Shown here: piece after piece, positions 1-64,000 of the stretch
How positions within the stretch are numbered: the first letter of the stretch is position 1
Layout: each line of letters begins with the position of its first letter
NCBI GenBank assembly: GCA_022823665.1
Contig: JAJEHN010000009.1
Span: 372,001-436,000 of the forward strand
DNA length: 64,000 nucleotides
Source of the DNA: Thermoanaerobaculia bacterium
GTDB taxonomy: Bacteria > Acidobacteriota > Thermoanaerobaculia > Multivoradales > Multivoraceae
Direction: 5' to 3'
Translations under genes and position numbers: made by a program
Notes under the pieces: model-generated
Database searches by the model: none
What the model saw: only the letters and a program-made list of their open reading frames with translations
Told to the model about the DNA's origin: nothing

Positions 1-1
1 C

Positions 2-382
2 GTGCGCCTCGAGGACGCGCAGATCATCGTCTCCGGCGGTCGCGGCCTCGGCGGCCCCGAGCCCTTCCAGGAACTGAAGAAGCTCGCCGATTCGATCGGC
101 GCCGAGCAGGGCGCCTCGCGCGCCGCCTGCGACGCCGGCTGGGTACCCCCGAACTGGCAGGTCGGCCAGACCGGCAAGAAGGTGGCCCCCGAGCTCTACA
201 TCGCGATCGCGATTTCGGGCGCCAGCCAGCACCTGCTCGGCATGGGCGACAGCAAGGTCGTCGCGGCGATCAACACGGACGCCGACGCGCCGATCTTCAA
301 GCACTGCAGCTTCGGCATCGTCGAGGACTACAAGGCGGTCGTGCCGCTGCTCACCGAGAAGCTCCAGGCGATCGCCCGGTAG
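2..382 (+). CDS. etfA: Electron transfer flavoprotein subunit alpha, C-terminal part (truncated by window edge)
   Basis: Protein shows the EtfA FAD-binding C-terminal signature (VSGGRGLGG...[58 protein letters not shown]). Confidence 0.95.
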
Positions 383-450
383 AGCCATCGCGGGCAGGTT
401 CGGGAGGTTCCCCGGTTCGTATGCAGAAAGACGTATAGAATCCGGCTTTC

Positions 451-2049
451 ATGCACAGAACCTCCTGCTGCGGTTGCGCTCTGGCCCTGGTCGCTCTTTC
501 CTTCGGACCGGCCCGGGCGGCTGAACCAGGCGATTTCGCAAGCGACGGCGCGACGGAACAGCAACTGGTAGAGGAAGCGGTCCTCGGAGGTTTCGCGCGC
601 GGCATGCTCCTTGGCGCGACGGACACGGTGGTGCAACGGTTCGCGAAAGGGCCGGGCCGAAACCGCGTGAAGATGAAGTCACTCGACCGTTGCGAAGGCG
701 GACGTCGACAGCGCATCGACGTGGAGCGCACCGCTCTGGATGGAGGCCGGGCAGCGGGCCGGGAGGTGTGCGGAACGCCCGACATGGACTTCGACTTCGC
801 GACCGACAGTTTCGAGTTCGTTCACAAGGTCGAGCCGCTCGACGAGGAGCGCCCGGGCGGAACGCTGTCGCTCTGGGGAGCCGGGGCTCGCCGCTCGCTT
901 CGCGGACGAGCGGGTCGGAACTCGTACTCGGTCGCGCCGGAACTGCCCTTCGTCGGCGTCGACTACTCCGCCGGACACCTCATGGTCGGGACCGCCGTGT
1001 CCTGGTTCGACGCCACCGGGCGCTACCGGCTGGCGAACACCGGCGGCGCCGCCATGCGTCTCGACCTCAGCGGCATCTACCCCTACGCCCGCTACGCGTC
1101 CGGTTGTCGCGGGCCGTCCCGGAAGTCGTGCCGGACGGAGCTCTGGGCAGTGGGCGCCATGGGCCACGGCGACCTCGTTGGAGACGCGGACCAGACAGCG
1201 GGATCACCTCCGTCTTCCGACGCACGCATGCGGCTCGGCCTCGCCGGCTTCCGCCAGCGGGTGGCGACCGCCGGGTCACTCGAGTTCGCCCTGCGCGGCG
1301 ACGTCGGCTCCGCCGTCATCGAGGGCGGCGACGACTTCGGCCGACAGGCCGGGGACGCCAGTCTCGGCGGCGACGCGAGCAGGGGACGAATCGGTCTCGA
1401 AGGCTCCCTGACCCGCAAGGTCGGCGCGGTCGTCTTCCGCCCCTTCACCCAGGTGGCCCAGCGCTATGACGGCGGTTCCTCGACGAGCGGAACCGGGACG
1501 GAACTCGCCGGAGGCCTGGAGCTGATCGCCGCCGACGGCCGGCTGCGCGTCCATGCCACCGGCAGGACGCTGGTCACTCAGGGCCTGGCGCGCTACGAGG
1601 AAGAGGGCGTGGGCGCCACGATCGAGCTGCGTCCAGCGACAAGGGACGGCGAGGGACTGTCGTTGCTGGTCGCCCGGCAGTTTGGCGGCGCATCCGCGCG
1701 TGCGAACGCCCTGTGGCGCTCCGACGCTCCCCGGTGGCTCGGCATGTCTCCCGATACGCTGGCGAGCGTCTCCGCCCGCCGGGATCCCGGAGCGTCGCAC
1801 ACCAGGGCCGAAGTCGCCTGGGGCATGGGAATCGGCACATCCATGGTGACGCCCTTCGCCCAGGCCGTGGCCGCCACCTCAACCGGGCGGGAGCACCTTC
1901 GCCTCGGCGTGCGCCACTCGATGCGCAAGGGCTCGCCTCACCGGTTGAACCTGGAAATCACGGCCGAGCGGCCGGAAGTCACGCTGAGCCGAGACCTTGC
2001 GGACTACCAGCTCGCCGTCGCCGGTCAGGTCCGTTTCACGATCGGCTGA
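451..2049 (+). CDS. Secreted protein with autotransporter-like outer-membrane beta-barrel domain, no long passenger
   Basis: Signal peptide (MHRTSCCGCALALVALSFGPARA), then TLSLWGAGARRSLRGR...FVGVDYSAGHLMVGTAVSW...GIYPYARY...ELWAVGAMGHG pattern typical of autotransporter barrels; repeated amphipathic strands to the C-terminus. Confidence 0.6.
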   Translation: MHRTSCCGCALALVALSFGPARAAEPGDFASDGATEQQLVEEAVLGGFARGMLLGATDTVVQRFAKGPGRNRVKMKSLDRCEGGRRQRIDVERTALDGGRAAGREVCGTPDMDFDFATDSFEFVHKVEPLDEERPGGTLSLWGAGARRSLRGRAGRNSYSVAPELPFVGVDYSAGHLMVGTAVSWFDATGRYRLANTGGAAMRLDLSGIYPYARYASGCRGPSRKSCRTELWAVGAMGHGDLVGDADQTAGSPPSSDARMRLGLAGFRQRVATAGSLEFALRGDVGSAVIEGGDDFGRQAGDASLGGDASRGRIGLEGSLTRKVGAVVFRPFTQVAQRYDGGSSTSGTGTELAGGLELIAADGRLRVHATGRTLVTQGLARYEEEGVGATIELRPATRDGEGLSLLVARQFGGASARANALWRSDAPRWLGMSPDTLASVSARRDPGASHTRAEVAWGMGIGTSMVTPFAQAVAATSTGREHLRLGVRHSMRKGSPHRLNLEITAERPEVTLSRDLADYQLAVAGQVRFTIG

Positions 2050-2070
2050 CCGGCCCCGGAGCGGCCGGCC

Positions 2071-3318
<1,248 letters not shown>

Positions 3319-3402
3319 GGCTGGTTGGACCTCCCTCGGATCCGGAGAGCGCTCCGGGCCGGCGGGAGACTATCCGGCCGGCGGTCGCCGGTGAAGCTGC
3401 CG

Positions 3403-4794
3403 TCAGTCGTCGTCGACGGTTTCGACCGGAAGCAGGCCCACCGCGCCGCTCCGCCAGAGCCGCCAGCGGACCCGAAACGCCAGAAAGATCGCCACGAAGA
3501 CCAGCCCGAAGGTCAACCCCCACCACACTCCGCTTGGGCCGATCCCTCTCTCGAAAGTCAACCAGACGCCGGCCGGCATGCCGATGACCCAGTACCCCAC
3601 GAGCGCGACGGCCGCGGGAAACCGCGTGTCGGCGGCTCCCCGCAGCACCCCGGCGGCGGCGACCTGCAAACCGTCGGCCACCTGAAACAGCCCCGCGATC
3701 GGAATCAGCGCGGCCGCCGCGGCGATCACGGCCGGCACGTCGCTGAAGACGCGCGCCAGAAGCTGCGGCAGCGAGAAGAAGACGAGGCCGAAGGCGACCA
3801 TCACGCCCGCGCCCAGGCTGAGGCAGACCAGGGCCGAGCGGCGCGCTCCCACCGGGTCCCGGCGGCCGATCGCGTTGCCGACGCGCGTCGTCGCCGCGCC
3901 GGCGAAACCCAGGGGCACCATGAAGGAGATCGAGGCGAGGCTGATCGCCACCTGGTGGCCGCTGAGTTGCGCCTCCCCCAGACGACCGATGAGCACGGCC
4001 GCGAAACTGAACACGGTGACCTCCAGCGACACCTGAACCGCGATCGGCACCCCCACGAACAGGAAGGGACGCAGCGCGGCCGGACGCAGCCACGACCACT
4101 TCCACCCGCCGACGTAGCGGCGCAGGTGACGCCATCCGAAGGCGGCCACGACGATCAGCATCACCCAACGGGATCCGGACGTCGCATAGGCGGAGCCCCG
4201 CACACCGAGCGCCGGGAATCCGAGGTGGCCGAAGATCAGCGCCCAGTTCGCGATCGCGTTGAACACGTTCGCGACGCCGATCGCGATCAGGGCCGGCCGC
4301 ACGATGCTCATCGCCTGGAGCGTCTGCCGCAGGCACATGAAGAGCAGGAAGGCGATGACTCCGGGACCGATGCCCCGAAGGTAGGCGGCGGCCGGCTCGA
4401 CGATGGCCTGCGGCTGACCAGTGAGCGGAAGCGCGCGATCCAGTCCCAGCACGATCAACGTTGCCGGCACCGACAGCAGGACCGCCATTCCCGCACCTCG
4501 GCAGAGCACCCTGCGGATCCGCCGATGATCGCCGGCGCCGAACGCCTGCGCCGCCATCGGATCGATCGCCAGCAGGATGCCGATGAAGGACCAGATCACG
4601 GCGATGCTGAGCGCGTTGCCGATCGAGCCGGCCGCCAGGTCCGTCTCCGACACGCGGCCCAGCATCATCGTGTCGACGGCGCCCATCAGCACCATCCCGA
4701 CCTGGACCAGGATGACCGGCGTCGCCAGGCGCACCACGGCGCCCAACTCCCGGCGTATCGGCCGCCCGTCCCCCGCTGTTCTCGCCCCCTTCAA
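3403..4794 (-). CDS. MATE family efflux transporter
   Basis: 12-TM hydrophobic profile; MatE-like motifs (PVILVQVGMVLMGAVDTMMLGRVSETDLAAGSIGNAL). Confidence 0.93.
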   Translation of the reverse strand: MKGARTAGDGRPIRRELGAVVRLATPVILVQVGMVLMGAVDTMMLGRVSETDLAAGSIGNALSIAVIWSFIGILLAIDPMAAQAFGAGDHRRIRRVLCRGAGMAVLLSVPATLIVLGLDRALPLTGQPQAIVEPAAAYLRGIGPGVIAFLLFMCLRQTLQAMSIVRPALIAIGVANVFNAIANWALIFGHLGFPALGVRGSAYATSGSRWVMLIVVAAFGWRHLRRYVGGWKWSWLRPAALRPFLFVGVPIAVQVSLEVTVFSFAAVLIGRLGEAQLSGHQVAISLASISFMVPLGFAGAATTRVGNAIGRRDPVGARRSALVCLSLGAGVMVAFGLVFFSLPQLLARVFSDVPAVIAAAAALIPIAGLFQVADGLQVAAAGVLRGAADTRFPAAVALVGYWVIGMPAGVWLTFERGIGPSGVWWGLTFGLVFVAIFLAFRVRWRLWRSGAVGLLPVETVDDD

Positions 4795-4836
4795 GGGACG
4801 GTATTGTAGGCAGCCTCACCGTCATCGAGATCGCCG

Positions 4837-5813
<977 letters not shown>

Positions 5814-5817
<4 letters not shown>

Positions 5818-6902
5818 CGATGGCGACCGAAGCGACGACGAACGCAACGACCGGAGGGGCGCCCGTGGCGCGCTCCTACTGGCACATCACGTGGCGGCGC
5901 TTCCGCGGCCACCGGCTCGGCATGGTCGGCCTGTGCGTGGTGGCCGTGCTGTTCCTCGTCGCCTTCCTGTCGCCGATCCTGGCCAACGAGCAGCCCATCC
6001 TGTGCCGCTTCGACGGCGGCTTCTACTACCCGGCGGTCGTCGACCTCGTCCACCAGGTCCCCGGCACGAGCCTGATCATCCAGAAGCAGCGGCCCTACCG
6101 CCTGGCGACGTTCGACTTCAAGCGCGAGTTCGACCCGGAGCGCGGCGACTGGGCGCTGTGGACGCCGGTGCGCTACGGCCCCAGGGAGATCGCCGCCGAG
6201 CCCCTGGCCGGGCCTTCCAGCCGTCACTGGCTGGGCACCGATCAGTCGGGGCGCGACGTCCTGTCGCGGATGGTCCACGGCACCGTCGTGTCGATGAAGG
6301 TCGGTTTCCTGTCGATGGGAATCGCGGTCATCCTGGGTCTCGTGTTCGGTTGCATCGCGGGCTACGCCGGCGGCATCGCCGACCTCGTCATCTCGCGCTT
6401 CATCGAAGTCGTCCAGTGCTTCCCGGCCTTCTTCCTGATCCTCGCCGTCCTGGCCTGGTTCCCGCCCAGCATCGAGAACGTGATGATCGTGATCGGCCTG
6501 ACCCGCTGGGTCGGCATCGCCCGCTTCGCGCGCGGCGAGATCCTGCGCATCCGCGAGACGGACTACGCCCTCGCCGCCCGCTCGCTGGGAGTCAGACCGG
6601 CGCAGCTCGTCCTGCGCCACCTGCTGCCCAACGCGCTCGCCCCGGTGCTGGTCAGCGTGACCTTCGGCATCGCGGTATCCATCCTGATTGAAGCGGGACT
6701 CTCCTGGCTCGGCTTCGGCGTCCAGCCGCCCGACGCCTCCTGGGGCACGATCCTCCGCTCCGGCTACGAGAACCTGTTCACCGCCGGCCACATGATTCCC
6801 CCCGCCTGCGTCGCGATCTTCCTCGCGGTGCTGAGTTTCAACCTCGTCGGCGATACGCTGAGGGATGTAATCGACCCGCGGCTCCAGGCCGAACGGGCCT
6901 GA
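5814..6902 (+). CDS. ABC transporter permease, DppC/OppC (YejE-like) type with enlarged first periplasmic segment
   Basis: LGTDQSGRDVLSRMVHGT and RETDYALAARSLGVRPAQLVLRHLLPNALAPVLV; 4-bp overlap with upstream permease. Confidence 0.93.
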
Positions 6903-6937
6903 CGCCGCCGGGCTCCCCGCCCAGGAGGTAGGCAGCG

Positions 6938-9838
6938 ATGAGCGAGCAGACCGGGTTGCACAGCCTCTCCCTCGACTACGTCGAAGCGCTTCTGGCCGAC
7001 TACCGCCGCGACCCGGCGGCGCTCGACCCGGCCTGGCGGCGGTACTTCGATGCCCTGGCCGCCAGCGGCGAGCTGGAGGACGGCGCGATCGGGCCGGAGC
7101 TCCGACCCTCGACGCTGTTCGGCGGCAACGGCGAGGCGATGCGTCCCGCTACGCCGCCGCCGGCGGCTCCCCCGCCGGCCGAGCCGCGGCCGGCAACGCC
7201 GTCCGCGACGCCGACCCCTGCGTTCGGGAGCACTGCATCCGCGCTGACCACGGACGTCGAGCTGCAGCGCCGGGTCGACGACATGATCCGCAACTACCGG
7301 ATCCGCGGCCACCTCTACGCCGACATCAACCCGCTCCGCAATCCGCCCGTGCTGCCGGAGGAACTCGAACTCGAGGGTCTGGGCATCAGGGAGAGCGACC
7401 TGGACCGCACGGTGTCCACCGCCGGCATCCCGGGCGCCGACACGGCGACGGTGCGCGAAGTGCTCGAACGGATGCGTGAAACGTACTGCAACTACATCAG
7501 CGCCGAGTTCATGCACATCGACGACCTGGAGGTCCGCTCCTGGCTCCAGGAACGGATGGAGGTCAGCCGCAACCGCGTGCAGCTCAGCCGCGACGAGCAG
7601 GTCCGGATCCTGAGGAAGCTGATCGACGCCGCGGTGTTCGAGGAGTTCATTCAGAAGAAGTACCTGGGCGCCAAGAGCTTCTCGCTCGAGGGCGCCGAGA
7701 GCCTGATCCCCCTGCTCGACCTGGCGATCGAGAAGGTCGCCGCGCAGGGCGCGGTGGAGATCGTCTTCGGCATGTCCCACCGCGGCCGCCTGAACGTGCT
7801 CGCCAACATCATCGGCAAGCCGACCCGGGACATCTTCCGCGAGTTCGAGGACCTCGACGCGGAGCAGTACACGGGCGGCGGCGACGTCAAGTACCACATG
7901 GGTCACTCGAGCGACTGGACCACGGAGCACGGCCGCAGGGTCCACCTCTCGCTGTCGTTCAACCCGAGCCACCTCGAGTTCATCAACCCGGTGGCGATGG
8001 GCCGCGTGCGCGCCAAGCAGGACCGGATCGGCAACGACCTGCGCGACCGGGCGGTGCTGTTCCTCATCCACGGTGACGCCGCCTTCGCCGGCGAGGGAAT
8101 CGTCCAGGAGTCGCTCAACCTGTCGCAGCTTCCGCCCTACCACATCGGCGGCGCGTTTCACGTCGTCGTCAACAACCAGATCGGCTTCACCACGCCGCCT
8201 GAGAGCTCGCGTTCCAACACCTACTGCACGGACGTCGCGAAGATGCTCCAGGCGCCGATCTTCCACGTCAACGGCGAGCAGCCGGAGGCGGTCGCCCAGG
8301 TCGTCAACGTCGCGCTCGACTTCCGCCAGCGCTACCGCCGCGACGTGATCATCGACCTCTACTGCTACCGGCGGCGCGGGCACAACGAGGGCGACGAACC
8401 CGCCTTCACCCAGCCCATCCTCTACGACGGCATCCGGGCCCGGGATCCGGTCCGGGTCCACTACCTGGAGCACCTGCTCGAACTCGGCGAGATCAAGCCC
8501 GAGGAGGCGGACGTCCACATCGAGCGCGAGGAGAAGCGGCTCGAAGGGGCTCTGGCCACCGCCCGCCGGATGAACGAGAAGACGAGTCCGCAGGCCTACG
8601 ACGGCGTCTGGAACGCGTTCGTCGGCGGCCGCATGGAGGACACCCCGGAGCCGGACACCGGAGTCGATCAGGCCAAGCTGACCGACTACCTGAAGCGGAT
8701 GGTCGTCCTGCCCGAGGGATTCAACCTGCACCGCAACCTGCGGCGCTTCCTCACAGCCCGCGCCGACATGGCCGAAGGAAAGCGGCCCGTCGACTGGGCC
8801 GCGGCGGAAGCGCTCGCCTTCGCCGCCACCGCCGATTCGGGCAACCGGGTGCGGCTGAGCGGCCAGGACTGCGAGCGCGGGACGTTCAGCCAGCGCCACG
8901 CCGTGCTCCACGACCGGGTGACGGACGAGAACCACCGGCCGCTGATGAACATCGCCGAGAACCAGGAACCGATCGAGATCTTCAACAGCCCGCTGTCGGA
9001 GGCCGGCGTCCTCGGCTTCGAGTACGGCTTCAGTCTGGACTACCCGGACGGCCTCGTGCTCTGGGAGGCCCAGTTCGGCGACTTCGTCAACGCGGCCCAG
9101 GTGATCATCGACCAGTTCATCACCAGCGCCGAGGACAAGTGGAACCGGCTGAGCGGCCTCGTCATCCTGCTGCCCCACGGCTTCGAGGGCCAGGGGCCGG
9201 AACATTCGAGCGCCCGAGTCGAGCGCTGGCTGCTGCTCGCCGCCGAAGAGAACATGCAGATCGTCTACCCCTCGACGCCGGCGCAGTACTTCCACCTGTT
9301 GCGGCGCCAGGTCGAGCGCAGCCAACGCAAGCCGCTCGTCGTCTTCACGCCGAAGAGCCTGCTGCGCCGCCGGGAGGTCGGCTCGTCCCTGGCCGAGCTC
9401 GCCGGCGGCCGCTACCAGCCGGTCCTGCCGGACCCGGCCGCTGCATCCGACGACGACCGGTCGAAGGTGCGCCGCGTCCTCCTCTGCGCCGGCAAGGTGT
9501 TCTACGACCTCGACGCCCACCGCCGGGAAACGGGCGCCCACGATCACGCGATCCTGCGGATGGAGCAGTTCTACCCGGCCCCGAAGGAGGAGCTCGACGC
9601 CGCGCTGTCCGCCTTCCCGGCCGATGCCGAGGTGCGCTGGGTGCAGGAGGAACCGCGCAACATGGGCGCCTGGTCCTACCTGCGGCTGAACTTCGGTTTC
9701 CTGATGGGCGGCCGGCCCCTGTCGGGCGTCTACCGCCCGCAGTCGGCGAGCCCCGCGACCGGCTCTCCGAGCAGCCACAAGCTGGAGCAGCAGCAACTGA
9801 TGGAGGCGGCGTTCGGCGAGTCGGCCGACACCGCGTGA
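6938..9838 (+). CDS. sucA: 2-oxoglutarate dehydrogenase E1 component
   Basis: 966 aa; [36 protein letters not shown] (TPP motif), [32 protein letters not shown]. Confidence 0.97.
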
Positions 9839-9860
9839 GAATCCCCCGAAGGCAGACCGC

Positions 9861-11270
9861 ATGACGTACGAAGTCACAATCCCCGAGATCGGCGAATCGG
9901 TCACGGAAGCGCTGATCCTCCGCTGGATCAAACAGCCCGGCGAGGCGATCGGCAGGGACGATCCGCTGGTGGAGCTCGAAACGGACAAGGTGACCGTCGA
10001 GATGCCGTGTCCGGTAGCGGGCGTCCTGTCCGAGATCGTCTGCGCGGAGGGCGAGACGGTGCCGATCGGAGCGGTGATCGCGCGAATCGAGGAAGGCGCC
10101 GTCGCCGCCGCGAGCCCGCGCGCCGCTCCCGGCGCCGCGGTGGCGGCGACCGAAGCGACGGCGGCCGAAGAAGCCCAGGGCGACCTGCTGGCCGGCGCCC
10201 GACCGGCGGCGCCGTCCGCTCCGCCGCCCCCGGCGCCCGCCGCGGAACCCACGCCTCCCGCACCCGTCCCGGCGGCCGAGGCTCAACCCGCGGTGGAACC
10301 AGCCGCGGCCGAAGAGCGGCGCATCCTGCCGGCGGCCCGCCGTTTGATCGCCGAGCACGGCCTCGACGCGTCACTCATTCCCTCCACGGGCAAGGGCGGC
10401 CGGCTGCTGAAGAGCGACGTGGCGGCGTGGCTGGCCGCCCGCGAGGAGGAACCGGAGCCCTCCGCCGAAGCGGCGCCGGAGACCGCGGCGTCCGCGCCGG
10501 CGACGCCATCACCGCCGGCGCAGCCCGCTCCGCCCGCCGCAGCTCCGTCTGCCGCGGCGGCGGCCGGGGAACGCGCCGAGGAACGCTTGCCGATGACGCC
10601 GATCCGCCGCAGGATCGCCGAGCGCCTGGTCGAGGCCCAGCAGCAGGCGGCCCTGCTCACGACCTTCAACGAGATCGACATGTCCGCCGTCATGGACTTC
10701 CGGCGCCGCTACCGGGACGCCTTCTCCGAGCGCCACGAGGTGCGCCTGGGCTTCCTGTCCTTCTTCGTCAAGGCGGCGGTGGACGCGCTTCGCCGCTTCC
10801 CGCGACTCAACGCCGAGATCACCGGCACCGACATCATCTACCGGAACTTCTACGACATCGGCATCGCGGTCAGCACCGACCGCGGCCTGATGGTGCCGGT
10901 GCTGCGCAGCGCCGAGCGCATGTCGTTCGCCGAGATCGAGTCCTCGATCGGCGACTTCGCCGGACGGGCCCGCACCGGCAGGATCCGGCTCGACGAACTC
11001 CAGGGCGGCACCTTCACGATCACCAACGGCGGCATCTTCGGCTCCCTGCTGTCGACGCCGATCATCAACCCGCCACAGAGCGGCGTCCTCGGCCTGCACG
11101 CGATCCAGCAGCGGCCCGTCGTCGTCGACGGCGAAGTCGTCGTCCGGCCGATGATGTACGTCGCCCTGAGCTACGACCACCGCATCGTCGACGGCCGCGA
11201 GGCGGTGACCTTCCTGGTCCGGATCAAGGAGGCGATCGAGGATCCGGCCAGGATGCTGATCGAAGTCTAG
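9861..11270 (+). CDS. sucB: 2-oxoglutarate dehydrogenase E2, dihydrolipoyllysine succinyltransferase
   Basis: N-terminal lipoyl domain ([14 protein letters not shown]), Ala/Pro linkers, PSBD, catalytic domain ending [26 protein letters not shown]. Confidence 0.97.
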
Positions 11271-11281
11271 GAGCCACTGCC

Positions 11282-12793
11282 ATGCCTTCCGTTCGATGGG
11301 CCAGTACGCCCCAGCGTCTCCCGGCCAGAGCCGGCCATTGCCTGTTCCGCCGACAGGCGACAGCCGGTCTCGTGTTGTTGGCGGCCGCTCTGCTGATTCA
11401 GATCGGCCTGCCGACCCGGGCAGCCGCGCAAGGCACCGCGACCGCGACCTACACCGTCACTTTCGAGGGTTCGTGGAACCTCAGCAGCACGCCGGACGGC
11501 GTCGCGTCGGGCGCTCACTTCACGCAACTGATCGGCGCCGTCCACAACAGCAACGTCACGTTCTGGTCGGCCGGCGGCACCGCCACGTCGGGTGTTGAAA
11601 GCGTCGCCGAAACGGGCGGCACCTCGGGGTTCACGAGCGAGTACAACGCGGTTCCGGCCGCCGACCGGAAGGCGCTGATCAGCCAAAGCGGGACGGGAGC
11701 GACCGGCACCTCGACCTTCACGATCGAGGCATCCACGACGCACCACCTGGTAACCCTCCTGTCGATGATCGGCCCCAGTCCGGACTGGTTCGTCGGTGTT
11801 TCACGCCTGTCGCTGCGGAACAGTCAGGGCTGGCAGTCGCGGGTCAGCATGGACCTGTTCCCCTACGACGCCGGAACGGAGGACGGGACGGAGTTCTCGC
11901 TCAGCAACCCGGCCACGAACCCTCAGGGAAGGATCACCAGCATCAAGGGGCAGGGGAAGTTCTCGAACGAGCCGATGGCGAAGCTGACGTTCGTTCTTCA
12001 GACGGCCCAACCGCCACCGCCACCACCACCGCCACCGCCACCGCCGCCAACCGGCGGCGGAGGGCCTCCGCCGCCACCCGAGCCGGAGCCCGAGCCCGAG
12101 CCGCCACCGCCACCGCCGCCGCCGCCGCCGCCCGTACCCCCGGAGGCCGCCTTCGAGGTGGAGATCGCCTGCCCCGAGGATCCGTGCCGCGTCCGCGCTG
12201 GCGAAGAACTCGTGTTCACCGACACGAGTTCGGGAACCGTCACCCGGCGCCTCTGGGAGTTCGGAGACGGCCGGCAGTCCACCCGAAGCACCGTGCCGCA
12301 CGCCTGGGCCTCGCCCGGCTTCTACACCGTCACCCTGACCGTGACGGGCGCCGACACCGAGTCGAAGACGGCCCGGATTTTCCTGGTCCAGGCAGCCGAA
12401 CCGGCCGGTGCCTGCGAGGCGAGTTCCGAAACGCTGTGCCTGCAGGACTCGCGTTTCGCCGTCACGGTCGACTGGCTGCAACCGGACGAACCCATCGTCG
12501 CCACGGCCGTCATCGTTCCCGAAGGGACGAACGACTCGGGCCTCTTCCGCTTCTTCGACGATGACAACTGGGAGATTCTCATCAAGGTGCTGGATGGCTG
12601 CCGGCACAACGGCCACGTGTGGGTCTACGGTGCGTCATCCACGAACCTCGGCTACACGATCCGGGTGACGGACACGGTCTCCGGCGCGGTCAGGGAGTAC
12701 GAAAACGAAGCAGGCGTCGCTGCTGCCGCGATCACCGACGCCGCGGCGTTTCCGGAAGCATGTCAAGACGGTCCGGAAGGTGACGCCAGATGA
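11282..12793 (+). CDS. Secreted protein: N-terminal spondin-like domain, poly-Pro/Glu linker, PKD domain, C-terminal beta domain
   Basis: ATG at 11282 inside longer ORF 10007..12793; signal-like TM; YTVTFEGSWNLSSTP...IGAVHNSNVTFWSAGG...SPDWFVGVSRLSLRN...W...MDLFPYDAGTEDGTEF (Spondin_N-like); P-rich run; PKD motif (VFTDTSSGTVTRRLWEFGDGRQSTRSTVPHAWASPGFYTVTLTV). Confidence 0.8.
   Translation: MPSVRWASTPQRLPARAGHCLFRRQATAGLVLLAAALLIQIGLPTRAAAQGTATATYTVTFEGSWNLSSTPDGVASGAHFTQLIGAVHNSNVTFWSAGGTATSGVESVAETGGTSGFTSEYNAVPAADRKALISQSGTGATGTSTFTIEASTTHHLVTLLSMIGPSPDWFVGVSRLSLRNSQGWQSRVSMDLFPYDAGTEDGTEFSLSNPATNPQGRITSIKGQGKFSNEPMAKLTFVLQTAQPPPPPPPPPPPPPTGGGGPPPPPEPEPEPEPPPPPPPPPPPVPPEAAFEVEIACPEDPCRVRAGEELVFTDTSSGTVTRRLWEFGDGRQSTRSTVPHAWASPGFYTVTLTVTGADTESKTARIFLVQAAEPAGACEASSETLCLQDSRFAVTVDWLQPDEPIVATAVIVPEGTNDSGLFRFFDDDNWEILIKVLDGCRHNGHVWVYGASSTNLGYTIRVTDTVSGAVREYENEAGVAAAAITDAAAFPEACQDGPEGDAR
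12008..12144 (+). repeat. Low-complexity (CCR)n Pro-coding tract with Glu-Pro repeat (PPPPPPPPPP..TGGGGPPPPPEPEPEPEPPPPP)
   Basis: Direct reading of ccgccaccg... tract. Confidence 0.85.
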
Positions 12794-14205
12794 CAGACAG
12801 TCGCCTTGACCTCGTTGTCATCGGTGCCGGGCCCGGCGGCTACGTCGCAGCGATCCGGGCCGCGCAGCTCGGCTTCTGGACCGCCGTGGCCGACGAGCAT
12901 GCAGCGGCCGGCGGCGTCTGCCTGCGGGTGGGCTGCATCCCGAGCAAGGCGCTGCTGGAGTCGAGCCAGCGCCTCGTCGCGGCCCGCGGCGAACTCGCGG
13001 TCCACGGCGGCGTCGCGGGCGAGATCGGTCTCGATCTGCCGGCGATGATGAAGCGCAAGGACCGGGTCGTGACGACCCTCACCCGCGGCGTCTCGTCCCT
13101 GCTCAGGAAGAACAAGGTCGAGCACATCCAGGGTCGGGCCCGCCTCGGGGACCTCGACGGCGAACTGCGCAGGGTCGTCATCGCCGGCGAGCAGGAGGAG
13201 CACGAGGTGCACGCGCGGAATGTGATCGTGGCCACCGGCTCCCGCCCCGCCACTCTGCCGGGCATCGAGCTCGACGGCGACCGCATCGGCACCAGCACGG
13301 AGGCGCTGGCCTACGGCGAGGTGCCCGAACGCCTGGTCGTGATCGGCGCCGGCTACATCGGCCTCGAACTCGGTGCGGTCTGGAACCGGCTCGGCTCGAA
13401 CGTCATCGTGCTGGAGTACCTCGACCGCATCCTGCCCGGCGCCGACGCCGAGATCGCCGCGGCGGCCGAGAAGATCTTCCGCCGCCAGGGTCTCGACATC
13501 CGGCTCGGGAGCCGCGTGCTCGGAGCGAAGGTCAAGGGCGGCAAGGACGAGACGGGCTGCGTCGTCGAGGTGGGCGGCGCCGAGCCGATCGAATGCGACC
13601 GTGTCCTGGTCGCGGTCGGACGGACGCCGATCAGCGACGGTCTGGGGCTCGAGGAAGCGGGCGTCGCCGTCGACGACCGAGGCTTCATTCAGGTCGACGA
13701 GCGCTTCGCCACCTCGACGCCAGGCGTCTACGCGATCGGCGACGTCATCGGCGGACCGCAGCTCGCCCACAAGGCCGAGGAGGAGGGCATGGCCTGCGTC
13801 GAGGGCATCGCCGGCGGCCATGTCCACATCGACTACGACGCGATCCCCGGCATCGTCTACACCGAACCCGAAGTCGCCTCCGTCGGCAGGACGGAAGAGC
13901 AACTTCAGGAAGCCGGCACGCCTTACCGCAAGGGCGCGTTTCCGTTCCGGGCAATCGGCCGCGCCCGCGCCACCGGCAGCCTCGAGGGCTTCGTCAAGAT
14001 CCTGGCCCACGCCGAGACGGACGCGATCCTCGGCGTCCACATCCTGGGCAGCCACGCCGGCGACCTGATCGCCGAAGCGGTGGCGGCGATCAGTTTCGGC
14101 GCCTCGGCCGAGGATCTCTTCCTCACCAGCCACGCTCATCCGACCCTCGCCGAAGCGGTCAAGGAAGCGGCCCTGGCCGTCCACGGCCGGGCGATTCACA
14201 TGTAG
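12790..14205 (+). CDS. lpd: Dihydrolipoyl dehydrogenase (E3)
   Basis: VIGAGPGGYVAAIRAAQLG, GGVCLRVGCIPSKALLE (redox CxxxxC), C-terminal SHAHPTLAEAVKEAAL; ATGA overlap with upstream gene. Confidence 0.97.
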   Translation: MTDSRLDLVVIGAGPGGYVAAIRAAQLGFWTAVADEHAAAGGVCLRVGCIPSKALLESSQRLVAARGELAVHGGVAGEIGLDLPAMMKRKDRVVTTLTRGVSSLLRKNKVEHIQGRARLGDLDGELRRVVIAGEQEEHEVHARNVIVATGSRPATLPGIELDGDRIGTSTEALAYGEVPERLVVIGAGYIGLELGAVWNRLGSNVIVLEYLDRILPGADAEIAAAAEKIFRRQGLDIRLGSRVLGAKVKGGKDETGCVVEVGGAEPIECDRVLVAVGRTPISDGLGLEEAGVAVDDRGFIQVDERFATSTPGVYAIGDVIGGPQLAHKAEEEGMACVEGIAGGHVHIDYDAIPGIVYTEPEVASVGRTEEQLQEAGTPYRKGAFPFRAIGRARATGSLEGFVKILAHAETDAILGVHILGSHAGDLIAEAVAAISFGASAEDLFLTSHAHPTLAEAVKEAALAVHGRAIHM

Positions 14206-14244
14206 CTGCCGCCGGCCGGCTCGCGGCGTCCGGCGGGCTGGCCC

Positions 14245-14260
14245 GGCGCCTTCAGGCGCC
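14245..14260. terminator. GC hairpin ggcgcc-ttca-ggcgcc downstream of lpd (no U-tract)
   Basis: Perfect 6-bp inverted repeat with 4-nt loop in intergenic DNA. Confidence 0.4.
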
Positions 14261-14326
14261 GCCATCCCGTCCCGGCCCGCTGATAGACTGCGCCGTCTTC
14301 CCTACCGCACCTGCACTACCCGAGGA

Positions 14327-16462
14327 ATGAGCGCCGTGACCCTTTCCCGCACAAGTCCGCCAATGTGGCCGGCGCTGCTCGCCGCCGCTTTCTTCCTGAT
14401 TGCCTCGCCTCTTGCCGCCCAGGAACCCGCCGAGCCCGCAGCCGAGGAGGGGCAGGCCGGCGAGGAAGGCGCCGAAGAGGAAGAGAAGCCCCCGATCCCG
14501 TCCGGCGCCGAGCTCAAGGTCTCACCCGCCGAACTGACCCTGGAGGTCGGCGACAAGGCCACCCTGACCGCCACCGTCGTCGACGGGGACGGCGAAACGA
14601 TCGAGGGTGTCGACGTCGTCTTCTTCTCCCGCAACCGCCGCCGCCTCGGGGTCAACCCGGCCGGCGAGGTCGAAGCCCACGGCCCCGGCAACGTCAAGGT
14701 CATCGCCCTGGTGCCGAAGGAGGCGGAAGACGAGCCGCGGCGGGCGGAGGCGCTGCTCCGGGTCGAGGTCGACGTGACGATCCCGAATCCCCCGGTCGAG
14801 AGCGTCGAGATCGTCGGACTCCCCGGCGCCTTCTACAGCGGCACCCACCTGACGTTGCAGACCCGCGTCGTGGACATCACGGATGTCGTGCGCGACAACG
14901 TCGAGGTCGCCTGGTCGACTTCGAACCCGGACGTCGCGGCGCCGGACGGATTCGGAGGTCTGGACCTGCTGGCGCCCGGCACGGCGACCCTGACCGCGAC
15001 CGCCGAGGACGCGACCTCCCAGGTCGAGATCCAGGTCGCACGGAACCCGACGCAGCGTATCGAGCTGACCGCCTCCGCCGAGGAGGCGCGCACGGGCGAC
15101 GTCGTCTGGTTCGAGGCGGTCGGCCGCGACGCCTCCGGCGATGAGGTCGAGGACCTGCCCATCCGCTTCCTGGTGGCCGGCCAGACGGCCAACCGCATCC
15201 TGGCCCCGGGCGCCACCGCCCAGATCGAGCAGGACGGCGCATTCGTCGCCGAGCGCTCGGGCATCTACACCGTTACCGCGCTGGGCGGCAACCACTCCGA
15301 CAGCGTGCCGGTGCGGGTGACGACCCGGCGGGTGAACAAGGAGATCGAGTTCGTCGGCCAGGGCAAGGTCCACGATCGCCGCACCTCCGACCTCTGGGTC
15401 TGGGAGGGCACGGACGGCCGGGACTACGCGATCACCGGCACCTGGGGCGCCGAGGGCCACGCCTACATCTGGGACGTGACGAACCCGGAGAGCATCGTGC
15501 TCATCGACGCGGTGCGCGTCGACGCCCGGACGGTAAACGACGTCAAGGTCTCGGAAGACGGCCGGGTCGCCGTGATCAGCCGCGAGGGCGCCTCGAACCG
15601 CAAGAACGGCTTCGTCGTTCTCGACGTCTCGGAGCCCCAGGTCGGCGTGCGCATCCTGTCCCGCTTCGACGACCAGTTGCGGGGCGGAGTCCACAACGTG
15701 TTCATCCACGACGAGCACGTCTACGCTCTGTCGAACGGCCGGCGCTTCGACGTGATCAGCATCGAGGATCCGACCCAGCCCTACCGCGTCGGCCGCTTCG
15801 AGCTCGACACGCCCGGACACTCGATCCACGACGTCTGGGTCGTCGACGGCGTCGCTTTCAGTTCCAACTGGGACGACGGCGTGGTCGCCATCGACGTCGG
15901 CGGCGCCGGCATGGGCGGCGCGCCGAACAACCCGGTCGAGCTCGGCAGCTACGCCTATCCGAGCGGCTGGAACCACGCGGCCTACCCCTACCGCAGCGAG
16001 TCGACCGGCAAGTTCTACGTCTTCGCCGGCGACGAGGCCTTCCCCTACGGCGAACTCGGGCGGGACCCGAGGGCGGCGCCGCCACGGGCCGCCGGCTGGA
16101 TCCACGTGATCTCCTGGGACGACTGGGAGGACCCCCGCGAGGTCGCCCGGTACCAGGTGCCCGAAGCGGGCACCCACAACCTGTGGATCGAAGACGACAT
16201 CATGTACGTCGCCTACTACAACGGAGGCCTGCGCGTCGTCGACGTCTCCGGCGAGCTGCGGGGCGATCTCTACCGCCAGGGCCGGGAGATCGGCATGTTC
16301 ATGCCTTTCGATGCCGACGCCCTCGTGCCGAACTCTCCCTTCGTCTGGGGCCCGCAGCCGTACAAGGACCACATCTTCTTCTCCGACTGGCACTCGGGTC
16401 TGTGGGCGGTCAAGCTGAAGGATCCCGAAGACCCGAACCGGATCATCGGAGAGCCGCACTAG
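14327..16462 (+). CDS. Secreted Ig-like (BIG2-type) plus LVIVD-repeat beta-propeller protein
   Basis: Signal peptide; Ig-like segments (LKVSPAELTLEVGDKATLTATVVD...); C-terminal repeats VIDVGG/LRVVDVSG/FVVLDVSEPQV typical of LVIVD propellers. Confidence 0.75.
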   Translation: MSAVTLSRTSPPMWPALLAAAFFLIASPLAAQEPAEPAAEEGQAGEEGAEEEEKPPIPSGAELKVSPAELTLEVGDKATLTATVVDGDGETIEGVDVVFFSRNRRRLGVNPAGEVEAHGPGNVKVIALVPKEAEDEPRRAEALLRVEVDVTIPNPPVESVEIVGLPGAFYSGTHLTLQTRVVDITDVVRDNVEVAWSTSNPDVAAPDGFGGLDLLAPGTATLTATAEDATSQVEIQVARNPTQRIELTASAEEARTGDVVWFEAVGRDASGDEVEDLPIRFLVAGQTANRILAPGATAQIEQDGAFVAERSGIYTVTALGGNHSDSVPVRVTTRRVNKEIEFVGQGKVHDRRTSDLWVWEGTDGRDYAITGTWGAEGHAYIWDVTNPESIVLIDAVRVDARTVNDVKVSEDGRVAVISREGASNRKNGFVVLDVSEPQVGVRILSRFDDQLRGGVHNVFIHDEHVYALSNGRRFDVISIEDPTQPYRVGRFELDTPGHSIHDVWVVDGVAFSSNWDDGVVAIDVGGAGMGGAPNNPVELGSYAYPSGWNHAAYPYRSESTGKFYVFAGDEAFPYGELGRDPRAAPPRAAGWIHVISWDDWEDPREVARYQVPEAGTHNLWIEDDIMYVAYYNGGLRVVDVSGELRGDLYRQGREIGMFMPFDADALVPNSPFVWGPQPYKDHIFFSDWHSGLWAVKLKDPEDPNRIIGEPH

Positions 16463-16493
16463 GCCCCGACGGGGGCGTACCCGGAGGCTTGGG

Positions 16494-17657
16494 ATGCACA
16501 TGTCGACTTGCCGGCAGCCGCGGACGGCTGTGCCCTCAACGGTGCTTCTCACCTTCACCGTCTTCGCGGGTTCCGCCCTCCACGCTGAGTCGGACCTCAC
16601 GCCGCCGTCCCGCGAGTACTACGCCTACGTCTGCGCCGAATCGGAGGACCAGGTGGCTCTCGTCCGCTTCGGCCCCTCCGGCATCGAGGTGACGAAGACG
16701 ATCACCGTCGGCAGCTTCCCGGCCGAAACGGAAGGTCCGCACGGCATCAACATCTCGCCCGGCGGCCGCTACTGGTACGTGTCGATCGCCCACGGCAACC
16801 CCTTCGGCTCGATCCACAAGTACGAAACCGGGACGGACGAGTGGCTGGGCGACGTCCAGGTCGGCATGTTCCCCGCCACCCTCGACGTGGCCGCCACCAC
16901 CGGGCTGCTCTTCGTCGTCAACTCCGACTTCTACGGCGATCACGTGCCGAGCACGATCTCCGTCGTCGAAACCTCGACGATGACCGAGATCGCGCAGTTC
17001 GAGAGCGGGACCATGCCGCACGGCGCCCGGTTCAGCCGCGACGGCCGGAAGCTCTACAGCGCGAACATGATGGACGACGAGCTCGTCGAGATCGACGCGC
17101 TGCGCTTCGAGGTCGGCCGCCGCCTGAAGCTGGGGCGGACCGAGCACTCCGCCAGCGGCCACGCGGGACACGGCGGTCACGGGGACGCCGCGGCCGGACA
17201 CGGCGCACACGGCCAGCCGAGCGTCGAACCGTCGTGGGTCACGCCGCCCACCAGCGGCGGAATGGTCTACGTCACGGCGCTCTCGGGCAACGCCATCCAC
17301 GAGGTCGACACGAACGCCTGGAAGGTCGCCCGGCGACTGGAGACTCCCGCCCCCGGGCCCTACAACGCCGCCGTTGGCCCCGACGAGCGGCTGCTGGTGG
17401 TCACGTACAAGAAGGGCGACTCGGTGGGCTTCTGGGACCTGGACGAAGGCCGGGAAGTCGCCCGGGTCTCCACGACGCGCCGTATCCCGCACGGCGTCGC
17501 CATCACCTCGGATGGACGCTTCAGCCTGGTCACCGTCGAGGGTGTCGGCGGCGAACCGGGGGTCGTCGAGGTCTACGACAACGGCGCGTTCCGGCGCGTG
17601 GCCCAGATCGATATCGGCAAGCAGGCCGGGGGCATCGCGCTCTGGGAACCGAATTGA
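16494..17657 (+). CDS. Secreted YncE-like beta-propeller protein with His/Gly-rich insertion
   Basis: YVCAESEDQVALVRFGPSGIEVTKTITVG...HGINISPGGRYWYVS; repeats of surface-layer/YncE type; insertion HSASGHAGHGGHGDAAAGHGAHG. Confidence 0.75.
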   Translation: MHMSTCRQPRTAVPSTVLLTFTVFAGSALHAESDLTPPSREYYAYVCAESEDQVALVRFGPSGIEVTKTITVGSFPAETEGPHGINISPGGRYWYVSIAHGNPFGSIHKYETGTDEWLGDVQVGMFPATLDVAATTGLLFVVNSDFYGDHVPSTISVVETSTMTEIAQFESGTMPHGARFSRDGRKLYSANMMDDELVEIDALRFEVGRRLKLGRTEHSASGHAGHGGHGDAAAGHGAHGQPSVEPSWVTPPTSGGMVYVTALSGNAIHEVDTNAWKVARRLETPAPGPYNAAVGPDERLLVVTYKKGDSVGFWDLDEGREVARVSTTRRIPHGVAITSDGRFSLVTVEGVGGEPGVVEVYDNGAFRRVAQIDIGKQAGGIALWEPN

Positions 17658-19123
17658 GGCCATCCGGCACGGATCGCACGACGGCCGCGGAGGCCGACGC
17701 CGCGGAACTGCGCGGCCGGCTGCTGCGCGGCCTCAAAGCCACCGACCGCCGGCTGCGTCTGAACCGAGCGATCAAGACACTGACCTGGTTCGCTCCCGCG
17801 GCCTGCCTGTGGCTGCTCGCGACCTGGCTCCTCGGACTCGGCGCCGCGGGAGGCGCCGACGCCGCGTTCTGGCCGTCCTGGGCCGGCGGCGCCGCTCTTC
17901 TCCTGCTCGGCCTGCGGGAGGCGGCGGCGCTGGGCCGCGACCTTCCCGCCGCCGCCCGGGCAGTCGACCGGGCCGGCGACCTGCATGACGCCGCCGCCAC
18001 CGCTCTGGAGATGCAGTACCGGCTGGACGACTCGCGCGCCGACCGGCGGCGCCCGGGCGAGGGCACCGTCTGGCCCCTGCCCTGGATCGCCCTCGTTCTC
18101 GAGCGGGCGGTGGCGGGGCTCGAAGGCACGGGTCCCCGGCAGACCGTGCCGCGGCTCGTTCCGGGGAGCGCCCTTCCCTCCGCCGGCATCTGCCTCGTTC
18201 TGCTGCTGCCGGTGGCGCTGCCCCGTTCCTTCGTCGGCGAGGCCCTGGCAGCAGCCATGAGCGGCGACGCGGCAGGAGAACTCCCGCCCGGCTTCGAGGC
18301 GGCCGCGCTGCTCGAAGACGATCCCAACCGGATGCCCGGCGTTCCTGAACTCGACGTGCGGCTCAGCGACCTGCCCCTCGTGACTCTGCGCGTCCGCGAA
18401 CCCAACGCCGAGGACGGCGCCCGGGCCGGCGACGCGACGGACGCCGCAGACGGCAGCCTCGGCGACGGCGCGGAGGCCGAAGCCCTCGACGCGACGGCGG
18501 AGGGCGGCGACGCGGCGGCCAACGCCCTGACCGACGGGACGGACCCGGAGACCGGCGCCGACCTGATGCGTGAACTCGACAACCGCCAGGGAACCGGCGA
18601 GGAAGAACAGGGAACCGCCCCCGGCACGGAGGGCAGCGGCGAAGGGGCGGAGCCCGGCGCCGAGGCCGGTGAAGGGGACGGCTCGGGCGGGCAGCCGGTA
18701 GAAGACGGCGAGGGATCGGGCGGCGAGAGCGGCGCGGCGGCCGCGATCAGCGACGAACCGGGTTCGAGCGACGGCGAGGCCGACGGCGCCGCTGCCGGCG
18801 TCGGCACCGGACCGCAGGAGGAGATGGTCGATCCCTTCGGCGACCTCCTCGTCCCCGCTCTCAGCCTCGAACAGGCGCTGGAGACGGCCCTGCTCGAGTC
18901 GATCGAAGAAATCGAGCGGCGTCCCCTGACCACGACGAGCGCCACCCAGTTCCGGGCCGCGGAAGTGGCCATGCGCGGGCCCGCCACCGGCGCGGCCGGC
19001 GAAGCCGCGGCCTCAGGCGGAGATCTGCCGGCCGCCCGCCATCCGATCGCCTGGCGCCACCGGGAGTCCGTACGCCGCTACCTGGAAGCGCTGGAGGCCG
19101 AAGCCGAGGAGGACGGGGAGTGA
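17654..19123 (+). CDS. Membrane protein with very acidic low-complexity domain (DUF4175-like), first gene of MoxR/DUF58/VWA operon
   Basis: TTG at 17654 overlaps previous stop (TTGA); two N-terminal TM segments then D/E/G/A-rich region; 4-bp overlap with moxR. Confidence 0.65.
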   Translation: MRPSGTDRTTAAEADAAELRGRLLRGLKATDRRLRLNRAIKTLTWFAPAACLWLLATWLLGLGAAGGADAAFWPSWAGGAALLLLGLREAAALGRDLPAAARAVDRAGDLHDAAATALEMQYRLDDSRADRRRPGEGTVWPLPWIALVLERAVAGLEGTGPRQTVPRLVPGSALPSAGICLVLLLPVALPRSFVGEALAAAMSGDAAGELPPGFEAAALLEDDPNRMPGVPELDVRLSDLPLVTLRVREPNAEDGARAGDATDAADGSLGDGAEAEALDATAEGGDAAANALTDGTDPETGADLMRELDNRQGTGEEEQGTAPGTEGSGEGAEPGAEAGEGDGSGGQPVEDGEGSGGESGAAAAISDEPGSSDGEADGAAAGVGTGPQEEMVDPFGDLLVPALSLEQALETALLESIEEIERRPLTTTSATQFRAAEVAMRGPATGAAGEAAASGGDLPAARHPIAWRHRESVRRYLEALEAEAEEDGE

Positions 19124-20133
19124 ACGACACCGCCCAACCGCGGACCGCGGACGATCTCGCCCTGCAACTGACCGAGTTCGCGGACCGTTGCAGCCGCTTG
19201 CGCGGCGAGATCGGCAAGGTGATCGTAGGCCAGGAGGAGGTCGTGGACGGAGCGATCATCGGCCTGCTGGCGGACGGCCACGTCCTGCTCGAGGGCATTC
19301 CCGGGCTCGGCAAGACCCGTCTCGTGCGCACCCTCGCCCAGGCGCTGCACCTCCGGTTCAACCGCATCCAGTTCACGCCCGATCTGATGCCCGCGGACAT
19401 CGTCGGCACCCACGTCCTTCGCGAAGACGAGACCGGAGGCCGCCGGCTGGTCTTCGAACGCGGCCCCATCTTCGCGAACCTGGTCCTCGCCGACGAGATC
19501 AACCGCGCCACGCCGAAGACCCAGTCCGCGCTGCTCGAGGCGATGCAGGAGACCACGGTCACGGTCGGCGGCGAGACGAGCCCCCTCGATCCGCCGTTCT
19601 TCGTCCTCGCCACCCAGAACCCGCTGGAGATGGAAGGCACCTATCCCCTGCCGGAGGCGCAGCTCGACCGCTTCCTGTTCAAGCTGCGGATGACCTACCC
19701 GGCGACCGAGGAGCTGCACACCATCCTCGACCGCACCACATCGGGACACGTCCCCGAGGCCGAAGCCCTCTGGACCGCCGAGCAGGTGGTCGCCATGCGG
19801 CGCGCCGCCCGCCTGGCTCCGGTGGCGCGGCCGGTCCAGGACTACGCGATCCGGCTCGGCCTGGCGACCCGGCCCGAGGGCGAGCATCCCGCGGAAGCCG
19901 TGCGTCGCTACATCCGCATCGGCGCCAGCCCCCGCGGCATCCAGGCGATGGTGCTCGGCGCCAAGGTCCACGCGCTGATCCGCGGCCGGCCGAACGTGTC
20001 CCGCGAGGACATCCGCGCCGTGGCCCTCCCCGCCCTGCGACACCGCGTCCTGATGAACTTCGAGGGCGAAGCCGAGCGGGTCGACCTCGACGAGCTGCTC
20101 CAGGACCTGATCGACAGCGTGCCCGAGGGCTGA
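19120..20133 (+). CDS. MoxR family AAA ATPase
   Basis: LLEGIPGLGKTRLVRTLA (Walker A), VLADEINRATPKTQSALLEAMQE (Walker B), FVLATQNPLEMEGTYPLPEAQLDRFLFK. Confidence 0.96.
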   Translation: MNDTAQPRTADDLALQLTEFADRCSRLRGEIGKVIVGQEEVVDGAIIGLLADGHVLLEGIPGLGKTRLVRTLAQALHLRFNRIQFTPDLMPADIVGTHVLREDETGGRRLVFERGPIFANLVLADEINRATPKTQSALLEAMQETTVTVGGETSPLDPPFFVLATQNPLEMEGTYPLPEAQLDRFLFKLRMTYPATEELHTILDRTTSGHVPEAEALWTAEQVVAMRRAARLAPVARPVQDYAIRLGLATRPEGEHPAEAVRRYIRIGASPRGIQAMVLGAKVHALIRGRPNVSREDIRAVALPALRHRVLMNFEGEAERVDLDELLQDLIDSVPEG

Positions 20134-20158
20134 GCGGGCGGGCTCCAAACTCCGAGCC

Positions 20159-21064
20159 GTGGCCGACCACTCCGTCTTCGCCTTCGAGCCGGCCTTCCTC
20201 GCCCGGCTGGAGCGCCTGCGTCTCCTCACCCGGCGCGTGCCCGCCGGCGGCTTCAAGGGGGAGCACCGCGCCAGCCACCTCGGCTCCGGGCTCGAGTTCG
20301 CGGACTACCGCCCCTACGTCGAAGGCGACGACGTGCGCCACCTCGACTGGCGCGCCTACCTGCGCTTCGACCGGCTGCTGCTGCGGATGTTCGAGGAGCA
20401 CGGCGACCTCGCCGTCTACATCCTGCTCGACTGCAGCCACTCCATGGCGCCGACCCCCGGACCCGGCGGCCGCCGCAAGTTCGACGCGGCGCGCCGGATA
20501 GCGGCGGCCCTGACCTACATCGCCCTGGCCACCCTCGACCGGGTCACGCTGGCGCCGTACTCCGGCCATGTGCACCAGGTTCTCGGCCCGCTCCACGGCT
20601 CCCGCCAGGTGTGGCGCGCCCTGGACTACCTCGCCAATCTCGACACCGGCGGCGAGACGCACCTCGACCGGACGGTCCGGGAGGTGTTCGCGGCCGGCCG
20701 CCGCCGGGGCCTGGTCATCGTGATCTCGGACCTCCTCTCCGACACGACCGAGGGCGGCCTCGATCTCCTGCTGCCGCTCCGGCACGACGTGGCGGTCATC
20801 CAGGTGACCGATCACCGCGATCTCGAGGCGCCGCTCGACCGCGACACCACCCTGGTCGACAGCGAGACGGGCGACTCGCTCCGCATTCACGGCGCCCCGA
20901 ACCTGCTCCACCGCCTGGAGCGGGAGGCGGACGCTCACCGCGAGGAGATCCGCGCCCGCTGCACCGCCCGCGGCTGGTCCTTCATCCACGCCCCGGTCGA
21001 GGCGTCCTTCGAGAAACTGGCGCTGGGCGCCCTGCGCCGCGGCCTGCTGAGCCGGGGGCGCTGA
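20159..21064 (+). CDS. DUF58 domain-containing protein
   Basis: GEHRASHLGSGLEFADYRPYVEGDDVRHLDWRAYLRFDRLLLRMFEEHGDLAVYILLDCSHSM; GTG start. Confidence 0.95.
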   Translation: MADHSVFAFEPAFLARLERLRLLTRRVPAGGFKGEHRASHLGSGLEFADYRPYVEGDDVRHLDWRAYLRFDRLLLRMFEEHGDLAVYILLDCSHSMAPTPGPGGRRKFDAARRIAAALTYIALATLDRVTLAPYSGHVHQVLGPLHGSRQVWRALDYLANLDTGGETHLDRTVREVFAAGRRRGLVIVISDLLSDTTEGGLDLLLPLRHDVAVIQVTDHRDLEAPLDRDTTLVDSETGDSLRIHGAPNLLHRLEREADAHREEIRARCTARGWSFIHAPVEASFEKLALGALRRGLLSRGR

Positions 21065-21065
21065 G

Positions 21066-22793
21066 ATGCCCTTCTGGATCCCGCTCGGAGTCGCCGCCCT
21101 GCTGGTGCTGGCGATCTACCTGATCCGCCCCACCGCGCAGGCGCTGCCGGTCGCCTCCACCGTGCTCTGGCGGCGCCTGCTGGCGGCGCGCAAACGGCGG
21201 CGTGACCGCCTGCGCTGGCTGCTCTCGCTGCTCCTGGCCACGGCGGTCGCCGGTCTCCTGTCGGTCGCGGCAAGCCGGGCGCCCTGGCTGCAGCCCGGCG
21301 GCGGCGATCCGATCGCCCTGGCCTTCGACCCGTCGCCGACGATGCGGGCGAGTCTGCCGAATGGAGGTCCCAGCCGGATCGAACTGGCCACGGCCGAGGC
21401 GCGTCGGATCGTTGCCGAGGCCGAAGCCGGCAGCCGCTTCACCGTGAACGCGGATCCGACTCCGTTGACTTCCGCCGAGGTGCTGGCGCTCCTCTCCGGC
21501 ACGCCGGAAACGCTCTCGAACGCAGCCGACACGGAGCCGGCGATCCCCACCGCCCGTAGGGTCCACGTGTTCACCGACGGAATCGGGCCCTTCACGCCGA
21601 TCATCGACCCCGGCACGGAGACGCGGACAGTGTCCGTACTCGTCCCGGCCCGAAACGCCGGCATCGTCCGCTTCGCGACCCGGCCGCCCGCGACCCGCGC
21701 CGCGGGTCCGGAAGCACTGCTCGAGATCCTGGCGACCGATCCGGCCGGCGGTCAGGTGCCGGTCGAACTGACGGTCGCCGACTCCGAGACGATCCGCATC
21801 CGCCGGCAACTCGAGCTCCAACCCGGGGACCGCTTCACCGCCCTGATCGACCTCGGCAGCTTCGCCCCCGGCGCCGTCACGGCGCGCATCGAAACGCCCG
21901 GAGACGTCTTCCCGCTCGACGACCGGGCCGGCCTGATCGACGCCCACGCCGCGAACACCCGGACCGCCGCGTTCTCCCCCGCTCACCGTGTCCGAGCACC
22001 GACCGATCCGTGGCGCGTCGTCGTGATCGCCCGCAGCCCGGGCTCGTTCGCCGGCTCCGCCGCGGCGCTCGCACTCGAGGCGGACGCCTCCGTCGACGTG
22101 GCAGCCGTCCGCGCAGCCACCCGCGCCGACGATCCCCCGCCCGAGGATCCCCTCCCGGCGGCCGACATCGCCACGTTTCACCGGACCGCGCCGGCGATTC
22201 CTCCGGCGATGCCCGCCCTCTACCTCGACCCGCCGCAGGCGGTCGCGGCGGGCGGTCTTTCCCCCGCCGCCGAAGCGCCCCTCTCACCACGCAGGATCGA
22301 CCGGATCCAGGCCTCCCACCCCCTCCTGGCAGGCGTCTCGCTCCTCGACCTGCCGGTCGTCCTTGCCGCCCGTGAACTGGATCCTCGCTGCACCGCCCTT
22401 GCCTCAGCCGGAGACCGCACCGCCATTGCCGCCTGCGACCCGGCGTCAGCCAGCGGCCCTCGCTCCCTCACCATCGCCTTCGACCTCGATCACTCCTCCC
22501 TGGCCCAGCGCCCCGACCTCGCCGCCCTGTTCCAGAACGCCGCCACCTGGCTCACCGAAACGCCCGCCACCAGCGATCTCATCACCGACACCGGCCTCCG
22601 GAACGCCGTCAATCTCCAGGCGGATTGGGCCACTCGCATCAACGACTCGACCCTCGAGCCGGTCCCCGCCGACCGCCTCGGCGACCTCGACGGGCCCAAC
22701 CGCCGCCCCTGGTCCTGGCGCACCCTGGCCCTCGCCGGCCTCCTGTTCGCCTCGTTCGAGGCCATCACCTTCTTCCGCGGCCTGACCCTGTGA
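21066..22793 (+). CDS. BatA-like membrane protein (N-terminal aerotolerance-regulator type plus VWA-like region)
   Basis: Begins FWIPLGVAALLVLAIYLIRPTAQALPVASTVLWRRLLAARKRRRDRLRWLLSLLL; operon context; C-terminal TM. Confidence 0.75.
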   Translation: MPFWIPLGVAALLVLAIYLIRPTAQALPVASTVLWRRLLAARKRRRDRLRWLLSLLLATAVAGLLSVAASRAPWLQPGGGDPIALAFDPSPTMRASLPNGGPSRIELATAEARRIVAEAEAGSRFTVNADPTPLTSAEVLALLSGTPETLSNAADTEPAIPTARRVHVFTDGIGPFTPIIDPGTETRTVSVLVPARNAGIVRFATRPPATRAAGPEALLEILATDPAGGQVPVELTVADSETIRIRRQLELQPGDRFTALIDLGSFAPGAVTARIETPGDVFPLDDRAGLIDAHAANTRTAAFSPAHRVRAPTDPWRVVVIARSPGSFAGSAAALALEADASVDVAAVRAATRADDPPPEDPLPAADIATFHRTAPAIPPAMPALYLDPPQAVAAGGLSPAAEAPLSPRRIDRIQASHPLLAGVSLLDLPVVLAARELDPRCTALASAGDRTAIAACDPASASGPRSLTIAFDLDHSSLAQRPDLAALFQNAATWLTETPATSDLITDTGLRNAVNLQADWATRINDSTLEPVPADRLGDLDGPNRRPWSWRTLALAGLLFASFEAITFFRGLTL

Positions 22794-25405
22794 TGCCGAT
22801 CGCCCTGCAGGAGCCGCTCTGGCTGCTGACCGCGCTGCCGGTAGCACTGTTGCTCTGGTCGCAACGCAGCGACCACCCGGACCGGCAGCGCCGGCGACTG
22901 CTGTGGGTGCGCGGATCGCTGCTGATCGCCGTCGTGCTGGCGCTGGCGGAGCCGGTCGCAACCTGGCGCACGCGTGAACTCGACGTAGCCGTTCTCGTCG
23001 ACGTCTCGGCCAGTATCGAACCGGCGAGCCTGAACCGGGCTCTCGAGGCGATCGACGGCGGTCTCGATCCGGACGGTCCGGTGCGCCTGTTCGCCTACGC
23101 CGACCGTGCCGCCAGCGTCGCCGGCGCGACGGACCTGAGGCAACTCGAGGTAGCCGACTCCAGCACCGCCTCGGCCGGCGCCGCCGCTCTCGACCGCGGC
23201 AACACCCGGCCGGACGCGGCGCTGCGTCAGGCCGCCGCGGCGCTGCGTCCCGATCGCGTCCGCCGCGTACTGCTGCTCTCCGACGGGCAGCGCCTCGAGG
23301 GCGCCGGCGCCCGGGTCGCGGCCGAGTACCCGGACCTCCGCGTCGACACCGCTGCCCTCGGACGGACGGCGCCGCCTGTCTGGATCGAGTCGGTCGAACT
23401 CGACGAAAGCGACCGCCTCCTCCACGCCGGCGAGCCCCACCGCTGGGTACTCCGCATCGGCAGCCGTTCCTCGCTGCCGGAAGCTCCCCTGACCCTGCGC
23501 GGCGGAGGCGCCGAGGAACGTCATAGCGTCGCCCTCTCGCCGGGCGTCAACACCGTCGAACTGGAGTGGACCTTCGACCAGCCCGGGATGCAGACGTTCG
23601 AGGCGATCCTCGGCGCGGGCGAGGGCGCCGCCGCCACGCAGGGCGCGCTGTGGCGCGGCAACCTGCGCATCGAGCCCCCGCACCGCGTTCTGCTGCTCGC
23701 GCCCCCCGATCATTCGACCGACCTGCAGCGGCTGCTCCAGGCGCGGGGACTGCGCGTGATCCGGTCGACCCCCAGCCGGACCGCTCTGTCCCCTTCGTCG
23801 CTCCGCAGCTACGACGCCGTCGTGCTCAGCAATGTCGCCGCCGCGAGCCTCCCCGAGGCGACCCAGCAGGCCCTCGGCGAGTGGGTCTCGGAAGAGGGCG
23901 GCGGGCTCTTCTTCGTCGCCGGCGAGGAGACGTTCGGCGAGGAGGGCTACCGGAACTCGCCCCTCGAGCGCGTTCTTCCGCTCGACTTCGAGATCGAGGA
24001 GGAACGCAGCGAGGTCGCGCTGATGATCGCCCTCGACAAGTCCTACAGCATGAAGGGCCCGAAGATGGACCTGGCCAAGGAGGCCGCCAAGGCCGCGCTC
24101 GGCATGCTGAACGAACAGCACCGCTTCGGCCTCGTCGCCTTCGACTGGCACACCCACGACATCGTCGGCCTGCAGTTCGTGCGCGACCAGGAGCGGCTGA
24201 GCCAGAGGGTCGACCGCATCGAGGCCAGCGCCCAGACGAACTTCTACCCGGCCCTGGAGGCCTGCCTGGAGCAGCTTGCCGAGGTCGAGTCCGAGGTCAA
24301 GCACGTCATCCTGGTCTCCGACGGCCGGACCTACCCCGACGAGTACGAGCAGCTCGTCCTGCGGATGAGGCAGGAGGAGATCACCGTCTCAACCGTCGCG
24401 ATCGGCGTCGAGTCCGACCGGGAACTGCTCGCCGACATCGCCGACTGGGGCGACGGCAACGCCTACACGATCGAGGATCCGAGTTCCGTCCAGAGCATCC
24501 TGATCGACGAGACGATGAACCAGCTCCCCGACTCGGCCCGCGAAGAGACGATCCTGGTCGAACTGCGCGGCCAGTCGGACGCCCTGAAGGGAGTCGACGT
24601 CGCCACGGCGCCCGAGCTCTACGGCCGGATCGCCGCGGTGGCCAAGGACAGCGCCGAAGTCATCCTCGGCGCCGGTGAGTCGGATCCGATCCTCGCCAGC
24701 CGCTACGTCGGCCTGGGCAAGACCTGGATGTTCACGTCCGACCTCGAACCGCGCTGGGCAAGCGGCTGGCTGCGCTGGCCGGACCTGGGCCGGCTCGTCG
24801 CCCAGGTGGTCCGCGACGCCGCCGACCGCCGCGCCGGCGCCGAGTGGGACTTCGATCTCGACCACCGTGACGGAGTGCCCGAAGCGGCTCTCAGCGTGGT
24901 CGAGGAGGACGGCCGCTTCGGCAGCGACCTTTCGCCCCGCCTCGTCGTACTGCGCGGCGACCGCCGGCTCGAGGCACCGCTGCAGCGCACCGGCCCCGGC
25001 CTCTACCGCCTGGTGTCCGGAGAGGGAATACTGCTCGCGCCAAGCCTCGAGCCCTACCGCATCGAGGTTCACACCGGTCCTGCCGGCGCCCCGGCGACGA
25101 TCGGTCCGGGCCGGACGATCTTCTATCCCGCCCGCGACGAAGTCCGCCCCGGCGCTCCCGATATCGCGGCATTGGCCGAACTCGCAGCCGCGACGGACGG
25201 CCTGTTCCACGAGACGGTCGCCGGCGCCGTCGGCGCCATCACCGCGCCCGGCGCCGACACGGCCGTCCGCCGCTTCGACCTCTGGTCCGTCCTCCTGGTC
25301 GCCGCGACCGTCCTGTTCCTCGCCGAACTCCTGCTCCGCCGGCGACGGCGGCACGGCGCGTCAACGGTGATCCCGGTCTCGGCCGAGAGCCGACCCGCGG
25401 CGTGA
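22793..25405 (+). CDS. VWA / glutamine amidotransferase-like membrane protein (Bat-type)
   Basis: ATG at 22793 (ATGA-type overlap) within ORF 22625..25405; EVALMIALDKSYSMKGPKMDLAKEAAKAALGML (MIDAS-like), N- and C-terminal TM segments. Confidence 0.85.
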   Translation: MPIALQEPLWLLTALPVALLLWSQRSDHPDRQRRRLLWVRGSLLIAVVLALAEPVATWRTRELDVAVLVDVSASIEPASLNRALEAIDGGLDPDGPVRLFAYADRAASVAGATDLRQLEVADSSTASAGAAALDRGNTRPDAALRQAAAALRPDRVRRVLLLSDGQRLEGAGARVAAEYPDLRVDTAALGRTAPPVWIESVELDESDRLLHAGEPHRWVLRIGSRSSLPEAPLTLRGGGAEERHSVALSPGVNTVELEWTFDQPGMQTFEAILGAGEGAAATQGALWRGNLRIEPPHRVLLLAPPDHSTDLQRLLQARGLRVIRSTPSRTALSPSSLRSYDAVVLSNVAAASLPEATQQALGEWVSEEGGGLFFVAGEETFGEEGYRNSPLERVLPLDFEIEEERSEVALMIALDKSYSMKGPKMDLAKEAAKAALGMLNEQHRFGLVAFDWHTHDIVGLQFVRDQERLSQRVDRIEASAQTNFYPALEACLEQLAEVESEVKHVILVSDGRTYPDEYEQLVLRMRQEEITVSTVAIGVESDRELLADIADWGDGNAYTIEDPSSVQSILIDETMNQLPDSAREETILVELRGQSDALKGVDVATAPELYGRIAAVAKDSAEVILGAGESDPILASRYVGLGKTWMFTSDLEPRWASGWLRWPDLGRLVAQVVRDAADRRAGAEWDFDLDHRDGVPEAALSVVEEDGRFGSDLSPRLVVLRGDRRLEAPLQRTGPGLYRLVSGEGILLAPSLEPYRIEVHTGPAGAPATIGPGRTIFYPARDEVRPGAPDIAALAELAAATDGLFHETVAGAVGAITAPGADTAVRRFDLWSVLLVAATVLFLAELLLRRRRRHGASTVIPVSAESRPAA

Positions 25406-25689
25406 AGACGCAGGCGCGCTTCAGCGACTCAAGGAGCCGAAACGGATATGCTGAGGCCGTGCTGGCCAAGACCGAGATCCGGAGAGAGGCATTGAACCTC
25501 CCGGCCGAGGAACGTATCGAACTCGTGGTGGCTATCTGGGACAGTCTGACCCCTGACGACATACCTGTCCCCCGGTGGCAACTCGACGTGGTTCGCGACC
25601 GGCTGGCGGACTTGGAGGATGCCCCGCCGGAGGAGAGGTCCGCGCCATGGGAGACGGTCCGCCAGAGGATCTTCGCCAACAAAGCGTGA
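25402..25689 (+). CDS. Putative addiction module antitoxin (PF09720 / TIGR02574-like); real start may be the internal GTG near 25459
   Basis: IRREALNLPAEERIELVVAIWDSLTPDDIPVPRWQLDVVRDRLADLEDAPPEERSAPWETVRQRI. Confidence 0.8.
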   Translation: MKTQARFSDSRSRNGYAEAVLAKTEIRREALNLPAEERIELVVAIWDSLTPDDIPVPRWQLDVVRDRLADLEDAPPEERSAPWETVRQRIFANKA

Positions 25690-25982
25690 CGCCGGCCGTC
25701 CGCCTGACCTCGGCCGCCGCGCGAGACGTGGCGCTCGCTCAAAGGTGGTACCTCGACGAGGCCCCGTAAATGCTGCAATCGCTCGAGGAAGAACTCGACG
25801 CGACCTTCGGCCGCATCTCGGACCGACCGAACCTGTACCAGACCGTGGCACCAACCGTCCGGCGAGCACCGGTGCGGAAGTTCCCGTTCTCGGTCTTCTA
25901 CCGTGTGCTTCCCCGATGGATCGAAGTCATCGCCATCCTGCACCAAGCTCGTGATCCAAGGACATGGCGGCAACGTCAATGA
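25686..25982 (+). pseudogene. RelE/ParE-family toxin interrupted by in-frame TAA at 25767-25769
   Basis: Same frame on both sides of the stop: VTPAVRLTSAAARDVALAQRWYLDEAP*MLQSLEEELDATFGRISDRPNLYQTVAPTVRRAPVRKFPFSVFYRVLPRWIEVIAILHQARDPRTWRQRQ; GTGA overlap with antitoxin. Confidence 0.75.
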
Positions 25983-26128
25983 AGCCCCCAGCTTCGCCGG
26001 TACCCGCTGACACCTGCCGCGGTGCGGGATCTCTTGTACCGGCACCGGGCCACCACGGACGAAAAAAGAAAGCACGAGAGCGACATCGGTGCGTCTCGTC
26101 AATGGGGTCGATGGCTACCAGGGGCGCC

Positions 26129-26668
26129 TCATTCCGTCGATTGACGCCGCATGTTCCTCACGGTGCGCGCGGCACCACCGCGCCCGGCATCCCGATGGAT
26201 CCGATCGTTCATCGCTTCGACCAAGCGATCGGGTGGAGGTGGCGTCCGCTCGGCCCGGGCGTTCACATCGAGCTTCCCCGGTCCCACGCGTGCGCGTGCC
26301 TCGCGGAGGCCGAGCCGCGCTCTTGCCTCGGCGAACTCTCCTGCTGCCAGCAGATCGATGGCCGCCTTGCCATCGGTCACCGCGAGGAGAACGGCCCGAT
26401 TGCGTCTGGCCTCACCGCGGTCGGCTTGCCGAACGATGTCGAGAATCTCGAAGAGACGCTGCTCATAGGCGACGTTCATCTGTTTTCCGCTGGCCCAGAA
26501 GTGAACGCTTCGCCGCGAGACACCGAAGAGCTGTCCGAGTTGCTCCCAGGTCAGTGTCGAGAGGCGGCGCAGCTCCGAAATCGCGCGGCTTGTGTCAACC
26601 GAGGGGCCCGCTGCGATCCCGCGTGCGGGAGCCGCTACGTCCCGGTCCAAGGTTCCGTCCTCCGCCAT
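26129..26668 (-). CDS. HTH (XRE-like) transcriptional regulator
   Basis: LRRLSTLTWEQLGQLFGVSRRSVHFWASGKQMNVAYEQRLFEILDIVR; ATG at 26668 overlaps ROK stop (ATGA); longer start at 26701 possible. Confidence 0.75.
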   Translation of the reverse strand: MAEDGTLDRDVAAPARGIAAGPSVDTSRAISELRRLSTLTWEQLGQLFGVSRRSVHFWASGKQMNVAYEQRLFEILDIVRQADRGEARRNRAVLLAVTDGKAAIDLLAAGEFAEARARLGLREARARVGPGKLDVNARAERTPPPPDRLVEAMNDRIHRDAGRGGAARTVRNMRRQSTE

Positions 26669-27657
26669 CAGGCTCGACTTGGAGAAAATGTCGCCGCCCA
26701 CGCCAGCACGCCGGCCAGGCCGGCGTCCGTGCCGAGGGCCGCGGGTTCGACGCGCACACCGTCAGTCGGGAACACGCGAACGCGGTCGGCGATCGTCCGC
26801 CTGACGCCGTCGAAGAGCAGGTCGCCGAGGCCGGCGACGCCGCCTCCGAGCACGATGAGCTCGGGGTGCAGCGTGACCACTACGTTGGCGGCGGCTACGC
26901 CGACCAGGCCCGCGATCCGTTCGAGTTCCCGTGTCACCGCCTCGTCGCCGGCCGCTGCCGCCTCGCCCATCGTTTCGGCCGTCACTTGTCCGGCGTCGCC
27001 GCCGGTGACGTCGAACAGCGCCGGCGCCTGGCCCGATCGCAGCAGGCGGACACCGGCGGCGGCGATCGCCGGACCGCTCGCCACCGCCTCCAGGCAGCCC
27101 CGGTTGCCGCAGCCACAGAGGGGGCCGGCGGGGTCGACGATCTGGTGGCCGAGCTCGCCGGCCGAGCCGAGCGGCCCCAGGCGCAACCTGCCGTCGATTA
27201 CCACGCCGCCGCCGATGCCGGTACCCAGGGCGAACAGCGCCATCGTCGACGTGCCGCGGCCGGCGCCGAACGTGAACTCGCCCAGCGTCGCCGCGCGGAC
27301 GTCGTTCAGCAGGTGAACCGGCGCCTCAAGCCGCTCGCCGAGCAGGCGGGTGACCGGCACGTCCCTCCACTGACCCGGCAGGTTGGGCAGGAACCGGGTG
27401 ACGCCGGCCTTGAGGTCGACCCATCCTGGGCAGCCGACGCCGATGGCGGCCGGCGGCTCCCCAACTTCCCGGGTCAACTCGAGAAGGCCCTCGGCGATCC
27501 GGTCGAGGACGGGCTGCCAGCCGTCATAGCCGCCGCCTTCGAGGTTCCGGCGAGCGACGAGGCGAAACTCGCCGGCCGAGGTATCCACAACACCCAGGGC
27601 CAGCCCGACGTGGGAACCGCCGAGATCGACGGCGCCGTGGAGTGCCTCAATCGTCAT
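26668..27657 (-). CDS. ROK family protein (glucokinase-like)
   Basis: AVDLGGSHVGLAL, GTGIGGGVVIDGRLRLGPLGSAGELGHQIVDPAGPLCGCGNRGCLEAVASG (ROK signature and CxCGxxGCxE). Confidence 0.95.
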   Translation of the reverse strand: MTIEALHGAVDLGGSHVGLALGVVDTSAGEFRLVARRNLEGGGYDGWQPVLDRIAEGLLELTREVGEPPAAIGVGCPGWVDLKAGVTRFLPNLPGQWRDVPVTRLLGERLEAPVHLLNDVRAATLGEFTFGAGRGTSTMALFALGTGIGGGVVIDGRLRLGPLGSAGELGHQIVDPAGPLCGCGNRGCLEAVASGPAIAAAGVRLLRSGQAPALFDVTGGDAGQVTAETMGEAAAAGDEAVTRELERIAGLVGVAAANVVVTLHPELIVLGGGVAGLGDLLFDGVRRTIADRVRVFPTDGVRVEPAALGTDAGLAGVLAWAATFSPSRA

Positions 27658-27764
27658 GGTCCGACCGCGCCATTCTCCCAGAGAGAAGCGGCCTCACAAA
27701 GAACAACGGCGCGCCCAACCGAATGGACGCGCCGCATGTTCAGGGGATCGCTGGGACGGAGCCG

Positions 27765-29099
27765 TTACTCGCCGCCGCCGGCCGCGGGCGTCACGGCCGC
27801 CGTCGCCTCCTCGACCTCGGTGACGAGATCGCCGCCCGTGTCCTCCGAGTAGTCGATGAAGCCGATCATCATCTCGTCGGTCGTCGGGCCGCCGAACTGG
27901 ACGGCGCGGGTCGTGTCGAGTTCGAGCACCGTCTGCTCGTTCCGCTCCTCGGTGTTGACGTAGGTCATCAGCACGTCGATGCGGGTGCCGGCCGGAAGGT
28001 TCTTCGGCTCCTTGTAGATGTAGTTGGTCTGCCAGTTCCAGTCGTACGCCGGCACGTCGAGGAGAACTTCCTCGGTGCCGTCGGGGTAGTACGCCGTGTA
28101 CCTGGCGTCCAGCCCGCGCAGGTGGGAGTGCGGCAGGTAACCGTAGATCGTGGTCGGGTACTCGAAGACCTTGGAGGCGCCGATGATCCAGTTCTCATGG
28201 CCCGGCGGGATCTCGAAGTCGCTGTTGCCGACGCCTTCCCACTTGGCGACGCGGTCGATCTTCGCGTCCTTGGGATGGAACTTGAAGGCCATCTGCGAAC
28301 GGTCCCAGACTCCGGTGCCCTCGCCCGGCTCCTTGTTGTAGTGCATCGAGAAGTAGAGCTGCGTGCCGGGCATGAGCAGCCGGCCGGCGCCTTCCGGCAG
28401 GTAGAACGGCTCGGTGCCCGGGGCGATGCCACCGAGCAGACCGGAGGCGCCCGGCGTCTCCGTCTCCGTCGCGACCCGCGAACCGACGATGTGGTGCACC
28501 ACGTCGCTGCCGGGCCGGAACTCGATCGCCTGGATCCACCGCGGCTCGGGCAGCATCTCCTCCGTGATCATGACGGCCTTCAGGCTGATGTTCACGTCCT
28601 TGACGTCGTCGTCGACCCAGAACGGTTCGGCCAGATCGAGCACCAGGTCGGGTTCGCCGATCAGCCATCCCGTCGGCCACTCGAGCGGCTCCGGCGCGTT
28701 CGCCGGATCGCCGCGGCGGGCGCCCGTCTTGGCCCAGCCGACGATCGTGTCGATCTCCTCCGCGGTCAGGATCCGCTCGTTCGTGAACTGACCGTGGGTG
28801 TCGTCCGTCGCGAACCAGGGCGGCATGTCCCCCGCCTCGACCTGCCGCGCGATGCTCCGCGCCCAGGGACGCGTCTCTTCGTACGTCGTCAGGGCCATCG
28901 GGGCCTTCATCCCGCCGTAGGCGACTCCCTCGGGGCGGTGGCAACCCTGGCAGGAACGCTGCAGGATCGGCTCGACGTCCTCGTGGAACGTGATCGTGTC
29001 CGGGCTGGTGGTCTCGTTGGGGCCGGCGGCAAGAACCGGGACCGCGGCGACGAGCAGCACGGCGGCGAGAGCGCAGAAGCGGGAACGGCGTGACATCAC
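27765..29099 (-). CDS. Secreted c-type cytochrome-domain protein (copper monooxygenase-like C-terminal region)
   Basis: Signal peptide; ITFHEDVEPILQRSCQGCHRPEGVA (CxxCH); RPGSDVVHHIVGS; 444 aa. Confidence 0.8.
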   Translation of the reverse strand: MMSRRSRFCALAAVLLVAAVPVLAAGPNETTSPDTITFHEDVEPILQRSCQGCHRPEGVAYGGMKAPMALTTYEETRPWARSIARQVEAGDMPPWFATDDTHGQFTNERILTAEEIDTIVGWAKTGARRGDPANAPEPLEWPTGWLIGEPDLVLDLAEPFWVDDDVKDVNISLKAVMITEEMLPEPRWIQAIEFRPGSDVVHHIVGSRVATETETPGASGLLGGIAPGTEPFYLPEGAGRLLMPGTQLYFSMHYNKEPGEGTGVWDRSQMAFKFHPKDAKIDRVAKWEGVGNSDFEIPPGHENWIIGASKVFEYPTTIYGYLPHSHLRGLDARYTAYYPDGTEEVLLDVPAYDWNWQTNYIYKEPKNLPAGTRIDVLMTYVNTEERNEQTVLELDTTRAVQFGGPTTDEMMIGFIDYSEDTGGDLVTEVEEATAAVTPAAGGGE

Positions 29100-29163
29100 A
29101 GGCTTCCTCCCAGAGGGTCTGGTTGCGGTTGATCGGACCCTACCACACTGAGTGATGACTCAG

Positions 29164-29439
29164 CTATTGGCTTCCGGCATCCGCCGGCGCCACGGTTTCC
29201 AACCGGTCTATGGCGTGAACCGGGGCGGCATCACCCTTCATCAGGGGAGCGATCGCCCGCAGTACGAGCCGCTGGCGCCCGAGACGATTCTGACCGGCGA
29301 AGGCGGCGGACTCCACGCGCAGACTGAAGTGGTTGCCTTCGCCTGCTACCTCGATCCGGGCGCCCGGCAGCGCCGCGGCCACCGCCTCCCGAATGCGCTC
29401 GGCCGTCTCCTGCGGCGTCGGCTGGCCGGCAATCTCCAC
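29164..29439 (-). CDS. BolA family protein (start GTG 29439 inferred)
   Basis: RIEVAGEGNHFSLRVESAAFAGQNRLGRQRLVLRAIAPLMKGDAAPVHAIDRLETVAP matches the BolA fold pattern, including the C-terminal VHA. Confidence 0.8.
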   Translation of the reverse strand: MEIAGQPTPQETAERIREAVAAALPGARIEVAGEGNHFSLRVESAAFAGQNRLGRQRLVLRAIAPLMKGDAAPVHAIDRLETVAPADAGSQ

Positions 29440-29456
29440 CTTCGACGGACAGCCGA

Positions 29457-30077
29457 TCAGGCGGTGGCGCGTGAGGCCGGGATGTCGACGTCCAGGCGCT
29501 GGCCGTGCTCGGTGTCGACCACCGTGATCGATGCCCCCCGGGCCCGCCCCGCACTGTCCCTGTCCAGGAGGAAGAAAAGGTCGCCGACCGGCACCCGGAC
29601 CTCCGATCCCGCCGCCGGGCCGAAGCCGAGGAAGGGCTGGAACTTCGCGTCGATACCGAAGTGGAGTTCCGCCTGTTGCTGCTGCTGGGCGTTGCGGAGG
29701 ATCTGCTCCGCGTCGGCGCTGATCGAGATCTCGAGGTCGTCTGCCGCGAGTGGCGGTCGCTCCATGCCCAGCGCGTCGTGGAGTTCGCCGCTGTCGTACA
29801 TCTCCTTGACGATGTCGCAGCCGCCCAGGAACTCGCCGCCGACGTAGAGCTGCGGGATCGTGGGCCAGTCGGAGAACTCCTTGACGCCCTCGCGAACCTC
29901 GCCATCCGACAGGACGTCGAAGGTCTCGTACTCGGGCAAGACGCGGTTCAGCACCTGGACGACCTGGGCGGAGAAACCGCACTGCGGGGCGGCCGGGCTG
30001 CCCTTCATGAACAGGACGCAGGGGGCGGAACTGACGATGCCCTGGATGCGGGATTCGAGTTCTGAGTCGAGAGACAT
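29457..30077 (-). CDS. grxD: Monothiol CGFS glutaredoxin (Grx4-type) fused to a C-terminal A-type-carrier-like (HesB/IscA) domain lacking cysteines
   Basis: CVLFMKGSPAAPQCGFSAQVVQVLN...WPTIPQLYVGGEFLGGCDIVKEMYDSGEL; C-terminal ISISADAEQILRN...VPVGDLFFLLDRDSAGRARGASITVVDTEHGQRLDVDIP; ATG at 30077. Confidence 0.88.
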   Translation of the reverse strand: MSLDSELESRIQGIVSSAPCVLFMKGSPAAPQCGFSAQVVQVLNRVLPEYETFDVLSDGEVREGVKEFSDWPTIPQLYVGGEFLGGCDIVKEMYDSGELHDALGMERPPLAADDLEISISADAEQILRNAQQQQQAELHFGIDAKFQPFLGFGPAAGSEVRVPVGDLFFLLDRDSAGRARGASITVVDTEHGQRLDVDIPASRATA

Positions 30078-30243
30078 GGCGGGGGGTTCCTGGGGAAGCG
30101 GACCGTTGGTTCTTGTTGCTACTCTACCGGGTTCACTGCCGACCCGCGACCGCAGAACACTGGGTCGACCGGTCAGGAGACTGCACAGAATGAGCGACTC
30201 TGTCCGGGCCGTCGCCCGCCACCAACCGCCTGAACCAACCTGC

Positions 30244-32424
30244 ATGCGCCGGCGCCTCCCGGCGCTCTGGGTCCTGGCCGCGTGCCTCGCCGCCCTGCCG
30301 GCCCATGCCAACGAATGGACCTCCTGGCGGGGTCCGGACCAGAACGGCTACTCGCCTTCGACCGGCCTGATCGACACCTGGAGCCCGGACGGCGAGAACC
30401 TGATCTGGCGGCAGGACTTCATCGCCCGCTCGACGCCCGTGGTGATGGGCGGCCGCGTCTACGTCAACGGCCGGGCCGGAACGGGCGTCGACCAGCAGGC
30501 CGTCGTCGCGGCCTTCGACGCCGGAACCGGCGAACCGATCTGGGAAAACCGCTACAACCTCTACCTGACCACCGTGGCGATGAACCGGGTCGGCTGGGCT
30601 TCGCTCACCGGCGACCCGGAAACCGGCTACATCTACGCTCAACTCGTCAGCGGTCTCTTCCTCTGCCTCGACCGCGACGGCGAAGTCGTCTGGTCGCGCT
30701 CGCTCAAGGAGGAGCACGGCCGCTTCGAGGGCTACGGCGGCCGTACCGCTTCCGCGGTCATCGACGAGGACCAGGTCATCCTGAACATGATCAACGGCAG
30801 TTGGGGCGCGCAGGGACCGCCGCGCCACCGCTACTACGCCTTCGACAAGCGCACCGGGGCCGTGCGCTGGATGTCGACGCCCGGCGGCAACGTCTACGAC
30901 CGGAACACCCAGTCGGTTCCGGTAGTCGCCGTTATCGACGGCCAGCGCCTGCTGATCGGCGGCAATGCCGACGGCCACATCTACGCGCTGCAGGCGCGGA
31001 CCGGCAGGAAGGTCTGGGAGTTCGAACTGTCAAAGCGCGGCATCAACGTCTCTCCAGTGGTCGACGACGCGGGCCGGGTGTTCGTCTCCCACAGCGAGGA
31101 GAACATCGACGAGGCCACGCTGGGCCGGGTGGTGGCCATCGACGGCACCGGCAGCGGCGACCTCACGGCGAGCGGCGAACTGTGGCGCTGGAACCGGAAC
31201 AAGGCCGGCTTCCCCTCGCCCGCGCTGCACGACGGCCGCGTCTACGTCGTCAACAACCAGGGCAACCTCGCCGCGGTCGAGGCGGCCACCGGCGACGTGC
31301 ACTGGGAGCTCAGCATCGGCACGGTCGGCAAGGCATCGCCCGTGTGGGCCGACGGCAAGCTCTACGTGCCCGAGACGAACGGCCACTTCGCGATCGTCAA
31401 GCCGGGCGCCGACAGCGCGGAGATCCTCGCCCGCCACGAGTTGAGGATGCCGGACGACCGGCGCTACGCGGAGTTCTACGGGTCGCCGGCCATCGCGTAC
31501 GGGCGGATCTACTTCACGACCGAAGAGGGTCTGTATTGCCTGGGCGACGGAGACGCGCCGTTCGAGGTGACGGCTTCAGCTCCGTCCGGCCTCGGTGACG
31601 AGGGGACCGCCGGCGGGCCGGCGGCAACCCTGCTCGTGATCCCGGCCGAAGTGACCGCCAACCCCGGCGAGACTCACGAGTTCCAGGTACAGGCCTTCGA
31701 CGCCAGGGGCCGGGCGCTCGGCCCGGTCGACGCCGCCTGGTCGCTCAGGGGCGTCGACGCCGAGCTCGCCGGATCGAGCGTCACGATCCCCGCCGACGCG
31801 AGCTTCGCCGCCGGCGCGCTGGTCGCAACGAACGGCGACCTCGAAGCCGAGGCGCGGATCCGCGTCTTCCCGCCGTTGCCGTGGAGCGAGGACTTCTCGG
31901 GCGGCAAGCGCGGCCTCTGGATCGGCGGCGGCCGCTACGACGTCACGGAAGAAGAGGGCAACAGCATCCTCATCAAGCCGGTTGCCGAACGCGGCCTGTT
32001 GCGTTCGCCCCTGCTGATCGGTCCACCCAGCCTCGGCGGCTACACCATCCAGGCCGATGTCCGCCTCTCGCAGAAGGGCCGCCGCAAGTCGGACGCGGGG
32101 CTCATCAACAGCGGCTACATCCTGGACCTGCTCGGCATTCACCAGCGCCTGCAGATCAGGTCCTGGTCGGCCCAGCTCCGGGTCGAGGCGACGACCGACC
32201 TCGAGGTCGAAATGGACACCTGGTACACGATGAAGCTGCGTGTCGAGAGCGCCGGCGACACGGCCACGATCCGCGGCAAGGTCTGGCCGCGCGGCGCCGA
32301 CGAGCCCGGCGAGTGGACCGTCACCGCCGAGGATCCCCATCCGATCCGAAGCGGCTCCCCCGGCCTGCTCGGCTACTCGCCGTCGGTGGTCTCCTACGAC
32401 AACGTGCTGATCACGGCCAACTGA
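30244..32424 (+). CDS. Secreted PQQ-binding-like (BamB-type) beta-propeller protein with C-terminal Ig/concanavalin-like region
   Basis: Signal peptide MRRRLPALWVLAACLAALPAHA; NEWTSWRGPDQNGYSPSTGLIDTWSPDGENLIWR; propeller repeats. Confidence 0.88.
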   Translation: MRRRLPALWVLAACLAALPAHANEWTSWRGPDQNGYSPSTGLIDTWSPDGENLIWRQDFIARSTPVVMGGRVYVNGRAGTGVDQQAVVAAFDAGTGEPIWENRYNLYLTTVAMNRVGWASLTGDPETGYIYAQLVSGLFLCLDRDGEVVWSRSLKEEHGRFEGYGGRTASAVIDEDQVILNMINGSWGAQGPPRHRYYAFDKRTGAVRWMSTPGGNVYDRNTQSVPVVAVIDGQRLLIGGNADGHIYALQARTGRKVWEFELSKRGINVSPVVDDAGRVFVSHSEENIDEATLGRVVAIDGTGSGDLTASGELWRWNRNKAGFPSPALHDGRVYVVNNQGNLAAVEAATGDVHWELSIGTVGKASPVWADGKLYVPETNGHFAIVKPGADSAEILARHELRMPDDRRYAEFYGSPAIAYGRIYFTTEEGLYCLGDGDAPFEVTASAPSGLGDEGTAGGPAATLLVIPAEVTANPGETHEFQVQAFDARGRALGPVDAAWSLRGVDAELAGSSVTIPADASFAAGALVATNGDLEAEARIRVFPPLPWSEDFSGGKRGLWIGGGRYDVTEEEGNSILIKPVAERGLLRSPLLIGPPSLGGYTIQADVRLSQKGRRKSDAGLINSGYILDLLGIHQRLQIRSWSAQLRVEATTDLEVEMDTWYTMKLRVESAGDTATIRGKVWPRGADEPGEWTVTAEDPHPIRSGSPGLLGYSPSVVSYDNVLITAN

Positions 32425-32452
32425 CCGGGGGCCCAAAGCCGGAGGGAGCGCG

Positions 32453-33610
32453 ATGGAACGGAAGATCCGCATGGGCATGGTCGGGGGCGGTCAGGGAGCC
32501 TTCATCGGCGCCGTGCACCGGATGGCCGCCGGGTTGGACGGGCTGATCGAACTGGCCTGCGGCGCCTTCAGTTCGGACCCGGAACGCTCGCGGGCGTCCG
32601 GCGCCGAGTTCTTCCTGCCCCCGGAACGCTGCTACGGCACCTACCAGGAGATGATGCAGCGCGAGGCCGCCCTGGACCAGAACGAGCGGATGGACTTCGT
32701 CTCCATCGTCACCCCCAACCACATGCACTTCCCGGTTGCGAAAGCCGCCCTCGAGGCCGGCTTCCACGTGATGAGCGACAAGCCGATGACGAAGTCGGCG
32801 GCCGAGGCCGAAGCCCTGGTCGAGCTCGTGGAGCGGACCGGCCTGGTCTTCGGCCTGACCCACAACTACACCGGCTATCCGATGGTCAAGGAAGCCCGCC
32901 ACCGGGTCCGCAGCGGGCAGCTCGGCGAGATCCGGAAGATCGTCGTCGAGTATCCGCAGGGCTGGCTCGCCACCAAACTCGAGTCGGAAGGTCAGAAGCA
33001 GGCGGACTGGCGCACGGACCCGGAACGCGCCGGTATCAGTTGCTGCATCGGCGACATCGGCACGCACGCCGAGAACCTGGCCGAGGCGATCACCGGGCTG
33101 CGGATCGATTCGCTGTGCGCCGACCTGACAACCTTCGTCGACGGCAGGCCCCTCGAGGACGACGGTAACGTCCTGCTGCGCTTCGACAACGGCGCGCGCG
33201 GCGTCCTCTACGCCTCCCAGATCTCGATCGACGAGGAGAACGCCCTGGCCATCCGGGTCTACGGCGAGTCGGGCGGCCTGGAGTGGCGCCAGGAAGAGCC
33301 GAACACGCTGATCCTGAAGTGGCTCGACCGACCGCGCGAGGTCCTGCGCACCTCCGGCCAGGGGCTGTCCGACGACGCGGCGGCCCACACCCGCCTGCCC
33401 GCCGGTCATCCCGAGGGCTTCCTCGAGGCCTTCGCCAACCTGTACCGGAACTTCGCGATGACCGTCGACTGCCGGCGCCGCGGCGCCGAGCCCGACGCAA
33501 CGATGCTCGACTTCCCCACCGTCTACGACGGCCTGCGCGGAATGCAGTTCATCGAGACGGTCGTCGCGAGCAGCGAGAGCGACCAGAAGTGGCTCCACAT
33601 GCCGGCCTGA
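32453..33610 (+). CDS. Gfo/Idh/MocA family oxidoreductase
   Basis: [62 protein letters not shown]. Confidence 0.96.
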
Positions 33611-33638
33611 GGCGGCAGTAACCCCTAGGAGACGTACC

Positions 33639-34634
33639 GTGGCCCGACCCGTAACCCTGTTCACCGGCCAGTGGGCCGACCTGCCCGTCGCCGACCTCTG
33701 CCCCCTGGCCCGGGACCTCGGCTATGACGGCGTGGAGCTCGCCTGCTGGGGCGACCACGTGGAGGTCGACCGCTGCGATCGAGCCTACGCGTCTTCCCGA
33801 CGTGAGCTGCTCGCCTCGAACGATCTCGAACTCCACGCGATCAGCAACCATCTGGTCGGCCAGGCGGTCTGCGACCGGATCGACGCCCGCCACGAGGCGA
33901 TCCTGCCGCCCCACGTCTGGGGCGACGGCGATCCGGAGGACGTCCGCAAGCGCGCCGCCGACGAGATGATCCGTACCGGGGAAGCCGCGAAGGCCCTGGG
34001 GCTCTCGGTCGTCAACGGCTTCACCGGCAGCTCGATCTGGCACCTGCTCTACTCCTTCCCGCCGGTGCCGCCTTCGATGATCGACGACGGCTTCGCCGAC
34101 TTCGCGGCCCGCTGGACGCCGATCCTCGACGCCTACCGGGAGCTCGGCGTGCGCTTCGGCCTGGAGGTCCACCCGACCGAGATCGCCTTCGACTCGGTGA
34201 GCGCGGAGCGCGCCATCGAGGCCCTGGGCGGTCACCCCGCGTTCGGCTTCAACTACGATCCGAGCCATCTCGGCTACCAGGGCGTCGACTACGTCGACTT
34301 CATCCGCCGCTTCAGCGACCGCATCTTCCACGTCCACATCAAGGACGCCTGGTGGTCGGACCAGCCGAAGCCCTGCGGAGTGTTCGGCGGGCACACGGGT
34401 TTCGGCGACCACCGCCGGTTCTGGGACTTCCGGTCGCCCGGCCGCGGCTCGGTCGACTTCGAGGAGATCATCCGGGCGCTGAACGACATCGGCTACGACG
34501 GGCCGCTCTCGATCGAGTGGGAAGACTCCGGCATGGACCGCGAGCACGGCGCCGCCGAAGCGGCCGAGTTCGTCAGGGCGCTCGACTTCGCCCCCTCCGA
34601 GATCGCCTTCGACGCCGCCTTCGAAGACAACTGA
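33639..34634 (+). CDS. Sugar phosphate isomerase/epimerase (AP endonuclease 2-like TIM barrel)
   Basis: [65 protein letters not shown]. Confidence 0.95.
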
Positions 34635-34658
34635 CGGACCGGCGGAGCGAGCCCAGAG

Positions 34659-36002
34659 ATGACGCCCTTCTTCCCCGAGGTCACCAAGCCGATCCCCTTC
34701 CACGGGCCGGACAGCCGCGAGCCGCTGGCGTTCAAGTACTACGACCGCGACCGGAAGGTCGGCAACCGGACGATGGAGCGGCACCTGAAGTTCGCCGTCG
34801 CCTGGTGGCACACGTTCAAGGGCGGCGGCCAGGATCCCTTCGGGCCGGATCCCGTGTACGACCGGCCCTGGAACCACGCGCCGACGGAGATCGAAGTCGC
34901 CGTCCGCACCCTGAACGCGGCGTTCGAGTTCTTCACCAAGCTCGGGGTGCGTTACTACTGCTTCCACGACCGGGACATCGCCCCGGAAGGCCGGTCGATC
35001 GCCGAGAGCAACGAGTACCTCGAGGAGATCGTCCAACTCGCCAGGATCCGGCAGCGGGAGACCGGCGTCAAACTGCTCTGGGGCACCGCCAACCTGTTCG
35101 GCCACCCGCGCTACACGCACGGCGCGGCGACCAACCCCGATCCCCGCGTCTTCGCCCACGCCGCCGCCCAGGTGCGCCGCGCGATCGACGCGACGATCGC
35201 ACTCGGAGGCACCGGCTACGTGTTCTGGGGCGGCCGCGAGGGCTACACGTCCCTGATCAACACGGACATGCGCCGCGAGCGCGAGCAGATGGCCGCCTTC
35301 CTGCGGCTCGCCGTCGACTACGCGCGCCGCCTGGGCTTCAAGGGCAAGTTCTTCCTCGAACCCAAGGCGAAGGAACCGTCGGTCCACCAGTACGACTTCG
35401 ACTGCGGCCACTGCCTGAACTTCCTGCGCGAGTTCGACCTGACGGACGACTTCCTGCTGAACGTCGAGGCGAACCACGCGACCCTGGCCACCCATTCGTT
35501 CGAGCACGAGCTGGCGACGGCGGCGGGCGCCCGCATGCTCGGCAGCGTCGACATCAACCGCGGCCTCGAGGGTGTCGGCTGGGACACGGACAACTTCGCG
35601 ATGAGCCTGCGCGAGTGCGTCCTGGCACTGCTCATCATCCGCGGTCAGGGCGGGCTGCGCTGGGGCGGTCTGAACTTCGACGCCAAGGTTCGGCGCGGCT
35701 CCTTCGACACCGTGGACCTGTTCTACGCCCACGTCGCCTCGATGGACATCTTCGCCAGGGCGCTGCTGATCGTCGAGCGCATCCGGAAGGACGGCGTTCT
35801 CGGCCTCGCCGGCAAGCGGATCCGGCAACGCTACGCCGGCTACCGCCGCGGCCTGGGACGCAAGGCGCTCGCGGGCGACACGACTCTCGAGGAACTGGAA
35901 CAGTGGGCCGGCAGCCTCGGCGAGCCGCCCAAGACGAGCGGCCGCCAGGAAGAGCTCGAGAGCATCCTGAACGACTACCTGTACAGCACCCGCATCGAGT
36001 GA
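34659..36002 (+). CDS. xylA: Xylose isomerase
   Basis: FKYYDRDRKVGNRTMERHLKFAVAWWHTFKGGGQDPFG; YVFWGGREGYTSLINTDM; FFLEPKAKEPSVHQYDFD. Confidence 0.97.
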   Translation: MTPFFPEVTKPIPFHGPDSREPLAFKYYDRDRKVGNRTMERHLKFAVAWWHTFKGGGQDPFGPDPVYDRPWNHAPTEIEVAVRTLNAAFEFFTKLGVRYYCFHDRDIAPEGRSIAESNEYLEEIVQLARIRQRETGVKLLWGTANLFGHPRYTHGAATNPDPRVFAHAAAQVRRAIDATIALGGTGYVFWGGREGYTSLINTDMRREREQMAAFLRLAVDYARRLGFKGKFFLEPKAKEPSVHQYDFDCGHCLNFLREFDLTDDFLLNVEANHATLATHSFEHELATAAGARMLGSVDINRGLEGVGWDTDNFAMSLRECVLALLIIRGQGGLRWGGLNFDAKVRRGSFDTVDLFYAHVASMDIFARALLIVERIRKDGVLGLAGKRIRQRYAGYRRGLGRKALAGDTTLEELEQWAGSLGEPPKTSGRQEELESILNDYLYSTRIE

Positions 36003-37600
36003 GCGGCGGCGCCTTCTACCTCGGGATCGATGTCGGTACGCAGAGTCTGACGGCGCTTCTGGTCGAGGTCCCGCCAGCGGGCGGCGACGGCGACGATCGG
36101 GCCAGGGGCATCGTCGCCCGGGCCGGGGTGCACTACGACTCGGAGTTACCGGCGTACGGCACCGTCAACGGCCAGCTTCCGAACGACGACCCGGCGATCG
36201 GCCGGGTGCCGCCGTGCATGTGGCTCGACGCCCTGGATCTGGCGTTCGAGAAGCTGGGCGCCGAAGCCTGCCGCGATGTACGCGGCGTATCGGTGTCCGG
36301 CCAGCAGCACGGTTCCGTCTATCTGCGAGCCGGGGTCGAGGCCGTACTTCAGTCTCTGACTCCGAAGCAGAGCCTCGCCGCGCAGATCGAGCCCGTCCTG
36401 TCCCGCAGCGAAGCGCCAATCTGGACCGACTCCTCAACCACACAGGAATGCGCAGAGATCCGGCACACACTCGGCGGCGCCGCAGCGACAGCCGAACTGA
36501 CCGGTAGCGACACCTTCGAGCGCTTCACCGGCCCCCAGATCCGCCGCTTCGCCCGGACCGACCCGGAAGCCTGGGCCGATACGGCCCACGTCTGCCTGGT
36601 CAGTTCCTTCGTCACGTCGGTACTGACCGGCAGGGTCGCCCCGATCGACCACGGCGATGGCTCGGGCATGAACCTGCTCGACATCCGGCGGCTTGAATGG
36701 TCCGAGGCCGCGATGACCGCGACGGCCGAGGGTCTCGACCGCAGGCTCGCCCCGCCCTGTCCGCCGTGGACGGTAGTCGGCCACATCGCTCCCTGTTTCG
36801 TCTCGCGCCATGGCCTGCCGGCCTCGGCCCAGGTCGTCGCCGGCTCGGGCGACAACCCCTGCTCCCTCGTCGGCGTCGGCGTCCGCGAACCGGGCGAAGC
36901 GGTCCTCAGTCTGGGTACGAGCGACACGTACTTCGGGCTTCTGAAAGAGGTCGCCGTCGACCCGGACGCCAACGGCCACGTGTTCATCGCGCCGAACGGT
37001 CACCCGATGAGCCTGATCTGTTTCCGCAACGGCTCACTCGCACGCGAAGCCGTCCGCGACCGCTTCGGACTCGACTGGCCAGGCTTCGACGCCGCCCTGC
37101 GGTCGACGCCGCCGGGCAACGATGGGTTCATGATGCTGCCCTGGTTCGAGCCCGAGATCGTGCCGCGCGTGGCGGCGCCCCGCGTCGTGCGGCTGGGCGG
37201 ACTGACCGACGGGCCCGAACATGCCGCCCGGAGCTGCCGCGCCGTCGTCGAAGGCCAGTTCCTGTCCGTGCGCCTCAACTCCGAGTGGATGGCGACCCGG
37301 CCGACCCGAATCGTGGCTACCGGCGGCGGCTCCCGGAACCGCGAACTCCTGCAGATCGCCGCCGATGTTCTGGGTTGCCGCGTCGAGAGCCTTGAGGTCT
37401 CCGACGGCGCCGCCCTCGGCGCCGCCCTGCGCGCCACCGGCCGCCGATTCTGCCCACTGCCCCCGATCGGCGAACCTGGTCCTTCCGTCGAACCGCGGCC
37501 CGAAGCAGCGGCCATTTACGACCGCTTGCTGCCGCGCTACGCCGAGGCTCAAGGCCAGGCCCTGAGCCCCGCTACTCCAGCGCCCCGTACAGCTCCCTGA
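35999..37600 (+). CDS. xylB: Xylulokinase / FGGY-family carbohydrate kinase
   Basis: GTG at 35999 (GTGA overlap) within ORF 34352..37600; FYLGIDVGTQSLTALLVE; VRGVSVSGQQHGSVYL; VATGGGSRNRELLQIAADVLGCRVE. Confidence 0.93.
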   Translation: MSGGAFYLGIDVGTQSLTALLVEVPPAGGDGDDRARGIVARAGVHYDSELPAYGTVNGQLPNDDPAIGRVPPCMWLDALDLAFEKLGAEACRDVRGVSVSGQQHGSVYLRAGVEAVLQSLTPKQSLAAQIEPVLSRSEAPIWTDSSTTQECAEIRHTLGGAAATAELTGSDTFERFTGPQIRRFARTDPEAWADTAHVCLVSSFVTSVLTGRVAPIDHGDGSGMNLLDIRRLEWSEAAMTATAEGLDRRLAPPCPPWTVVGHIAPCFVSRHGLPASAQVVAGSGDNPCSLVGVGVREPGEAVLSLGTSDTYFGLLKEVAVDPDANGHVFIAPNGHPMSLICFRNGSLAREAVRDRFGLDWPGFDAALRSTPPGNDGFMMLPWFEPEIVPRVAAPRVVRLGGLTDGPEHAARSCRAVVEGQFLSVRLNSEWMATRPTRIVATGGGSRNRELLQIAADVLGCRVESLEVSDGAALGAALRATGRRFCPLPPIGEPGPSVEPRPEAAAIYDRLLPRYAEAQGQALSPATPAPRTAP

Positions 37601-38498
37601 CCTTGGACCGAACCCGCTCGCCGTTGTCCGGCCCGAGGCGCAACAGCAGCTTCTGAGCCGGGTTCAGGCCCTCGAGCCCGGAATCGACGTACTCGAAGCT
37701 GATCACCCGCAAACGAAGCTCGGGCGGCCCGTCCGGAATCGGCGTCGCCAACAGCTTGGTCACGGCGAGTTCGAGCGTGTCGCCGAACTCGCCCGGATAC
37801 CCGAGTTCGTCGTGCGCCCGCTCGAGCAGCGGCTCGAGCCGCTCGTAGGCGCCGGCCGCGCCGGCGACGTCGATCGAATCGAACACTTCAACGGCCAGGT
37901 CGTAGCGGCGGTAGCTCGTCTCCGCCGGATAGAAGCGCTGCCCGCGCCGGACGACGCTGAAGCCGTCCTCAGGCCGCAGAGGCTCCAGACCGTTCTGGGG
38001 CGGCTCGTCGTAGGCGACGGCGCCTACGGACCGCACGAAACTGATCGTCAGTTCCTCGGGCGCGAGCCAGGCGAGCCACTCCGCGTGCCGGGACAGAGCG
38101 CCGACGATCTCCCGAACCAGGGAGTCGCTCCCGGCCAGGTCCGGCAGGGGCTCGGGCTCCGGCTCCGTCGCCGCGGCGGGCGGTTCGGCATCCGCCGCCG
38201 GTTCGGGGGCCGCCGCCTCGACAGCGGCCGGAGCCTCCGCAGCGCCTTCGCCGTCCGAACCCGCCCCGCGGCTGGTGTACCACCACCAGAGGACGACGGC
38301 AGCGCCGATCGCGATCAAGCCCGCGATGACGATGACCGCCACCGTGCCGGAACGTTCGGCAGGCTCGTCTTCAGAGGCGCCGTCCCCCTCCCCGCTCAGG
38401 TCCAGGGGGAGATCGAAGCGCGGACCGCCAACGTCCGGCTCGTGCTCCTCCGGCAACGTCTCCTCAGGCCGATCCCCGCCCGTGGGCTTGTCGTCCAT
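37572..38498 (-). CDS. DUF3014 domain-containing membrane protein
   Basis: Acidic N-terminus, single TM (VAVIVIAGLIAIGAAVVLWWWYTSRG), then LPDLAGSDSLVREIVGALSRHAEWLAWLAPEELTISFVRSVGAVAYDEPP. Confidence 0.88.
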   Translation of the reverse strand: MDDKPTGGDRPEETLPEEHEPDVGGPRFDLPLDLSGEGDGASEDEPAERSGTVAVIVIAGLIAIGAAVVLWWWYTSRGAGSDGEGAAEAPAAVEAAAPEPAADAEPPAAATEPEPEPLPDLAGSDSLVREIVGALSRHAEWLAWLAPEELTISFVRSVGAVAYDEPPQNGLEPLRPEDGFSVVRRGQRFYPAETSYRRYDLAVEVFDSIDVAGAAGAYERLEPLLERAHDELGYPGEFGDTLELAVTKLLATPIPDGPPELRLRVISFEYVDSGLEGLNPAQKLLLRLGPDNGERVRSKVRELYGALE

Positions 38499-38572
38499 TG
38501 CGACAGTGTAACCCCTCGGATCCGGCCGTCATTCCGGCGTCGCGGCGCGGCGACCGCGAGGCGTCGCCCGGC

Positions 38573-39766
38573 TCAGGCGGCCAGAGCGCGATTCGGCCGG
38601 ATGCCCCGGAGCACGTCGATGCCCTCGGTCAGACCGTCGATAGTCAACTCGAACATCGGAAACACCTGCCGGATCAGGTGAATGGTCGGCGCGTTCCAGA
38701 TGCGCCGCGGTTCCGGGTTGAGCCAGATCGAGTTCGGGCAGCGGTCGCGGAACTTGCGGAGCCAGTCGAGGCCGGTGACCTGGTTCGTGTGGTAGTAGTC
38801 GATCGCCCCGCCAGTGTGGGTCAGCTCGTACGGACTCATCCAGGCGTCCCCGACCAGACACACCGACCACGTGTGGTCCAGGCGCTTCAGGATCCGAGAA
38901 GTCGGTTCGCCCTTCCAGCGGCTGATGTCGGTGTACAGGTTCTCGTACACGCAGTTGTGGAAGAACTTGAACTCGAACTTCTTGAAGTGGTTCGCCTTGT
39001 GGGCGGCGGAGAACAGCCGCTCGCAGAGCAGGGTGTGCGGGTCCATCGAACCGCCGACGTCGATCAGTAGCAGCAGCTTGATCCGGTTGCGCTTGGGCGG
39101 CCGGAACACGAGGTCGATCTCGCCGGCGTTGCGGGCGCTGCTGTCGATCGTCTCGTCGATGTCGAGTTCCTCGGGCCCCTCGTCCTTGTCCAGCTTGCGG
39201 AGCCGGCGCAGCGCCAGCCCGATCTGCCGGGTATCCAGGATGCGGTCCGAGCGCAGGTTGCGGAAGCGGCGGTCGGTCGCCACCTGAACCGCGGAACGGC
39301 CGCCGCCGGCGCCGCCGATCCGAACCCCCGTCGGGTGCTCGCCGCCGTGGCCGAAGGGGGACATGCCGCCCGTACCGATCCAGCGGTTGCCGCCGTCGTG
39401 ACGCTCCTTCTGCTCCTCGAGCAGCTCCTTGAAGCGCTCGCGGAGCTCGTCCAGGTCGAGGGCCTCGAGCTTCGCCCTCTCCTCGTCGGTCAGCTCACGC
39501 GGCAGCTCCGGTTTGGACAGCCACTCCAGGAGTTCGTCGCTGATGTCGAAGTGGTTCTCGACGCCCATGAAGAAGGAGGCAAAGGCGCGGTCGTAGTTGT
39601 CGAAGTCCGCCTCCCGCTTGACCATCAGGCAACGGGCGAGGTTGTAGAAGACGTGCAGGTCCGCCCGGCTGTGGCCGATAGCCAGCGCCTTCATCAGGGA
39701 CAGCCACTCCGTGATCGTCACCTTCAGGCCGTAGCCCCTCAGGTGGTAGAAGAAGTCGACGAACAT
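38573..39766 (-). CDS. VWA containing CoxE-like protein
   Basis: FFYHLRGYGLKVTITEWLSLMKALAIG; LLLLIDVGGSMDPHTLLCERLFSAAHKANHFKKFEFKFFHNCVYENLYTD. Confidence 0.93.
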   Translation of the reverse strand: MFVDFFYHLRGYGLKVTITEWLSLMKALAIGHSRADLHVFYNLARCLMVKREADFDNYDRAFASFFMGVENHFDISDELLEWLSKPELPRELTDEERAKLEALDLDELRERFKELLEEQKERHDGGNRWIGTGGMSPFGHGGEHPTGVRIGGAGGGRSAVQVATDRRFRNLRSDRILDTRQIGLALRRLRKLDKDEGPEELDIDETIDSSARNAGEIDLVFRPPKRNRIKLLLLIDVGGSMDPHTLLCERLFSAAHKANHFKKFEFKFFHNCVYENLYTDISRWKGEPTSRILKRLDHTWSVCLVGDAWMSPYELTHTGGAIDYYHTNQVTGLDWLRKFRDRCPNSIWLNPEPRRIWNAPTIHLIRQVFPMFELTIDGLTEGIDVLRGIRPNRALAA

Positions 39767-39802
39767 CGGTTCGGGGCCTTGGTCAAGCCTCGTGGACGGG
39801 GA

Positions 39803-40633
39803 TCAGTTTACGCGGCCCCGGCGGTGAGCGGCCATCACGGCCTCCAGATCATTCTCCCGCTTCATCAGAACGCCCAGGAAGGGCAGCTCGCTCTCGATCG
39901 ACTCCGTGCTCACGCCGCCGCGGCGCAGCGCGGCGATCCAGTCGATCAGCTCGCTGGTCGACGGCTTCTTGCGCAGCTCGGGCAGGTCGCGGAGCCAGTA
40001 GAACCGAAGCAGGACCTGCCGCAGGAGTTCGGCTTCGACGTCCGGGTGGTGGACGCGGATGATGTCCTCCATCTCCGCCTTGTCCGGGAAGGCGATGTAG
40101 TGGAACACGCAGCGGCGCAGGAAGGCGTCCGGCAGTTCCTTCTCGTTGTTCGAGGTGATGACGACGATCGGGCGGAACTTCGCCTCGTGCTGCTTGCCCG
40201 TCTCGTGGACGAAGAAGCTCATCCGGTCCAGTTCGTGCAGCAGGTCGTTCGGGAACTCCATGTCCGCCTTGTCGATCTCGTCGATCAGCAGGACTACCCG
40301 CTGGTCCGCGAGGAAAGACTGGCCGAGGGGGCCGTACTTGATGTACTGGGAGATGTCGGTGATGTCCTTGTCGCCGAAGCGGGCGTCGTTCAGCCGCTGC
40401 ACCGTGTCGTACACGTAGAGGCCCTCCTGGGCCTTGCTCGTCGACTTGATGTTCCAGGTCAGGAGCGGCATGACCAGGTTCTCGGCGATCGCCTCGGCGA
40501 GCACCGTCTTGCCGGTGCCCGGCTCGCCACGCACGAGGAGCGGCTTCTCGAGAGCCGAGGCGACATTGACCGAGTCCCTCAGTTCGGGCGATGCAAGGTA
40601 GGTGTCGGTCCCGGAAAACGCGTGAAAAGACAT
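39803..40633 (-). CDS. MoxR family AAA ATPase (CoxD-like, paired with CoxE-like VWA gene)
   Basis: LVRGEPGTGKTVLAEAIAENL; RVVLLIDEIDKADMEFPNDLLHELDRMSFFV. Confidence 0.95.
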   Translation of the reverse strand: MSFHAFSGTDTYLASPELRDSVNVASALEKPLLVRGEPGTGKTVLAEAIAENLVMPLLTWNIKSTSKAQEGLYVYDTVQRLNDARFGDKDITDISQYIKYGPLGQSFLADQRVVLLIDEIDKADMEFPNDLLHELDRMSFFVHETGKQHEAKFRPIVVITSNNEKELPDAFLRRCVFHYIAFPDKAEMEDIIRVHHPDVEAELLRQVLLRFYWLRDLPELRKKPSTSELIDWIAALRRGGVSTESIESELPFLGVLMKRENDLEAVMAAHRRGRVN

Positions 40634-40719
40634 ACTGACCCTCTATCCTCCGGCGTGGCCGGCTTTATCCAGCTTCAGGGCGGGCCCAGTTCGCGATGGG
40701 CAGGCGGGCAGTGTAACAG

Positions 40720-40733
40720 ACCGACCGGTCGGT
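40720..40733. promoter_or_regulatory. 14-bp perfect palindrome ACCGACCGGTCGGT in divergent intergenic region (TetR-operator-like)
   Basis: Sequence is identical to its reverse complement; lies between moxR(-) and sir2(+). Confidence 0.55.
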
Positions 40734-40785
40734 AGAGAACAGCCCGTAGACTCGTTGAGCCGCCCGAAAAAACCTGGAGACACGA

Positions 40786-41562
40786 ATGAGCCAAGCGCAG
40801 GATCTCGAACGCCTGATCGACCAAGCAACCCGGATCGTCGCCTTCACGGGCGCGGGGATCAGCACGGAATCCGGCATCCCGGACTTTCGGAGCCCGGGCG
40901 GGATCTGGACGAAGTACCGACCGATCGACTTCAGCGAGTTCATGGCCTCGGAAGACGCGCGACGCGAGTCCTGGCGGCGCAAGATCGGCAGCGACCGCAC
41001 GATCGGCCAGGCGAAACCGAACCGCGGCCACCTGGCCCTGGCCGAGCTCCGGCGCGTGGGAAAGCTCCTCGCCGTGATCACGCAGAACGTGGACGGCCTG
41101 CACCAGCAGTCGGGGATCCCTGACGGCGACGTGATCGAACTCCACGGCAACGCGACCTACGCGGCGTGCCTCGAGTGCCGGAAGCGCTACGAACTGGAGC
41201 CCATCGTCGCCGCCTTCAGGGAGCGCGAGGAGCTGCCCGTCTGCTCACGGCAGAACCTGGCCGGCGACGCCTGCGGCGGCATCATCAAGACGGCCACGAT
41301 CTCCTTCGGCCAGGCGATGCCGGAAGAGGCGATGCGCCGCGCCCACGAAGCGACGCTGGCCGCCGACCTCTTCCTCGCCATCGGCAGTTCGCTCGTCGTC
41401 TATCCGGCGGCCGGCTTCCCGGCGCTGGCGAAGCAGGCCGGCGCCAGGCTCGTCATCCTGAACCGCGAAGCCACCGACCTCGACGGCATCGCCGACCTCG
41501 TCCTCCACGCCGAGATCGGCCCCACGCTGGGCGCCGTCACCGGCGTAACGACTCCGAACTGA
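40786..41562 (+). CDS. Sir2-family NAD-dependent protein deacylase
   Basis: IVAFTGAGISTESGIPDFRSPGGIW; VITQNVDGLHQQSG; ELHGNATYAACLECRKRY; four Zn cysteines. Confidence 0.96.
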   Translation: MSQAQDLERLIDQATRIVAFTGAGISTESGIPDFRSPGGIWTKYRPIDFSEFMASEDARRESWRRKIGSDRTIGQAKPNRGHLALAELRRVGKLLAVITQNVDGLHQQSGIPDGDVIELHGNATYAACLECRKRYELEPIVAAFREREELPVCSRQNLAGDACGGIIKTATISFGQAMPEEAMRRAHEATLAADLFLAIGSSLVVYPAAGFPALAKQAGARLVILNREATDLDGIADLVLHAEIGPTLGAVTGVTTPN

Positions 41563-41588
41563 AAGTTGACTTCATAACAATCAGATAG

Positions 41589-41617
41589 TTGACATCTGCT
41601 TCTCCTTGACTCATAAT
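41589..41617 (+). promoter_or_regulatory. Near-consensus sigma70 promoter: TTGACA - 17 nt - CATAAT
   Basis: AT-rich island upstream of hsp20; -35 at 41589-41594, -10 at 41612-41617. Confidence 0.7.
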
Positions 41618-41690
41618 CCTGGGTCGTCGGCAGCAGGAACCAAGCGCCGACGCCTGGATCGAACGAATCAACCTCAAGGAGGACAACCAC

Positions 41691-42158
41691 ATGACCCGTA
41701 GTCTGATTCGCCACACTCCGTTTCACCGTCCCCTGATCGGGGCCTTCGAGCCGCTCTTCGGCAAGGCGATGCTCGACGACTTCTTCTCGCCCGTCCTGAG
41801 CCGCGTGGCCGGCCACGACGGGGCCGAGTCCGCCGCCATGACCTGGTGGCCCGCCGCGGACCTCACGCAGACCGACGAGGCCTACACCCTCGCCGTCGAT
41901 CTCCCCGGTCTGACGAAGGCCGACATCGACCTCACGGTCGAGGACCACACCCTGACCCTCTCGGGCGAGCGCCAGGCCAGCCACGAAGGCGCGACCGCCG
42001 ACCGGGTCGAGCGCGTCTACGGCCGCTTCGCGCGGCGCTTCAACCTGCCGAGCGACACCGACGTCTCGGCGGTGAGCGCCGAGTTCGAGCACGGGGTGTT
42101 GAACATCACCATCCCCAAGGCCGAGGAGGCGAAGGCGAGGAAGATCGACATCGCCTGA
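41691..42158 (+). CDS. Hsp20/alpha-crystallin small heat-shock protein
   Basis: WWPAADLTQTDEAYTLAVDLPGLTKADIDLTVEDHTLTLSGER...ERVYGRFARRFNLPSDTD...FEHGVLNITIPKAEEAKARKIDI. Confidence 0.96.
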   Translation: MTRSLIRHTPFHRPLIGAFEPLFGKAMLDDFFSPVLSRVAGHDGAESAAMTWWPAADLTQTDEAYTLAVDLPGLTKADIDLTVEDHTLTLSGERQASHEGATADRVERVYGRFARRFNLPSDTDVSAVSAEFEHGVLNITIPKAEEAKARKIDIA

Positions 42159-42182
42159 CCCGGTCTCCCGGACCCACGAGTC

Positions 42183-42214
42183 AAGGGCCCTGCTTCGGCA
42201 GGGCCCTTCTCTTT
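42183..42214 (+). terminator. Rho-independent terminator after hsp20: AAGGGCCCTGC-TTCG-GCAGGGCCCTT CTCTTT
   Basis: Perfect 11-bp stem, 4-nt loop, pyrimidine/T-rich tail. Confidence 0.85.
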
Positions 42215-42294
42215 GGTCGCGGTGCTACAATCGCCGTCCGGCCAAACGCCGCCGCCGCGCCCCGAAGCCGCGGCCCCTTCTCCTCCTCCTCACC

Positions 42295-43656
42295 ATGACT
42301 GAGACGAACGATCACGCGCTCGCTCAGCCGCCGGAGGATGAGGCTGCCGTGGAAGCCGCCCCGGCGGAAACCGCCGCGCCGGCCGAAACGGAGCCGGAAG
42401 CCGAGCCCGAAGTCCAGGCCGCCGCCGAAAGCGAGCCGGTTGAGGAGCCCTCAAGCGAGACCGAAGGCGAATCGCGAGCCGAGCCCGAGGTGCCACTGGC
42501 ACCCTCGGCCGTCCCCTTCGCCGCCGCCCTCGAAGCGAAGAACCCCGTCGAGGGCAAGGTCATCGGCTGGAACAAGGGCGGATTCCACATCGTCTCGGAA
42601 GGCGTCACGACGTTCTGTCCGCGATCGCTGATGGAACTCGGCAACCGGCCCAAGCCGCCGGCGCAGTACGTGAACAACACGTACACCTTCCACGTTCTCG
42701 AGATCAAGGAGGCGGGGCGGCGGATCGTGCTGACCCGGCGACCCGCGATCCGCAACGAGCGCAGGCGCGCGCTCGACGAGATTCGCGCCAAGCAGGAATC
42801 CCGCGAGCCCGTCAGCGGCAAGGTGACCTCGGTGACCGACTTCGGCGCCTTCGTCGATCTCGGCGGCGGGATCGGCGGCCTCGTTCACCGGACCCAGATC
42901 TCCCGGACCCGGTCGGGAGAACCCGGCGACCTGTTGAAGGTCGGGCAGCGCGTGGAAGCCGTGGTGACCAAGATCGAAAAGAAGAACGGCAAACGCAGCT
43001 CACGCATCTCGCTGTCGATGAAGGCGCTGGAAGCCGACCCCTGGAAGGAGACGGCGAAGAGCTTAACCGCCGGCGAACAGTTCAGGGGCAAGGTGGTCCG
43101 GCACAGCGAGTTCGGCCTCTTCGTGGAACTGGCGCCCGGCCTGGACGGCCTCATCCACACTTCCCAGCTTCCCATCGGCAAGTCGATGAGCGCGCCGGAG
43201 TTCGCCGTCGGGGAGGAGATCGAGGGCTGGGTGGTCGAAGTCGCCCCGAGACGGCGACGGATCGCACTCTCGCTGCGCGAGGTCCCGGCAGGCGACCCCT
43301 GGAAAGACCTCGGCAAGCAGTACGTCGAGGGCGCCGAGGTCGAAGGCAAGGTGGAGCAGGTGTCGCGTTTCGGCATCTTCGTCCAGCTCGAGCCCGGGCT
43401 CACCGGGCTCTTGCCGATGTCGGCGGTGAAGGGGGCCGACGGAAACCTGGCCCGGCGCGCGTATCACCCCGGTCGCGAGATCAAGGTAATGATCGAGAGC
43501 ATCGACCGGAAGCGCCGCCGCCTGGGTCTGGCGCCACCTGGATCGCAACTCGGCGGCACCAAGACGGATTACAAGAAGTACCGCCAGCGCCAGAAGGAAT
43601 CGAGCGGCCTGAACGTGATGGCGGCCGCTTTCGCCAAACTCCAGCAACCCAAGTAG
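42295..43656 (+). CDS. S1 RNA-binding domain protein (about four S1 repeats) with Glu/Ala-rich N-terminus
   Basis: VSGKVTSVTDFGAFVDLGGGIGGLVHRTQIS; FRGKVVRHSEFGLFVELAPGLDGLIHTSQL; VEGKVEQVSRFGIFVQLEPGLTGLLPMSAV. Confidence 0.93.
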   Translation: MTETNDHALAQPPEDEAAVEAAPAETAAPAETEPEAEPEVQAAAESEPVEEPSSETEGESRAEPEVPLAPSAVPFAAALEAKNPVEGKVIGWNKGGFHIVSEGVTTFCPRSLMELGNRPKPPAQYVNNTYTFHVLEIKEAGRRIVLTRRPAIRNERRRALDEIRAKQESREPVSGKVTSVTDFGAFVDLGGGIGGLVHRTQISRTRSGEPGDLLKVGQRVEAVVTKIEKKNGKRSSRISLSMKALEADPWKETAKSLTAGEQFRGKVVRHSEFGLFVELAPGLDGLIHTSQLPIGKSMSAPEFAVGEEIEGWVVEVAPRRRRIALSLREVPAGDPWKDLGKQYVEGAEVEGKVEQVSRFGIFVQLEPGLTGLLPMSAVKGADGNLARRAYHPGREIKVMIESIDRKRRRLGLAPPGSQLGGTKTDYKKYRQRQKESSGLNVMAAAFAKLQQPK

Positions 43657-43659
43657 CCC

Positions 43660-44001
43660 GTGTCCGACGACCTGATCTACCGGGTGACCTTCCTGAGCCA
43701 GGGCGAGATCTACGAGGTCTACGCCTGCTCGGTCTCCCAGGGCGGCCTGCTCGGCTTCGTCGAGATCGGCGAACTCGTGTTCGGTGAGAAGACCCAGGTC
43801 GTCGTCGACCCCTCGGAAGAACGGCTCCAGCGCGAATTCAAGGGCGTCCAGCGGACCTACCTGCCCATGCACTCCGTTCTGCGCATCGACCAGGTCACCA
43901 AGCAGGGGACCGCCCGAATACGGGACGTCGAGCGGCCGGAGAGCCGGAAGGTGACGCCCTTCCCGATACCGATCTACACCCCCGGTGGAGAGACCAAATG
44001 A
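43660..44001 (+). CDS. DUF1820 family protein
   Basis: IYRVTFLSQGEIYEVYACSVSQGGLLGFVEIGELVFGEKTQVVVDPSEERLQREFKGVQRTYLPMHSVLRID. Confidence 0.85.
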   Translation: MSDDLIYRVTFLSQGEIYEVYACSVSQGGLLGFVEIGELVFGEKTQVVVDPSEERLQREFKGVQRTYLPMHSVLRIDQVTKQGTARIRDVERPESRKVTPFPIPIYTPGGETK

Positions 44002-44540
44002 CCAGTCGCCGCCTCATCGTCTGTTCGCTTGCCGCCCTCCTGGCGGCCGCCGTCTTGCCGGCGCTCCACGCCCAGGAGGCAACCCGCGTCGCCGCGATCA
44101 ACGTCGAACTGGTCGTCGCCGAAGCTCGTGAAGGGAGAGCGCTCGCGGAGTTCCTCCAGCAGATCGAGACGGAGACGCGGACCGCCCTGGAAGCCAACGC
44201 CGGCCGCGTCGAAGCGCTGCGCCAGAGCGCCGCCGGCAGGGGGCCTGACGAACTGCGCACCATCCAGCACCAGATCGAGGACCTGCAACGCGAATCCCAG
44301 CGCCTGGCCAACGACGCCGAACGCCGCGCGGCGAAGCAGCAGGAAGAGACGCTGCAGCAGATCAACGAGCGGCTGCGTCCGATCGTCCAGCAACTGATCG
44401 ACGAGAACGGCTACGACCTCATCCTGAACGCCAGCATCGGCGGCGTGCTCCACGCCAGCCCCCGGGTCGACCTGACCCAGCGCGTCATCGAGATGCTCCA
44501 GGCGCAGGAGCAGCAGGCCGAGTCGAATCAGGAACCGTAG
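43998..44540 (+). CDS. OmpH/Skp family periplasmic chaperone-like protein
   Basis: Signal peptide, coiled-coil, C-terminal NERLRPIVQQLIDENGYDLILNAS; ATGA overlap with DUF1820. Confidence 0.85.
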   Translation: MTSRRLIVCSLAALLAAAVLPALHAQEATRVAAINVELVVAEAREGRALAEFLQQIETETRTALEANAGRVEALRQSAAGRGPDELRTIQHQIEDLQRESQRLANDAERRAAKQQEETLQQINERLRPIVQQLIDENGYDLILNASIGGVLHASPRVDLTQRVIEMLQAQEQQAESNQEP

Positions 44541-44616
44541 GGCCGCCTGGGTGCGCGGGTCTTCTGACCCGCTGCCGCCGTAGGCGGCCAGAATACGCGC
44601 CGGCCGTCAGGCCGGC
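44541..44616. repeat. Three-hairpin extragenic palindromic cassette
   Basis: GCGGGTC-TTCT-GACCCGC (44555-44572), GCCGCC-GTA-GGCGGC (44574-44588), GCCGGCC-GTCA-GGCCGGC (44599-44616); GGCCGCC at 44541-44547 can also pair with GGCGGCC at 44583-44589. Confidence 0.75.
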
Positions 44617-44629
44617 TCCACTTGACGCG

Positions 44630-45946
44630 CTACGGGGGCGCCGGCCGGCTACGGTACAGCTCGTACGACCGGCTGTGCCGGTTCGACAGGTCCACGTCGC
44701 GGCCGCGGATGATCACGTGGCGCACCTCGGTGCGAACCTCCAGCGGATCCCCGTCGGTGACGATCAGGTTCGCCCACTTGCCCGCCTCGATCGAGCCGAG
44801 GCGATCGTCGAGCCCCAGGATCTCCGCAGCACCCAGCGTCAGGGCACGCAACGCGGCTTCCGGGTCGAGGCCGTAAGCGACCGCGGTGGCCGTCTCGTAG
44901 GGGAGAACCCGGGCGCTCGAGGAATCGAACGTACCGAAGGCGATCCGGACTCCGGCAGCGTGGAGTCGACCGGGAGCGGTGAACGGGCCGTCGTAGGCGT
45001 CGTCCTCCTGCACCGGCAGAGCCTGCACCGCGCCCAGGATGACCGGCACCTCCTTCTCCGCGAGCAGGTCCGCCTCCATCGCCGCGTCACGCCCCGAAGC
45101 CAGCACCAGCCTCACACCGTGCTCTTCCGCGAACGCGACGGCGTCACGGATGGCCCGGGCCCGGTCGGCGACGACCAGGAGCGGCAGTTCGCCCCGAGCC
45201 ACCCGCGCGACCGCCTCGAGGGCATGATCCTGCTCCACCGCCGTTCCGGACCCGGCGTTCGAGCGCGCGTGGTCGTACTGGCGCGCCGCCTCGATCCAGT
45301 CGCCGAGTTCATCCACCGTCCGGTCGTAGTCCCGCTTCGCCTCGGAGAACTTCTTCTCCCGGACGCTGAAGGTCGAGAAGTCGAACTCCCGGGTCTCGAG
45401 GCTCGGCCACTCGAGCACCAGGCCGACGCTTGGCTCGATCGCCATCTCCTCGACGGTCCAGCCGTCGAGGACAACCGCCGAGGCCTGGCCGGCCCACGGA
45501 CCTCCGGACGGCGCCGACACCGTGTGCGTGATCCCGTTCGCCCGCGTGACCGGGATGATCTCGCTCGCCGGGTGGATGGCCTCGATCGCCTTGACGTGCG
45601 GCGTGTCGCCCAGCTCCGTCGTGTCCTGCGTGGCCGAGATCGAACCGATCTCCGACAACCCCACCGACGTAAAGGCGTTGAAGAGCCCGGGATAGACGTG
45701 CAGGCCGGCGGCGTCGATGACGTCGGCGCCGGCAGGCGTTGCGACATCGGCGCCGGCCGCTTCGACCAGCCCATCCCGGACCACGACCGTCCCTTCGAAG
45801 GACGGACCCGATACCGGATGCACCGTACCGCCCTCGACCGCCAGAGTCTGGGCCGAACCCGCCTCCGGCGCGACGAGTAACGCGACCGGCAGGAAGGCGG
45901 CCGTCGCCAGCACCCGCCGGAGCCCTGAGAGTCCTGACCGCCTCAC
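44630..45946 (-). CDS. Amidohydrolase-superfamily protein lacking the HxH metal motif (probable non-canonical/pseudoenzyme)
   Basis: VVRDGLVEAAGADVATPAGADVIDAAGLHVYPGLFNAF...; C-terminal RALTLGAAEILGLDDRLGSIEAGKWANLIVTDGDPLEV; no DxHxH. Confidence 0.82.
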   Translation of the reverse strand: MRRSGLSGLRRVLATAAFLPVALLVAPEAGSAQTLAVEGGTVHPVSGPSFEGTVVVRDGLVEAAGADVATPAGADVIDAAGLHVYPGLFNAFTSVGLSEIGSISATQDTTELGDTPHVKAIEAIHPASEIIPVTRANGITHTVSAPSGGPWAGQASAVVLDGWTVEEMAIEPSVGLVLEWPSLETREFDFSTFSVREKKFSEAKRDYDRTVDELGDWIEAARQYDHARSNAGSGTAVEQDHALEAVARVARGELPLLVVADRARAIRDAVAFAEEHGVRLVLASGRDAAMEADLLAEKEVPVILGAVQALPVQEDDAYDGPFTAPGRLHAAGVRIAFGTFDSSSARVLPYETATAVAYGLDPEAALRALTLGAAEILGLDDRLGSIEAGKWANLIVTDGDPLEVRTEVRHVIIRGRDVDLSNRHSRSYELYRSRPAPP

Positions 45947-48786
45947 GGTTCCTCTCCCTCGCCGGCGTCTTCTCCGCTCTCGGTCAGCGCCGCCTCGAGC
46001 GCGGCCAACTGCAGCTGCCGGGAGCGGTCCAGTTCGCGGTCAAAGTAGACCCTGCCGTCGACCAGTGTGGTCTGGACCACCGCGTAGGAACTCAGCGGAT
46101 GCCGGTCGTAGATCACGATGTCGGCGTCCTTGCCGACCTCGATCGAACCGACGCGGTCGTCGATGCCGAGCTGCTTCGCCGGATTGATCGTCACGAGCGC
46201 CAGCGCCTGCTCGTCGCTCAGGCCGCCCCACTTGACCGACTTCGCCGCCTCGTGGTTCAGGTGGCGCATTTCCTCCGCGTCGTCCGAGTTGATGGACGAC
46301 AGCACGCCGCGGTCGGTCATCAGGGCCGCGTTGTGAGGAATCGCCTCGTAGGCCTCGACCTTGTAGGCCCACCAGTCGGAGAAGGTGGAGGCGCCGGCGC
46401 CGTGGGCCGCGATCTCGTCCGCCACCCGGTAGCCCTCCAGCACGTGCTGCAGCGTGGCGATCCGGAATCCGAGTTCCTCCGCCAGCCGCAGCAACTGGAG
46501 GATCTCGTCGGCCCGGTAGCTGTGGGCGTGGACCAGGCGCTCGCCTTCCAGAATCTCGACCAGCGCTTCGAGTTCCAGGTCCCGCGCGGGCGGGCGGCTG
46601 CGCTCGCCGGCGGCCTCCGCCTCGCGATGACGCGCCCACGCGGCCTGGTACTCCGCCGCCTCCGTGAACGCTTCCCGGATGACGTCGAGGACGCCCATCC
46701 GGGTCGCCGGGTAGCGGCGCGGTCCCTGACCGAAGGACCGTGAGCGCTTCGGGTTCTCGCCCAGCGCGAACTTGATGCCCGGAGGCGCGCCCTGGAAACG
46801 CAGACCGTCCGCGTTCTGGCCCCAGCGGAGCTTCAGTACCTGGTTCTGGCCGCCGATCGGATTCGCGCTGCCGTGGAGCACGTTGATCGTCGTGACGCCG
46901 CCGGCCAGCGCCCGGTAGATCCCGATGTCGGTCGGATCGACGACATCCTCGATCCGGACCATCGAGGTCACCGCCAGGCTGCCCTCGTTTACGCCTCCGG
47001 CGGTCGCGATGTGCGAGTGGGCGTCGATGATGCCCGGGATGACGTAGCCACCCTCTGCGTCGATCACATGCGCCCCGCTCGGCGGCCTGACGCCGCTGCC
47101 GACCCTGGCGATCCGGCCGTCCCGCACGACTACCGTGCCGTTCTCGATCGTCTCGCCGGTCATCGTCAGGATGGTGGCGCCCGTGATCGCCAGCACGTCG
47201 TCTTCGCGGTAGGGACCCGTCATCGGCACCCTCCCGTCGCCGGCCACTTCCGCGTACTTCTCCGCGACCTCGGCCAGCCGCATCGGCGCGAGCGCCTCGC
47301 TCGAACCGCCGCGACGGCCGCCGGGGCCACCGCGGCCGCGCCTTCCGCGCGGCCCCGCCCCGTCCGGTGCCGCGGCCGATTCGGCTTCCTGGGCGCTCTC
47401 GCCGTCCTCACCGTCGTCACCGTCGTCACCGTCGTCACCGTCGGAAACGGCGTATCGGACACCATCGATGAAGACCGCCTCGACCCGCGTCGACTCCTGC
47501 CACGGGTAGCCGTCGGCCAGCACGAGGTCCGCCGCCATTCCCGCGGCTACCGTGCCGATCCGGTCATCCAGGCCGTGGACCGCCGCCGCGTCCCGGGTGA
47601 GCGCCGCCAGCGCCCGCGCGGGTTCGAGGCCGCCCTCGATCGCCCGGCGCACACCCGCCAGGAAGTCGGCGGCGCCGTCCGCGCCGCCGGAACTGAGCGC
47701 GAAGCGGACATCCGCCTCGGCCAGTTCGGCCGGCGTCGTCGGCGCCAGCCGTTCGTGAAGGATCTCGCGGAGCGGCCGGTCAGCGTCCGGATCCCGGTCA
47801 CGCTCGGGCAGCGGTTCCGGCCAGTCGACGTCGACCAGCACCGCCACGCCGGCATCCGCTAGTTCGCCGGCCAGCCGGTAAGCCTCCTGGCCGCCGTAGA
47901 TCGTGAAGTCGAGACCGAGTTCCCCGCCTAGCCGGAGCGCGCGGTTGATCTCGACCGCGCTCGATCCCGGCAGAAGAATCCGTTCCTCGCCTGAAGCGAC
48001 CGCTGCCAGGGGCGCCAGGGTTCGGTCGAACTCGGGCCGCCGCCAGCCCGCGGGATCGGCCTCGTAGGCGGCAGTCGCGGCCGCGTAGTGAGCCGCGTCC
48101 AGGAGCAGTTGGCGGAAGTAGGCGACCCTGCCCATCAGGGCGCCGGGGTAGGAGGCGAAGCCGCCGCCACTGCTGAGCGTTGCCATCTGCGCCAGTTCGG
48201 GAGCGACCACCTGGTGTTCCGGATCGCGGCCGGGAGCGCCGAGCCGCACCAGCGACAAGCGGCCCGGGAACAGCCCGTCGCCCGGCCTTGCCGCGATCGA
48301 GGTGAAACCCGCCTTCCGCCAGGCCTCGACCGCCTCCGTGTCCAGCGTCAGGTCGTCGGCCGCCCGCTTCCAGGGAGTGGTCAACGGACGGTCTTCCGGG
48401 CCGCGAGGCAGGGCCCGGTCGGGATCCGGCCGGCGCCGCGGCCCGCCCGGCCCCGGCCCGCCCGCCCCCGGGCCTCCGGGAGAACGCCGCGGCTGCGGCA
48501 GACTTCCCATCGCGTCGATCAGGCCCGGGTAGAGCGTGAACCCCTCACCGTCGATGACCCAGGCATGAGCCGGGATTGCCGCATCCTCGGCAACGGCAGT
48601 GATCGTGCCGTTCTCGATGACGACGGTCGCGCGCTCCAGGACCGTTCCGTCGCCGACCTCGACCCGCACGCCCTCGATGGCGTAGAAAGGAGGCGGCTCC
48701 GGAGGAGGACCGGCCAGCAATGGGGCGGCCGCCGGCAACGACGCCAGCACGAGGCGCAGAGCCCGAATAGCCGTTCGCTTCCTCAT
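45943..48786 (-). CDS. Double-module amidohydrolase-superfamily protein (N-module degenerate, C-module with DAHSH)
   Basis: Two consecutive amidohydrolase composites; C-module VIPGIIDAHSHIA...VHAHSYRADE...TLQHVLEGYR...SINSDDAEEM; acidic/Gly-Arg linker between modules. Confidence 0.88.
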   Translation of the reverse strand: MRKRTAIRALRLVLASLPAAAPLLAGPPPEPPPFYAIEGVRVEVGDGTVLERATVVIENGTITAVAEDAAIPAHAWVIDGEGFTLYPGLIDAMGSLPQPRRSPGGPGAGGPGPGGPRRRPDPDRALPRGPEDRPLTTPWKRAADDLTLDTEAVEAWRKAGFTSIAARPGDGLFPGRLSLVRLGAPGRDPEHQVVAPELAQMATLSSGGGFASYPGALMGRVAYFRQLLLDAAHYAAATAAYEADPAGWRRPEFDRTLAPLAAVASGEERILLPGSSAVEINRALRLGGELGLDFTIYGGQEAYRLAGELADAGVAVLVDVDWPEPLPERDRDPDADRPLREILHERLAPTTPAELAEADVRFALSSGGADGAADFLAGVRRAIEGGLEPARALAALTRDAAAVHGLDDRIGTVAAGMAADLVLADGYPWQESTRVEAVFIDGVRYAVSDGDDGDDGDDGEDGESAQEAESAAAPDGAGPRGRRGRGGPGGRRGGSSEALAPMRLAEVAEKYAEVAGDGRVPMTGPYREDDVLAITGATILTMTGETIENGTVVVRDGRIARVGSGVRPPSGAHVIDAEGGYVIPGIIDAHSHIATAGGVNEGSLAVTSMVRIEDVVDPTDIGIYRALAGGVTTINVLHGSANPIGGQNQVLKLRWGQNADGLRFQGAPPGIKFALGENPKRSRSFGQGPRRYPATRMGVLDVIREAFTEAAEYQAAWARHREAEAAGERSRPPARDLELEALVEILEGERLVHAHSYRADEILQLLRLAEELGFRIATLQHVLEGYRVADEIAAHGAGASTFSDWWAYKVEAYEAIPHNAALMTDRGVLSSINSDDAEEMRHLNHEAAKSVKWGGLSDEQALALVTINPAKQLGIDDRVGSIEVGKDADIVIYDRHPLSSYAVVQTTLVDGRVYFDRELDRSRQLQLAALEAALTESGEDAGEGEEP
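47411..47444. repeat. Short tandem repeat (CCGTCGTCA)3-4 encoding DDG repeats in inter-module linker
   Basis: ccgtcgtca ccgtcgtca ccgtcgtca ccgtcgg read directly. Confidence 0.8.
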
Positions 48787-48814
48787 GGGACGCGGCAGCC
48801 TAGCACCGTCGGCG

Positions 48815-49477
48815 CTACGCCAGGCCGTTGCGCGGGCACCAGTCCGCCAGCGTGCAGTTCGCGCAATCGGGCCGGCGCGCGGCGCAGACGCGGCGTCCGT
48901 GCCAGATGATCGCGTGGCCCAGGAAGATCCACTTGTCCTGGGGCAGCCGGCGCATGAGATCCCGCTCGACCTTCACCGGGTCCGTTTCGCTGGTGATGCC
49001 CAACCGGCGACCGAGACGACCGATGTGGGTATCGACGACGAAGCCCACCGGCTTCCTGAACCACGTGCCGAGCACCACGTTCGCCGTCTTCCGCGCCACG
49101 CCCGGCAGGGTGATCAGTTCCTCCATCGTGTCCGGCACAACGCCGCCGAAGTCATCGACGATCTTCCGTGCGGCACCGAGCACGCTCTTCGTCTTCTGGC
49201 GAAAGAAGCCGGTGCTGCGGATCTCCTCCTCGAGGACCGCCGGGTCGGCGGCCGCGAACTCCTCCGCACTGCGATAGCGCTCGAACAGCGTCTCGGTGAC
49301 CTGGTTCACCCGCACGTCGGTCGACTGGGCCGAGAGGATCGTCGCGATCAGGAGCTGCAGCGCGTTGTCGTGCCGCAGTTCGCAGTCGGCGTCCGGGTAG
49401 AGACGTTCGAGTTCGGCCAGGACCTCCTGGAGCGCCGACTCGGGGATCGGCTCGAACGGACCTTCCGGTCTGGGCAC
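48815..49477 (-). CDS. nth: Endonuclease III
   Basis: LIATILSAQSTDVRVNQVTETLF; LPGVARKTANVVLG (HhH); C-terminal Fe-S cysteines CAARRPDCANCTLADWC. Confidence 0.97.
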   Translation of the reverse strand: MPRPEGPFEPIPESALQEVLAELERLYPDADCELRHDNALQLLIATILSAQSTDVRVNQVTETLFERYRSAEEFAAADPAVLEEEIRSTGFFRQKTKSVLGAARKIVDDFGGVVPDTMEELITLPGVARKTANVVLGTWFRKPVGFVVDTHIGRLGRRLGITSETDPVKVERDLMRRLPQDKWIFLGHAIIWHGRRVCAARRPDCANCTLADWCPRNGLA

Positions 49478-50811
49478 TACGGCTGCAGCAGGTCGAGGAC
49501 GGCCAGCGTCATCGCCTCGACCCCCGCGAGGATCGACGGCTCCGGTTCGATGCGGAAGAAAGGCGAGTGGTGCGACGGCACAGGCGGTCCGCCGGCCGCC
49601 TCCGCTTCCAGGTCGGCGGGGTCCGTGCCGCCGACGTTGAAGTAGGTGCCGGGCACCTTGTGCTCCGTACGGACGAAGTACGCGAAGTCCTCGGCGCCCA
49701 TCCCCGACGGCGGCTCGCTGTGGAACACGTCCTCACCCATGCCGGCGGCGATCGCGGTCCGCACGCGGGCCGCGAGTTCCGGGTCGTTGACGGTGACCGG
49801 CGTCGACTCCTTCGTACGCACCACCCTGGGCAGCAGCGAGGCCGGCAATCCCGCCGCCCTGCCGACCCCTTCGGCGATCCGCTCGATCGCCGAAAGCAAC
49901 TGCTCTCGCGTTTCCTCGCTGTTCGCCCGCACCGTGAGCTGCAGTTCGACCCGGTCCGGGATCACGTTGTGCTTGAAGCCGCCGTGGATCGCGCCGACCG
50001 TCACAACGCCGGGATCGAGCGGGTTGAGTTCACGGCTCACGATGCCCTGGAGCGCGACGACGAGCTGCGCCGCGATGTAGATCGGATCCTTGCCCCTGTG
50101 CGGCGACGCTCCATGGGCGCCGACTCCGAACACCGTGATGTCGACGCTGTCCGAAGACGACGCCAGCAGGCCCGGCGGCACCTCGATCTTCCCCGCCGGC
50201 CTACCCGCCGAAACGTGGAGCGCCAGCGCGTAGTCCGGCACGCCGAAGCGCTCGTACAGGCCGTCCTCGAGCATCTCGCGGGCGCCCATGATCCGCTCTT
50301 CCGCCGGCTGGCCGACGAACATGACCGTGCCCGACCACCGGTCGCGCATCGCGGCGAGGCGCCGCGCCACGCCGACCATCGTCGTGATGTGCATGTCGTG
50401 GCCGCAGGCGTGCATGACCGGGACTTCCTCGCCGGAGAGATCGACCTGGGTCGCCGTCGAGGCGTATGGGAGCTCCGACTGCTCCCGCACCGGCAGGCCG
50501 TCCATGTCGGCCCGCACCAGCACCAGCGGCCCCTCGCCGTTCGCCATCATGCCGACGATGCCGGTGCGGCCGATCCCCTCCGTCACCTCGACGCCGGACT
50601 TGCGGAGTTCGTCGGCGAGCCGGGCCGCCGTCTCGTGTTCAAGGAAGGAGAGCTCCGGATTGCGGTGGAAGTGCTCGAAGAGGTCCTTCAGTTCGGTCCT
50701 GTAGTCCTCGGCGATCGCGGCGGCGAGGTTCTGGGCGGCACCCGCCGCCGGACCCGCGAGGATCGCCGCCAGCAGCAGCCCAGCGACGAGAGAGGATCGG
50801 TCCCGGCGCAC
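49477..50811 (-). CDS. M20 family amidohydrolase/peptidase (hippurate-hydrolase-like), secreted
   Basis: HRNPELSFLEHETAARLADELRKSG; LVRADMDGLPVREQ; MHACGHDMHITTMVGVARRL; start GTG 50811 chosen over ORF start 50976. Confidence 0.93.
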   Translation of the reverse strand: MRRDRSSLVAGLLLAAILAGPAAGAAQNLAAAIAEDYRTELKDLFEHFHRNPELSFLEHETAARLADELRKSGVEVTEGIGRTGIVGMMANGEGPLVLVRADMDGLPVREQSELPYASTATQVDLSGEEVPVMHACGHDMHITTMVGVARRLAAMRDRWSGTVMFVGQPAEERIMGAREMLEDGLYERFGVPDYALALHVSAGRPAGKIEVPPGLLASSSDSVDITVFGVGAHGASPHRGKDPIYIAAQLVVALQGIVSRELNPLDPGVVTVGAIHGGFKHNVIPDRVELQLTVRANSEETREQLLSAIERIAEGVGRAAGLPASLLPRVVRTKESTPVTVNDPELAARVRTAIAAGMGEDVFHSEPPSGMGAEDFAYFVRTEHKVPGTYFNVGGTDPADLEAEAAGGPPVPSHHSPFFRIEPEPSILAGVEAMTLAVLDLLQP

Positions 50812-50813
50812 CG

Positions 50814-52013
50814 CTAGCCCACCGTCTCTTCGATCAACGCCAGGAAGTCGTCCGGCAGGCCGCTCGTCCTGGCGAGGATCCGCCCCCGCTCGTCGAGCAG
50901 GATGTAGGTGGGAAAGGCACTGACGTCGAGGACCCCTGTCAACTCGCTCGTCATGCCCACGTGCCAGTTCGCCCACGGCATCGGCTCCTCCTTCATGAAC
51001 TCGACCGCGGTCTCCAGCTCCGCGTCGACGCTGACGGCCAGCAGGACGAAACGGTCCGCGGGAAGGTCAGCGGCCAGTTCCCTCAGCGTCGGCAGCGCCG
51101 CGATGCACGGCTTGCACCAGGTCGCCCAGAAGTCGAGGAGCACGACCCGGCCCCGGTAGTCCGACAGCGACTCCTCGACGCCGTCCATGCGGTTGCCGGT
51201 CAGTTCGGGCACGACGCTTCCGACCGTGGTGTGCCGGATGCTGCGGATCAGGTCGGCCTCGGCATCCGCGAAGGTCCCGGCGCCCATCCTCATCCCGAAC
51301 AGCAGCGGTTCGTCCTCGACGCCCGCGCTCAGTCCTTCCGCGGCGTCGAGAGCCGCCTCTCTTCTGGCCGTACGCTCCTCCTCGGGCAGGTCCTTCGCGT
51401 TGACGGCCGCCATCCGTCCCAGAGCCTGGTAGTAGCGACCGGCCGCACGCAGCACCGGCTCCTCCGCCTCGGCCGCCAGCTCTTCGAAGAACCTGTCCGT
51501 CGCGGGCCGGGCGGACTGACCGTCGTCGCGGAACCGCCGGAACGTGTGCATCCGGGACAGCGTCATGCCCCACGCCCCGAAGTCCGGGGCGTGCTCGAGA
51601 AGAGCCCTCGCGCCCCGGTAGGCGTACTCGTCGCCCTTCGCCGTCATCGCGGCCTGGTTCGTCAGAAACTGCGCGGCGTCGACCGACCTCTCGTGCGTGC
51701 CACCCTCCTCGAGAATCGCGATCGCCGCCGCCGCGGCACGGTCCGCGTCAGGCGGTCCGGAAGCCTCCTCGCCGTCCTCCGGGCTCCCGGAGTCCTCTTC
51801 CGAACCCAGACTGTTCAGGCGGCGCTGCATCCACTCGCGCTGACGGCTCATGTAGTCCGTCACGATCTCCCAATCGGGACCGACTTCGGCAACCAGCGCG
51901 GCGAGCTGCTCGTCGGCGCCCGAGTCCTCCTCGCGGGCGGTCGCTCCGTAGGCTGCCGACAGCAGCGGGAGCACGATGCCGAGGGCGACAAGCGTGCGAT
52001 TGGACGTCTTCAT
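50814..52013 (-). CDS. TlpA-like thioredoxin-domain protein
   Basis: Signal-like N-terminus; YRGRVVLLDFWATWCKPCIAALPTLRELAADLPADRFVLLAVSVD; ILLDERGRILART. Confidence 0.92.
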   Translation of the reverse strand: MKTSNRTLVALGIVLPLLSAAYGATAREEDSGADEQLAALVAEVGPDWEIVTDYMSRQREWMQRRLNSLGSEEDSGSPEDGEEASGPPDADRAAAAAIAILEEGGTHERSVDAAQFLTNQAAMTAKGDEYAYRGARALLEHAPDFGAWGMTLSRMHTFRRFRDDGQSARPATDRFFEELAAEAEEPVLRAAGRYYQALGRMAAVNAKDLPEEERTARREAALDAAEGLSAGVEDEPLLFGMRMGAGTFADAEADLIRSIRHTTVGSVVPELTGNRMDGVEESLSDYRGRVVLLDFWATWCKPCIAALPTLRELAADLPADRFVLLAVSVDAELETAVEFMKEEPMPWANWHVGMTSELTGVLDVSAFPTYILLDERGRILARTSGLPDDFLALIEETVG

Positions 52014-52080
52014 AGGCCAGGACCTCCCAAGGGGACAGGGGCGTCTTCGACGACCTATCCTAGTGGCCGTTCAGTGCCCG

Positions 52081-53601
52081 TCAGTTTTCAAAGCCGACGG
52101 GTTCGATGTTGCAGATCGAGTAGACGACCGGCCGGCGGCGGGTCCAGGCCGGTTCCACCGTGATGGCACGCCACTCCTCGATGACCGCTTCGAGGTTGGC
52201 GACCTCCTCCGGCCGCTCGGCGGCGAGGTCGTTCTGCTCCCGAACGTCACTGGAAAGATCGTAGAGGAAGCCGCCGGGCTCATCCTGGTTCGGCTTGATC
52301 AGCTTCATGTCGCCGCTCCGGACCGCGACGGTCGGGTAGTTCCGCCACACGAAGCGCTCCGTTCCGGCCGCCGCGCCGGAGCCGTCGAGAAGCGGCATCA
52401 GGTCGCGTCCATCGAGCTCGAGCTCCGCGGGCGCCGTGGCTCCGGCGGCGGCCAGGGCAGTGGGCAGGATGTCGAGCGTCGACACGGGCGCGTCGACCGT
52501 GGTGCCGGCCGCGACCGCCGCCGGCCAGCGCAGCAGGTACGGCACGCGGACGCCGCCCTCGTAGTACGTCAGCTTGCCGCCGGAGAGCGGCTCGCAGGAG
52601 CACAGCCCGGGGAAGTAGCCGGCGCAGCCGTTGTCAGACAGGAAGACGACCAGCGTGTTGTCGGCGATCCCCGCTTCGTCCAGGACGTCCAGGATGCGGC
52701 CGACCGCGTCGTCGAGGGCGGCGATCATGCCGAAGTAGATCCGCCGCAGTTCGTGCTCCTCGTCGGGGAAGCGGTCGTAGTACTCCTCCGTCACCTGGAA
52801 CGGCGAGTGCGGCGCGTTGAACGCCGAGTAGAGAAAGAAGGGTTCATCGGCGTGCCGGCGGATGAAGTCGACCGACTCGTCGCCGAAGACGTCCGTGATG
52901 TAGGCCGGCTCGTCGACCACGGTCTTCTCCGGCCCCCGCAGGATGAGGTTGCCCGCCCGGCGCGTCGGCGGCGCGGGCGGCTCCGTCCCTCTGACCACCA
53001 GGTCGGTGCGCGGGTCCTCGGGCGGCCGGCGCCTGAACTCCTCGTCGGCCGACATCGATACGGCGCCTTGCGTCCTGCGGTTGATGAACCGCGTGGCGCC
53101 CGAGAGATGACCGTAGAACTCGTCGAAACCACGGTTCGTCGGATAGTGCTCGTCCTTGAAGCCCAGGTGCCACTTGCCGACGATGCCGGTCGCGTAGCCG
53201 GCCGCCTTCAGGTGGTCCGCGATCGTCAGTTCTGCGGCGATGAGCCCGACGTCCGGCACTTCCGGTGCCTGGCGGGCGTTGTACTCGAAGCCGTAACGCT
53301 GCTGGTAGCGGCCGGTCAGCAGGGACGCGCGCGACGGCGAACACACCGGCGTCGTCACGTAGCCCTGGGTAAAGACGGCGCCCTCGCGACCGATCCGGTC
53401 GATGTTCGGGGTCTGGAGGCGGTCGCCGTAGATCGAGACGTCCGCGTAACCGAGGTCGTCGGCCAGGATGACCACGATGTTGGGCGGCGTGGCGTCCGCC
53501 GAAGCCTCCTCCCTGGCGCCGTTCCCTTCCGTCGAGCAGGCAACCGCCAGCGCCGCCATGAGGAGCACTGCCGCGACCGGGACAAGTGTTCGTCGGTCCA
53601 T
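52081..53601 (-). CDS. Sulfatase (arylsulfatase family)
   Basis: PNIVVILADDLGYADVSIYGDRLQTPNIDRIGREG...TTPVCSPSRASLLTGRYQQRYG (Cys-type CxPSR formylglycine motif). Confidence 0.96.
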   Translation of the reverse strand: MDRRTLVPVAAVLLMAALAVACSTEGNGAREEASADATPPNIVVILADDLGYADVSIYGDRLQTPNIDRIGREGAVFTQGYVTTPVCSPSRASLLTGRYQQRYGFEYNARQAPEVPDVGLIAAELTIADHLKAAGYATGIVGKWHLGFKDEHYPTNRGFDEFYGHLSGATRFINRRTQGAVSMSADEEFRRRPPEDPRTDLVVRGTEPPAPPTRRAGNLILRGPEKTVVDEPAYITDVFGDESVDFIRRHADEPFFLYSAFNAPHSPFQVTEEYYDRFPDEEHELRRIYFGMIAALDDAVGRILDVLDEAGIADNTLVVFLSDNGCAGYFPGLCSCEPLSGGKLTYYEGGVRVPYLLRWPAAVAAGTTVDAPVSTLDILPTALAAAGATAPAELELDGRDLMPLLDGSGAAAGTERFVWRNYPTVAVRSGDMKLIKPNQDEPGGFLYDLSSDVREQNDLAAERPEEVANLEAVIEEWRAITVEPAWTRRRPVVYSICNIEPVGFEN

Positions 53602-53664
53602 TCGAGATCTCCGTCGGTTCCTACGTCTTGGTCAGTAGTTGGACTCTACAGAAAGGAACATCTT

Positions 53665-53689
53665 GCTACAAAACGCTACAGTTGCTACG
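53665..53689 (+). promoter_or_regulatory. Iterated GCTACA/GCTACA/GCTACG hexamers upstream of phd-like antitoxin
   Basis: ttGCTACAaaacGCTACAgttGCTACGat; hexamers at 53665, 53675, 53684. Confidence 0.45.
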
Positions 53690-53698
53690 ATCCGCCGC

Positions 53699-53968
53699 GT
53701 GCGAACGATCACCCAAAGACAGCTCCGCAACGACTCGGCCAAGGTACTCCGGGCCGTTCAGGAAGGCCAGACGATGACGATCACCCGAAACGGAACTCCC
53801 GTGGCCGAACTGCGGCCCATAGCCGCCCGCCGCTACGTGTCCCGTGCCGTGCTCAGGGAGGCGGTGTCAACCGCTCCCAGAATCGACGCGGGCCGGTTCC
53901 GGGCCGACATCGACGCCGTCATCGATCCCTGGCTGGATGATCAGCAGGGCGGGAATTCCCGGACATGA
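53699..53968 (+). CDS. Phd/YefM-type antitoxin
   Basis: VRTITQRQLRNDSAKVLRAVQEGQTMTITRNGTPVAELRPI; GTG 53699 chosen (longer ORF from 53639). Confidence 0.88.
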   Translation: MRTITQRQLRNDSAKVLRAVQEGQTMTITRNGTPVAELRPIAARRYVSRAVLREAVSTAPRIDAGRFRADIDAVIDPWLDDQQGGNSRT

Positions 53969-54435
53969 GTTCCGCCGTACAGCCTCTCCACCAGGCGGCG
54001 CACGAGGCCGGGCTGCAGGCGAGCCAGACGCTCGCCGGCGACAGCCACGGCCTGCTGGATACGTCCGTCATCATCGACTACGACCTGATCGACCCGTTGG
54101 AACTGCCGGACCTGTCCGCCGTCTCGGCCATCACGATGGCCGAACTCACGGTCGGGCCCCTGGCGGCCGGCCAGGACGACGAAGAACGAGCCCGCCGGCA
54201 GGACCGCCTGCAGTGGGCCGCCGGCACATGGGACCCCCTGCCGTTCGACAACGCGGCGGCTCGCGCCTACGGGCGGATCTACTCCGCACTCCTGCGCCAG
54301 GGCCCCGTCGGCCGCCGGCGCCTCCCCGACTTCCTGATCGCCGCCATCGCGCTGGCCAACGACCTGCCCCTCTACACCAGGAACGCCGCCGAGCTGCGCG
54401 GCCTCGAGGAGCTGCTAGCCGTCCGACCCATGTAG
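53965..54435 (+). CDS. PIN-domain (VapC-type) toxin
   Basis: LLDTSVIIDYDLID; SAITMAELTVG; YGRIYSALLRQG...LPDFLIAAIALANDLPLYTRNAAEL; ATGA overlap with antitoxin. Confidence 0.9.
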   Translation: MSSAVQPLHQAAHEAGLQASQTLAGDSHGLLDTSVIIDYDLIDPLELPDLSAVSAITMAELTVGPLAAGQDDEERARRQDRLQWAAGTWDPLPFDNAAARAYGRIYSALLRQGPVGRRRLPDFLIAAIALANDLPLYTRNAAELRGLEELLAVRPM

Positions 54436-55422
54436 AACCTGGTCGACGCGTCCCGCCAGCTTCCAGGCGTAGTCCAGCGCGTGGCCGAGCGAGTCGGTGA
54501 AGGCCTTCCCCTGCCAGGCGATGTCGAAGGCCGTTCCGTGGTCCACCGACGTGCGGACGATCGGCAGGCCGATCGTCACGTTGACGCCGCGTTCGAAACC
54601 GTAGAGCTTCATCGGGGCGTGGCCCTGGTCGTGGTACATGCAGACGACGGCGTCGTAGCGGTCGAGGTGGATCGCCTGGCGGAAGATCGTGTCCGCCGGA
54701 TGCGGGCCGGACACGTCGAGACCGTCCGCCGCCGCCCGCTCGATCGTCGGCCGGATGATCTCCTCGTCCTCGGTGCCGAACAGGCGGTGCTCTCCCGCAT
54801 GCGGATTCAGCCCGCACACCGCGATCCGCGGCCGCTCGATGAACCGGGACAGAGCCTCGTGGGTCAGGTCGATCACCTTGCGGATACGCACCGGTTCCAC
54901 CCGATCGATCGCCTCGCGCAGGCTGACGTGAGCACTGACGTGAGTCACCGCGAGCTCCGGCACCGTCAACATCATCGCGAAGTCCTCGGTGCCGCACAGA
55001 CCCGCGATGAACTCGGTGTGCCCCTGGAAGTCCGGCCGCGACATGCGTGTCGCCTCCTTGTTCATCGGCAGAGTGACGACCCCTGCCACCCTGCCCGCCA
55101 AGGCGTCACGCGTCGCACAGTCGACATAGGCCAGCGCCCCCGCACCGGCCTCTCGGCTCAGAACAGCGGGCGTCACGTCTCCCGCACTCAACAGCCCAAG
55201 ATCGCGGACGTTCAGCGAACCCTCCACTACCTCCTCCGGCCCATCGATCGAATGAACCTCCACGTCCAGGCCCAGCGCCGCGGCCGCCCGCACCAGCACC
55301 GCCACATCGCCATACACCACGGCATCGCTGCCCAGCAGCCCCTCGGCGAACCGGCGCACCGCAATCTCCGGCCCAACGCCCGAAGCATCCCCCATCGTCA
55401 CCGCCATCGGCCGCCCTGCCAT
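54415..55422 (-). CDS. pdxA: 4-hydroxythreonine-4-phosphate dehydrogenase
   Basis: VTMGDASGVGPEIAVRRF; VTLPMNKEA; GLNPHAGEHRLFGTEDEEII; VCMYHDQGHAPMKLYGFERGVNVTIGLPIVRTSVDHGTAFDIAWQGKA. Confidence 0.96.
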   Translation of the reverse strand: MAGRPMAVTMGDASGVGPEIAVRRFAEGLLGSDAVVYGDVAVLVRAAAALGLDVEVHSIDGPEEVVEGSLNVRDLGLLSAGDVTPAVLSREAGAGALAYVDCATRDALAGRVAGVVTLPMNKEATRMSRPDFQGHTEFIAGLCGTEDFAMMLTVPELAVTHVSAHVSLREAIDRVEPVRIRKVIDLTHEALSRFIERPRIAVCGLNPHAGEHRLFGTEDEEIIRPTIERAAADGLDVSGPHPADTIFRQAIHLDRYDAVVCMYHDQGHAPMKLYGFERGVNVTIGLPIVRTSVDHGTAFDIAWQGKAFTDSLGHALDYAWKLAGRVDQVLHGSDG

Positions 55423-55459
55423 ACGGGAAATCTACTCTGCCCCTCGGCAACGACCGCCA

Positions 55460-55630
55460 GCCTGGTGCGGTCCGGGGAGGGGGTCCCAGCGAGCTTGGAG
55501 TGAGCGACTGCCCACACCCAATCATCAACCGAGGCCGACCGGAGCGAACGGAACGCAGCGAGCCCCACCCTCCATTCCAGTCAGAGAAGGCGAGCGTTCG
55601 CTGGGACCCCCTCCCCGGACCGCACCAGGC
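55460..55630. repeat. MITE-like element: 171 bp with 33-bp perfect terminal inverted repeats
   Basis: Left arm 55460-55492 GCCTGGTGCGGTCCGGGGAGGGGGTCCCAGCGA; right arm 55598-55630 is its exact reverse complement. Confidence 0.9.
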
Positions 55631-55715
55631 GGGTGTGTCCGACGTCCGGTGGCCGGTGCCTGCTGCTCGTGTAGATTCGCCGCTCCGTACCCAAGCGAAC
55701 GCACGAGGAGCACCC

Positions 55716-56150
55716 ATGGCCGAGTACATCCCAAGCCCGATCCAGTGGGTCCGCGACCAGGTGGAGCTCTACGAAGGCAGCGGCGGCACCGAGGGCGTCG
55801 GACTGCGGGACACCGGCCTGCCGTGCATCATCGTCACCCACACGGGCAACAGGACAGGCTCGATCCGCAAGACGCCGCTGATGCGCGTCAAGGACGGCGA
55901 CAGCTACGTGCTCGTGGCCTCGAAGGGGGGCGCGCCGAAGAACCCCGAGTGGGTGTACAACCTGCGCACGGACGCCGAGGTCGAGCTCCGGGACGCCACG
56001 GAGGTCCAGGCGATGCGCGTGCGGGAGGTCGAGGATGCCGACGAACGGGCCCGCGTCTGGGCGCTGGCAGTAGAGGCCTTCCCGCCGTACGAGGAGTACC
56101 GGAACAAGACGTCCCGCACGATCCCGGTGTTCATCGCCGAGCCCGCGTAG
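55716..56150 (+). CDS. Nitroreductase family deazaflavin (F420)-dependent oxidoreductase (DDN-like)
   Basis: LPCIIVTHTGNRTGSIRKTPLMRVKDGDSYVLVASKGGAPKNPEWVYNLRTDAEVELRD; ATG at 55716. Confidence 0.9.
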   Translation: MAEYIPSPIQWVRDQVELYEGSGGTEGVGLRDTGLPCIIVTHTGNRTGSIRKTPLMRVKDGDSYVLVASKGGAPKNPEWVYNLRTDAEVELRDATEVQAMRVREVEDADERARVWALAVEAFPPYEEYRNKTSRTIPVFIAEPA

Positions 56151-56168
56151 CAACTGGCCAGGACTCAG

Positions 56169-58742
56169 CTACCGGGAGGGATGCCCTCCGACCCAGACCG
56201 GGCTCGACCAGGCCATCGCGTCGTTCAACTGGCGCACGCGGACGAAGTAGTAGTCGCCCTGGCGCGGCGTATCCGTGTCGGTGTAGCTGAAAGAGAGATC
56301 CCGCGGCCCGTCCGGCCGGACCCTCCGGAGGGTGACCGAGTCGCTGGGATAGTCCTCGATCGGCAGCAGCTTCTCAAGCCGGCCGCCCTGGAGATCCGAC
56401 AGCGGCAGGCGCACGCGGGCGCCCGGGATGACCGCCCGCGGCCGGTAGAACGGCGGCGCCGAGCCGGTCTCGGCCGCCTCCTCCAGTTCGAGCACGATCG
56501 CCGCTCCGGGCTGCACGTCCGCCACTGACAGCCGGAGCGAACTCGTCTCGCCGCGGGTGTTCGTGCGGAAGACGGCGCCGTTGCCGTCCTGCTCCACGTG
56601 CTGGGTCGTCGGATTGGCGAAGTCCGTCCCCTCGACGGACCGCAGCGTGGCGCCGGCGACCGTCAGCCGGCCCCGCCAGTGCCGCCAGCCGCGCGGGGCG
56701 TCGCCCATGTGAACCGGCGTTTCCTCGGAGTAGAACGTGAGCAACAACTCGGTGGGCGCGCCCGGGCCGGTGTCGAGCGAATAGTCCTCGCTCCAGAGCT
56801 CCTGCTCGTTCTTGATCAGCGCGATCGAGCCGATCGGCGCCGTGCCGATGACCCGTCCCGCGATCTCCCGGGTCTCGGAGAATGGCGCCCGCGAGCCCAT
56901 CATCGTGTCGTTCACCTTGAAATCGAGGATGATCCGGTCGCCCGTCGTCGCGTAGGTGCGCCGCGCCTTCATCCCGTCGAAGATCGCGTCGCGCGACCTC
57001 TCCGGCGCGAACACGGCCCCCAATCCCCCGCTCTGCGCCAGCGAGGTCCGGTTCGGCGCCGAGTAGCCGGGATGGGACAGGTGGTCGTCGGACGCCGCGA
57101 CGACGCCGACCTGGTGCCCGCGCGACAGGTACTCCTGCATGAACCACTCGAAGGTCCCGTGCATCGACATCATCTCGACCAGGGGCTCCAGGCCCGGATG
57201 CGACTGGCGGAAGTCGCCCGGGTTGTGGGCGTGCGGGATGACGACCACGTCGCGGCGGTCGTTGCGGGAGTCGAGTTCCCGGTAGAGCTCCGAGAGGGTC
57301 GGGAACTCCAGCACCGAGATCACCTCCCGGTCGTCGATCGTCCGGTAGAGGACGTTGTGGTGGCCGCCCCCCTGACGCGTGTGCCGCGTCCACTCCCAGC
57401 CGAGGTAGGGAATGAACCGCCCCGGCTCGTCGTACTCGGCGCTCTTCTCGCGCATCAGTTCCCACTCGCCGGCGTCCAGCCAGACGTCGTGCTCCGAGTG
57501 CGTGACGAAGTCGAGTCGCGCGTCGTCGCGCGCGAACCGCATGAAGAAATCGAGGGTGCCGATGCCCTCGGCGTAGCCCGAATGGCCGTGGGTGTCGCCC
57601 CAGTAGATGCCGTACTCGGGGTCGTCGGAGACCAGGATCGGATTCGCGTCGCCGCTGATCGACGGCCCCTCGCCCCGGGAGCGAATCCTGGACCAGTAGA
57701 CACCGGGCTCGTCGAGAGCCAGCTCGACGACCGTGATCGCCTCCGTCCCCGGCTCGGTCGACGCGCGATGCTCTCCATTCAGGAGGACATCGAAGCCCGG
57801 AATGTCGCCGGTCGCCCGGTTGTAGAACCGGTCCTCCGCGCGCACCGAGAACTCGAAGGTCTCGCCGGGCCGCACCACGCTCGGGGCGAAGCCGTGGACT
57901 CCGGCAACGGTCGTGCCCACCACCGCGAACGGCAGGATCGGCTGCGGCCGCCACTCGCCGGAGCCGTCCAGGTCGACGTAGAGCGGGAACGGGATGCGCG
58001 CCCCCGTCGTCTGCGTCATCAGGATTCCGGGACCGCCGCCGGACGTGTCGCCGTAGGTGATCGTCACTGACTCGCCGACGTCGAGCCGCCCTTCCGTCAG
58101 CCTGTACGCAAGCGCCGGTTCCGGGGCACGGAAGCCGCCGTGCGGCCCCGAGGCCATGTAGACGTCGACCTCGAAGACGGCATCGCCGTCGCTCGTCTCG
58201 ATACTGACGTAGCCGGCGCCGGCCGGGTCGGAAGTCTGGAAGACGCCGTAGTTCGCGTTGAAGTGGCGAGCGACCCAGAACCCGCCGCCGGTCTCGACCG
58301 CCCGCGTGCCGGCCGTCCAGCTCTGACGAACCGTCGCGTACTGACGGGCCTCGAAGGGTCCCGGAGTGTCGGTTGCCAGCGAACCGAGCGCGCCTTCCTC
58401 TTCCCGCAGCGTGAACTCGCGCACCAGCCGGTCGATCGTCTCGCCCGCACTGACGGCTGCGTCGCCGGTCGGAGGCAGCGTCGAGAAGAGACGTACCCGT
58501 GGCCCCTCCAGTCCCATCTCGTGGCCGGCGAGAGCCAGCGCGTCGGCCCAGTCGGCCACGACCGCCGCCCGGGCGGGCAGCGTCGATTCGTCCGTGGCCT
58601 GAGCCGCGACGTCCGCCTTGAGCTGCTCGACCTCGACGCCCAGATCGCGGTCGTAGACCGCTCCCGGGCCGGCTGCGTCGCAGCCGAGAACACCAAGGGA
58701 AAGGGCGAGGGCGCCGCCCACGAAGAGCGGCGCCCGACCCAA
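56169..58742 (-). CDS. DUF3604 domain-containing protein
   Basis: YGIYWGDTHGHSGYAEGIGTLDFFMRFARDDARLDFVTHSEHDVWLDAGEWELM; HNVLYRTIDDREV; ASDDHLSHPGY; GLGAVFAPERSRDAIFDGMKARRTYATTGDRIILDF. Confidence 0.93.
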   Translation of the reverse strand: MGRAPLFVGGALALSLGVLGCDAAGPGAVYDRDLGVEVEQLKADVAAQATDESTLPARAAVVADWADALALAGHEMGLEGPRVRLFSTLPPTGDAAVSAGETIDRLVREFTLREEEGALGSLATDTPGPFEARQYATVRQSWTAGTRAVETGGGFWVARHFNANYGVFQTSDPAGAGYVSIETSDGDAVFEVDVYMASGPHGGFRAPEPALAYRLTEGRLDVGESVTITYGDTSGGGPGILMTQTTGARIPFPLYVDLDGSGEWRPQPILPFAVVGTTVAGVHGFAPSVVRPGETFEFSVRAEDRFYNRATGDIPGFDVLLNGEHRASTEPGTEAITVVELALDEPGVYWSRIRSRGEGPSISGDANPILVSDDPEYGIYWGDTHGHSGYAEGIGTLDFFMRFARDDARLDFVTHSEHDVWLDAGEWELMREKSAEYDEPGRFIPYLGWEWTRHTRQGGGHHNVLYRTIDDREVISVLEFPTLSELYRELDSRNDRRDVVVIPHAHNPGDFRQSHPGLEPLVEMMSMHGTFEWFMQEYLSRGHQVGVVAASDDHLSHPGYSAPNRTSLAQSGGLGAVFAPERSRDAIFDGMKARRTYATTGDRIILDFKVNDTMMGSRAPFSETREIAGRVIGTAPIGSIALIKNEQELWSEDYSLDTGPGAPTELLLTFYSEETPVHMGDAPRGWRHWRGRLTVAGATLRSVEGTDFANPTTQHVEQDGNGAVFRTNTRGETSSLRLSVADVQPGAAIVLELEEAAETGSAPPFYRPRAVIPGARVRLPLSDLQGGRLEKLLPIEDYPSDSVTLRRVRPDGPRDLSFSYTDTDTPRQGDYYFVRVRQLNDAMAWSSPVWVGGHPSR

Positions 58743-58762
58743 GCCGTCCTTCCCGCGCCGGA

Positions 58763-61441
58763 TCAGAAGCTGAAGCCCACCTTCAGCCGGAACTCACGCG
58801 GCCGCTGATACGAGGAAACCCGCGCGTTCGGCCGTCCGGTCGACGTGTTGATCGTGACCGGCTCCTGGCTGTCCGTCGCGTTCGCGAGATCGAAGCCGAT
58901 CTTCGCCCGCACGTTGCCCGCCGTCGCGACCGAGTACGTCAGGGACAGATCGACGGTCCAGGTGTCCGGCAGCCGGTTCGCGTCCGACGGCTCGCGGTAA
59001 GTCGAGGTCGTGATCGTCTGCCCGGAGTCCGGGTGCCGTACCTGGGTCGAAACATGGCTTCCCCACGGCCGCCCGGCCGCGTAGTGGAGGAAGCCTCCCA
59101 GCACCAGGTCGTGGCGGCCGAAGACGAAGCGCTTCATCCCGATCACGTTCGCCAGGTGTTCCCGGTCCTCGAGCAGCCGCCCGAACCACCAGTCGCTCGA
59201 GGTCGCGTTGGTCAGGCCCGTGCTCACCTCGATGCCCCCCAACCCCTCGTAGAGGTTGAAGTTGTCGTTGAACGAGTTGATGTTCCCCTTGGTCGAACTC
59301 AGGGTGTAGTTCGTGCGCAGGGTCCAGTTGTCGCGGAACAGACGGTTCGCCTCGATCTGCAGCGCCTGGTACTCGCGGCGGGCGTCGGACCAGTTGCGGA
59401 GATCGCGGACCACCCGGCCGGCATCGTCGAACTGGAGCGTGGCGTGGAAGATGTTGTCCGCCTCGCTCGCCACCAGACGCGACTTGACGACCCACTTCTG
59501 GGACACCTGGAAGTCGGCGCCGAAGGAGATCTCGTCCTTGTAGTACGGGTCGATATCCTGGATCGCCTGGTCGAACGTCGGTTCGACGCGGCGCTGGAAT
59601 CGGTCGTAGCGCAGGGTCTCGCGGTTCCACAGGAACTGCTCGTAGATGTTCTCGCCGTTGTTCTGGCGGGAGAACTCCTGGAGCACGATACCCATGCCGA
59701 TGGCGTGGTAGTAGCGCCCCAGAGTGCCGCGGAGAAGGATGCTGCCGTCGGCCTTCACGTCGTAGACGCCGCTGATCCGGGGTACCCACTCCATGTACTC
59801 GTTGACCCGCTCGCCGATGTCGTTGTCGATCGTCTGCTGATCGCCGCGGATGCCCAGGGTCCAGACCCAGTTGTCGCCGACCTCGAAGCGATCCTGGGCG
59901 AAGACGGCCAGGAAGTCGCTGGTCTCGGTGATCACGTTCGACGGGTCGAACACACGCTTGTTGACCGGCGTCACGAAGCCGCCGGGCAGGCTGGCGTCGT
60001 AGTTCCGGCCGCGGAACTCGGTGATGATCGAGGTCAGGTTGCTGAACTCGATCGCCTGGGCGTCAAGGCCGAACTTCCACTCGTGGCGGCCCCGGAAGCT
60101 GGTCAGGGACACGTTCGCCTGGTCTCTCGGGAAGTCGTTGAAGCCTTCGGCCAGGCGGACGGCCGGGCCGTTGTACCTGAGGCCCGTCGCCAGGTCGCGA
60201 TAGCGGAAGTTGTTCCCCGGCGGGTCGTCCGGCGAGGCGTTCGGATCGATCGCGTGCTGCTCGGCAGCATGACGGCCGACGAACTCCTCGCGGTTCGCGA
60301 CCTTGAACTCGAGGAAGTTCGAGCTGCCCAGGCCGAGACTCCAGTTCAACGTCTGCACTCGCCCGTTGAGCGGGAAGTTCATGATCGCATACTGGTCGCC
60401 CGGGTTGCCGGAAAGGCCGATGGCGTCCGACGGAGCATCGATCCCGGTGATCGCGATCTGCTGGTTGTCCCTGGGCTGGAAGTTCACCTTCGCGACCAGG
60501 GGATCCGACTGACGGCTGAGATTGACGATGGTGCCGTCCCGCAGCCGATCGATCCGGTTGTCCGACATCCTGCCGTAGGAGACGAAGAACCACGCCCGGT
60601 TGCGCGCGAGCGGACCGCCGATGCTGGTCTCGTAGCTGTTGATCTGATCGTCCGGACGCTCCAGCTCCAGGACGTCCGGCGCGCGCCACTTCGGGTTCTG
60701 GCCGATGTAGAGCGCCTCGCCGTGGAACTCGTTGGTCCCCGTCTTGACGGTGGAGTTGATGATGCCGGACGTCGCCCGGCCGTACTCGGCGCCGAAACCG
60801 GTCGACTCGAGCTTCGTCTCGGTCAAAGCGGTGCTGGGGATGAGCAGGCGCATCTCGCCACCGCGGCGGTGCATCGAGGTGTCCACACCCTCCACGTAGA
60901 CGCCGATCTCGGTCGAGATGCCGCCGTTCACCGACGGCAGGCTGTCCGCGTCATTCCGATTGACGACGGACGGCAACTGCCGCACCGCCGCGTTGTAGGT
61001 GCGCGTACCGAAGGCGACGTTCTCCGTTATCTCTTCGGGAATCGTCGCCGCCAGCGCCGTCTCGTACCTGCTGATCAGCGGCGCCTCGCCGGTGACCGTG
61101 ATCGCCTCCTCGGTCGCGGACATGAGGGTCAGGTCGACGCCCCGCCGCTGGCCCGGATCGAGGTCGGTCGCCAGTTCGGCCGCGCCGAGCCCTTCGAGTT
61201 CGGCGTTCACCGTGTAGCGACCGGCGAGCAGCAGCGCGAAGCGGTAGACGCCGTCGGCGTCGGTGATGACCGTCCTCGTGTTCTGCGGTCCGGTCAGGGT
61301 TACGGTGACGCCGGGCAGCGGCGCACCCTGGGCGTCCAGGACCCGGCCGTCGATCGTGCCGGTCTGCGGACCGTCCGCGAGCAGCGGGGTTACGCAGATC
61401 AGGACGACAAGCCCTCCGAGCCAAACAGAACGTCGATTCAT
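58763..61441 (-). CDS. TonB-dependent receptor with N-terminal carboxypeptidase-regulatory-like domain
   Basis: TGTIDGRVLDAQGAPLPGVTVTLTGPQNTRTVITDADGVYRFALLLAGRYTVNAELEGLG; plug and barrel motifs; C-terminal ...RPREFRLKVGFSF; ATG 61441 gives signal peptide MNRRSVWLGGLVVLICVTPLLA. Confidence 0.93.
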   Translation of the reverse strand: MNRRSVWLGGLVVLICVTPLLADGPQTGTIDGRVLDAQGAPLPGVTVTLTGPQNTRTVITDADGVYRFALLLAGRYTVNAELEGLGAAELATDLDPGQRRGVDLTLMSATEEAITVTGEAPLISRYETALAATIPEEITENVAFGTRTYNAAVRQLPSVVNRNDADSLPSVNGGISTEIGVYVEGVDTSMHRRGGEMRLLIPSTALTETKLESTGFGAEYGRATSGIINSTVKTGTNEFHGEALYIGQNPKWRAPDVLELERPDDQINSYETSIGGPLARNRAWFFVSYGRMSDNRIDRLRDGTIVNLSRQSDPLVAKVNFQPRDNQQIAITGIDAPSDAIGLSGNPGDQYAIMNFPLNGRVQTLNWSLGLGSSNFLEFKVANREEFVGRHAAEQHAIDPNASPDDPPGNNFRYRDLATGLRYNGPAVRLAEGFNDFPRDQANVSLTSFRGRHEWKFGLDAQAIEFSNLTSIITEFRGRNYDASLPGGFVTPVNKRVFDPSNVITETSDFLAVFAQDRFEVGDNWVWTLGIRGDQQTIDNDIGERVNEYMEWVPRISGVYDVKADGSILLRGTLGRYYHAIGMGIVLQEFSRQNNGENIYEQFLWNRETLRYDRFQRRVEPTFDQAIQDIDPYYKDEISFGADFQVSQKWVVKSRLVASEADNIFHATLQFDDAGRVVRDLRNWSDARREYQALQIEANRLFRDNWTLRTNYTLSSTKGNINSFNDNFNLYEGLGGIEVSTGLTNATSSDWWFGRLLEDREHLANVIGMKRFVFGRHDLVLGGFLHYAAGRPWGSHVSTQVRHPDSGQTITTSTYREPSDANRLPDTWTVDLSLTYSVATAGNVRAKIGFDLANATDSQEPVTINTSTGRPNARVSSYQRPREFRLKVGFSF

Positions 61442-61598
61442 GCTTCTCCTCCAGGTCGCGGGTTCGACCCGGCCGGCGCAGACACTCCGGTACGGCCGGG
61501 CCGATCCCATGGGCTCCAAGTGTCGGCTAATCTAGCCTAACGCCGTTCGCACTTACAAACACCGTTCAATCGAGCGGATCCGATCGCAGGAGTGCCCG

Positions 61599-63041
61599 AT
61601 GACCCGCCGTACCCGCCGCGACTTCCTCCAGCAGTCCTCTCGCCTGATCGCCGGCGGTGCTCTCGCCGGTCTCCACGGCTGCGGCAGCGCCGAACCGCAG
61701 GCCGAGGCCGACGACCGCCCCAACCTGCTTTTCTTCTTCCCCGACCAGCACCGGCCCGACTGGCTCGGCCCGGGCAGCGGCGGTCTCGCCGCGCTGCGGA
61801 CACCGAACATCGACCGCCTGGCCCACGACGGCGTCAACTTCACCCGCGCCCTGGTGCCGTCGCCGGTCTGCGCCCCGTCGCGGGCCTGCCTGGCCTCCGG
61901 CCGCGAGTACGACCGCTGCGGCGTGAGCACCAACCGGTTCGACTACCCGCTCGACCAGACGACCTTCTACGGGCGACTCCGCGATTCCGGCTACCACACG
62001 ATGGCGGTCGGCAAGCTCGACATGTCGAAGAACAGCGGCAACTGGGGCATGGACGGAACGAACTTCGCCGATGAGTGGGGGTTCTCGGCGCAGATCAACA
62101 ACTGCGGCAAGGGCGACGGCATGCAGTCCTACCTGGAGGATCCGGAAGGGCCGAAGGACCCGTACTACGCCTACCTCGATTCCCTCGAACCGCCGCAGGG
62201 CAAGGCCTGCGCCGAGGATCTCCTGCGGCGGCGTTCCGGCTTCCCCGACACCTGGTGGGCCGACGTCATCACCTCGCCGCTCGGCCCCGAGGCCTACTGC
62301 GACAACTGGATCGCACGCAACGGACTCGACCTGATCGAGGAGGCCCCGAGGGACCAACCCTGGCACCTGGTCATCAACTTCGTCGGGCCCCACCCGCCGG
62401 TCGACATCACCGCCGAGATGGAAGGTCGGGTGCGTGGCAGGGACGGTCTCGGCCAGCCCTTCGCCTACGAAGGCGCCCTGACTCCCGCCGAGCACGTTGC
62501 CCTGCGCCAGAACTACGCCGCGATGATCGAGAACATCGACGCCTGGCTGGGCCGCTACATCCAGATGCTCGAAGAAACCGGCCAACTCGACAACACGATC
62601 ATCGTGTACTCGAGCGACCACGGCGAGATGCTCGGCGATCACGCGCTCTGGGGGAAGTCACTCCCCTACCAGGCTTCCGCTGGAGTCCCCCTCTTGGCGG
62701 CCGGTCCCGGCATCCGCGCGGGGTACGAGTGCAACCTGCCGACGACCGTGCTCGACCTCGCGGCCACCTTCCTCGACTACGCGGGCCTCGCCACCCCGGC
62801 CGACATGGACAGCCGGTCCCTCCGCCCGCTCCTGGAAGGGCGGACCGACAGCCACCGCGAAGTCGTCCTCTCCGGCCTCCGCAACTGGCGACTCGCCTAC
62901 GATGGCCGCTACAAGCTGGTCACCGACTTCGAGGGCGAGGACGTGCTGTGGGATCTCGAGGCCGATCCGATGGAGACGGAGAACCTGGCGGGGAAGCAGC
63001 CGGACGTTGTACGGCGACTGCGGGAGTACCTGCCTGGCTGA
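61599..63041 (+). CDS. Sulfatase with Tat signal
   Basis: MTRRTRRDFLQQSSRLIAGGALAG (twin-arginine); RPNLLFFFPDQHRPDWLG; PSPVCAPSRACLASGRE (CxPSR); VYSSDHGEMLGDHALWGKS. Confidence 0.95.
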   Translation: MTRRTRRDFLQQSSRLIAGGALAGLHGCGSAEPQAEADDRPNLLFFFPDQHRPDWLGPGSGGLAALRTPNIDRLAHDGVNFTRALVPSPVCAPSRACLASGREYDRCGVSTNRFDYPLDQTTFYGRLRDSGYHTMAVGKLDMSKNSGNWGMDGTNFADEWGFSAQINNCGKGDGMQSYLEDPEGPKDPYYAYLDSLEPPQGKACAEDLLRRRSGFPDTWWADVITSPLGPEAYCDNWIARNGLDLIEEAPRDQPWHLVINFVGPHPPVDITAEMEGRVRGRDGLGQPFAYEGALTPAEHVALRQNYAAMIENIDAWLGRYIQMLEETGQLDNTIIVYSSDHGEMLGDHALWGKSLPYQASAGVPLLAAGPGIRAGYECNLPTTVLDLAATFLDYAGLATPADMDSRSLRPLLEGRTDSHREVVLSGLRNWRLAYDGRYKLVTDFEGEDVLWDLEADPMETENLAGKQPDVVRRLREYLPG

Positions 63042-63399
63042 GTCTCGCAGCGCGACTCCCCATGTCGACTGAGGCCCGGGACCACGGGGAGACGCCCTTG
63101 GCCGACGAACCCTGAGACGAACTCTCTAGCGACGAACCGCCGAGATTGGCCAGCACCGAGACCAGCACTCCGTGCAATTGCGAGCGAGTCCGTTCGACAT
63201 GGGCGACCCTCCCAGTCGCCGCGTCCCGAAGGCTACGGGGCGTCGCGACGCACGACACAGGAGATGGGCAGGAGACCGTTCTCCCAGTCCTCTACGGGCT
63301 ATCGGCGGGCGCCTCACCAACCAAAGAACACTCACGCAAGCACCTTGTCGGCAGTCCTCCTGGCGAGCACGCCGTCATCGGCCCCCGCTTGAGAACGCA

Positions 63400-64000
63400 C
63401 TACTCGAGCTTGCAATAGTGGAGAACGATGTACGGCTGCATGTTAGTGAAGGTCTCCTGGTCTTCCGGACCGCTGAAATCCGTCACCGTACTCGGCCGTA
63501 CCCAACCGACGTTGTCGGAGTCCCGTCCTCCCTCGCTTCCGTACGCGCGCGGAACGTCAACGCTAGCAATACCGGGTGGCTGGAAGTCCCTCTTCTCCGT
63601 ATAGTACACGTCCACATAGGCGTGCTGATGCCGGGGAAGGTGACTCTCAGAGAGGGTCACCTCATGTTTGCCGCCGTCCTGGCGGTACCGATACTCCGGC
63701 CTCTTGTTCTCACCCAGGTTAAGCACACCAGCACCAACAATAGTGCGGCCCTGGGCCTCCTCGAACGGGATCCACCCCTCGGGGCATCCTCCAGACTCGT
63801 CGAACGCTACAATCGCTTCTGCCGGAAAAGGAGGAATCGTCTTCAGGTTCGAGCTGGAAACGCCACCTAGTAGCTCGACGATTAGACCTTCTCGGATGAC
63901 CGACACGCTAGCCGAGATGCCGGCCAGGACCAGAGCAGCGAGCACGCTGGCGGTCAGCGTAACGACGACATTGTCTCGGATAGTGGCGGTCCATCCGCCC
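63400..64000 (-). CDS. Tail-collar-domain-like protein with N-terminal TM helix, probably running off the right window edge
   Basis: FPAEAIVAFDESGGCPEGWIPFEEAQGRTIVGAG...YRQDGGKHEVTLSESHLPRHQHAYVDV...NMQPYIVLHYCKLE; frame stays open upstream of the GTG at 63945 (...GWTATIRDNVVVTLTASVLAALVLAG). Confidence 0.75.
   Translation of the reverse strand, partial: GGWTATIRDNVVVTLTASVLAALVLAGISASVSVIREGLIVELLGGVSSSNLKTIPPFPAEAIVAFDESGGCPEGWIPFEEAQGRTIVGAGVLNLGENKRPEYRYRQDGGKHEVTLSESHLPRHQHAYVDVYYTEKRDFQPPGIASVDVPRAYGSEGGRDSDNVGWVRPSTVTDFSGPEDQETFTNMQPYIVLHYCKLE

Follow-up and report, generated by a model that had tools for sequence, protein, structure and literature searches.

A short palindromic repeat family with covarying arms and a preferred polarity at gene ends in sponge- and coral-associated Thermoanaerobaculia

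A 64,000-nucleotide stretch of a Thermoanaerobaculia genome (the window) carries, between two divergent genes, a pair of perfectly matching inverted arms around a short core. What kind of element is this, and how did it come to lie there? The original prediction read it as a MITE-like element whose perfect arms suggested recent mobility, a strong hairpin, or both. The arms were as predicted: 55460-55492 and 55598-55630 are complementary at 33/33 positions with zero mismatches and enclose 105 nt, and inclusion of three further bases gives a stem of 36 nt with a 97% match (Table 1). A 24-mer of the arm occurs 2 times in the window against 0.01 expected from shuffles. When repeats within 600 bp were compared, this copy was by far the strongest inverted repeat of the 64 kb. 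RNA folding of the window copy yielded -112 kcal/mol for the plus strand (z = -8.8) and -128 kcal/mol for the minus strand (z = -9.3), bearing out the strong hairpin. The flanking genes, predicted to be a divergent pdxA and F420-linked oxidoreductase pair, were confirmed as such by their Pfam matches and strands. Neither the GC hairpin and T-run of an intrinsic terminator nor a promoter-like site was found at the window copy. The inner helices P2 and P3 are both broken by GA/GA steps (GCGAGC-type), which resemble the tandem sheared G.A motifs known from structured nucleic acids.

Table 1. Parts of the window copy and the genes on either side of it (window coordinates)
Feature	Coordinates	Strand	Evidence
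pdxA, left neighbour, reads away from element	54415..55422	-	PF04166, E = 8.9e-100
Left arm, outer stem, conserved start CCAGCC	55457..55492	+	Complementarity; CCAG nearly invariant at 66 independent loci
Core, 105 nt, conserved between copies, A-rich on +, without convincing ORF	55493..55597	+	
Inner helix P2, 5' side, GAGTGAGCGACT, approximate limits	55498..55509	+	Consensus structure helix 5
Inner helix P2, 3' side, approximate limits	55539..55552	+	Consensus structure helix 5
Inner helix P3, 5' side, AGCGAGCCCC	55557..55566	+	Consensus helix 6; pair counts
Inner helix P3, 3' side, AAGGCGAGCG	55587..55596	+	Consensus helix 6; pair counts
Right arm, outer stem, conserved end GGCGGG	55598..55633	+	Complementarity; alignment of loci
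F420H2-dependent quinone reductase family gene, right neighbour, reads away from element	55716..56150	+	PF04075, E = 2e-39

The element is short, non-coding and within the MITE size range, as had been proposed, and BLASTN against its own genome revealed a dispersed multi-copy family, in which about two dozen other copies had identities of 67-77%. From 24 copies of this genome we built a covariance model, which marked 42 places in the genome, one of them partial; additional model rows were the same places on the opposite strand, or weak. By covariance model, copies are present in 21/21 sequenced species of the genus (sponge and coral Thermoanaerobaculia, Ca. Multivorans group), where the total of 997 represents raw matches with double-strand readings included. 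Most of the genomes compared are MAGs. The copies differ by 25-30% in sequence, each with its own matching arms. Four other genera of the same order (G040, G032, G046 and G056) carry diverged relatives that share this architecture, and G070 gave weak, doubtful matches. Under stricter filters, a 297-genome sample of the phylum produced matches in this genus alone. One locus of G032 (L085) holds three same-strand copies (847-1024, 1174-1351 and 1501-1676) whose starts are spaced at exactly 327 bp, forming a tandem array in which the repeated unit is larger and includes the element. A phage or plasmid origin was rejected, as the phage and plasmid sequences searched contained zero matches. Rfam returned none at gathering, and no match on the element worth keeping at E up to 5. 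The literature surveyed on acidobacterial and sponge-symbiont repeats (mostly without subscription papers) comprised general REP and MITE papers, with no description of this family. With no Rfam, phage or plasmid match, the family is apparently undescribed.

In window orientation the consensus reads cgACG.C.T - CCAGCC - variable arm - GGGTCCCAGCGG - core - CCGCTGGGACCC - variable arm - GGCGGG, and the core of ~105 nt, with its two further helices, is the conserved part. Covariance-model matches favour the model's own structure; the main covariation count was made on a MAFFT alignment (A3) that was not fitted to that model, with the structure derived from the same sequences. Across the 66 independent loci the consensus structure was paired in 91.5% of cells, and two-sided compensated cells numbered 422, compared with 119 after shuffling and 41-90 when partners were slid by 1-3 columns. 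Covariation through G.T intermediates extends to the short inner helices, more weakly in P2 than in the other helices; the first pair of P3 was GC in 117 cases, AT in 51, GT in 21, CG in 7, TG in 5 and AC in 2. The arms thus vary between copies and are matched within each copy. Because copies differ yet each is self-consistent, the arms are not fixed transposase sites, and their covariation is unlike the behaviour of transposase-bound TIRs.

A G.T mismatch reads as A.C on the opposite strand, and a bias between the two therefore reveals which strand is under selection. On the plus strand we counted 108 G.T against 44 A.C over all copies, and 38 against 16 when each locus was represented by a single copy (p = 0.004). 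One-sided changes between close orthologues comprised 64 G.T, 31 A.C and 64 other. The core on the plus strand contains 1601 A and 626 T, an A-richness that the flank does not share (4444 and 3983) and that is as expected of the unpaired bases of a functional single strand. These three asymmetries agree, and they point to the plus strand of the window as the strand that probably folds under selection.

Placement relative to genes was tallied for 212 distinct copies in 68 locus clusters, copies within a cluster not being independent; the genes were our own unannotated calls, made with a window-trained codon model. The right-hand gene is transcribed into the element in 53/66 clusters, against a null of 0.45-0.48 (random intergenic placement in G009 and G019), with a median of 20 nt from its stop codon to the element (one copy per cluster). 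Since the right-hand gene runs into the element, the folded strand would be antisense to that gene. The orientation of the left-side gene is unbiased. Other families showed the same polarity tendency (17/24 overall, 9/10 in G040). Opposed pairs, minus then plus, often lie at convergent genes, each with its own copy. Between the members of such pairs (L147 3252-9109, L146 3228-4658, L157 3252-5278, L160 3228-8416) there is often little host-like coding signal, which suggests that foreign DNA accumulates there. By position and GC skew, about 10/25 copies are co-oriented with the leading strand; the polarity is therefore not explained by replication direction, and a replication-strand preference was rejected. 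The original prediction had placed the element in a divergent promoter region. This is true of the window copy, which is however an exception in its placement, since most copies lie just downstream of stop codons.

Two observations concern the right flank. A CTAC there was considered as an inverted GTAG tag and rejected, as it is mostly the stop codon of the neighbouring gene. In the right flank of G040 copies (L071, L076, L080, L084, L087, L092) a GC hairpin recurs that has a T-rich tail, CCGGGGGACCCGTGCCCCCGGTTCTTTGAG in gene direction. Situated between the gene and the element, it resembles a stereotyped terminator or a target.

The history of the pdxA locus does not bear out the recent mobility read from the perfect arms. 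Seven species share a full element in the spacer that separates pdxA from the oxidoreductase gene; it diverges among them by 0.02-0.12 (2-12%), compared with 0.16-0.36 for the four-fold sites in the neighbouring gene. Deletion remnants were found in G005, G007 and G010, and short spacers without the element in G004, G013, G018 and others. With the copy shared by seven species and independent deletion derivatives in others, a recent insertion was rejected. The pdxA gene tree is weakly resolved, with filled species on both sides, and the simplest account of the locus would be an old insertion followed by repeated loss. In this genome (G000) the copy lacks one base from each arm relative to the other species.

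Downstream of purU a full copy is present in nine genomes, all in one orientation. At least three subfamilies are represented, with 64-70% identity between them, and the copies of G008 and G018 are most similar to copies at other loci (80-81%). The locus is without the element, its genes nearly abutting, in G014, G006, G020, G005, G007, G004 and G009. Repeated independent insertion at this site, always in one orientation, would be hard to avoid as an explanation of the pattern; recombination that exchanged one copy for another is a possible alternative. The purU copy of G002 (L413) is interrupted by another palindromic repeat, GCACCCATGTGGCGC...GCGCCACATGCGTCGC, which lies inside, or in place of, the right half of some element copies, with similar pieces at L050, L123 and L138. 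None of the loci compared established a clean insertion confined to one species, with an exact junction. No target duplication was evident, as the longest flank word shared was the same within as between copies. CGAC-like flank words were rejected as a target duplication, being no commoner within a copy than between copies.

Element divergence had a median of 0.09 against 0.197 at four-fold sites in 294 orthologous pairs, a measure that excluded pairs with <80% element identity and so flatters the element; 32/39 clusters agree in the element being the slower. The element was also more conserved than its immediate flank in 156/181 pairs.

The explanation that we favour, with belief and doubt about evenly balanced, is a non-autonomous, structure-dependent mobile palindromic repeat that is aimed at gene 3' ends and held by purifying selection at many loci. 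The window element would be one copy of this ~180-nt repeat, with a putative mover, and would have spread in single-stranded form, as RNA or ssDNA folded from the window plus strand, with its right end aimed at gene 3' ends during insertion. Inserted copies would then be passed on vertically, their arms kept matching by compensatory change, probably with help from template-switch repair. Purifying selection would hold them at many loci, probably through action of the long hairpin on RNA 3' ends or transcription. To what is observed, namely a multi-copy family with covarying structure, strand asymmetry, 3'-end polarity, recurrence at purU and slower-than-synonymous evolution, this proposal adds a presumed single-strand intermediate and a presumed host function, the latter suggested by constraint and placement. 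We infer that the polarity arose from insertion rather than later selection. It could be an outcome of selection rather than targeting, which counts against our proposal, as do the failure to find a target duplication, a clean one-species insertion, or a mobilising enzyme at the Y1 loci examined, the lack of a promoter-like site or U-tract at the window copy, and the exclusion of low-identity pairs from the constraint measure. A bolder version, which we put forward only tentatively, is that the family may represent a new class of non-autonomous mobile element, inserted at gene 3' ends through recognition of its antisense-strand fold by an RNA- or ssDNA-dependent mechanism, co-opted by its hosts and conserved in several families of one order.

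If mobility were minor, the element could instead be a host cis-acting structure (a transcription stop, a read-through blocker or a stabiliser of mRNA 3' ends) which recombination or duplication would have spread and which would be retained wherever it is useful. Its fixed place and polarity at stop codons, its slower evolution than four-fold sites and flanks, and its very stable hairpin all suit such a role. We nevertheless consider it rather unlikely: the element is repeatedly deleted or absent in related species, the window copy has no U-tract terminator, and the strand asymmetry favours the gene-antisense strand, not the mRNA strand.

That a Y1 (RAYT/TIRYT) transposase moves the element, as a repeat of REP/REPIN or TIR type, we regard as improbable. 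Acidobacterial Y1 enzymes with associated TIR repeats have been described; the motif of such repeats, GGGGWSAS (PMC3733652), occurs in some arms of the element and might indicate a distant link to TIR/Y1 systems. The GTAG tag is absent in the genus (CCAG instead), stands at the start of most G040 copies and is GGAG in G056. The lack of target duplication and single-strand folding would also fit Y1 transposition. Y1 transposases are, however, present in 12/21 genus genomes and undetected in several copy-rich ones, and the examined Y1 genes of the genus have a different REP on either side, never the element. In the part of the Y1 loci examined in nine genera, no element-like match bounded a Y1 gene as a TIR, the Y1 genes of other families included, and no matching transposase or RAYT association was found at the Y1 loci examined. 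RAYT was thus rejected as the mobiliser, the repeats at RAYT genes being another family. This second repeat, CTCTGGGTGCGC-GGGTC-TTCT-GACCC-GC and variants, forms inverted pairs around RAYT-like genes (L164-L171) and is apparently the genus's own RAYT/REP system; many element copies also have it in their left flank.

That the element is a classic MITE, derived from a DDE transposon by internal deletion and mobilised in trans at its TIRs, is very improbable. Size, lack of coding sequence, copy number and inverted ends are those of a MITE, and to that extent the original reading stood. Its "recent MITE" did not, as the copy is not recent and its TIRs are not conserved between copies; the arms vary freely around a conserved core, target duplication is lacking and polarity at genes is fixed.

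That the arms match solely through replication template switching, which copies arm onto arm with no selection on structure, is barely credible: the mechanism can produce mirrored changes (PMC8794818), close orthologues showed 51 of them against about 5 two-sided changes expected if the arms were independent, and in this genome each arm has apparently lost one base, yet mirrored indels are rare (1 against 22 one-sided), the short inner helices covary through their G.T intermediates and the core is slow-evolving too. Template switching may contribute to arm matching; the observed excess of G.T over A.C is not among its predictions.

If the mobile-repeat explanation is correct, this is an apparently undescribed repeat family that breaks the usual MITE rule, with variable ends, a kept core and a preferred polarity at gene ends. 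It would provide hundreds of natural replicates for testing how insertion selects among folded single strands, material to test template switching against selection as the keeper of perfect long stems, and a clear hypothesis on 3'-end control in uncultured sponge symbionts.

By sequence comparison, the element appears to resemble small mobile palindromic repeats, and it lacks both the classic MITE features (conserved TIRs, target duplication) and, at the Y1 loci examined, the RAYT-REP association. ERIC, YPAL/RU-2, NEMIS/Correia and RUP are small mobile repeats of 100-200 bp, non-coding and intergenic with long stem-loops, and ERIC is reported to have orientation-dependent effects on neighbouring mRNA (PMC2229807). 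The element is likewise non-coding, intergenic, multi-copy and stem-looped. Those repeats mostly have conserved ends and target duplications, whereas the element has covarying ends, no duplication found and a fixed polarity at stop codons that they do not share. Like GTAG/CGTC-tagged REPs, REPINs and TIR repeats, it is palindromic, extragenic and folds as a single strand (PMC3733652). REPs are 20-40 bp, in contrast to about 180 nt with a conserved core, and unlike RAYT/TIRYT repeats the element in the genus has neither GTAG tag nor adjoining Y1 gene at the loci examined. Group IIC introns insert in fixed orientation just after genes, and their movement needs RNA structure. The element shares this orientation and place; unlike these introns it has no Rfam match at E = 5, is much shorter and folds as the gene-antisense strand. 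Integron attC sites lie just after stop codons, and their active form is the folded gene-antisense strand. Compared by position and strand alone, the element resembles them in both respects; the attC layout is reversed in it, with the core conserved and the ends variable, and its copies, unlike attC sites, stand singly beside ordinary chromosomal genes.
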